Position numbers and translations under genes: made by a program | The notes under the pieces: generated by a model | Seen by the model: only the letters and a program-made list of their open reading frames with translations | Told to the model about the DNA's origin: nothing | Database searches by the model: none | Shown here: positions 1-32,219 of the stretch, in pieces | How the letters are laid out: the number at the start of each line of letters is the position of its first letter | Position numbering within the stretch: position 1 is the first letter of the stretch | NCBI GenBank assembly: GCA_017561205.1 | Contig: JAFZDL010000030.1 | Span: 1-32,219, forward strand | Direction: 5' to 3' | Length of the DNA: 32,219 nucleotides | From: Oscillospiraceae bacterium | GTDB taxonomy: Bacteria; Bacillota; Clostridia; Oscillospirales; Oscillospiraceae

Positions 1-298
1 GCAGGTAAGCCTGACCGACACAAGCGGACTCCTGACCGATGGACAGGTGAGCAGGGCCGGGATAGGTGTGGTCGATGCCGTTGTAGCCGCCCTGGGTCTT
101 AATGTTGTTCAGCATGGTTTCGAACTCACGCAGAACGGTCATATCCCGGAAGATACGGATCAGGTCTTCCTTGGTGAACTTACCGGAATCCAACTCTTCC
201 TTGACGGTCTTGTTGTACTGGTTTACGGGGATGTCGTTGAAAGTGACCTTGCCAGCCTCACGGACTTTGGCAGGATCCACAAACAAACTCTTAGGCAT
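1..298 (-). CDS. 2-oxoacid dehydrogenase E1 component, alpha part (partial, cut by window edge)
   Basis: This is the N-terminal 99 residues of a thiamine-diphosphate-dependent E1, the decarboxylase of a 2-oxoacid (pyruvate, acetoin or branched-chain) dehydrogenase complex. The reading frame stays open to base 1, so the rest lies outside the window. The segment YPGPAHLSIGQESACVGQAY matches the conserved E1-alpha region, preceded by the helix around DMTVLREFETML. The ATG at 298 has an AAGGAGG ribosome binding site at 308-314 that overlaps the stop of the E3 gene, so it is translated as the third gene of an E2-E3-E1 operon. Substrate specificity cannot be read from this fragment, nor whether E1 is a fused alpha-beta protein. 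Confidence 0.85.
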   Translation of the reverse strand, partial: MPKSLFVDPAKVREAGKVTFNDIPVNQYNKTVKEELDSGKFTKEDLIRIFRDMTVLREFETMLNNIKTQGGYNGIDHTYPGPAHLSIGQESACVGQAYL

Positions 299-312
299 TT
301 TTCATTTCCTCC

Positions 313-1680
313 TTAAATATGGAAAATTGCTTCTCGAATAATTTCTGCAACGGTGGGATGGGGGAACACAAATTTCTTGAGCCGCTCGGGGTTCAATTCC
401 GTATCCACCATCATCGTTGCGGTCATAATGATTTCAGAGGCGTAGGAGCCAACCATATGGCAGCCCACCAAGCGGTTACGGTCAGTATCCACCACCAGCT
501 TGATAAAGCCCTTGCCGCCCTCTGTCTCGGCCAGGTAACGGCCGGCATAGGACATGGGAAGCTTGACCTCTTTGACGGTCATTCCCAGCTTTTCTGCGCC
601 CTCCTTGCTATGGCCCACAGAGGCCACCTCGGGATCGGTGTAGATTACAGCGGGAATCACATCGTAACGCATTTCGTCGGGCTTGCCTAACATATGGTTC
701 ACAGCTACCTCAGCTTCCCGGTAGGCGGTGTGAGCCAGCATAGACTTGCCGTTGCAGTCACCGATGGCATATACATTCTGCACAGTGGTGCACATATGCC
801 GGTCAGTAACGATGGCTGCTCTGTCCATCTGCAGATTTAGGGTTTCCAGGCCGATACCTGCGGTGGCAGGACGGCGGCCTGCAGAAAGCAGGACCTTGTC
901 ACAGGAAATTTCCTTCTTCTCGCCATTTTCTTCGTAAATGACGGAGTCAGTCTTGACCTCCAGAACCTTGGATGAGAGTTTGAACTCCATACCTCTCTTC
1001 TGGAAGGCATCCGTAAGGACCTTGCAGATATCCGGGTCGGTAGCGCCGGCGATCTTGGGCATCATTTCAATAACGGTAACAGGAACACCCACACTTGCAA
1101 AGTAGTAGGCCATTTCCAAACCGATGACACCACCACCGATAACTACCATCTTCTTGGGAAGCTCGGTCATATCCAACACTTCCCGATTGGTGACCACAAA
1201 GCCGGATGCCAGGCCTTCTTTCAGACCGGGAACCGGAGGAACAACCGTTTCGGAGCCGCTGGCAATGGCCAGTCGGCGTCCGATATAGGTATTTCCATTG
1301 GCAACCACAGAAAAGCCTTCCTCTGCCCTGCCGGTGATCTGTGCCTCGCCGGTGATAACCGTAACATTGTTAGCGCCCATGGTGGCGCCCACACCGGAAA
1401 CCAAGGTCTTGACCACCTTGTTCTTCCGGGCAATCACCTTGGCGTGGTCATAGGTAACACCGGTGGCCACAACACCAAAAGCTTCGCTTTCTGTTGCATG
1501 TCGATACATCTTGGAAGAGTTGAGTAAGGTCTTAGTGGGGATACAGCCCTCATTGAGGCAGGTGCCTCCCAGGGCTCTTTTCTCAAACAGAGCAACTTTC
1601 AAGCCACCCTGTGCGGCTCTTTCGGCACACAAGTAGCCGCCGGGGCCGCCGCCAACAACCAATAAATCAAACATTTCCAT
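313..1680 (-). CDS. lpdA: dihydrolipoyl dehydrogenase (E3)
   Basis: A 455-residue flavoprotein that reoxidises the dihydrolipoyl groups of E2 and passes electrons to NAD. The N-terminal FAD Rossmann motif GGGPGG lies at residues 10-15. The redox-active disulphide motif CLNEGC has its cysteines at 41 and 46. A second dinucleotide motif (GGGVIGLE) follows near residue 177, and the C-terminal HPTVAEIIREA supplies the active-site His-Glu pair from the dimer partner. Length is typical of the family. It starts five bases after the E2 stop and 15 bases before the E1 start, so the three genes are co-transcribed. An in-frame ATG two codons downstream could also be the start. Confidence 0.95.
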   Translation of the reverse strand: MEMFDLLVVGGGPGGYLCAERAAQGGLKVALFEKRALGGTCLNEGCIPTKTLLNSSKMYRHATESEAFGVVATGVTYDHAKVIARKNKVVKTLVSGVGATMGANNVTVITGEAQITGRAEEGFSVVANGNTYIGRRLAIASGSETVVPPVPGLKEGLASGFVVTNREVLDMTELPKKMVVIGGGVIGLEMAYYFASVGVPVTVIEMMPKIAGATDPDICKVLTDAFQKRGMEFKLSSKVLEVKTDSVIYEENGEKKEISCDKVLLSAGRRPATAGIGLETLNLQMDRAAIVTDRHMCTTVQNVYAIGDCNGKSMLAHTAYREAEVAVNHMLGKPDEMRYDVIPAVIYTDPEVASVGHSKEGAEKLGMTVKEVKLPMSYAGRYLAETEGGKGFIKLVVDTDRNRLVGCHMVGSYASEIIMTATMMVDTELNPERLKKFVFPHPTVAEIIREAIFHI

Positions 1681-1684
1681 AGGC

Positions 1685-3583
1685 TTACTTACTCAACAGG
1701 ACAGTGAAGTTCTCCAGGTTGAAGCCCAGTTCCTTCTGGAACTTAGCAGCAGGAGTACCATCCACAGCGCGGTGATCGTAGGTCAGGCTCAAGCCCATAG
1801 CGGGATAAATCTCAATGCCGCCATCCTTACCCTTGCGGACACGGTCGATCGTACCGCACACGCCCAGGATACCGGTCTGGGGAGGATTGATAACGGGAGT
1901 GAAGGACTCAACACCCATATTACCCAGGTTGGACACGGTGAAGCTGCCACCAGACAGCTTATCGGGGCTGATTGCGCCATCGCGGCACTCAGCAGCCAGC
2001 TCCTTAACAGCCTTGGAGATCTCCAGCAGGCTCATCTCGTCTGCATGACGGATGGTGGGAACCATCAAGCCGCGGGGAGTATCCACTGCAACGCCCAAGT
2101 TGACATGGTTGAAGATGCGGATGTTGTTGTCATCCAGCATATTTGCGTTCAGATCGGGGTGGTTCAGCAGCGTGCGGGAAACAGCGTACAGAACGATGTC
2201 GCCCAGGGTGATACCGGCATACTCGCCACCGGCAGCCTTCAGCTGCTTGCGGTAGTTGAGGATTGCGGTAGCATCGAAGGAAGTGTTGTGGGTCAGCTGA
2301 GCCATGGTATGAAGGCTGGTGGTCATGGACTTGCTGATTGCGCGGCGGATACCGCTGAACTTCACGTCGCGGTACTCAGCCTCTGCCTCTGCGGCAACAG
2401 GAGCAGGAGCAGCAGCGGGCGCAGGAGCGGCAGCGGGAGCTGCAGCAACAGCAGGTGCAGCCTGAACAGCAGCAGCGGGAGGATTGGCCATCAGCTCACG
2501 AACATCACGCTCGATGATACGACCGTTGGGGCCGGTACCGGTAGCCATGGTAGCATCCACACCGGCAGTAGCAGCCAGCTTCTTAGCTCTGGGGGATACA
2601 GCAGCGCCTGCGTTAGCGGCAGGAGCGGCAGCGCCACCGGGAACACCGATGGTACAAACAGGATCCAGGCATGGAACTTCGTCGCCTTCCTCGTGGAGGA
2701 TCTCCAGAATAGTACCGGTAGCGGTGGATTCGCACTCAAAGGATGCCTTGTCAGTTTCGTAGGTGAACAGGATGTCGCCTTCCTTGACAGAGTCGCCAAC
2801 CTTCTTCAGCCATTCGCCGATGATGCAGTTTTCCACAGTGATACCAGCCTTGGGCATAATCACGGTGTGGGCGCCGGCAGCGGCGGGTGCAGCAGTTTCA
2901 GCAGCGGGAGCAGCCTCAGCGGGAGCCTCGGCAGCAGCGGGAGTACCGCCAATGCCCTTCAGGCAATCGGTGGGTTCACCGTGGGGGCCAACAGCGCAGA
3001 CATTCTCCAGGCAGGGAACTTCATCGCCTTCTTCATAGAAGATAGCCAACAGCTCACCTTCCTCGGTGGACTCGCACTCGAAGGATGCCTTATCAGTTTC
3101 GTAAGTAAACAGAACATCGCCAACCTTGATCTGGTCGCCGACCTTCTTCAGCCACTCGCCAATGATGCAGCTTTCTACGGTGATACCGGCCTTGGGCATC
3201 AAAACGCCACGGGCCTTGGTAGCGCAGGCAGCAGGAGCAGCTGCGGGAGCTGCGGCTGCGGGAGCTGCGGCTGCGGGAGCTGCAGCAGGTGCTTCGGCAG
3301 GAGCCTCAGCAGCGGAACCGCCACGCAGGGCGGAAGTGTCTTCGCCGGGGTTACCGACAGCGCAGACGTTTACCAGGCAGGGAACCTCGTCGCCCTCTTC
3401 AAAGAAGATGTCGAGCAGGGTGCCTGCTGCGGTAGATTCGCATTCGAAAGATGCCTTATCGGTTTCGTAGGTGAACAGAACGTCGCCCACATTTACGGGG
3501 TCGCCGACCTTCTTGATCCACTCACCGATGATACAGCTTTCCACGGTGATGCCCGCCTTGGGCATGATGACTGCATTTGCCAA
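1685..3583 (-). CDS. 2-oxoacid dehydrogenase E2 acyltransferase with three lipoyl domains
   Basis: The core acyltransferase of the complex, about 632 residues. Three near-identical lipoyl domains each carry the lipoylation motif YETDKASFECES (first lysine is residue 43). Long Ala/Pro-rich linkers separate them. A peripheral-subunit-binding domain (SPRAKKLAATAGVD) follows, then the catalytic domain ending in YDHRAVDG, the HxxxDG acyltransferase motif. The start chosen is TTG at 3583, because AGGAGG lies eight bases upstream and homology begins right there. The upstream in-frame extension lacks domain sequence and overlaps the leader. Three lipoyl domains is at the high end for this family, and it is unusual for a small Firmicute operon. 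The neighbouring lipoate ligase is the likely modifier. Confidence 0.93.
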   Translation of the reverse strand: MANAVIMPKAGITVESCIIGEWIKKVGDPVNVGDVLFTYETDKASFECESTAAGTLLDIFFEEGDEVPCLVNVCAVGNPGEDTSALRGGSAAEAPAEAPAAAPAAAAPAAAAPAAAPAACATKARGVLMPKAGITVESCIIGEWLKKVGDQIKVGDVLFTYETDKASFECESTEEGELLAIFYEEGDEVPCLENVCAVGPHGEPTDCLKGIGGTPAAAEAPAEAAPAAETAAPAAAGAHTVIMPKAGITVENCIIGEWLKKVGDSVKEGDILFTYETDKASFECESTATGTILEILHEEGDEVPCLDPVCTIGVPGGAAAPAANAGAAVSPRAKKLAATAGVDATMATGTGPNGRIIERDVRELMANPPAAAVQAAPAVAAAPAAAPAPAAAPAPVAAEAEAEYRDVKFSGIRRAISKSMTTSLHTMAQLTHNTSFDATAILNYRKQLKAAGGEYAGITLGDIVLYAVSRTLLNHPDLNANMLDDNNIRIFNHVNLGVAVDTPRGLMVPTIRHADEMSLLEISKAVKELAAECRDGAISPDKLSGGSFTVSNLGNMGVESFTPVINPPQTGILGVCGTIDRVRKGKDGGIEIYPAMGLSLTYDHRAVDGTPAAKFQKELGFNLENFTVLLSK

Positions 3584-3635
3584 AGGGAATTCCTCCTTTA
3601 TTCTTGGGGATTGCGGTGTATCCACAGTACCCCAT

Positions 3636-3658
3636 TGTTATACATGTTAATTATAACA
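3636..3658. promoter_or_regulatory. candidate DeoR-family operator over the E2-operon -10
   Basis: Perfect 7-bp inverted repeat, TGTTATA (3636-3642) and TATAACA (3652-3658), overlapping the -10 box of the E2-E3-E1 promoter. The same heptamers occur at the promoter of the adjacent regulator. Assignment to that regulator is inferred from position and shared sequence. Confidence 0.5.
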
Positions 3659-3679
3659 CTACTTAACACAATTCGTCAA
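3650..3679 (-). promoter_or_regulatory. sigma-A-type promoter of the E2-E3-E1 operon
   Basis: On the minus strand, TTGACG (3674-3679) is followed after 18 bases by a consensus TATAAT (3650-3655). This places the start of transcription about 60 bases upstream of the E2 TTG codon. Confidence 0.6.
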
Positions 3680-3705
3680 TAGTGATTTGCTACAAAAATA
3701 CAAAA

Positions 3706-3734
3706 CCGAACCTGTCCGTTATAAACAGGTTCGG
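3706..3734 (-). terminator. terminator after the DeoR-family gene
   Basis: Ten-base stem CCGAACCTGT / ACAGGTTCGG with a nine-base loop. On the minus strand it is followed by TTTTGTATTTTT. It separates the regulator gene from the E2 promoter, so the E2 operon has its own promoter. Confidence 0.75.
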
Positions 3735-3739
3735 CATTT

Positions 3740-4489
3740 TTACAGAATCTTAAGGCCGGCTTTTCTTGCAGCGATTTGGAACTGCTCCGGCATTGCGCCG
3801 TCGGATATGAGATAATCCACATCGGACAACTGGGCAAAGGTGTAGGGCATCAGACATTTCAGCTTTTCCCGGCTGCACATCACCACGCTGGTACGGGCCT
3901 TTTGGATTACCTTACGCTTTACCAGCATATCACTCTCTGTGCCGCAGGTAAAACCGGCATCCACACTGCAACCGGACACACCGATAAAGGCCAGGTCGAT
4001 ATTGATGGTATCCAGCATTTCCAAAGTATTTTGGCCGGAAAGCGCCAGGTTTTTCCGGTTTATGGTGCCACAGCACAATGTTACCACCGGATTATGCAGA
4101 CGGCAGAGTTCCAGTGCGATACTGGGTCCGGTAGTGAAAATATTCACATTGATGTCCGGCAAGCTGCGAGCCAGCATCAGGTTTGTAGTACTGGCATCCA
4201 AAAAAATAGAGCTGTGGGGCTGAAGAAATTCCATTGCTTTTTGGGCAATAGCAAACTTGCCTGCATTATTCTCCCCTATCCGCACATTGAACTCTGGGTC
4301 ACCGCTGTGCCGGACGGATTTGGCACCGCCCCGGAACTTTACCACAGCACCAGCCTCGGTCAGCGCATCCAAATCCCGGTGAATCGTCATCAAAGACACC
4401 TCCGGAAACAGTGTCTGCAGCTCCTTTATGGTCACAACATTCTTTTGCTCTATGTATTCCTTCATCCTATCCAGGCGAATATTATTCAT
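3740..4489 (-). CDS. DeoR/GlpR-family transcriptional regulator
   Basis: A 249-residue repressor-type protein. The N-terminal winged helix-turn-helix (residues 15-55, including TIHRDLDALTEAGAVVKFRGG) has the DeoR-family recognition-helix signature. The remaining ~190 residues form the sugar-phosphate-isomerase-like sensor domain typical of the family, with the phosphate-loop-like segment IFLDASTTNLMLA. The ATG at 4489 has an AGAGG site seven bases upstream. It lies between the dehydrogenase operon and the divergent lipoate ligase. Inverted repeats shared by its own and the E2 promoter suggest autoregulation and control of the complex. The effector is unknown; most characterised members sense phosphorylated sugars, which is not an obvious match to a lipoate-dependent complex. 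Confidence 0.88.
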   Translation of the reverse strand: MNNIRLDRMKEYIEQKNVVTIKELQTLFPEVSLMTIHRDLDALTEAGAVVKFRGGAKSVRHSGDPEFNVRIGENNAGKFAIAQKAMEFLQPHSSIFLDASTTNLMLARSLPDINVNIFTTGPSIALELCRLHNPVVTLCCGTINRKNLALSGQNTLEMLDTINIDLAFIGVSGCSVDAGFTCGTESDMLVKRKVIQKARTSVVMCSREKLKCLMPYTFAQLSDVDYLISDGAMPEQFQIAARKAGLKIL

Positions 4490-4503
4490 AATGCACCTCT
4501 TGA

Positions 4504-4538
4504 TGTTATAATGTTAAATATTCATAACAAATATAACA
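4504..4538. promoter_or_regulatory. candidate operator of the DeoR-family regulator
   Basis: TGTTATA (4504-4510) and TATAACA (4532-4538), with an extra ATAACA at 4524-4529. They overlap the regulator's own -10 box (4530-4535). The same heptamers flank the E2-operon -10 box. A single ATAACA half-site (4614-4619) also overlaps the lplA -10. Confidence 0.45.
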
Positions 4539-4558
4539 CTATCACAAATTCTTGTCAA
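4530..4558 (-). promoter_or_regulatory. sigma-A-type promoter of the DeoR-family gene
   Basis: On the minus strand, TTGACA (4553-4558) is followed after 17 bases by TATATT (4530-4535), upstream of the ATG at 4489. Confidence 0.6.
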
Positions 4559-4586
4559 GAGAATTTTATATTTTTTATATTTTTCA

Positions 4587-4615
4587 TTGACAAACGGGAA
4601 ATACATCTTTATAAT
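4587..4615 (+). promoter_or_regulatory. consensus sigma-A promoter of lplA
   Basis: TTGACA (4587-4592), a 17-base spacer and TATAAT (4610-4615) give a perfect consensus. Transcription would start near 4622, only about 24 bases before the chosen lplA start. Confidence 0.75.
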
Positions 4616-4645
4616 AACAAAAGATTTTTTCAAATGAGGTTTTCT

Positions 4646-5629
4646 ATGATCACCAGGCTTCTCATTTATGAAACCATGGAAACAAATCCCCATCGGAATT
4701 TGGCTACCGAAAAGCATTTGATGGGCATTACCCAGCCCGGAGAATGTCTGCTCTATCTGTGGCAGAATAAAAACACCGTAGTCATCGGCAAAAACCAAAA
4801 TCCCTGGCTGGAGTGCCGCACTTCCCTGCTGGAAGATGAAGGCGGTGTGCTGGCTCGGAGACTGTCCGGCGGCGGCGCAGTTTTTCACGATTTGGGAAAT
4901 TTGAATTTTACCTTTATTATGTGTAAAGAAGATTACGATCTGGATAAACAACTTTCTGTCATTCAGACTGCCTGTGCCATTGCCGGCATCCAAGCGAAAA
5001 AGTCCGGTCGAAACGATGTGCTGGCTGACGGGCGAAAGTTCTCCGGCAACGCTTTCTATCAAAACCGCACCCACGCCTATCACCACGGCACATTGATGGT
5101 AGATGTGGACAAGGACAAGCTGGGCAGGTATCTTAGCCCTCCCAAGGCCAAGCTGGAAGCAAAAGGTGTGACCTCTGTCCGTTCACGGGTAGTAAACTTA
5201 ACAGAGCTGAATCCGGAACTGACCATTGCCAAAATGAAGGCCAATATGGCCCAAGCATTCAATAAAGTTTACGGTATGGTCGCAGAGCCTCTGACCCTTA
5301 CTGAGGCTGATTTTCATACAATAGAAAACCTGAAGGAAGAATATGCTTCCTGGGAGTATTTATACGGCACTCCCCTGCCCTTTACTTTTGAATGCGAAGC
5401 CCGGTTTGACTGGGGTTATATTCATTTGCAGTTAGAGGCAAAGGATGGCATTATCCGGGGCGCAAAAGTCTACACCGACGCAATGGACTGGGCATTTCCA
5501 CAAGCAGTAGAAAACGCCTTATTGGGCTGTCGGTTTGAAACCGCTGCAATGCAGAAAGCATTGCATAATTTGCACGATAAATCTATTGTCGAAGATCTCT
5601 GCCGGTTATTGGCTGAGCAGGTCTTATAA
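4646..5629 (+). CDS. lplA: lipoate-protein ligase A
   Basis: A 327-residue enzyme that activates lipoate with ATP and attaches it to lipoyl-domain lysines. Family signatures are NLATEKHLM near the N-terminus, KNQNPW, the lipoate-binding RRLSGGGAVFHDLGNLNFTF, and GRNDVLADGRKFSGNAFY. A C-terminal accessory domain of about 80 residues follows. The ATG at 4646 is preferred: a GAGG site lies seven bases upstream, and the open frame extends artificially far upstream through the antisense of the regulator. An in-frame ATG at 4634 adds four residues. It is divergent from the DeoR-family gene and close to a complex with three lipoyl domains per E2, so that E2 is the probable substrate. No lipoate synthase or octanoyltransferase gene is in view. 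Confidence 0.93.
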   Translation: MITRLLIYETMETNPHRNLATEKHLMGITQPGECLLYLWQNKNTVVIGKNQNPWLECRTSLLEDEGGVLARRLSGGGAVFHDLGNLNFTFIMCKEDYDLDKQLSVIQTACAIAGIQAKKSGRNDVLADGRKFSGNAFYQNRTHAYHHGTLMVDVDKDKLGRYLSPPKAKLEAKGVTSVRSRVVNLTELNPELTIAKMKANMAQAFNKVYGMVAEPLTLTEADFHTIENLKEEYASWEYLYGTPLPFTFECEARFDWGYIHLQLEAKDGIIRGAKVYTDAMDWAFPQAVENALLGCRFETAAMQKALHNLHDKSIVEDLCRLLAEQVL

Positions 5630-5648
5630 AAAAACTGGAGGTAGCATC

Positions 5649-7271
5649 ATGAACCGTTTATCAACGAAATACACTTCTATGGTAGCCAATCTGAGCCTGG
5701 ACGAGCTGATTGGTCAGCTGATGTGCGTCAGCATCTCTGCAAGTCTTACACCGGAGCAATTTGAAGAATACTGCAAGCAAAGAAAGCCCGGCGCTATTTT
5801 TTCGCTTCGCAGAACCGGTGAGGAGTTCAAGACTTATCTGGAAATCGCCAACCGCTACTCCCCTATCCCCGTAATCGTAGCCAGCGACGTTGAACACGGC
5901 CCCAGCATGGGCTTATTAGGCGAACGCGCCTTACCGGACAGTATGGCATGGGGCGCTTGCAATGATACAGAGCTTCTAAAAAAGGCAGGCGAAGAAACCG
6001 CGAAGATCTGCCGCAAAAACAGTGTCCACTGGACCTTTGCGCCGGTGGTTGACTTGAATACCAACCCCAACAATCCGGAAACCAATATCCGTTCCATCTC
6101 CGATGATCCTTCCCGTGTTATCTCTATAGCCGGCGCCCACATGGAGGGTATGCTGGAAAAGGGCTATATGGTAACTGCCTGTAAGCACTTTCCCGGTCAG
6201 GGTATGGACGACAGAAATTCTCACTTCGTTACAATAAACAACCCCATGTCTAAGCGGAAGTGGTTCAGCACCTATGGCGCCGTGTACAAAGAAATGATTC
6301 GCCGGGGCACCCCCTCCATTATGGTAAGTCACATTACCCTGCCCGCGTTCCAGCCCCAGGACGAAGGCCCGCTGGGTCCTCTCCCTGCTACGCTAAGCAA
6401 AACTTTGATGACAGATCTTTTGAAAGGAAAATTAGGATTCAAGGGTTGTATTGTATCTGATGCTATGAGTATGATCGGCGTTTCCTCCCACATTCCCATT
6501 GATGAGTTGATCGTCAAATTCTTTAATGCCGGCGGCGATATGTACCTGTTCCCCCGGCCAATTGAATACGATTCCTTAAAAAAGGCTGCTGAAGATGGCA
6601 CTGTATCCATGGAACGGCTACGAGATGCCGCCGCCCGGGTTATGTACCTGAAGGACCGGGCAAGACTTTTCGAGGATCAAGCAAAGGTTCTGGCCGAAAT
6701 TGAAGACGATATTCCTATTGGCGATACCGCGCAGAAGATTGCCGACAAGAGTATAAATCTGATCCGAAATCAGGATAATGTCATCCCTGCAAAGCTTCCC
6801 AAAGGCAGCAAGATTCTGTTGGTGAACGCAATGGAGGATTTCTTCCACAAGCCCCCTGCCGGTAATGAATTCGAACCTTTGAAACAGGCATTAACCGAGG
6901 CCGGCTACCAGGTAACAGAGCTGTTCACCCCCACCTATGTCCAGATCAAGGAAGAACGGGATAAATATGATATGATCCTTGTGAATCTCCGCTACAGTTC
7001 CCGGAATTGCCATGGAGGCTCTCTGCGAATTGCATGGGACAATATTGACGCTTTCTGGCATGGCTACCTTTTCCAGCATCCCAAGGTGATTTTAACTTCC
7101 TTTGGCGACCCCTACAAGATTCACGAGTTCCCCTATGTGAAGACATACATCAATGCTTATTCTGATACAGAAGACTCCCAAAGAGCCGTCGCCAAAGTAA
7201 TCCTTGGTCAGATTCCGGCCCAGGGCAAGTGCCCGGTAAACTTCCCTCCCTATTTCTCTCGAGAAGATTAA
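5649..7271 (+). CDS. glycoside hydrolase family 3, beta-N-acetylhexosaminidase type
   Basis: A 540-residue GH3 protein. KHFPG lies at residues 179-183. The loop DRNSHF carries His192, equivalent to the acid/base histidine of NagZ-type enzymes. IVSDAMSM carries the probable nucleophile Asp271. Residues 1-370 form the TIM barrel. The last ~150 residues resemble the second GH3 domain found in longer NagZ-like proteins. No signal peptide is visible, so it probably acts in the cytoplasm on muropeptide or chitooligosaccharide GlcNAc ends. The ATG at 5649 is preceded by GGAGG and lies 19 bases after the lplA stop, so the two are probably co-transcribed. The exact substrate is not determinable. Confidence 0.88.
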   Translation: MNRLSTKYTSMVANLSLDELIGQLMCVSISASLTPEQFEEYCKQRKPGAIFSLRRTGEEFKTYLEIANRYSPIPVIVASDVEHGPSMGLLGERALPDSMAWGACNDTELLKKAGEETAKICRKNSVHWTFAPVVDLNTNPNNPETNIRSISDDPSRVISIAGAHMEGMLEKGYMVTACKHFPGQGMDDRNSHFVTINNPMSKRKWFSTYGAVYKEMIRRGTPSIMVSHITLPAFQPQDEGPLGPLPATLSKTLMTDLLKGKLGFKGCIVSDAMSMIGVSSHIPIDELIVKFFNAGGDMYLFPRPIEYDSLKKAAEDGTVSMERLRDAAARVMYLKDRARLFEDQAKVLAEIEDDIPIGDTAQKIADKSINLIRNQDNVIPAKLPKGSKILLVNAMEDFFHKPPAGNEFEPLKQALTEAGYQVTELFTPTYVQIKEERDKYDMILVNLRYSSRNCHGGSLRIAWDNIDAFWHGYLFQHPKVILTSFGDPYKIHEFPYVKTYINAYSDTEDSQRAVAKVILGQIPAQGKCPVNFPPYFSRED

Positions 7272-7275
7272 CAAA

Positions 7276-7301
7276 AATACCCCGACAGATGTCGGGGTAT
7301 T
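7276..7301. terminator. bidirectional terminator between the GH3 and lipoprotein genes
   Basis: Eleven-base perfect stem AATACCCCGAC / GTCGGGGTATT with a four-base loop, with T-rich sequence on the plus side and A-rich sequence (Ts on the minus strand) on the other. It serves two convergent genes. Confidence 0.8.
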
Positions 7302-7304
7302 TCT

Positions 7305-9119
7305 CTATTTTTTCACATAAGCCAAAGAAGTTTCCAAATACTGTTCCCAAAGGTAGGTGTTCTCACTCTTTTGCAAGTCGTAGGCTTCCCGGATACCAAT
7401 ACAGATCCGGTGTAGCTTCGCCTGCATCGTGGGCGCCCGGAACATTTCCGCATTATCAGCCAGCATAGCATTGTAAATGATGCTACGGCGGTCCTCACTG
7501 ATACTGGTCATAGCCTCTGCATCCACAAAGGCCCGGGTATTCCCCTGCAAATACTTGGGGTTCGGTTCCACATCAGCAACATTGGCATACACAAACTCTG
7601 CCGGATTCAGCGGATTCCAGCGGTCAAATTCATAGTCACGGCTATTGCCAATCACATGGCTCTCAATCGGCAGAGTCATTCCACTGATAAGAGCATCCGT
7701 CAAATCTGCTTTAGCAGAGATCAGGAACCACCAGGTTTTATTATACTGGAAACGAACCCATTCTTCCCCGCTTTCAATACTGCGAACAAAGCACAAATTG
7801 ATCGCTTTTCCTTTACCGGCATATGACGCAAAAACAGGCTTTAGTTTCTCCAGAACAGGCTTTACGCTTTCCAGCGTAGCGCGAATATTTTGCGGCTGGT
7901 GTTCTGCCACCACCTTATAATCCCCCGTTGTTTTCATTGCATTCGTGCCAATATGCACTCGAATACGATAGGTGGTCTCAAAGGTATTCGCCAGCTTTAC
8001 ACATTCTTTTAATCCCTTTTCATCGGGGTTTTCCGGTGTGTAAAACGGTCCAATATATACATTTTCATCTGTAACAGCGGACTTGGTAATATCCCACCGA
8101 AGCAGAGTCTGCTTATCTCCTTCCTGCGCAAGGATCCAAATATAAGCACCTTTAGATTGAATCGCCTTCACCGACTTGGCATCAGGCAGCACCACCTGCG
8201 CTGTGCACTTACCGGTTTTCAAGTCATAGAAAGAAAGCTCCAGGCCTTGCTCTGTCTCCTGACCAGTAACAACACCGCTCATTTCCAGCACCGGCACCAA
8301 TTGGATATCCTCTGTCGGTTGCAGCAAAAAGCTTTGTTTCTCTCCGTTTCGAGCGCCAAAAATCAGTTGTTGGGCATGAATATCCATTCTTTCGATAAAA
8401 TACTGATCCTTGAAGGTCTGCATTTTGTCAATACCCTGGTCCTGGCTGTAGGTCTGTCCGGTTTCCGAAGAGAAATACTCTGTGCGGACCTCTCCTGCAG
8501 CATCCTTTACCTGGCAAGAAAGCACATTACCATCAAAATAGTCATCAGGCAAAAGGGACTCCATAGACTTCTGCTGACGCAGCAGTCGGGACCGGGTTGC
8601 GCCGGCGGTAAGTTCCATTGCCCGGATCTCAGTACCGTTAAAATAATAAGCTTCGTTGCGGATCATACTGATCACCGGCGCGCCTTCTACATCCTCTGGC
8701 AGCACTTTCTGCGTTACCAACTGCAGCTTAGCATCCAACACTGTGACTGTTCTGGTAGTAGCGTCATAATAACCGACACCGGTGGTATAAGTGTCCATTT
8801 CTGTACTTTCAGACAGCCCGTTCACTTCTGCCTCTGTAGTCCATCCTTGTTCACCGGTCAATAGCAGCAGTTCTCCATTACCGATTACAAGCACATTTTC
8901 TCCTACAGTGGAAAGGCCAAACCATTCACCCGCTTTCAGAGAATAGCTGCGTACAGCGCCGGAGGTCTGTTTCTCCACAGCACTGCCCGGCACATACAAA
9001 CCGGGTTCGGTTGGTTGGATTGTGTCTATTGTGGGGTTGCTCTGCTCGGTTGAGGGCTGTTTCTTGGAACAGCCAGCCAGCAACATAATTGCCAGCAATA
9101 TCCATAAAAAACGTTTCAT
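7305..9119 (-). CDS. lipoprotein of unknown function
   Basis: A 604-residue predicted lipoprotein. The N-terminus MKRFLWILLAIMLLAGC is a lipoprotein signal with the lipobox cysteine at residue 17, so the mature protein should be anchored to the outer face of the membrane. Residues 30-330 look like repeated beta-strand blade segments (for example VLVIGNGELLLLTGEQGW), suggestive of a beta-propeller. The C-terminal third contains an alpha/beta region (ETTYRIRVHIGTNAM, VEPNPKYLQGNTRAF). No catalytic motif is recognised. It starts directly at the stop of the small cysteine protein (TAA then ATG) and is the last gene of a five-gene operon. Confidence 0.75.
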   Translation of the reverse strand: MKRFLWILLAIMLLAGCSKKQPSTEQSNPTIDTIQPTEPGLYVPGSAVEKQTSGAVRSYSLKAGEWFGLSTVGENVLVIGNGELLLLTGEQGWTTEAEVNGLSESTEMDTYTTGVGYYDATTRTVTVLDAKLQLVTQKVLPEDVEGAPVISMIRNEAYYFNGTEIRAMELTAGATRSRLLRQQKSMESLLPDDYFDGNVLSCQVKDAAGEVRTEYFSSETGQTYSQDQGIDKMQTFKDQYFIERMDIHAQQLIFGARNGEKQSFLLQPTEDIQLVPVLEMSGVVTGQETEQGLELSFYDLKTGKCTAQVVLPDAKSVKAIQSKGAYIWILAQEGDKQTLLRWDITKSAVTDENVYIGPFYTPENPDEKGLKECVKLANTFETTYRIRVHIGTNAMKTTGDYKVVAEHQPQNIRATLESVKPVLEKLKPVFASYAGKGKAINLCFVRSIESGEEWVRFQYNKTWWFLISAKADLTDALISGMTLPIESHVIGNSRDYEFDRWNPLNPAEFVYANVADVEPNPKYLQGNTRAFVDAEAMTSISEDRRSIIYNAMLADNAEMFRAPTMQAKLHRICIGIREAYDLQKSENTYLWEQYLETSLAYVKK

Positions 9120-9293
9120 TTACTGTCTCCTTGCCAGGGTATAGTCATCCCCTTGCCGATAATAGGGGCAACGGGCTTTGGGATTGGTGTAAAGCCTGTA
9201 CACTTCGTCCTCATCCAAGTCCATCTTGCAGTAATATTCTTCATATTCTTCATCGTAATCGTAGTGCCAACAGTTTTCGCACTGTTCTTCCAT
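9120..9293 (-). CDS. small acidic cysteine protein, DUF6472-like
   Basis: A 57-residue protein with CENC near the N-terminus, an acidic tyrosine-rich stretch (YDEEYEEYYC), DLDEDEV and a CPYYR motif near the end. Four conserved-looking cysteines suggest a small metal-binding fold. The pattern matches small Clostridia proteins that I associate with DUF6472; this comes from memory of the family, not a search. The ATG at 9293 has GGAGG eight bases upstream. The longer frame starts at a TTG inside that ribosome binding site and is rejected. Its stop abuts the lipoprotein start, indicating translational coupling. Confidence 0.75.
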   Translation of the reverse strand: MEEQCENCWHYDYDEEYEEYYCKMDLDEDEVYRLYTNPKARCPYYRQGDDYTLARRQ

Positions 9294-9309
9294 ATTGGGG
9301 GCCTCCAAA

Positions 9310-9921
9310 TCACAAAGTTTCCAGGTAACCGTTCACATCAAAGGGGCGGATCTTCTCATCTTTTCGCAGGTAAAGGGGATGGTGGGGATGTCCTTTTTTA
9401 CTGACACGCCCGGCGCAATACCAAGTCGTGCCGTATTCATTGCCCACCTCTAACATATCCCGCAGGCATACAGATAAGTAGTCGCGTTTTTCAATAATCG
9501 TACCCCAGGCAGCCCACACAGCAGGCTGATCGGATATAGAAAGCACATAGCGGAAGGCTTCCAGGTTCTCCCGGTGCAGCTGCATATTGCAGGTTTTCTC
9601 CATAACATCCGGATCGGTGGCCCGCTGGGCATAAACGTTGAACATAATAAAGCTGTCAAAGCCGTTGCCTAAGGCGATCCGCTCCACGGATTTGAGGGTA
9701 TTATCCAAATCCCCGGGCTGGGCGGTGGAGGGGTTGATGCCGATGCAGATTAAGGGGTTCTCTCCCCGGGTCCCCAAAATGTACCGGTATTCCGAGTAGA
9801 AATTAGGCGCATACAGCCATTTTTTAATATCATAGGCATCACTGGGTGTATTGGCGGCCTTCAGCGCCTGCTGAAAGGTTACCAGTTCCAGCTTATCCGT
9901 AGTAACAGAGGGAATATGCAT
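9310..9921 (-). CDS. DUF1643 domain protein
   Basis: A 203-residue protein of the DUF1643 family. The diagnostic segments are GINPSTAQPGDLDNTL, then FNVYAQRATDPDVM about 40 residues later, and the C-terminal GHPHHPLYL. The family is widespread in bacteria and phages but has no assigned biochemical role; some members resemble uracil-DNA-glycosylase-like folds. The ATG at 9921 has CAGGAG upstream. It sits 15 bases after the folate gene and 17 bases before the small cysteine protein, in the same operon. Confidence 0.85.
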   Translation of the reverse strand: MHIPSVTTDKLELVTFQQALKAANTPSDAYDIKKWLYAPNFYSEYRYILGTRGENPLICIGINPSTAQPGDLDNTLKSVERIALGNGFDSFIMFNVYAQRATDPDVMEKTCNMQLHRENLEAFRYVLSISDQPAVWAAWGTIIEKRDYLSVCLRDMLEVGNEYGTTWYCAGRVSKKGHPHHPLYLRKDEKIRPFDVNGYLETL

Positions 9922-9935
9922 ACCAATCTCCTGTT

Positions 9936-10469
9936 TTATGCCCAGATCACCATATCCACGGGAATATCAAATTCCTCTGTGTCCAAGTGGGCATACATTT
10001 GAAAATCATAGCACAAAGCTACGGTGGGGTGTTCCGGTTCAGCTGTCAGAAATTTATCGTAAAAGCCGCCACCATAGCCAATCCGGTGGCCGGCTTCGTC
10101 AAAGGCCAACCCCGGCATCAGCACCAATGCAGTCTTGTCATCGGCTACAGGCGCATCGGCGACAGGCTCAGGAATACCCATTGCGTTTTTCTCTACCCGG
10201 GTCAGGTCATCTAAGTATATGAATTGCATTGTATCCCCATAGACCTTGGGTACAGCAACCATCTTGCCGTCACGGATAGCCCGCTCCAAAATAGGCACAG
10301 TTCGAACCTCCTGGTTATAGGGCATATAACCGTAGACAGTCTTTGCCTGCCGATAGGCATCGGTCTGCGCAAACAGTTCGCCTAAGCGGGCGCTGCGCTC
10401 TTTGATTTCCGACAGAGACATTGCTCTTTTCTTTTCCCGGATTTCTCTGCGCAAAGCGGATTTATCCAT
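9936..10469 (-). CDS. 5-formyltetrahydrofolate cyclo-ligase
   Basis: A 177-residue enzyme that converts 5-formyl-THF to 5,10-methenyl-THF using ATP. The family signature is seen in LVLMPGLAFDEAGHRIGYGG followed by GFYDKFL. The N-terminal basic helix (ALRREIREKKRAM) and GIPEP in mid-protein are also typical. The ATG at 10469 has AGGAGG upstream and overlaps the end of the regulator gene by eight bases, so the two are translationally linked. Length is normal for the family. Confidence 0.93.
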   Translation of the reverse strand: MDKSALRREIREKKRAMSLSEIKERSARLGELFAQTDAYRQAKTVYGYMPYNQEVRTVPILERAIRDGKMVAVPKVYGDTMQFIYLDDLTRVEKNAMGIPEPVADAPVADDKTALVLMPGLAFDEAGHRIGYGGGFYDKFLTAEPEHPTVALCYDFQMYAHLDTEEFDIPVDMVIWA

Positions 10470-11109
10470 TCTGCTCCTCCTTGGGCTTGCGGATCATACG
10501 GAACCACAAAAGCACTGCAATCTGACCGGGAACACCCAGCAGGAACAGCTTCCATACATTCTCCTGCAAAAACAGCAGCAGCGACAAATACAAGCTCAGC
10601 AAGACACCCCATACCATAACGGAAATCAGCGTCTTATTCCAACGGAAATCCCGCCAGACAGACAGCAAGCTCAGCCGCACGATGGCATCGGCAGGTATGG
10701 CATAGATAAAGGCGATCCAACTTTTTTCAATACCCAAAGAAGAGATCACCACAAAAGCCAAAAGAGCCACAAACCACACAAGCAGAGAGCTAAGGCCCAA
10801 GATACTTTTTTTGTCTGCTTTACGCTTAAGCGTCTTCTCCACTGCCTTTTCCATCTTCCCCACCACAGTGCCCGTGTTGTCCGGCAGGCGGTTTGGATCA
10901 GAAAGCAGATCGTCCACCTTTACGCCAAACAGTTCCGCAAGCTGCATGAGTGTCAGCACATCTGGAATGGACTCGCCCCGCTCCCATTTGGAAACGGCTT
11001 TGTCGGAATAATTCAGTTTCTCCGCAAGACCGGCCTGGGTCAGGCCCATACCCTTGCGGTGTGTCATAATATGTATACCAAGATATTGTTTCAGCTTTTC
11101 GTCGTTCAT
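10462..11109 (-). CDS. XRE-family regulator with C-terminal membrane domain
   Basis: A 215-residue protein. Residues 5-60 form a lambda-repressor-type helix-turn-helix (GLTQAGLAEKLNYSDKAVSKWERG, recognition helix SDKAVSKWE). After a charged linker, residues 105-205 contain four hydrophobic segments consistent with membrane helices. Such membrane-tethered XRE proteins are common in Firmicutes; their signals are mostly unknown. It is the first gene of the operon with the folate enzyme, and it has its own promoter. The ATG at 11109 is preceded by GGAGGG. Confidence 0.88.
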   Translation of the reverse strand: MNDEKLKQYLGIHIMTHRKGMGLTQAGLAEKLNYSDKAVSKWERGESIPDVLTLMQLAELFGVKVDDLLSDPNRLPDNTGTVVGKMEKAVEKTLKRKADKKSILGLSSLLVWFVALLAFVVISSLGIEKSWIAFIYAIPADAIVRLSLLSVWRDFRWNKTLISVMVWGVLLSLYLSLLLFLQENVWKLFLLGVPGQIAVLLWFRMIRKPKEEQNG

Positions 11110-11136
11110 ATTTCCCTCCGGGATATAGTTTCTTTC

Positions 11137-11165
11137 ATTTTAACAGAAAACAGAAAAGATTTCAA
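11137..11165 (-). promoter_or_regulatory. promoter of the XRE-led operon
   Basis: On the minus strand, TTGAAA (11160-11165), a 17-base spacer and TAAAAT (11137-11142), about 30 bases upstream of the XRE start. Confidence 0.5.
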
Positions 11166-11211
11166 CCATAGAAACATGTGCACCTTTGCGTGTTGTCTGA
11201 AAAAAATTTGT

Positions 11212-11315
11212 CATTCCGAGCCAGTGCGCACACTGGCGTGGGAATCTCCAAGAACAAAGACAGTTCTTTAGATTGCCACACCAGTGACATCGGCCACTGG
11301 TTCACAATGACAAAA
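11212..11315. repeat. REP-like palindromic intergenic repeat
   Basis: A composite element starting and ending with complementary CATT.../...AATG sequence. It contains CCAGTGcgcaCACTGG and, further on, ACCAGTGacatcggcCACTGGT. It carries no open frame. The form GTCATTCCGAG...GGAATCTCC / AGATTGCCAC...CAATGAC resembles dispersed palindromic repeats of gut Clostridia. Related sequence occurs again at 13322-13535. Confidence 0.6.
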
Positions 11316-11321
11316 CAATTG

Positions 11322-11735
11322 TTACTTTTCCGGGAACAGCTGTTGGTAGCAGTATTTCATTATCGCGCTTCGGGTGACGATGCCGATAAAAGCATCCTTA
11401 TCGTCAACCACCGGCACAAAGTTTTGACCGCTGGCCCGTTGGACCAGGTCGTGCATATCGGTAGTGACACGGACGGGTACATTGTCCTTCCGGCGATCGA
11501 TCTCCATAATCTTTCTGGCCTCTGCCTGGCGCATATCCATATAACACAAATTCTTCAGCGCCCATAGCAGGTCGCCCTCGGTAACGGTGCCACGGTACTC
11601 GCCCCGCTTGTTGAGAATGGGCAAAGCTGCATAGCCGGCAGATTCCATTTTTTCCAGCGCTTGACGGATGGTGTAATCATCATATACCAAGGCGCACATT
11701 GCCTTGGGTGTTAAGAAAAACAATATGTTATTCAT
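11322..11735 (-). CDS. CBS-domain pair protein
   Basis: A 137-residue protein made almost entirely of two CBS domains: the first around ALVYDDYTIRQALEKMESAG and the second around VRVTTDMHDLVQRASGQNF, ending in VDDKDAFIGIVTRSAIM. Such stand-alone Bateman modules bind adenine nucleotides and act as regulatory subunits, but the partner is not evident. The ATG at 11735 has GGGAGG eight bases upstream. The open frame extends about 50 codons further upstream, but that part is AT-rich, overlaps the promoter and lacks homology, so it is excluded. Confidence 0.88.
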   Translation of the reverse strand: MNNILFFLTPKAMCALVYDDYTIRQALEKMESAGYAALPILNKRGEYRGTVTEGDLLWALKNLCYMDMRQAEARKIMEIDRRKDNVPVRVTTDMHDLVQRASGQNFVPVVDDKDAFIGIVTRSAIMKYCYQQLFPEK

Positions 11736-11780
11736 ATAGGTTCCTCCCATAAGTATGGCGGCTTCCCTGCCGCCACTAAC

Positions 11781-11789
11781 ATTATAGCA
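11781..11789 (-). promoter_or_regulatory. extended -10 promoter of the CBS gene
   Basis: On the minus strand the sequence reads TGCTATAAT, an extended -10 element (TATAAT at 11781-11786), about 45 bases upstream of the start codon. No good -35 is seen. The rest of 11790-11970 shows no gene. Confidence 0.45.
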
Positions 11790-11976
11790 TAGATTTTCGA
11801 AATATGCATCAAAACTTTTTGTAAATTTCCTGTAACGATGCCAAATTTTGTAGTCCATTTTTGTGCAAGTTGCACATTCTACTGATGAATTCAACGGCTC
11901 TACACCGGATAGAATAGCTTTTCTACCGTTGCGGGAGAGAAAATGTTGTGGTGTAGGGTGCCTTTTTTCTGCCGGG

Positions 11977-11985
11977 TGGTATAAT
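11977..11985 (+). promoter_or_regulatory. extended -10 promoter of the hemolysin III family gene
   Basis: The sequence TGGTATAAT (TATAAT at 11980-11985) is an extended -10 about 27 bases upstream of the ATG. No convincing -35 is present. Confidence 0.45.
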
Positions 11986-12011
11986 GATTACAGCAAGAAA
12001 GGGGCGATATA

Positions 12012-12686
12012 ATGGCAAAACGCATTAAGCTTCGGGACAGGCTTCTGCCTAACTACTCCCGGGGTGAGGAGATTATGAATATGGTGACCCACATCGTGGC
12101 CGGTGGATTGGGTGTATTGATTTTAGTGGCCTGTGTGTTAAAATCCGCCCTGGGCGGCAATATCCCCGGGGTCATTGGTTCTGCCATTTACGGCGGTATG
12201 ATGATTACACTCTACTGTATGTCCAGCATCTATCACGGCCTGCATCCGGGCACCGGCAAGAAGGTGATGCAGGTCATCGATCACTGCACCATTTACTTTC
12301 TGATTTGCGGCACTTACACCCCCATAATGCTGTCAGCATTTGTGCCGGTATATCCGGTGATCGGTTGGAGCGTGCTAATTGCGGAATGGTCATTGGCATT
12401 TTTGGCCGGTACGCTCACAGCCATCGACCTTAAGAAATACAACGCCTTTTCTATGGTCTGCTATATTCTAATGGGATGGGGTATTATCTTCTTTCTGCCA
12501 CAAGCAATGGCAGTACTGACAAAGCCGGGTTTTCTTCTGCTCCTGTTCGGCGGCATTGCCTACACCGTCGGTGCTGTGCTCTATGGCATCGGCTCTAAAA
12601 TGCCCTGGATGCACTCGGTATTCCACATCTTCGTGGTACTGGGAAGTGTACTGCAATTCCTGTCCATATTCTTCTATGCTCTATAA
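12012..12686 (+). CDS. hemolysin III / PAQR family membrane protein
   Basis: A 224-residue protein with seven hydrophobic segments. Family motifs are EEIMNMVTHIVAGGLG at the first helix, SSIYHGLH after the second, DHCTIYFLICGTYTP at the third and MHSVFHIFVVLGS at the last. The conserved histidines in YHG and HSVFH probably bind a metal, as in adiponectin-receptor-like hydrolases. The bacterial function is uncertain despite the name. The ATG at 12012 is preceded by AAAGGGG. It is monocistronic from its own extended -10 promoter, with no obvious terminator before the next promoter. Confidence 0.9.
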   Translation: MAKRIKLRDRLLPNYSRGEEIMNMVTHIVAGGLGVLILVACVLKSALGGNIPGVIGSAIYGGMMITLYCMSSIYHGLHPGTGKKVMQVIDHCTIYFLICGTYTPIMLSAFVPVYPVIGWSVLIAEWSLAFLAGTLTAIDLKKYNAFSMVCYILMGWGIIFFLPQAMAVLTKPGFLLLLFGGIAYTVGAVLYGIGSKMPWMHSVFHIFVVLGSVLQFLSIFFYAL

Positions 12687-12691
12687 AACAC

Positions 12692-12720
12692 TGTACAAGT
12701 CCCTGCGTGTATGATACAAT
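12692..12720 (+). promoter_or_regulatory. promoter of the downstream hypothetical gene
   Basis: TGTACA (12692-12697), a 17-base spacer and TACAAT (12715-12720), lying directly after the stop of the hemolysin III family gene. Confidence 0.45.
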
Positions 12721-12744
12721 ACACTCAGAAAGCGGGGTGTTTTG

Positions 12745-13305
12745 ATGAACTCTTTACAAATCTTGATGCTCATCGCGTTGGTCGTGATGGTATGCATCGT
12801 TTTAAGCTTTGTTGTTAAGCGGATTTGGCTTTTTGCTGTTCTGCGAAAATTTGCGAAAAAACATGGCTACACCTGCAAACTACCCCTTTCCTATTTGTTG
12901 CCCAATAACCGTAACAAGCATTTTGTGCAGATTGAAACCGGCAACACAGTATATAGCATTAAGCTGTTTGGTCTTTTGCGAAAGCACTGCCATATTCATT
13001 TTTGGAGCACGAAAGAATATTCTATAGAGTGGTATTTCACCCGGCACGGCCTGGACTTTACGAAGACCCCCTTTGAGTTGCTGGCCGGTGCCAAGAGCAG
13101 AAGTTTAGGGAACGGGAAATGGACTACCAACAGTGAAAAAGAAGTCATTCCTGTTTTGCTCATCTCCCCCACTCACGCCCCGGTAATGCTAACAACGACC
13201 GATGTGAATCATTGGGAACATCTGCGGGCAGGAGAGAAGATCGAAGATGTGCTGTTTGCGGATTTGGATTTTCTACTGCGGTTTATTGAGAATCGGGAGA
13301 AATGA
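12745..13305 (+). CDS. hypothetical membrane-anchored protein
   Basis: A 186-residue protein of unknown function. Residues 5-30 form one hydrophobic helix followed by positive charges (VKRIWLFAVLRKFAKKHG), predicting a single N-terminal anchor with a cytoplasmic body of about 150 residues. The body is mixed alpha/beta (FVQIETGNTVYSIKLFGLLR, KEVIPVLLISPTHAPVMLT). No cysteines or catalytic motif stand out. The ATG at 12745 follows a weak GCGGGG ribosome binding site. I do not recognise a family. Confidence 0.65.
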   Translation: MNSLQILMLIALVVMVCIVLSFVVKRIWLFAVLRKFAKKHGYTCKLPLSYLLPNNRNKHFVQIETGNTVYSIKLFGLLRKHCHIHFWSTKEYSIEWYFTRHGLDFTKTPFELLAGAKSRSLGNGKWTTNSEKEVIPVLLISPTHAPVMLTTTDVNHWEHLRAGEKIEDVLFADLDFLLRFIENREK

Positions 13306-13321
13306 ATCCCCCATATCAAGA

Positions 13322-13535
13322 CGGTGTTGTCATCCTGAGCGACTAAAAGGAGTCGAAGGATCCTCGCACCGAATATATACTTAGCAGTACCCATAATGCG
13401 TAGATTCTTCGACTCGCTGCGCTCGCTCAGAATGACGAGAATTTCTTTACCTCGTGACACAAACCCCGTCCTACGAACAGGAATGATACATCTACATGAG
13501 ATTGCCACGTCGCTTCGCTCCTCGCAATGACGTGG
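13322..13535. repeat. cluster of REP-like palindromic repeats
   Basis: Two or three palindromic units in a gene-free gap. One runs from GTCATCCTGAGCGACT (near 13328) to TCGACTCGCTGCGCTCGCTC with AGAATGACG (to 13438). Another contains ATTGCCACGTCGCTTCG, CTCCTCGCAATGACGTGGC (13501-13536). Each can fold into a stem with short GCTTCG-like turns. They look like non-coding dispersed repeats between convergent genes. Confidence 0.6.
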
Positions 13536-13542
13536 CTATAGA

Positions 13543-13572
13543 AAAAGAGCGTGTCGGTTGACACGCTCTTTT
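13543..13572. terminator. strong terminator after ftsH
   Basis: Thirteen-base stem AAAAGAGCGTGTC / GACACGCTCTTTT with a four-base loop, usable in both directions. It ends the gdpP-to-ftsH operon. Confidence 0.85.
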
Positions 13573-13574
13573 GT

Positions 13575-15449
13575 TTATTCTTCTTCGGTTTTTGCAAAAT
13601 CAAACAAGGTGGATTTCTCGGCTTCGCCGATTTCCTTACCTGCCATGCAGTCAGCAAACTGCTTGCCGGTCATGGTTTCGTTCTCCAGGAGGTATTCAAC
13701 CACCTTCTTCATCTTGTCCGCATCACGGGTAAGGATCTCACGGCAGTGGTCATAAGCCTTATCCATCAAAGCCTTGACCTCGTCGTCAATGGTGCCGGCA
13801 ACCTTTTCGGAATACCCTTTTACCTTCTCATAATCACGGCCAATGAACAGCTCATCGCCGCCGGTGTAGGACACAGTGCCCAAGCTCTCGCACATACCGT
13901 ACCGGGCAATCATATCACGGGCCAGCTTGGAGGCTCTGTCAATATCGTTGGATGCGCCGGTGGAAATATCCTTTAAGAACAAAGCCTCCGCCACACGGCC
14001 ACCCAACAAACCAACGATCTGCTCGTACATCTCGTTGCGGGTCAGATGGTTGCTGTCTTCCTTGGGTTGGGTCCAGGTCAGGCCCAAAGCATGGCCACGG
14101 GGAATAATAGAAATCTGGTGGACAGGATCGTGGGTAGGCAGGCTATGCATGGCAACTGCGTGACCGGCCTCGTGAACAGCGGTGATTTGCAGATCCTTTT
14201 TCAGACGGACACGGCTCCGTTTTTCCGGGCCTGCCAGGATCTTCATCATGGCTTCGTTCATATCATCCATATTCAGCACCGGGCGATTCTCCCGGGCTGC
14301 CAGGATGGCGGCTTCGTTCAGAAGGTTTGCCAGGTCTGCGCCGGTGAAACCGGAAGTGGACAGTGCGATGGTCTTGAGGGAAACAGAATCGTCCAGTTTC
14401 TTATCCTTTGCGTGGACCTTGAGAATCTCCTCACGGCCCTTGGCATCGGGGGCATTCACATAGATCTGCCGGTCAAAACGGCCGGGACGGAGCAGCGCAG
14501 GATCCAGGATATCCGGGCGGTTGGTGGCTGCCAAGACAATAACACCTTCTGTTCTGCTGAAGCCGTCCATCTCTACCAGCAGCTGGTTTAGGGTCTGCTC
14601 ACGCTCATCGTGACCGCCACCCATACCGGATCCGCGCTTACGGCCCACAGCATCGATCTCATCGATAAAGATGATAGCCGGCGCGATCTTCTTGGCCTGT
14701 GCAAACAGGTCGCGGACACGGCTTGCGCCCACGCCCACATACATTTCCATAAAATCGGAGCCGGAGATGGAAAGAAATTGCACGTCCGCCTCACCTGCCA
14801 CTGCGCGGGCCAGCATAGTCTTACCGGTACCGGGCGCGCCGGAAAGCAAAATACCATGGGGGATTTTTGCGCCAATGTCAGCAAATTTCTTGGGATTACG
14901 GAGGAAGTCAACAACCTCCTGCAGCTCAGCCTTCTCCTCATCCACACCGGCCACATCGGCAAATGTGACTTTCTTTCCGCCGGGTTGGCCGTGGCCGACA
15001 CGGGCTCTGCCAAAATTAGCCATTGGATTATTCTGATTTGCACGGCCCATCAGCAACGCCCAGACCGCCAGGATCACAAGGCCCGCCACAATGATGGGAA
15101 ATACATAGTCCCAAGGGGAAGTCTTTTCCCCTGCAACAAGGTCATAGCTTTCCAATGTACCGTTCTTGGTTTGCTCCTCCAAAGTGGTCTGCATACTCTG
15201 CAGAAATCCCTCCGGGTCAGCCAGCTTGCCAACAAGTTCCGTCTTGCCTTCGTAAGGGGTATGCAGCCACAGCTGGATATACTCCCCTTCCACAACAAAA
15301 CGTTTCACCTGGCCTTGCTGGATCATAGTTGTTATTTGGGAACGAGTGATATTATCCACTCTGTTACCAAACAGGCCAAATATCCAAGAAAACAACAAGG
15401 CCAAAATAGCAACATAAAAAATGACAGTTGTCAGTTTCAGTTTCTTCAA
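13575..15449 (-). CDS. ftsH: ATP-dependent zinc metalloprotease FtsH
   Basis: A 624-residue membrane AAA+ protease. Membrane helices lie at residues 7-27 and 115-134, flanking an extracytoplasmic domain. The Walker A motif GAPGTGKT is at 204-211, Walker [10 protein letters not shown] at 259-267, the second region of homology around RPGRFDRQI at 321-329 and the zinc-binding HEAGH at 426-430. Length is normal. The start is TTG at 15449, with AAGGAG at 15461-15466 overlapping the hpt stop, so translation follows hpt. The tilS-hpt-ftsH order is conserved in Firmicutes. It degrades misassembled membrane proteins and regulatory substrates. Confidence 0.96.
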
Positions 15450-15464
15450 AACGATATTTTCTCC

Positions 15465-16007
15465 TTATTTCTCATATGCTTCCGGTTTCAGGACACCTAC
15501 ATAGGGAAGATTCCGGTAATGTTCATTAAAGTCCAGGCCATAGCCCACCACGAACTCGTTGGGAATAGTAAAGCCAACATACTCCGGCTGCAAGGTGATG
15601 CCCTCTACCCGCCGTTCCGGCTTATCCAGCAATGTACAGATCTTCAAGGACGCAGGCTCTTTGCTCAGCAAATACTTGTAAGTAAAATCCAGGGAACGAC
15701 CGGTATCGTAAATGTCCTCCAGGATCACCACGTGGCGGCCCTTGATATCCACGGACAGATCCTTCTTCACTGCCACATTGCCGGAAGAATTGGTTCCGCC
15801 ATAGGAAGACAGGCACATAAAATCGATCTCACAGGGAATGCTTATTCTGCGGACCATATCCGCAAAGAAGATCACAACGCCCTTCAAAACGCCCACAAAA
15901 ACCGGGTCTTTGTCGGCATATTCGGCAGAAATCTGGGCTGCCATTTCCTTTACTTTTGCCCGGATCTGCTCCTGGCTGACGAGAACCTTCTCAATGTTCT
16001 TTTCCAT
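15465..16007 (-). CDS. hpt: hypoxanthine phosphoribosyltransferase
   Basis: A 180-residue purine-salvage enzyme that makes IMP/GMP from hypoxanthine/guanine and PRPP. The PRPP-binding motif VVILEDIYDTGRSL lies mid-protein, with VGVLKGVVIFFADM upstream and the C-terminal YVGVLKPE typical of bacterial HPRT. The ATG at 16007 is preceded by GAGAGG. It is 17 bases after tilS and its stop overlaps the ftsH ribosome binding site, as in the classical tilS-hpt-ftsH cluster. Confidence 0.95.
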   Translation of the reverse strand: MEKNIEKVLVSQEQIRAKVKEMAAQISAEYADKDPVFVGVLKGVVIFFADMVRRISIPCEIDFMCLSSYGGTNSSGNVAVKKDLSVDIKGRHVVILEDIYDTGRSLDFTYKYLLSKEPASLKICTLLDKPERRVEGITLQPEYVGFTIPNEFVVGYGLDFNEHYRNLPYVGVLKPEAYEK

Positions 16008-16023
16008 AAGGGAACCTCTCTAT

Positions 16024-17280
16024 CTATAATTTCTCAATAGTAATGCGTACTGCATTGGTATCTGTAGATAATCTATCCACATTTGCGCCGATACCGGCAA
16101 CACCCAAAACACCTGCATCGTCTGCGATCACAGGAATAGTGTTTCGCACAGATGCAGGGATTTTTTTGTCAATGAACAGTTTTTTAAGGCTCTTCGTTCC
16201 GGCATTGAGGCGCATGGTATCCCCTTCCTGCCGGCAACGAACCAGGATCTTGCCCTGGGGTACAACCGCAAAAGAGCAGGCCGTTTGCTCTAACTGGGTA
16301 TTTGGTTCACAGGAGATTCGGTAACCGGCAACACATAGAGCATCAGTCAATTCCTGGGCAGGAATTTCTTCATTTTTCTGCGCTGTTTCCAGCACATCAT
16401 AGTTCCGGGCAATGGTCACACCGCCGGGAAATTCCGCTTTTGCAGAAGGTTTCGGAGAAATCAGCAATCCCTCCAATGCGGCAATATGCGCAGCCTCCGG
16501 TTCTTTCACACCGGCATTCAAAAGGATCTTTGCCAGCACACGGCTGCGGATTGCCGGATGTAATGTCAGCAAGTCACTTACCCGATTGGTATACTTTTCC
16601 TGAGCAATGGCATTCAGGGCCTCTTCATCCTGCCGCAGGCGCAGCGCCATTGCAGAAAGATTTTGAGACAGGCTGGGATTTTCTTTTTTCAGCTGCGGTA
16701 CAATATGATGCCGCAGGCGGTTGCGCAAGAAATCATCCCCGGCATTGGAACTATCCTCTACAAAGGGAATGCCGTATTCTTCCAGAAACGCCAGTACCTC
16801 TTCCCGGGTGACAGTCAGCATGGGACGAATCACAGAACCATTTACAGGGGTCACACCGCCCAAGCCTTTTAATCCTGTACCACGTACCATATGCAAAAGC
16901 ACAGTTTCTGCATTGTCAGAAGCGGTATGCGCTGTGGCAATCTTGCCGGGCAAGCTGCGTAAAAAGGCATATCTTACCTCCCGTGCAGCAGCTTCCAGCC
17001 CCTTCGGTCCAGCAACCACATTCCCAGAGCCGGCAACAAAATCAATACCGTAGCCTTTACAGAAATCCGCCACGAAAGCTTCATCCCGGTCGGACTCTGT
17101 ACCTCGCAGGCGGTGGTTAAAATGGGCTGCAGACAAGTGGATATTCAGCTTGTCCTTGAGCAAATACATTGCCCACAGCAGCGCCATAGAATCCGCGCCA
17201 CCAGACACCGCACATACCACATTATCGCCAGGATTTACCATTTTATAACGGCGGATGAAGGCTGTCAGCTTATTCAGCAT
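16024..17280 (-). CDS. tilS: tRNA(Ile)-lysidine synthetase
   Basis: A 418-residue enzyme that modifies C34 of the CAU-anticodon isoleucine tRNA to lysidine, allowing AUA decoding. The PP-loop SGGADS lies at residues 26-31. HFNHRLRGTESDRDEAFV and HTASDNAETVLLHMVRGTGL are the other N-terminal family motifs. The C-terminal ~100 residues fit the TilS tRNA-binding domains. Its ATG overlaps the end of dnaB by 11 bases and has a GGAGTGG site inside dnaB, so it is translationally coupled. Confidence 0.95.
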   Translation of the reverse strand: MLNKLTAFIRRYKMVNPGDNVVCAVSGGADSMALLWAMYLLKDKLNIHLSAAHFNHRLRGTESDRDEAFVADFCKGYGIDFVAGSGNVVAGPKGLEAAAREVRYAFLRSLPGKIATAHTASDNAETVLLHMVRGTGLKGLGGVTPVNGSVIRPMLTVTREEVLAFLEEYGIPFVEDSSNAGDDFLRNRLRHHIVPQLKKENPSLSQNLSAMALRLRQDEEALNAIAQEKYTNRVSDLLTLHPAIRSRVLAKILLNAGVKEPEAAHIAALEGLLISPKPSAKAEFPGGVTIARNYDVLETAQKNEEIPAQELTDALCVAGYRISCEPNTQLEQTACSFAVVPQGKILVRCRQEGDTMRLNAGTKSLKKLFIDKKIPASVRNTIPVIADDAGVLGVAGIGANVDRLSTDTNAVRITIEKL

Positions 17281-18607
17281 GTTTCCACTCCCGGTCGGTA
17301 AAGGTCTGATACTGGGGAATCCACTGGAGTCTCACAGTGCCTACCTCACCATGACGGTTCTTTGCCACGATACACTCGGCAACGCCCTTATCCTCGCTAT
17401 TTTCATTATAATATTCATCCCGGTACAGGAACAGTACTTCGTCGGCATCCTGCTCGATAGCACCGGATTCCCGGAGGTCAGAGAGCATTGGCCGCTTATC
17501 GGTACGGCTTTCCGGACCACGGGAAAGCTGACTCAAGCAGATAACAGGAACATTCAGTTCCTTTGCCATAATCTTCAACGAACGAGAAATCTCACTGACT
17601 ACATTCACACGGCTGTCGCCGCCCTTGCCGTAGCCGGAGCCGTTCATCAGCTGCAGGTAGTCGATAACCACAAGGCCCAAATTCTCCACACGGCGACATT
17701 TCGCGTTCATTTCAGCCACAGTGATAGAAGGATTATCGTCAATACGGATATCCGTTTGGCTCAAAGAAACAGCGGCCATACTCAGTCGGTTCCACTCGTC
17801 CTCAGAGAGTTTGCCTGTAGCCATTTTCTGACCATCTACGAAACTTTCAATAGCCAGCAGACGCATAGCAAGCTGCTCCCGGGACATTTCCAGGTTAAAC
17901 ATTGCCACGGTCTTATTTGTCTTTTTTGCCACATTCAAGGCAATATTCAAAGAAAATGCAGATTTACCCATAGCCGGACGGGCAGCGACCAGCAGAAGGT
18001 CAGAATTGTTCAAGCCATTGATTTTCTTATCCAAGTCTACCATACCGGTGGAAAGGCCGGGAATGGCAGAATCCGATTGGCTCAGCACCTTCAAGCGGTC
18101 AAAGACCTTATGCAATGTCACGCCAATGTGCTCTAAAGAATCGCCGGTCTCGCCCTTGCGGATATTGTAAATCTTCTTTTCCGCAGCTTCCAGGATCTCA
18201 CCGGTGGTACCCACCTGCTCCTGAACCATTTTGGAAATATCCGTAGAAGCATCACCCAGCGCCCGGAGCATGGCCTTTTCTTTGACGATGCCGGCATAGC
18301 GCACTGCATTGGCCGCGGTGGGTGTAATCTCCATAAGTTGCAGGATATAGTCCCGGGAATTGTCGTGGAACACGCCCAGCTCCCGCATTTTATCCAACAC
18401 AGTGACCGGGTCGACCGTTTCAGAGAAATTAAACATGGTATAGACCGTTTCAAAAATCTCCCGGTTCTGCTGCAGATAGAAGTCCTTAGGACTGACTTTT
18501 TCAATTACATCCGGCAGGCAACGGCTGTCAATCAAAATCGAACCCAGCACCGCCTGCTCAGCTTCCAGAGAATAGGGTGGCTGTTTCACAATCAGTTCTT
18601 CATCCAT
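17270..18607 (-). CDS. dnaB: replicative DNA helicase
   Basis: A 445-residue hexameric replicative helicase. Residues 8-110 are the DnaB N-terminal domain (PYSLEAEQAVLGSILID). The RecA-like motor carries Walker A ARPAMGKSA at 209-217, the LVVIDYLQLM Walker B region and LSQLSRGPESRTDKRP. The ATG at 18607 has AAGGAGA seven bases upstream. A TTG two codons earlier is not needed. It is the third gene of the gdpP-rplI-dnaB operon. No intein is present. Confidence 0.96.
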   Translation of the reverse strand: MDEELIVKQPPYSLEAEQAVLGSILIDSRCLPDVIEKVSPKDFYLQQNREIFETVYTMFNFSETVDPVTVLDKMRELGVFHDNSRDYILQLMEITPTAANAVRYAGIVKEKAMLRALGDASTDISKMVQEQVGTTGEILEAAEKKIYNIRKGETGDSLEHIGVTLHKVFDRLKVLSQSDSAIPGLSTGMVDLDKKINGLNNSDLLLVAARPAMGKSAFSLNIALNVAKKTNKTVAMFNLEMSREQLAMRLLAIESFVDGQKMATGKLSEDEWNRLSMAAVSLSQTDIRIDDNPSITVAEMNAKCRRVENLGLVVIDYLQLMNGSGYGKGGDSRVNVVSEISRSLKIMAKELNVPVICLSQLSRGPESRTDKRPMLSDLRESGAIEQDADEVLFLYRDEYYNENSEDKGVAECIVAKNRHGEVGTVRLQWIPQYQTFTDREWKHAE

Positions 18608-18639
18608 ACCCAAATCTCCTTTCTGTAAGGTTTATTTCT

Positions 18640-19086
18640 TTACGCTTCCTCAATCTTCACGGTCAGCGGCGCGGTGATCTCATAGCCCAGCTTACACTGG
18701 ACAGTGTAGGTGCCCACATTTTTGATAGAATCGGACAGCACGATCTTCCGCTTATCAATAGCAATACCAGACTTTGCTTTCAAAGCATCAGCAATTTCCT
18801 GGCTGGTGACAGAGCCGAACAGCTTGCCGGCGCCGCCACCCTTGGCGGTGACTACCAGAGTCATCTCCCGCAGCTTGTGGGAAATCTCCAAAGCCTCGGC
18901 GCGTTCCTTAGCTGCGCGCTCAGTAGCAGCCTTATCGTTCATACGCATCGTGTTGATGGCATCGGGAGTAGCCTCAATAGCCAACTTCTTGGGCAGGAGG
19001 AAATTCCGTGCATAGCCGTCGGAGATCTCCAGCATTTGGCCCTTCTTGCCCTTACCTTTAACATCCTGTAATAAAATAACTTTCAT
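18640..19086 (-). CDS. rplI: 50S ribosomal protein L9
   Basis: A 148-residue ribosomal protein with the L9 signature at the N-terminus: [30 protein letters not shown]. The long central helix ([20 protein letters not shown]) links to the C-terminal rRNA-binding domain. The ribosome binding site GAGGAG overlaps the gdpP stop codon, so translation is coupled. Length is normal. Confidence 0.97.
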
Positions 19087-19091
19087 AACTT

Positions 19092-21068
19092 TTACTCCTC
19101 AAAGAATTTATCAATGGATTCAACCAACATATCCAAGACTTCATCCACGGTTTTTCCGGTAATTTGTGCGCCGGCTGTTGCGGTATTGCCACCGCCGCCA
19201 AGAGGCTCCAAAACCACCTGCACGTTGGTTTCACCGATGGAACGGGCAGAAACCATCACCCGCTCCCCATCCGGATACAGCACAAAGGATGCGCTGATTC
19301 CGGTAATGTTCAAAAGTTCATCTGCTGCCTGGGAGGCCAGAACCCGGGTTGTACCGGAATCCAGCTTGGCAATGGCGATCTCCTGGCGGTAAAGTCTTGC
19401 GGACTGGATGATCCGGTACTTTTCCACCGTATCCTGGAAATCATTTTGCAGCAGTTTCTTCACTTCCACCGTATCGGCGCCCAGCTGCCGCAGGAATGCG
19501 GCGGCCTCAAAGGTACGCTCACCGGTACGGATATTAAAGCTCTTGGTATCTAAGAAAATACCTGCCATCAGCGCCTTTGCCTCGATGGGCAGCACATCTT
19601 CCATCTCAACTGCGTACTGCAAAAGCTCCGTTACCAGCTCCGACGCAGAAGATGCGTACGGCTCGTGGAGATTGACCACAACAGGCTTGATATAATCTGC
19701 AGCCCGGCGGTGGTGATCCACCACGCATACCTGGGGTACAGCCTCCAGCAGGGTTCGGCATTCCAGTTGGTCGGGACGGTTGGTATCCACTACCACCAAG
19801 GTGGAGCGGTTGTCGCTTAAGAGCATGGCGTCCTGTCCGCTGATAAAAGCATCTGTATACGCAGAATCCTGGCGGATCTCCTTTAAGAAATCCGGTGCCA
19901 TATTTTCCTGCAGATCCAACACAATATGGGCAGGCTTGCCCTTTTTGCGGCACATACAGTAGATACCCAGCGCTGCGCCAATGGCATCCAGGTCCGCATT
20001 TTTGTGACCCATGATCAGCACACGGCTACTCTTGCCAATCAATTCCATCAGCGAGTTTGCCGTCACGCGGGAACGGACCTTACTGCGCTGCTCGGCTTCC
20101 TTATTGCGACCGCCGTAGAAGTTGAAATTGATGCGATCCTTCACAACCGCCTGATCACCACCACGGCTCAAAGCCATCTCGATGGCCAAGGAGGCAAACT
20201 CGTAGCCCTCCTCAAAGGTCTCGCCCTCAACGCCTAAACCGAAAGAAATAGATGCGGCCAGGCCGGACGGACTGGTAATTGCATGCACATCCTCCAAAAG
20301 GGAAAATTTATCATCCATAGCCCGTTTCAAATCCCGTTTCTCAAAAACAAACAGGTAGCGATTCCGCTCCAGGCGGCGCAGAAGGCCGTGGTAGCTTTCT
20401 GTCCACTGGGTGATGGCATTGTTGATCTTTGCATTCAGGGAGGACATAGCGCCCTCGGACAGGTTTTTGGTCAGTTCCTCATAGTTGTCCACTAAAATAA
20501 TAGATACCACAGGGCGGGAACGGATATATTCATCCCGAATCTGATAGAGTTCAGTCAAGTCTGCAAAATAAAGCACACCCAACTGGATCTCCGGCGTTTC
20601 ACTGTCCTGGATCACAGAGCCGTACACTCTGAAACGCTGGCCTGCATACCGCACATCATAGGGGTATTCATTTTTCCCCTCAAAAAGCCACTGAATATCA
20701 AACCCGGACAAAACATCACAGATGTTTCGTTCTTTCAAGGTATCGTTAAGACCGGTGAGTTTGAGAAAACGGTCATTGGCGAAGACGATGTCACTGTCTG
20801 CCATACGCACCACCGCCATAGGAAAGGGCGGCTTCTGACCGGTCACACCGGCCTGCTGATTTATGGTTTTTTCAACAAAGTCTTTTACCTGCTTTTTCCT
20901 GCGGGTGTAGTGCAGCAGGTACGCGCCCAAAAGGAGCAACCACACGCACATCTGCAATCCGGCAAGGATATACTGACGGAAACCAGCTGTTGCGATAATA
21001 AACGCCAGGAACAGGGCCAAATAGATGCCCATATTGGGCTGTAGCACTCTGCGCAGCTTCTTTTTCAC
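19092..21068 (-). CDS. gdpP: cyclic-di-AMP phosphodiesterase GdpP
   Basis: A 658-residue membrane protein that hydrolyses the second messenger c-di-AMP. Two N-terminal membrane helices (residues 13-53) precede a PAS domain (about 80-170), a degenerate GGDEF domain (about 185-315) and a DHH-DHHA1 phosphodiesterase. The motif [11 protein letters not shown] gives His355, Asp359 and Asp361, and VVDHHRRA supplies the DHH triad. The C-terminal [15 protein letters not shown] is the DHHA1 glycine loop. The GTG at 21068 has an AAGGAGG site eight bases upstream. It heads the rplI-dnaB-tilS-hpt-ftsH operon and diverges from RNase J. Confidence 0.95.
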
Positions 21069-21123
21069 TTGGGTCGCCTCCTTACAAATGGGTATACTAC
21101 CCAGAATAGTCTGCTATTTTTTT

Positions 21124-21152
21124 ATAATATAACAGATCGCCGAAAAGTGCAA
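21124..21152 (-). promoter_or_regulatory. promoter of the gdpP-ftsH operon
   Basis: On the minus strand, TTGCAC (21147-21152), a 17-base spacer and TATTAT (21124-21129), about 56 bases upstream of the gdpP GTG. Divergent from the RNase J promoter. Confidence 0.5.
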
Positions 21153-21208
21153 CAGGGATTTTCATTTTTGAAAGAAAAATATTACATCTTTCCTTTTTCA
21201 AAAAAAGG

Positions 21209-21237
21209 TATACAAGAGAGCATTTTTGTGTTATAAT
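21209..21237 (+). promoter_or_regulatory. promoter of the RNase J gene
   Basis: TATACA (21209-21214), a 17-base spacer and consensus TATAAT (21232-21237). It predicts an unusually long untranslated leader of about 148 bases. Confidence 0.55.
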
Positions 21238-21243
21238 AAGAAA

Positions 21244-21391
21244 AGAAGCTCCGGGTAGGCAGTCCCGGGCAAGAGAGAAAATCCATATATCAGCAGGCGT
21301 TTTTGGTTGCTTTTTGGCAGTACAGGGCCATAAAAAGCGCAAGACGGCTGCGGATTTGCTGTGTCTAATTTTGAAAGGAGTACTATACAAA
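21244..21391 (+). promoter_or_regulatory. long structured 5' leader of RNase J (candidate)
   Basis: The leader contains a small hairpin CCGGG/CCCGG (21251-21268). It also has a larger imperfect hairpin (about 21291-21346) in which CAGC pairs with GCTG and GCGTTTTTGG is opposed by CCATAAAAAGCGC. There is no convincing terminator and no known riboswitch was recognised. RNase J autoregulation through its own leader is a reasonable but untested idea. The rest of 21069-21391 holds only the divergent promoters. Confidence 0.35.
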
Positions 21392-23047
21392 TTGGCTGAA
21401 AAACTGAAAATTATTCCCCTTGGTGGACTGGACGAGATCGGTAAGAATATTACCGTTTTGGAATACGGCAGAGATATGATTGTGGTGGACTGCGGTGTCG
21501 GTTTCCCCGATGAGGAAATGTACGGCGTGGACCTGGTGATACCCGACTTTAGCTATTTGGTGCAGAACGCCAAGAAGCTGCGGGGTATGTTCATCTCCCA
21601 CGGCCACGAAGACCACATCGGCTCTATCCCCTACTGCATGCAGCAGGTGAACTGCCCCATTCACGGCACTGCTATGACCAATGGTCTTATCCGGCTGAAG
21701 CTGGAAGAACACCGTCTGCAGGATGCAGTGAAACTGGTGACCCACAAGCCCGGCGATGTGGTAAAGGCAGGCTGCTTTACTGTCGAATTTATCCACGTGA
21801 ACCACTCTATCGCCGACGCGGTGGCTTTCGCCATTCACACCCCGGTAGGTACTGTGGTGATGACCGGCGACTTCAAAATCGATACCACCGCCAAGGATGG
21901 TATGATCAATCTGACCCGGTTCGGCGAACTGGGTAATGCGGGTGTTTTGGCGCTTCTGTGCGACTCCACCAATGTGGAGCGCCCCGGCTATACGCCTAGC
22001 GAAAATGTCGTGGCAGAGGGCTTGGATCGGCAGTTCAAGAACTGCGACAGCCGGATCATCGTCACCACCTTTGCCTCCAATATGCACCGCATCCAGGCGG
22101 TTTTGGCTACCGCCCACCGCTATGGCAGAAAAGTTGCTGTCACCGGACGGAGTATGGAAAATATGCTGAAAGTGGCTCAGGATTTGGGTTATATCAAGCT
22201 CCCCGCCGGGGTTTTGGTGGACCTGGCCGCTACCAAGAGCCTGCCCAAAAACAAAGTTGTAATTGTTTCCACCGGCTCTCAGGGCGAGAACATGTCCGCT
22301 CTGTACCGGATGGCTTTCTCCACCCACAAGCAGGTGGATATCCAGGCCGGTGACCGGATCATCATTTCCGCATCCGCCATTCCCGGCAACGAAAAAGCTG
22401 TCTCCCGGATCATCAACGAGCTGTACCGGAAGGGTGCTGAGGTGGTTTATGAAAAGAGCGAGGGATTGCATGTATCCGGCCACGCCTGCCAGGAAGAGCT
22501 GAAGATCATTCACGCCCTGTGCAAGCCCAAATTCTTCCTGCCTGTTCACGGCGAACAGCGGCATTTGCAAATTCACGGCAAACTGGCCACTATGGTTGGA
22601 TTGCCTCCCAAGAATGTGCGTATCGGTGAGATTGGCACTGTATTTGAATTCACCGGCAAAACCTGCAAAAAAAACGGCACTGTACCTGCTGGCAAGGTCT
22701 TTGTTGACGGCACCGGTGTGGGTGATGTGGGCAGCGTGGTCCTGCGGGATCGCAAGCACCTGGCCCAGGACGGTATGATCGTGGTATGCGTCAATATCAG
22801 CGGTCTGGACGGAGAGATCGTATCCGGCCCGGATATCATCACAAGAGGCTTTATCTATGTGAAGGAATCCGAGGAGCTGATGGAGGAACTGCGGAACGTG
22901 GTGCTGGAAGCTATCGACCGCTGCAGCCGCAAGCGCATCCGGGATTATGCCACCTTAAAATCCGCTATCAAGAATGACTTGAGCGGCCATCTCTATAAAA
23001 CCACCAAGCGCAATCCCATGATCCTGCCTGTCATTACGGAAGTTTAA
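21392..23047 (+). CDS. ribonuclease J
   Basis: A 551-residue metallo-beta-lactamase/beta-CASP RNase with endo- and 5'-3' exonuclease activity, central to mRNA turnover and rRNA maturation. The catalytic HxHxDH motif is SHGHEDHIG (His70, His72, Asp74, His75). VVMTGDFKID and the C-terminal HVSGHA and FLPVHGE are further metal and beta-CASP motifs. The start is TTG at 21392, because AAAGGAG lies 11 bases upstream and homology begins with KIIPLGGLDEIGKN. The longer in-frame extension covers the structured leader. It is convergent with the first small-protein repeat and lacks its own clear terminator. Confidence 0.95.
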   Translation: MAEKLKIIPLGGLDEIGKNITVLEYGRDMIVVDCGVGFPDEEMYGVDLVIPDFSYLVQNAKKLRGMFISHGHEDHIGSIPYCMQQVNCPIHGTAMTNGLIRLKLEEHRLQDAVKLVTHKPGDVVKAGCFTVEFIHVNHSIADAVAFAIHTPVGTVVMTGDFKIDTTAKDGMINLTRFGELGNAGVLALLCDSTNVERPGYTPSENVVAEGLDRQFKNCDSRIIVTTFASNMHRIQAVLATAHRYGRKVAVTGRSMENMLKVAQDLGYIKLPAGVLVDLAATKSLPKNKVVIVSTGSQGENMSALYRMAFSTHKQVDIQAGDRIIISASAIPGNEKAVSRIINELYRKGAEVVYEKSEGLHVSGHACQEELKIIHALCKPKFFLPVHGEQRHLQIHGKLATMVGLPPKNVRIGEIGTVFEFTGKTCKKNGTVPAGKVFVDGTGVGDVGSVVLRDRKHLAQDGMIVVCVNISGLDGEIVSGPDIITRGFIYVKESEELMEELRNVVLEAIDRCSRKRIRDYATLKSAIKNDLSGHLYKTTKRNPMILPVITEV

Positions 23048-23076
23048 GAAAAAGACGAGGGAATCAAGCCTTTTTG

Positions 23077-23220
23077 TTAGAACAGCGTGGTAATCCAATA
23101 AATAATACCATACACCACCCTCGCAACTGTACCATAAACGATTACAGGGCCTGCAATTTTGAACATATTTGCGCCGATGCCCAGGATATATCCTTCTGCA
23201 ACTGTCAAGTTAGGACCCAT
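23077..23220 (-). CDS. 47-residue hydrophobic repeat-family protein, copy A
   Basis: First of six copies or fragments of the same small gene in the last 9 kb. The protein starts MGPNLT, has AEGYILGIGANMF, then a hydrophobic segment with AGPVIVYG and VVYGIIYW, ending in TTLF. About 25 C-terminal residues would span a membrane once. Full-length copies are all exactly 144 nt and differ mainly at third codon positions, so the frame has been selected. There is no strong ribosome binding site; CGGAG lies about 22 bases upstream. It is convergent with RNase J and divergent from the structured-RNA element. No known family is recognised. Confidence 0.6.
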   Translation of the reverse strand: MGPNLTVAEGYILGIGANMFKIAGPVIVYGTVARVVYGIIYWITTLF

Positions 23221-23233
23221 AAGTTTTTTAATA

Positions 23234-23262
23234 TTGATTTTTCTCCGATAAAGTGTTATACT
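23234..23262 (+). promoter_or_regulatory. promoter of structured RNA element 1
   Basis: TTGATT (23234-23239), a 17-base spacer and TATACT (23257-23262). The predicted transcript begins near 23269, exactly at the first base of the outer pairing arm. Confidence 0.55.
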
Positions 23263-23268
23263 AACTAT

Positions 23269-23459
23269 GCCAAACCAACTGAATAATGCAGAAAGTTTAT
23301 TTTTATAGGGGATATTATACCCTTTTACGACCATAAACTGAATTTGATAAAAATGCAAATTCTGGTTCTGTGGTTGTAAAGGATACTTTCTGCAGAGTTG
23401 ATTTGGCGACTATCGGAGTTTGCATTTTTTGTGCGGTTACTTCGGTAGCCGCACTTTTT
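23269..23459 (+). ncRNA. structured RNA / attenuator-like leader, copy 1
   Basis: Predicted transcript of about 190 nt. Its 5' arm GCCAAACCAACT (23269-23280) faces AGTTGATTTGGC (23396-23407) with one mismatch. Nested inside, TGCAGAAAG (23287-23295) pairs with CTTTCTGCA (23386-23394) and GAATTTG (23340-23346) with CAAATTC (23356-23362). It ends in a terminator: ten-base stem, TTCG loop (23431-23454), then TTTTT. The superinfection-immunity gene's AAGGAG site follows six bases after the T-tract. A second copy with the same architecture is at 26806-26998. It could be a cis-acting attenuator or a free small RNA. It matches no class I recognise. Confidence 0.5.
23431..23459 (+). terminator. UUCG-capped intrinsic terminator upstream of a cargo gene
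   Basis: Stem GTGCGGTTAC / GTAGCCGCAC with one G-U pair and a TTCG loop, then TTTTTATTTT. It precedes the start codon at 23478 by 19 bases. Repeated almost identically at 26970-26998. Confidence 0.8.
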
Positions 23460-23477
23460 ATTTTAAGGAGAGATTTT

Positions 23478-24053
23478 ATGTTAGCAGAAGTACAACCAGT
23501 CGGTAGTAATGGAACTGTGGTTTTCGTTACCATCCTCCCTTTCATTCTACTAATCGGACTAATCGGATTTATGGGTTATTTTATTATTAAACTTCTCAAA
23601 ACACACTTTGCAAATGTACGAACCGGAAAATCCAGAAAGTTCAATCGTGTATTTCTTATACTATGTGCCTTAGGCATACTGATTGAATTCTTACTCATCA
23701 GCTTTATAAATGCTTGGGATTTTCGCTCTTCTGAGATCATACCTTCCATGATTCTCTTATTCATTCTTGGTATCATTACACAGTGTCTTTACTTTATTCC
23801 CTACCTCGTAGCTAACAAAAAAGGGCATCCTCAAGAAACAGCCATTTTCATTTTGAATCTATTCGCAGGATGGACTATTATCGCTTGGATTATTGCATTG
23901 GTTTGGGCGTTTACGCAACCTAAAATTACAAACTCACAACAAGCCCTTATAGGCAATGCTGATGAACTATTAAAATATAAACAACTCCTTGATAATGATG
24001 TAATATCTCAAGAAGAATTTGACACGAAGAAAAAGCAAATTCTTGATATGTAA
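23478..24053 (+). CDS. superinfection-immunity-like membrane protein with C-terminal SHOCT domain
   Basis: A 191-residue protein with about four membrane helices (residues 14-38, 57-78, 88-113, 122-146). The last two contain YFIPYLVANKKGHPQ and LNLFAGWTIIAWIIALVWA, the pattern of the superinfection-immunity (T4 Imm-like) family. Residues 160-190 (LLKYKQLLDNDVISQEEFDT) form a SHOCT domain. The ATG at 23478 has AAGGAG eight bases upstream. Its leader is the structured RNA with a terminator, so expression may need antitermination or readthrough. Lower GC than the housekeeping genes. A role against phage or plasmid entry is possible from family name only. Confidence 0.8.
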   Translation: MLAEVQPVGSNGTVVFVTILPFILLIGLIGFMGYFIIKLLKTHFANVRTGKSRKFNRVFLILCALGILIEFLLISFINAWDFRSSEIIPSMILLFILGIITQCLYFIPYLVANKKGHPQETAIFILNLFAGWTIIAWIIALVWAFTQPKITNSQQALIGNADELLKYKQLLDNDVISQEEFDTKKKQILDM

Positions 24054-24054
24054 A

Positions 24055-24087
24055 CAAAAGGCTTGACCGATTTGGTCAAGCCTTTTG
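24055..24087. terminator. bidirectional terminator
   Basis: Fourteen-base perfect stem CAAAAGGCTTGACC / GGTCAAGCCTTTTG with a five-base loop between convergent genes. The AAGGCTTG core recurs in the terminators at 26055-26098 and 31496-31524. Confidence 0.85.
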
Positions 24088-24089
24088 TG

Positions 24090-24338
24090 TTATTTTCGGA
24101 TGGTGTGCATCAATCCGTCGGAGCCTTCCTCTACGTGGAGAACGAAGTTAAATTTATCCCCCTCCACACTAAGCCAGAAGTCTTCCTCCGGGAATATGGG
24201 ATTATTGGGGTCGAAGAATTTGGCGCCGCTGGTTTGCTTGCATTCTTCGATACCTTTCTGCAGATCGATAGGTGTACCCTCCACCAGGGCCTTGGCGGCT
24301 TTTGCACCCTCGATCAGCTCAAGAATCGAATATTCATC
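24090..24338 (-). CDS. 82-codon tail in frame with the AIM24-family gene after a TAG codon
   Basis: After the TAG that ends the AIM24-family gene, the same frame stays open for about 80 more codons. It reads as ordinary protein (SILELIEGAKAAKAL, CKQTSGAKFFDPNNPIF, DFWLSVEGDKFNFVLHVEEG). No ATG begins it; the first plausible start is a GTG at 24284 with a weak AAGG upstream. It is either a separate short gene with a poor start, a domain cut off by a nonsense mutation, or a product of stop-codon readthrough. No homologue is recognised. Confidence 0.4.
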   Translation of the reverse strand, partial: DEYSILELIEGAKAAKALVEGTPIDLQKGIEECKQTSGAKFFDPNNPIFPEEDFWLSVEGDKFNFVLHVEEGSDGLMHTIRK

Positions 24339-25067
24339 CTACTCTCCGAACTTGATATTGATGCCACCGGAGCTGTCGCCGTCCTTGACCTTGATGTAGG
24401 GATTGATGCGTGCAGCAGTGTTAATTACCGGCATGGACTGGATATACACCTTACCGGGGCCGGTAATTGTAGTATGGAACAGACCCTCACCGCCCAGGAA
24501 GATATTCTTTGCGCCCTGGACCATCTGAATATCCATGGTGCAGCTTTCGCTCATAGCGGCAAGGTAGCCGGTGTCCACCACGATGCTCTGGCCTGCTGCC
24601 AGTTCGTATTCTTTGCAATGGCCGTCAATTTCCAGGAAGACCATACCGTCGCCGGTGATTTTCTGCATAATAAATCCTTCACCGCCAAAGAAGCCTTTGC
24701 CCAGCTTCTTTTGGAAATACACAGACAGCTCCAGGCCCTTTTCCATTGCCAGGAAGCCACGCTTCTGCACGATAATGCCGTTACCGGGGGTCACCTGGTA
24801 AGGGATAATGCTGCCAGGGAAGGAAGATGCAAAGGCAATCATTCCAGTGCCGCCCATCGCGGTATATTCATTCATAAACAGAGATTCGCCGGAGAACATT
24901 CTGCCAAGCATCTTTTTGATACCGCCGCCGGTATTGGTGTCCATTTTTATATTGGGGGACATCCAACTCATAGCGCCGCTTTCGGTGCAGAGGCTCTGGC
25001 CCGCTTCGGGATAGCAGATGACTACAGGCAGGTTGCCGCCTTCGATTTCGTATTTGATCATATCCAT
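24339..25067 (-). CDS. AIM24 / TIGR00266-family protein
   Basis: A 242-residue all-beta protein. It has the family's duplicated double-psi-like pattern, rich in glycine turns: PEAGQSLCTESGAMSWMSPN, MGGTGMIAFASSFPGSIIP, FFGGEGFIMQKITGDGMVFL, FLGGEGLFHTTITGPGKVYI. Bacterial members are cytoplasmic and have no established reaction; one member is the mitochondrial AIM24. The ATG at 25067 has AAAGGA six bases upstream. The frame ends in TAG with open sequence beyond it. It may be co-transcribed with the radical SAM gene 46 bases upstream. Confidence 0.88.
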   Translation of the reverse strand: MDMIKYEIEGGNLPVVICYPEAGQSLCTESGAMSWMSPNIKMDTNTGGGIKKMLGRMFSGESLFMNEYTAMGGTGMIAFASSFPGSIIPYQVTPGNGIIVQKRGFLAMEKGLELSVYFQKKLGKGFFGGEGFIMQKITGDGMVFLEIDGHCKEYELAAGQSIVVDTGYLAAMSESCTMDIQMVQGAKNIFLGGEGLFHTTITGPGKVYIQSMPVINTAARINPYIKVKDGDSSGGINIKFGE

Positions 25068-25113
25068 TCTATCCTTTCTGTTTTATTTTGCTATTTTTAG
25101 TATAGCAAATGAT

Positions 25114-25986
25114 TTAAGGGTTTTCAACATCACGCAGGTACTGATTTAAAAGATTCAGCGTTTTCTTTTTATCCGCCGACCACAACGGCGCAATCAGGTC
25201 CTTTTTGGCGCCGTCGCCGGTGATACGGTGGACAACGGTTTCTGCCGGCAGAACTGCGATACAGGCCTTTAGGATTTCGCCATATTCTTCCAGGGTCAGG
25301 GCTGTTACTTTGCCGGCTTCATATTCGTTTGCTATGCGGGTGTTTTTGAGAATGTGCAGCAGGTGGAATTTCACCCCGTCCGTGCAGCAGGCCACTGCAT
25401 AGCGGGTGGTTTCCACTGGATTGTCGGCAGGCAGGCCGATGATGATATGGGTGATCACTTCTATGCCTGCGTTTTTCAAGCGGGAAACGGCATCTGCGTA
25501 AACTGCGGTTTTGTAGCCACGGTTGATGTAGTCCGCTACCCCATCGTCAGCAGTTTGCAGGCCCAATTCCACCGTGACAGGCTTGATTTTGTTCAGTTCT
25601 TTCAGTAATTCTATGGTGCTGTCGGGCAGGCAATCCGGGCGGGTGGCAATATTCAAGCCCACGATATAATCCGGGGCGATAGCCTCATAAAAGAGGGTTT
25701 TCAGGCTGTCATAGGGGGCGTATGTATTGGTGAAGGACTGAAAATAGGCGATGTATTTTCCGTCTTTGATCTTGTCGGCTACCCGCTTTTTCGCCTGTTT
25801 CAACTGGACAGCAATGTCGGTTCCGTGTTCGGCAAATTCCCCGCCACCCAGGGCAGAGCAAAAGATACAACCGCCGGTGGACACAGTACCGTCCCGGTTG
25901 GGGCAGGTAAAGCCCCCGTCTAAGGATAGCTTATACACCTTGCAGTCAAATTTTTCCTTGTAATAATCATTTGCGGTTTTATACAT
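25114..25986 (-). CDS. TIGR01212-family radical SAM protein (YhcC-like)
   Basis: A 290-residue radical SAM enzyme. FTCPNRDGTVSTGGCIFC gives the cluster cysteines Cys28, Cys40 and Cys43, with the wide C-x11-C-x2-C spacing that marks the TIGR01212/YhcC group. Later conserved stretches are GLNIATRPDCLPD, VELGLQTADDGVADYINRGY and HIIIGLPADNP. Substrate is unknown; RNA modification is suspected for the group. The ATG at 25986 has a GCAGGTG site. Probable operon with the AIM24-family gene downstream. Confidence 0.9.
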   Translation of the reverse strand: MYKTANDYYKEKFDCKVYKLSLDGGFTCPNRDGTVSTGGCIFCSALGGGEFAEHGTDIAVQLKQAKKRVADKIKDGKYIAYFQSFTNTYAPYDSLKTLFYEAIAPDYIVGLNIATRPDCLPDSTIELLKELNKIKPVTVELGLQTADDGVADYINRGYKTAVYADAVSRLKNAGIEVITHIIIGLPADNPVETTRYAVACCTDGVKFHLLHILKNTRIANEYEAGKVTALTLEEYGEILKACIAVLPAETVVHRITGDGAKKDLIAPLWSADKKKTLNLLNQYLRDVENP

Positions 25987-26054
25987 AACATCACCTGCTT
26001 TTTACTCTTCAATTATAATAGCAACATATCAAAATCGCAATATATTTGCTGAAT

Positions 26055-26098
26055 GAAATGATAAAGGCTTGACCGATTGGCCAAGCCTTTATCATTTC
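26055..26098. terminator. bidirectional terminator at the end of the zeta-like kinase gene
   Basis: Seventeen-base perfect stem GAAATGATAAAGGCTTG / CAAGCCTTTATCATTTC around a ten-base loop. It overlaps the stop codon of the minus-strand gene. Confidence 0.75.
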
Positions 26099-26649
26099 AT
26101 TTTCTCGATCAATTCCAAAAGCCACTTGGGACTTTTTTGTCCTATAGTCTGCAATTCTCCGTTTTTATACTTTGCAACAGTAACAAAACCGTTGTCGTTA
26201 TCGTAAAAAGTAGCTTCGTTACAATATGGCAAGACTGTCAGCAGATCCTCAAACCGTTTGGAAAAGCGATTGGCCACAGTATCGGTGTTGATATTATGAC
26301 CACCTCTTTTTACCCGGTTTTCAATGCGGAGCAAGCTTTCCTCCATGGTATCAAGACCGACATAGTACAATCGAATATAGTAGTCCTTTGCGATCGCCCG
26401 CTTGATCGTGTCGAGCGTCTTTCTGCCGGAAAGGGTCGTTTCCTGGGTGAAACAAATCTCCTTTTCCAAGCACTCATCAATCAGAGCAATGGCTTTCTTA
26501 CCGCCCTCCAGCAAATTGCCACTACAACCAGCCGTGATCTTATCCACATCTATAATTTTTCCGAGGTTGTCGATCTCTGTCCGCAAAACACCGGTCAAGC
26601 TGCTTTTTCCGCAACCATTAACACCGGCAACGATGGTGTATGTTTTCAC
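26092..26649 (-). CDS. zeta-toxin-like P-loop kinase
   Basis: A 185-residue protein. Walker A is GVNGCGKSS at residues 9-17, and IIDVDKITAG supplies the acidic residue expected in zeta/PezT kinases that phosphorylate UDP-sugars. TLSGRKTLDTIKRA, YYVGLDTMEESLLRIENR and VKRGGHNI match the lid and arginine regions of the zeta-like family. The GTG at 26649 has GGGAG upstream; the earlier ATG frame lacks a site. No epsilon/PezA-type antitoxin gene is adjacent, so it may be an orphan kinase rather than a toxin. Its promoter lies at the junction with a broken small-protein copy. Confidence 0.78.
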   Translation of the reverse strand: MKTYTIVAGVNGCGKSSLTGVLRTEIDNLGKIIDVDKITAGCSGNLLEGGKKAIALIDECLEKEICFTQETTLSGRKTLDTIKRAIAKDYYIRLYYVGLDTMEESLLRIENRVKRGGHNINTDTVANRFSKRFEDLLTVLPYCNEATFYDNDNGFVTVAKYKNGELQTIGQKSPKWLLELIEKMK

Positions 26650-26682
26650 AAAACACACTCCCTTTACATGAATAGTACTTGC

Positions 26683-26711
26683 ATTATAGCACAGCATGAG
26701 CTTTTTTGCAA
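26683..26711 (-). promoter_or_regulatory. promoter of the zeta-like gene
   Basis: On the minus strand, TTGCAA (26706-26711), a 17-base spacer and TATAAT (26683-26688). The -35 ends three bases before repeat homology begins at 26714. Confidence 0.6.
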
Positions 26712-26713
26712 CA

Positions 26714-26741
26714 CTTCTGCTTGTGTCAACTTAGGACCCAT
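26714..26741 (-). pseudogene. 47-residue repeat-family protein, copy F (5' fragment)
   Basis: Only the first nine codons (MGPKLTQAE) remain. Identity to other copies stops at 26714, where the sequence changes into the promoter region of the zeta-like gene. The upstream flank (ACACGAATAT before the ATG) is conserved with copies B and D. Confidence 0.6.
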
Positions 26742-26770
26742 ATATTCGTGTTCCATTAGAGAATTTTTTC

Positions 26771-26799
26771 TTGCTATTTCTCCAAAATAGTGTTATAAT
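26771..26799 (+). promoter_or_regulatory. promoter of structured RNA element 2
   Basis: TTGCTA (26771-26776), a 17-base spacer and TATAAT (26794-26799). It has the same placement relative to the outer RNA arm as in copy 1. Confidence 0.6.
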
Positions 26800-26805
26800 A
26801 TTTAA

Positions 26806-26998
26806 GCCAAACCAACCTAATAATGCAGAAAGTTTAATTTTTTTAGGGATATTATACTCTTTTAACCCATAGAATGAATTTGATAAAAATGCAAATTCTG
26901 ATTCTGTGGGTATAAAAGTATATGCTTTCTGCGGAGTTGGTTTGGCGACTATCGGAGTTTGCATTTTTTGTGCGGTTACTTCGGTAGCCGCACTTTTT
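26806..26998 (+). ncRNA. structured RNA / attenuator-like leader, copy 2
   Basis: Second copy of the element at 23269-23459. GCCAAACCAAC (26806-26816) pairs perfectly with GTTGGTTTGGC (26936-26946), where copy 1 has one mismatch. TGCAGAAAG (26824-26832) pairs with CTTTCTGC (26925-26932). The 3' third, through the UUCG terminator at 26970-26993 and its T-tract, is almost identical to copy 1, whereas the left half has diverged. It leads into the BspA-like gene's GGAGG site at 27006-27010. Confidence 0.5.
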
Positions 26999-27035
26999 AT
27001 TTTATGGAGGTTTTATATAAAAAAGACTACACTAT

Positions 27036-28130
27036 TTGCTGCCCCTAATTCTCATCATTCTATTGGCTGTCATACTGTCCAGAAAAGCTTATGCAGCAAC
27101 AGTAGATTCCGGTACTTATGGTAAGAATATAACATGGACACTGGACAGCAATGGAACTATGACAACCTCCGGCACCGGCGAGAGGGGTGACCTTGGGGAA
27201 GAAGAGCGTGATCACTGGTGGAATATAAAAAATTCAATCAAAACAGTTGTCATTAAAGAGGGCATTACCAGTATCGATGTTTCGGCATTTAGTAACTGCA
27301 CCAACTTATCCAGTATCACTATTCCCAAAAATGTTACAAGCATTGACATTCAGGCTTTTGAGCAATGCTCTAGCCTAGGTGGATTTTGGGTAGACGAAGC
27401 AAACCCCCAATACAGCAGCGATCAATATGGTGTGTTATTTAGCAAGGACAAAACCAAACTTCTAAAGGCCCCTCAAACTCTTACCGGAAGCTATACCGTC
27501 CCGGATGGAGTAACAACACTTGGCGCACTTACCGACTCCGATTCTTCTAACCCCGCTTTCAATGATTGTACCAAGCTAACCAGTGTTACACTACCTGATA
27601 GCGTAAATGTAATTGATATCGCTGCATTTGCAGGCTGCAGCAGTTTAACTAAGGTTAATATTCCCAATGGTGTAAAAAAGATAGATTATATTACCTTTAT
27701 GAACTGCACCAGTTTAACATCCATTACCATCCCAGATAGTGTAACAGATATAAGTAATTATGTTTTCAGCGGTTGCAATAATTTAACCCAAATCACCCTT
27801 GGGAAAGGCATACAGACGATTTATGCGAATGCCTTTTGGGGGTGCGACAAACTATGGCATGTGCTTTATACCGGAACAGAGAACGAATGGAACAATATCA
27901 ATTCTGACCCACAAGGTTATGGAGATTATGAAGGCAACGAATCATTACTATCAGCTACTCGTCATTATAACTGCACAGGAAATGAGATTCTTGACCTAAC
28001 AAACAAAAAATGTAGCATCTGCCTTGCCAACTGCAACCACAACTGGGATAGCGGCAAGGTAACCAAGGTGTTTAAAAAATGCTATTCTCTGACCCCAAAA
28101 GAATGCCGCAAAGGGCGAAATCGCAGCTAA
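27036..28130 (+). CDS. BspA-like leucine-rich-repeat protein, 5' end probably frameshifted
   Basis: A 364-codon frame with LRR_5 (BspA/TpLRR) repeats of about 23 residues, for example LTSITIPDSVTDISNYVFSG and SSLTKVNIPNGVKKIDYITF. Such proteins are usually surface-exposed and adhesive. The start is damaged. GGAGG at 27006-27010 is followed by an ATA, not ATG, at 27017, in a frame reading KKTTLFAA. An extra C in the CCCC run at 27042-27045 shifts that frame out of the hydrophobic signal segment (LILIILLAVILSRKAYA). The listed start is the TTG at 27036, which lacks a nearby ribosome binding site. The C-terminus (CNHNWDSGKVTK, then basic residues) also looks cut. Probably a decaying gene. Confidence 0.6.
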   Translation: MLPLILIILLAVILSRKAYAATVDSGTYGKNITWTLDSNGTMTTSGTGERGDLGEEERDHWWNIKNSIKTVVIKEGITSIDVSAFSNCTNLSSITIPKNVTSIDIQAFEQCSSLGGFWVDEANPQYSSDQYGVLFSKDKTKLLKAPQTLTGSYTVPDGVTTLGALTDSDSSNPAFNDCTKLTSVTLPDSVNVIDIAAFAGCSSLTKVNIPNGVKKIDYITFMNCTSLTSITIPDSVTDISNYVFSGCNNLTQITLGKGIQTIYANAFWGCDKLWHVLYTGTENEWNNINSDPQGYGDYEGNESLLSATRHYNCTGNEILDLTNKKCSICLANCNHNWDSGKVTKVFKKCYSLTPKECRKGRNRS

Positions 28131-28148
28131 CACAAAAAGGAGAAACCT

Positions 28149-28323
28149 ATGTCACGGACGAGTATAAAAGGGGATCTGTTTGCGATACTCAGTGCGGTCA
28201 TCTAAGGATGTCCATTCGTATTTATAATGAAGGTGTCAACCCACCCTCGTGTGTTTGCGTAATGTGATCGGCGCTTCTCTGATGATTGCGGTCGCCGATG
28301 CCAAACAAGCAAAAAAAGCGTGA
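28149..28323 (+). pseudogene. remnant of an EamA/DMT-type transporter gene
   Basis: An AAGGAG site precedes an ATG whose 18-codon frame (SIKGDLFAILSAVI) resembles the first helix of drug/metabolite transporters. It ends in TAA but continues with GCPFVF in the same frame. Shortly before the terminator another frame reads NVIGASLMIAVADAKQAKKA and stops, resembling a transporter C-terminus. The middle of the gene is missing. Assignment is tentative, based on the character of the two ends. Confidence 0.4.
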
Positions 28324-28350
28324 TGAGAGGTACTCTCATCACGCTTTTTT
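28314..28350. terminator. bidirectional terminator
   Basis: Perfect twelve-base stem GCGTGATGAGAG / CTCTCATCACGC with a three-base loop, flanked by As on the left and Ts on the right. It separates the transporter remnant and the amidohydrolase. Confidence 0.85.
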
Positions 28351-29242
28351 ATCGATATACGCGTAAGGCCGTGTCGTGCATCAGGTTGGTCAGTTCGGTG
28401 TCGGTGAAATAGCCTGACTCGCGCACGGTATCGATCAGTGCCTTGTAACTCAAATGTTTGAACACACCGGGGCAATCGGTCCCCCACATCATGTGATCCG
28501 CGCCGACAATGTCCATCACCGCGCGCAGATACGGGTAGTGGTTGCCGTGTTCATTCGGGTGCAAACTTGCGGTGTCAAAAAACACGTTGTCTCGCGCTAG
28601 TTGCCGAATATACGCAAGGCGCTCATCGTTATGCCCGTCGGTGTTGGACGGGAACAACGAATGTGCCACCACAAAGGTCAGGCGCGGATGACGGGAGAGC
28701 ATGGTGAGCAAACGGTCAATGCGAAAACTCGCCGTCCCCCACGTACCCGTGTCCACCGTCACGGTGATACCGCGTTCTTCGCACTGCGCGAGATAGCGGT
28801 CGATTGGCGGTGCGGTCAGATCGAAATCGGGGTGATACCCCGTGAGTCCGAAATGTTCGCTAAGATCGAGTTTGAGACTGCGAAACCCCAACCGATCGGT
28901 GAGGTTATCGAAAATGCGGTCGGCCTCGGCACAATACGGGTCGAACGCGCCCACACCGACAAAACGATCGGGAAACCGCGCGACCGACGCGGCAATAAAT
29001 GCGTTTTGCAACCCATAGTTGGGACTTTGCAACAACACCGCGCGGTGCACATCGGCCTCATCCATCAACCGAAGCAGTGTTTCGGGCATAAATTCCTTGT
29101 TGCCGTGTTCGGGGCGAAGCAGTTGTTCCACGTCGCCGTTGGCCCATTCCACCATACCACCGCCCAGTGCACGTGCTTCACCGCGCGGACCAAACCCCGT
29201 CAGGTGTTCATAAATGTGTGCGTGTGCATCGATGATGTTCAC
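28349..29242 (-). CDS. amidohydrolase-family metal-dependent hydrolase
   Basis: A 297-residue TIM-barrel hydrolase of the amidohydrolase-2 type. The N-terminal IIDAHAHIY gives His7 and His9 as metal ligands, FVVAHSLF a further histidine, and MMWGTDCPG the C-terminal aspartate. Substrate is unknown; relatives include decarboxylases and lactonases. The GTG at 29242 is preceded by GGGGTGG. The 441-codon frame extending to 29674 is an artefact that fuses this gene to a broken small-protein copy through a GC-rich insertion. Its sequence is rich in CG dinucleotides (CGCG, TCG, ACG codons), unlike every neighbour, which suggests recent transfer from another lineage. Confidence 0.82.
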   Translation of the reverse strand: MNIIDAHAHIYEHLTGFGPRGEARALGGGMVEWANGDVEQLLRPEHGNKEFMPETLLRLMDEADVHRAVLLQSPNYGLQNAFIAASVARFPDRFVGVGAFDPYCAEADRIFDNLTDRLGFRSLKLDLSEHFGLTGYHPDFDLTAPPIDRYLAQCEERGITVTVDTGTWGTASFRIDRLLTMLSRHPRLTFVVAHSLFPSNTDGHNDERLAYIRQLARDNVFFDTASLHPNEHGNHYPYLRAVMDIVGADHMMWGTDCPGVFKHLSYKALIDTVRESGYFTDTELTNLMHDTALRVYR

Positions 29243-29319
29243 CGCCGCCACCCCTTTGCCGTTGATGCTACCAGTATACCACGCCCACGGCAAAAACGCA
29301 ATAGATTCTTGCAGTGGGT

Positions 29320-29415
29320 CGATGGGGGCATCGACCCCTACACAAATTGCGTGGATTTCGTAGGGGCGGATGCCCACATCCGCCCGAGAGCCCCTTTTAC
29401 ACAAAGGGGCTTCTA
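29320..29415. repeat. palindromic GC-rich intergenic repeats
   Basis: Two adjacent palindromes: GGGTCGATGGGGGCATCGACCC (about 29316-29337, arms GGGTCGATG/CATCGACCC) and GGGGCGGATG / CATCCGCCC (29363-29386). They are followed by AGCCCCTTTT / AAAGGGGCTT. The motif GTAGGGGCGG recurs as AGGGGCGGCA at 30567-30580 (minus strand). Non-coding; some may act as terminators. Confidence 0.5.
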
Positions 29416-29418
29416 TCG

Positions 29419-29674
29419 TTAAAATAATGTTGTTACCCAATAAATAACCCCATACACCACACTTGCTACCACGCCGTAGACGATAATAGGTCCGGCGATG
29501 GGGAGCGAGCCGACTGCCACCGGTGGCGGAAGGAAGGAGGCGAGCGAGTGGCCGCGGTCGACAGATGCCAAGGAGCGCCGTCGACGCAGGCAGATGTCGG
29601 GCACCGCAACAGGAGAACATCTTCGCGCCGACGCCCAGGATGAAGCCTTCTGCTTGTGTCAACTTAGGACCCAT
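29419..29674 (-). pseudogene. 47-residue repeat-family protein, copy B, interrupted
   Basis: The ATG at 29674 begins MGPKLTQAEGFILGVGAKMF, identical to the family. After that the gene is split by about 112 bp of GC-rich palindromic sequence (about 29500-29614). The other half (AGPIIVYG to TTLF, stop at 29419) continues in a different frame. Upstream lies a second ATGGGTCCTAA block, 25 bases away. Removing the insertion restores a full-length copy, so the insertion is younger than the gene. Confidence 0.65.
29500..29614. mobile_element. GC-rich palindromic insertion inside small-protein copy B
   Basis: About 112 bp absent from copies A, C and D. It contains GCCACCGGTGGC and GTCGAC repeated in GCGGTCGAC...GTCGACGC, giving foldable arms. 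It has no coding capacity and no clear target-site duplication. It is probably a small non-autonomous (MITE- or REP-like) element; exact edges are uncertain by a few bases. Confidence 0.45.
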
Positions 29675-29699
29675 TACTTCGTGTTCTATTAGGACCCAT
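29665..29699. repeat. TTAGGACCCAT direct repeat pair, 25-base period
   Basis: TTAGGACCCAT (29664-29674) and TTAGGACCCAT (29689-29699) repeat with a 25-base period. The unrelated next cassette begins immediately after. Copy D shows the same arrangement, with the second unit AGGACCCAA at 31686-31694. Copy A has only one unit, and copy C has a degenerate one. Candidate boundary or recombination sequence of the cassette units. Confidence 0.5.
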
Positions 29700-29702
29700 A
29701 AA

Positions 29703-29734
29703 AAAACTGCCTACTAAACAAAGTAGGCAGTTTT
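29703..29734 (-). terminator. terminator after the small XRE gene
   Basis: Stem CTGCCTACT / AGTAGGCAG flanked by A and T runs. On the minus strand it ends in a run of Ts and overlaps the stop codon of the XRE gene. Confidence 0.75.
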
Positions 29735-29981
29735 ATTTATAATGCGGCTTTGAATTGTTAGTCAAGCCCAAAATATAGTCAGTAGAAGTTTTGTATAACT
29801 TAGCAAGACGAATCAACACATCTGTGGGTAAATCTCTTAACCCTCGCTCATAGCGGCTATACTGCGATTGCTTCATTCCCAAGTAATCCGCTATCTGCTG
29901 CTGTGTAAAATCGTGATCTTCACGCAAATCCCTTAATCTTGCGTAATAATTGTCCAAATTTACACCAACTTTCATAACCAT
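29733..29981 (-). CDS. small XRE-family regulator
   Basis: An ~82-residue protein that is essentially one helix-turn-helix domain: RLRDLREDHDFTQQQIADYL and SQYSRYERGLRDLPTDVLIR, ending in STDYILGLTN, the usual tail of short Cro/C1-type regulators. The start is uncertain between ATG at 29981 and ATG at 29975, and neither has a strong ribosome binding site. The gene diverges from the zinc-ribbon membrane protein, whose -35 overlaps this start region. It is therefore well placed to repress that gene and itself. Confidence 0.85.
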   Translation of the reverse strand: MVMKVGVNLDNYYARLRDLREDHDFTQQQIADYLGMKQSQYSRYERGLRDLPTDVLIRLAKLYKTSTDYILGLTNNSKPHYK

Positions 29982-29987
29982 TTGGTG

Positions 29988-30016
29988 TTGACATCGTATC
30001 ATAATTATGTTATATT
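29988..30016 (+). promoter_or_regulatory. promoter of the zinc-ribbon membrane protein gene
   Basis: TTGACA (29988-29993), a 17-base spacer and TATATT (30011-30016). It abuts the start of the divergent XRE gene. Confidence 0.65.
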
Positions 30017-30068
30017 TTAGCTATCTTAGAACCGTTCGGTTATATATTATTTAAAAGGGGGTATCACT

Positions 30069-30551
30069 ATGTTTTGTAACATTGGTGGTAAAATTAAGGG
30101 ACTTGCGCGAATCATTTTTATTATTGAGGCCGTTTTTGCAGCAATTGCAGCATGTATTTTCCTTTTTGATGAAGATACAATCTTGATTGGTTTCCTTATA
30201 CTTATTGGTGGATTCCTGAGTGCCTGGATCAGCACCTGGATTTTATTTGGATTTGGCGAACTGATTGAAAAAACAACAGAAATCGCCAACAACACAAAGA
30301 CTACCACTGCAACAGCCGCTCAACGGACAGAGAACTTCTCTGCCGAACAGTGTGAAAATGTCGATAGCGATATTAATGTCGTTACCGATAATAATGTTAC
30401 CGATCCACAGCCCCAAACAGGAATATGTCAGTTGTGCAATAGCGAATCGCATTTAACATATTGTAAAATCAAAGATAATTTAGGCATAAGATATCGCAAT
30501 ATTTGCGACGAATGCATTGCCAAACACAATGCAATTCCTGCAAAAAAATAA
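30069..30551 (+). CDS. hypothetical membrane protein with C-terminal four-cysteine zinc-ribbon-like motif
   Basis: A 160-residue protein. Two hydrophobic helices (residues 13-33 and 38-62) contain IIFIIEAVFAAIAACIFLF and ILIGFLILIGGFLSAWIS. A low-complexity Thr/Asn/Asp-rich linker follows. The C-terminus has CQLC and, 23 residues on, CDEC, a pattern expected for a treble-clef or ribbon zinc site. The ATG at 30069 has AGGGGG upstream and a good promoter. It pairs with the divergent XRE gene. No family is recognised. Confidence 0.72.
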   Translation: MFCNIGGKIKGLARIIFIIEAVFAAIAACIFLFDEDTILIGFLILIGGFLSAWISTWILFGFGELIEKTTEIANNTKTTTATAAQRTENFSAEQCENVDSDINVVTDNNVTDPQPQTGICQLCNSESHLTYCKIKDNLGIRYRNICDECIAKHNAIPAKK

Positions 30552-30559
30552 CAAAAAGC

Positions 30560-30578
30560 GGGCGGCAGATTGCCGCCC
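30560..30578 (-). terminator. terminator between the membrane protein gene and small-protein copy C
   Basis: Stem GGGCGGCA / TGCCGCCC with a three-base loop. On the minus strand it is followed by GCTTTTTGTTATTTTT. It lies immediately after the stop of copy C. Confidence 0.75.
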
Positions 30579-30722
30579 CTATATTATGGTGCCTAGCCAG
30601 TAGATAAATCCATACACAACACTGGCACTTACGCCGTAGACGATGACAGGGCCGGCGATAGTGAACATCTTCGCGCCGACGCCCAGGATGAAGCCTTCTG
30701 CTTGTGTCAACTTAGGACGCAG
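30579..30722 (-). CDS. 47-residue hydrophobic repeat-family protein, copy C (ATG replaced by CTG)
   Basis: A complete 48-codon frame with the family sequence (AEGFILGVGAKMF, AGPVIVYG, SVVYGFIYW, ending GTII). The first two codons are CTG CGT instead of ATG GGT, and the conserved upstream block is missing. Compared with copy D over codons 13-41, 22 codons differ synonymously and only two non-synonymously. Either CTG still initiates, or this copy has recently lost its start. Confidence 0.5.
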   Translation of the reverse strand: MRPKLTQAEGFILGVGAKMFTIAGPVIVYGVSASVVYGFIYWLGTII

Positions 30723-30813
30723 TGTTTTTTGTCGAATTAGCTCAAATTCTTTCGATATAACTCAGATGATAGGGATTTACATCAATACACAGTAAAAAAA
30801 ATATTTACATTGA

Positions 30814-30842
30814 TTCGTTCATATGGTATAATTTATACCGAT
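30814..30842 (+). promoter_or_regulatory. promoter of the esterase gene
   Basis: TTTACA, a 17-base spacer and TATAAT (within about 30803-30833), upstream of the GGAGG site. The stretch 30723-30800 shows no gene. Confidence 0.45.
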
Positions 30843-30863
30843 TTAATTGCGGAGGTATGAACT

Positions 30864-31493
30864 ATGAACGTTATTGTTCATTCCGGCTCCGATGCCGTTT
30901 TTCCTTTTATTTCCTTTATACCTGAGAGCACAAGCGAACGTCCTGCGTTGATCGTTCAACTGCACGGCGCCGGTGAACGTGGAAACGGTGACGCTGATTT
31001 GGACAATGTTTTAAAACATGGATTTTCACATATTGTAAACGATAACAATCTTAAGGACTGCATCCTCGTAATGCCCCAATGTCCCTCTGATTCTTTTTGG
31101 GTAGCAAAAATTGAAAGTCTTAAAGCATTTATCGACCGAATTGTAAGCCTCTATAACATCGACACCAGCAGAATCTACCTCTGCGGTTTGAGTATGGGCG
31201 GTTTCGGAACCTGGTATACTGCTATGGCGTATCCCGAATTATTCGCAGCAATTGCACCTTGTTGCGGCGGCGGAATGGCGTGGAATGCGGACGTACTAAA
31301 AATGCCGATCTGGACTTTTCACGGAAAAGAGGATGCAGTAGTATCACCTAATCAGACACTCGAAATGATTGAGAAATTGAAAGATATTAATCCAAATTTC
31401 AAGTACACATTATATGATGGTATAGGACACGATTCTTGGATAAAGGCATTTTCCGAAGAATTACTCGAGTGGCTTTTAGCCCAATGTAAATAA
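30864..31493 (+). CDS. alpha/beta-hydrolase, esterase/PHB-depolymerase-like
   Basis: A 209-residue serine hydrolase. LHGAGERG (residues 33-40) is the oxyanion-hole motif, GLSMGG places the nucleophile at Ser110, GKEDAVV gives Asp157 and GIGHDSW gives His189, completing the triad. The compact size and lack of a signal peptide suggest an intracellular carboxylesterase or feruloyl/acetyl-esterase-like enzyme; substrate is not determinable. The ATG at 30864 has GGAGG upstream. It is followed by a bidirectional terminator and the convergent small-protein copy D. Confidence 0.88.
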   Translation: MNVIVHSGSDAVFPFISFIPESTSERPALIVQLHGAGERGNGDADLDNVLKHGFSHIVNDNNLKDCILVMPQCPSDSFWVAKIESLKAFIDRIVSLYNIDTSRIYLCGLSMGGFGTWYTAMAYPELFAAIAPCCGGGMAWNADVLKMPIWTFHGKEDAVVSPNQTLEMIEKLKDINPNFKYTLYDGIGHDSWIKAFSEELLEWLLAQCK

Positions 31494-31495
31494 CG

Positions 31496-31524
31496 AAAAA
31501 GGCTTGCAAAATGCAAGCCTTTTT
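31496..31524. terminator. bidirectional terminator between the esterase and copy D
   Basis: Thirteen-base perfect stem AAAAAGGCTTGCA / TGCAAGCCTTTTT with a three-base loop. The right arm (CAAGCCTTTTTGT) also occurs alone at 23065-23077 beside RNase J, without a left arm. Confidence 0.85.
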
Positions 31525-31525
31525 G

Positions 31526-31669
31526 TCATAACATTTGCATTATCCAATAAATCAAGCCATAAACCACAGAAGCGGCCACTCCATACACAATCACTGGTCC
31601 TGCAATTGTAAACATCTTTGCGCCAACGCCTAAGATGAAGCCTTCTGCTGGTGTCAAGTTAGGACCCAT
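31526..31669 (-). CDS. 47-residue hydrophobic repeat-family protein, copy D
   Basis: Complete copy with an ATG start: MGPNLTPAEGFILG, GAKMFTIAG, VIVYGVAASVVYGLIYW, ending MQML and TGA. N-terminal residues 1-20 are amphipathic and residues 22-44 are hydrophobic. Directly upstream, out of frame, is a block (TTGGGTCC...ACACGAATAT) that would encode a short 11-codon peptide (family form MGPNRTRIYGS in copy B-like flanks) whose stop overlaps the start of this gene. No Shine-Dalgarno sequence is visible. Confidence 0.6.
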   Translation of the reverse strand: MGPNLTPAEGFILGVGAKMFTIAGPVIVYGVAASVVYGLIYWIMQML

Positions 31670-31755
31670 ATATTCGTGTTCTGTAAGGACCCAATTCTAA
31701 AATAATTTACTTCAACCCGGAAATATGTTATTATAAGAAAAAGGAGGTTGGTATT

Positions 31756-32139
31756 ATGGAGTATGTTGTGATTCCCGATACTGCAATCTTTGCCATTAAT
31801 ATCGGCAGGCAGGATAATGAATCAAGCAATATTGTATATCGTGATGAAAATGGTAGATTGCACTCTATTGATTTTGAAATCTGCGCTGCCAATTATTCGG
31901 CCGAACATAATACCGCATCCAAGAACTGTATTGGCGAGCGAAACAGAAAGGAACTCTACTTCATCTTCTATACCAGCGGTATTAAGACTAAAGTAGTATT
32001 CGAAAAAATCCAAGTAGGTAATATTCTCCGCTATCATCGTTTGAGTGGTTCCATCGTAACCCGCTTTCTCGAATTGCGGAATTCTATCATCAAAACAAAG
32101 TATACAACTCATGCGCTATCATGGGAAGAAGGGTTATGA
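31756..32139 (+). CDS. hypothetical protein
   Basis: A 127-residue soluble protein with no recognised family. It opens with beta-strand-like sequence (YVVIPDTAIFAINIG) and contains NGRLHSIDFEICAANYSAEH, KELYFIFYTSGIKTKVVFEK and a C-terminal helix (IVTRFLELRNSIIKT). The ATG at 31756 has AAGGAGG upstream. Its last codons form the left arm of a terminator hairpin. It is convergent with small-protein copy E, repeating the cassette pattern. Confidence 0.65.
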   Translation: MEYVVIPDTAIFAINIGRQDNESSNIVYRDENGRLHSIDFEICAANYSAEHNTASKNCIGERNRKELYFIFYTSGIKTKVVFEKIQVGNILRYHRLSGSIVTRFLELRNSIIKTKYTTHALSWEEGL

Positions 32140-32164
32140 CCCATACCGGTCATAGCCCTTCTTC
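32125..32164. terminator. terminator overlapping the last hypothetical gene's stop
   Basis: Seventeen-base stem GAAGAAGGGTTATGACC / GGTCATAGCCCTTCTTC with one non-Watson-Crick position, followed by Ts. Confidence 0.75.
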
Positions 32165-32165
32165 T

Positions 32166-32219
32166 TTACAGTATTGTTGTTATCCAATAGATTAAGCCAT
32201 AAACTACCGATGCAGATAC
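32166..32219 (-). CDS. 47-residue hydrophobic repeat-family protein, copy E (partial, runs off window)
   Basis: The last 17 codons and stop of another copy (SASVVYGLIYWITTIL). It follows the hypothetical gene and its terminator in the same convergent arrangement as copies A, C and D. The start lies beyond the window. Confidence 0.6.
   Translation of the reverse strand, partial: VSASVVYGLIYWITTIL

Follow-up and report, generated by a model that had tools for sequence, protein, structure and literature searches.

The window, i.e. the whole stretch of 32,219 nt that was analysed, covers the entire contig C21 of an Oscillospiraceae genome, and its part from position 23,077 to 32,219 carries six related segments, A to F, on the minus strand. 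A preliminary description had taken all six as copies or fragments of a gene for a 47-residue membrane protein. The repeats are real, and A (23077-23220), C (30579-30722) and D (31526-31669) are each exactly 144 nt long; A to E contain the 3' end, or tail, of spoVAC, but F is a cassette end only, with a 24-bp match and without a spoVAC tail. Judged by its sequence, the window holds mobile cassettes that are arrayed at their docking site in spoVAC.

At the right end of the window, copy E (32166-32219, minus strand) is the 3' part of a spoVAC tail truncated by the contig end; outside the contig one would expect either a further cassette or the body of spoVAC. Between E and D, the cassette carries a passenger gene for a protein of 127 aa without a Pfam match (31756-32139, plus) and the cassette end arm GTCCTAACTTGACACCAGCA (31646-31665, minus); next to it are the crossover GAAG at 31642-31645 and copy D, a displaced spoVAC 3' end (31526-31645, minus). 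The cassette between D and C has an alpha/beta hydrolase gene as passenger (PF02230; 30864-31493, plus) and the end arm GTCCTAAGTTGACACAAGCA (30699-30718, minus), next to the displaced 3' end C (30579-30698, minus). That between C and B has a passenger of 160 aa without a Pfam match (30069-30551, plus), a second ORF encoding an HTH_3 protein (29733-30002, minus) and the end arm GTCCTAAGTTGACACAAGCA (29651-29670, minus), next to the displaced 3' end B (29419-29650, minus), inside which a dispersed repeat lies at 29500-29610. To the left of B is an amidohydrolase-like passenger gene (PF04909; 28349-29260, minus; start approximate), and to the right of F a gene for a BspA-type leucine-rich repeat protein (PF13306; 27036-28130, plus). 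The end arm F (26718-26737, minus) is joined directly to a zeta-toxin-like gene (26092-26697, minus), and the same junction of a cassette end with a zeta-like gene is present in locus L099. The stretch from F to A also holds genes for a radical SAM protein (PF04055/PF16199; 25114-25986, minus) and an AIM24 family protein (PF01987; 24339-25067, minus); a superinfection-immunity-like/SHOCT membrane protein (PF14373, PF09851; 23478-24053, plus) is the passenger next to the most distal end arm, GTCCTAACTTGACAGTTGCA (23197-23216, minus), and copy A (23077-23196, minus). Ribonuclease J was not found as a conserved neighbour in the relatives' loci compared and, thus, it is only by its distal position that A is probably the oldest spoVAC 3' end. 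An intact spoVAC was not found elsewhere in the source genome, which is 83% complete.

The repeat matches the Pfam family PF03862 (SpoVAC_SpoVAEB) with an E value of 1.8e-8 over profile positions 85-117 of 117, and can be identified as the C-terminal end of SpoVAC, a known spore-membrane protein. Copy D scored 35.1 bits against a curated cut-off of 25, but over profile positions 85-117 of 117 only, and is best described as a fragment of a PF03862 member rather than a member gene. The 47-aa query was matched in 54 of 60 relatives, mostly over residues 8-45 and at the end of a frame of 145-229 aa; the matching place is annotated spoVAC in two of three plasmid records, and 126 of 137 site matches continue in frame as SpoVAC. 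The displaced tails correspond to the last ~39 codons of SpoVAC (~117 nt), show synonymous divergence with a mean pS of about 0.7, and differ from the gene by having neither gene body nor conserved start. Their constraint is similar to that of SpoVAC, with mean pN/mean pS of 0.29 in displaced copies and 0.21 in intact genes. The protein-level selection that had been proposed is borne out for the tail, and follows from the present or past role of the tails as functional C terminus of SpoVAC.

A scan of 84,980 genomes (257 Gb) with the end pattern yielded 116 stretches, far beyond the ~4 matches expected by chance (estimated from 18.5 specified bases and even base composition). This material is fragmentary, and all 80 record titles listed for the 116 stretches say MAG. 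Arrays break contigs, as in the source contig. A cassette unit begins with a spoVAC 3' end that serves as replacement, continues with a passenger and closes with the end GTCCTAnnTTGACAnnnGCA, which abuts spoVAC at GARGG. The crossover lies where intact genes read aaaacc and cassettes read GTCCTAnnTTGACAnnnGCA, each followed by GARGG, i.e. between FKT and EGF in the protein. The gene bodies of spoVAC are intact, and wherever displaced tails were matched together with an intact spoVAC, they lay downstream of it on the same strand (77/77 matches). Units had a median length of 970 bp (n=118; half within 723-1396 bp), the longest ORF was antisense in 94 of 100 units, and an antisense TTTACA-N16-18-TATAAT motif was present at 69 of 135 ends (sense, 0/135).

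Homologous stretches that adjoin spoVAC itself in one locus but follow a displaced tail in a second locus form 39 pairs. In 29 of these, homology begins on the left no more than 15 nt from the crossover, or in 25 of 35 when four pairs involving L150, whose contig starts there, are removed; for example, L068 and L122 are 90% identical over 1803 nt starting at -2. Counting against the cassette reading, the edges lay 19-123 nt past the crossover in 10 of the 39 pairs. In favour of it, the codon-aligned correlation between body and tail was 0.03-0.18 in 52 array-bearing genes and 0.37-0.52 in 17 array-less genes, in a test in which pairs are non-independent and the body-body control is also weak (0.32 with and 0.15 without array). 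No clean empty site was found among 26 array-less loci; the best occupied/unoccupied pair, L068/L256, is close but not clean, as in L256 spoVAC is followed by a separate gene for a protein of 604 aa. Neither an excision product or circle nor a pair with and without a cassette within one species was seen in the genomes examined, both of which count against the reading.

In total, these observations make it very likely that the repeats are spoVAC 3' ends displaced when cassettes insert in spoVAC and restore it. Such ends would be left if small cassettes integrated one after another, site-specifically, at one point in spoVAC. Each integration would cut spoVAC at GARGG, and the cassette would supply its own 3' end to the gene body, so that SpoVAC stays full length with its last ~40 residues replaced; this swap would explain the selection signal in the tails. 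The old 3' end would be pushed downstream, behind the passenger, and repeated insertion would build an array with the newest cassette adjoining spoVAC. The passenger gene or genes are usually antisense, often with a promoter. Larger elements at the same site carry three large serine recombinases, and this triplet would probably act in trans on the recombinase-less cassettes, presumably through circular intermediates.

This triplet abuts the spoVAC site in seven loci (L049, L118, L147, L158, L246, L247 and L248, the last of which was located by protein search, independent of the site). As L118 and L246 proved to be the same element, the loci represent six distinct elements. The recombinases SR0/SR1/SR2 are orthologous by position, with a conserved order and 51-82% identity to L049; in L049, all three recombinases contain PF00239 and PF07508. 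To the left of the crossover, L118 and L246 share 5658 of 5680 nt (99.6%), and to its right they agree for 5 bp; in the tail 91 of 117 positions match, and past the tail the corresponding sequences show no similarity. Hence, by this comparison, one triplet element occupies two contexts with the breakpoint at the spoVAC site. We consider it probable that the triplet is the docking enzyme, with catalysis by it as the presumed activity. Counting against this role, the triplet is rare: it was found in three of the 116 stretches, the other 113 having no serine recombinase (E 1e-8), in one of 40 genomes (next best match, 36% identity) and, among the matches listed, for which no more than 3 candidates were scored in each genome, in one of 394 genomes of the order. 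For most arrays no helper is visible, and helper elements are truncated by contig ends. Paralogous triplets in G453 C3 and G455 C281 have 33-43% identity, and no spoVAC end was found near them in the stretches compared. Other serine recombinases of the same genomes (G000 C72, G014 C26, G036 C11), with 21-30% identity to the triplet and no spoVAC end in the stretches compared, were rejected as candidates.

The preliminary description had regarded the repeat as a free-standing, undescribed membrane protein family carried by mobile cassettes. We agree on the carriage by mobile cassettes; an independent family we hold to be highly improbable. In its favour, the 47-codon frame opens with ATG in A and D, and the 22 synonymous and two non-synonymous codon differences counted between C and D over codons 13-41 were obtained again, so that synonymous changes dominate there; the other pairs are weaker (A-D 11/7, A-C 12/7). 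The Pfam profile places the repeat at the C terminus of SpoVAC, and the head behaves differently from the tail. Over codons 9-47, synonymous/non-synonymous differences are 22/7 for C-D, 14/12 for A-C and 13/12 for A-D, while codons 1-8 differ non-synonymously only (C-D 0/4, A-C 0/4, A-D 0/1), and the head, thus, has no sign of protein-level constraint. Moreover, copy C opens with CTG; the first codon at 137 sites is CTG in 50, ATG in 40, GTG in 36 and another in 11, the head contains an in-frame stop at three, and a Shine-Dalgarno-like motif precedes the 47-codon frame at none. Some copies are also broken. On start codons, absence of a ribosome site, head codons and the Pfam match, we reject an independent small protein; the ORF start and head are identified as cassette-end DNA without a conserved start or ribosome-binding site, joined to the spoVAC 3' end as tail.

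How displaced tails came to be arrayed could also be explained by decay, in that the arrays would be remnants (CIMEs) of larger elements that used the spoVAC site, had been reduced to roughly a single gene each and had at no time moved as small cassettes. Triplet elements do use the same site, and accretion of ICEs, IMEs and CIMEs is described in excerpts of PMC5704250. A CIME keeps both att ends and lacks recombinase and transfer genes; the units here have a tail end and a cassette end, and 113 of the 116 stretches contain no serine recombinase at E 1e-8. Independent deletions would be expected to leave ragged edges; instead, the same short unit recurs in different loci and array positions, in most cases bounded at the crossover, half of the units fall within the size range given above, and about half of the ends have the antisense promoter. 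We therefore regard decay as unlikely, and movement as small cassettes as fairly likely. Even less likely, in our judgement, is that the cassettes are moved by homologous recombination between tails or by a recombinase other than the triplet, be it a tyrosine integrase or a serine recombinase unrelated to it. Tyrosine integrases are present in 14/14 and PF07508 serine recombinases in 13/14 array-bearing genomes, and the tails are homologous to one another; against this stand the shortness and synonymous divergence of the tails, the movement of a triplet element with its breakpoint at the site, and the finding that 39 ORFs from the centre of recombinase loci match only six of 131 array loci, i.e. 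four triplet loci, L099, where the match covers a DUF436 protein, and L156, which shares that query. Tyrosine integrases, many of which occur in these genomes, were rejected as drivers, as none was identified in array loci.

Integrons are the textbook route by which bacteria collect single genes in arrays, with mostly one-gene units of ~1 kb, a conserved end and diverse cargo at an anchor. The spoVAC cassettes likewise form arrays of mostly single-gene units of ~1 kb with a conserved end and diverse cargo; they differ in carrying the end of a host gene, often with a promoter, and in their presumed use of a serine rather than a tyrosine recombinase. No intI tyrosine integrase was identified beside the array in 131 array loci, many of which end inside the array. 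It is conceivable, though we put it at slightly under an even chance, that the system is a parallel to integrons run by serine recombinases, with mostly single-gene circles of ~1 kb that often bear their own promoter, a helper triplet acting in trans, reorderable arrays and a swapped SpoVAC C terminus. As in SCCmec and the Enterococcus cassette chromosome, for which excerpts of PMC6222049 describe large serine recombinases (CcrAB), variable cargo and a target point near the 3' end of the conserved gene rlmH, a single site is used; here, the target is spoVAC, the presumed recombinases are a triplet instead of a pair, arrays lack a recombinase, and the median unit is ~1 kb compared with 21-78 kb for the Enterococcus cassette chromosome. 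Streptococcal ICEs, in the portions of PMC4701971 that describe them, likewise have three adjacent serine integrases in the same orientation near the element end and direct repeats of 2-8 bp (here GARGG); they disrupt mutT, traG or hsdM, whereas spoVAC is restored on insertion and its site is shared by small cassettes. Such an ICE-type triplet is present in the helper elements and not in the cassettes. Skin, SPbeta in spsM and gin in gerE are likewise mobile elements in sporulation genes, but keep their host gene split until sporulation, when its parts are rejoined, whereas spoVAC stays full length.

According to an excerpt of PMC13059800, SpoVAC is part of a complex passing dipicolinic acid; in the matched text of PMC6907783, spoVAC is named only as island cargo. 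A literature search for spoVAC together with serine recombinase found no paper, and no description of such a spoVAC cassette system was seen among the matches listed. The arrays would represent an apparently independent route to gene arrays in spore-forming gut bacteria, anchored at a sporulation gene and using recombinases of another class. They offer a catalogue in which mobile passengers can be looked up by site, many of them lacking a Pfam match, would account for a class of seeming small-protein genes, which would be docking ends, and suggest that the SpoVAC C terminus is exchanged between strains by mobile DNA.

The window had no Rfam match at gathering score, and a structured-RNA reading of the repeats was dropped. 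Six records in a phage collection match the tail (human faecal, unannotated). In IMG/VR, the site occurred in two stretches only, both triplet elements, and a phage origin was rejected; a scan of IMG/VR with the SR1 protein gave no match, which means little because it missed both of these elements. Finally, the ~112-bp insert that splits copy B has eight matches in the genome, itself included, and as a dispersed repeat it was rejected as a component of the cassette system.

In the genome from which the window derives, the 47-residue sequence of copy D, one of the minus-strand repeats A to E, matched only the contig of the window, at copies A to E. Among relatives, the query was matched in 54 of 60, mostly over residues 8-45 and at the end of a frame of 145-229 residues. 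Moreover, three plasmid records matched, spoVAC being annotated at the place in two of them, and in Pfam the repeat matched PF03862 (E 1.8e-8, profile positions 85-117 of 117). From the relatives' frames, the plasmid annotation and the PF03862 match, we conclude that the repeat consists of a short foreign head followed by the last ~39 codons of spoVAC. The preliminary description had proposed a new 47-residue protein under selection; its codon count is exact (22 synonymous versus two non-synonymous differences between C and D in codons 13-41), but given the PF03862 match and a head without a conserved start, the selection that it records belongs to SpoVAC instead.

In an alignment anchored on the Glu of 'AEGF', intact spoVAC genes read ...gaattcaaaacc and then, across the crossover, GARGG, while most copies, variants being present, read ...GTCCTAnnTTGACAnnnGCA and then GARGG. 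A scan of 84,980 genomes for the cassette end gave 137 exact matches in 116 stretches. Titles were listed for 80 of these stretches; as counted by eye, all 80 say MAG and 53 refer to a gut sample from goat, sheep, cattle, deer, yak or buffalo. SpoVAC continued in frame after 126 of the 137 end matches (107 stretches); among the remaining 11, several were tails visibly frameshifted or truncated, L099 had the same tail-less junction as F, the tail-less cassette end of the window, and L140 resembled a chance match. The presumed ORF began with CTG at 50, ATG at 40, GTG at 36 and another codon at 11 of the 137 matches, no Shine-Dalgarno-like motif preceded it at any of them, and the head stopped in frame at three. 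In the window, A, C and D differ only non-synonymously in codons 1-8. At window 26714-26741 and in L099, i.e. in two genomes, a zeta-toxin-like gene is fused directly to the cassette end and the spoVAC tail is missing.

We compared 39 pairs of homologous stretches, one member of each pair directly adjoining the intact gene and the other following a displaced tail, i.e. an old spoVAC 3' end pushed downstream. The left homology edge lay 15 nt or less from the crossover in 29 pairs and 19-123 nt inside in the other 10; without the four pairs of L150, the contig of which starts just before its tail, the count was 25 of 35. Moreover, L068 and L122 have a 1.8-kb unit in common (90%), and L079 and L110 a 1.0-kb stretch (93.5%). 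Based on the positions of these homology edges, we conclude that the unit is tail, passenger and end, cut at or near GARGG. In codon alignments, tail similarity was correlated with third-position similarity of the last body segment of spoVAC at r = 0.18 among 52 genes with arrays and r = 0.52 among 17 without; for the preceding segment, the values were 0.03 and 0.37, respectively. Because the body-body control was weak too (0.32 array-bearing, 0.15 array-less) and the pairs are non-independent, this decoupling is taken only as supporting evidence for tail exchange.

Among 117 loci (the 116 stretches and the window), intact spoVAC was seen in 58, and all 77 displaced-tail matches seen with it, a tail split in two being counted twice, were downstream and on the same strand. 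The median length of the 118 units >250 bp was 970 bp, with quartiles of 723 and 1396 bp and lengths ranging over 424-6342 bp. Excluding pieces <31 residues and pairs with pS of 0.05 or less, mean pN/mean pS was 0.152/0.714 for intact tails (58 unique) and 0.210/0.728 for displaced tails (152 unique), bearing out the earlier claim of selection across copies; stops within the first 34 codons occurred in 0/58 intact and 5/152 displaced tails. Both comparisons fit tails that would be selected while ending a working SpoVAC and relax afterwards. In L039 (4645-12593), an 8.4-kb unit extends from spoVAC to the first displaced tail, with ORFs that by eye resemble Fic and type I restriction. Inside copy B, a GC-rich ~111-nt dispersed repeat (window 29500-29610) has eight genome matches including itself; it also lies within displaced spoVAC tails of L119/L236, L103 and L122, by eye at the same spot; either a preferred target or transmission along with the cassette may account for this.

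Of 14 array-bearing genomes, one (G036, at locus L049) encodes large serine recombinases in a row of three (SR0, SR1, SR2); ~100 bp separate the end of the last from a cassette end with a spoVAC tail. When 39 ORFs taken from recombinase loci in these genomes were used as queries, 6 of 131 array loci were matched: the four with triplets and, through a single query, L099 and L156. Pfam identifies the L099 place as a DUF436 protein, and this shared query is therefore a neighbour gene. Orthologues in the same order are present in L118, L147 and L158 (SR0 63-67%, SR1 61-65%, SR2 51-54%). In IMG/VR, the site is present in two contigs only, both of which carry triplet orthologues. A search of 394 genomes of the order with SR1 protein had one genome among the matches listed, G528 (80%), in which the triplet adjoins GTCACTACTTGACACAAGCA, then GAAGG and a spoVAC tail. 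In G453 (C7), more spoVAC tails come after the end and tail of the helper, the larger element that carries the triplet.

The same triplet element is present in L118, from a roe-deer genome record, and in L246, an IMG/VR contig, with 5658/5680 nt identical on the left side of the crossover; on the right side, GAGGG is common to both and the first difference is at the sixth base, the tails match at 91/117, and no similar stretch was found at the matching place beyond. Thus, to judge from identity on the left and divergence on the right, one element lies before two different spoVAC tails with its breakpoint at the site, which strengthens the triplet as a step of the explanation. Counting these two as one, distinct triplet elements number six; other listed pairs share 65-77% of aligned DNA. 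In most arrays no triplet is visible (present in 3/116 stretches and 1/40 genomes), and no spoVAC end was found in the stretches examined around more distant triplets (33-43%; G453 C3, G455 C281). We suggest that the triplet catalyses docking and that the triplets of visiting elements would act in trans on cassettes. In the G528 locus, the helper precedes the spoVAC tail and the stretch behind resembles by eye spoVAD and spoVAE; this position could affect operon expression. In L052, an array-less relative, an ORF (1607-2803) resembling by eye a tyrosine integrase lies ~1.6 kb before spoVAC.

PMC4701971 describes this kind of integrase triplet in streptococcal ICEs, with integrases clustering by position, direct repeats of 2-8 bp and the targets mutT, traG and hsdM. 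The spoVAC cassettes would work in the manner of the SCC/ECC elements that use the 3' region of rlmH (PMC6222049), and the arrays in that of ICEs and CIMEs accreting in tandem (PMC5704250). Integrons are similar in the size of their units and the form of their arrays but differ in that no integrase gene was found with spoVAC arrays. As far as the literature searched shows, the combination of features is new.

Of 100 units with lengths of 350-2600 bp, 94 had their longest ORF antisense to spoVAC, and 120 unit ORFs fell into 72 clusters. TTTACA-N16-18-TATAAT was directed into the passenger at 69/135 ends and in the opposite direction at none, two ends too close to the locus edge being excluded. 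Among 49 passenger ORFs chosen from the window and other loci, 15 had no Pfam match at E 0.01; matched passengers include Fic, MscS, M28 peptidase, GH43, LGT, HAD, zeta-like and LRR proteins, and some other matches fall under the curated cut-off. A ~452-residue passenger with a weak HEAT match below cut-off recurs in sense orientation (L068 4897-6255, turned to spoVAC; L036 3026-4384; L039 13898-15256), and some cassettes contain a Y1 (IS200-like) transposase ORF (L138 5369-5875, PF01797 at cut-off; four related ORFs). Finally, a ~240-nt leader ahead of passengers, 86-90% alike in three cassettes (window 26764-27018 and 23227-23480; L096 4980-5217), had no Rfam family at gathering score; its window stretch 26795-27005 is predicted to fold strongly (MFE -71.5, z -7.5), forming a terminator-like hairpin as well as a long stem that GCCAAACCAAC/GTTGGTTTGGC closes, and the leader is possibly a new RNA or attenuator.
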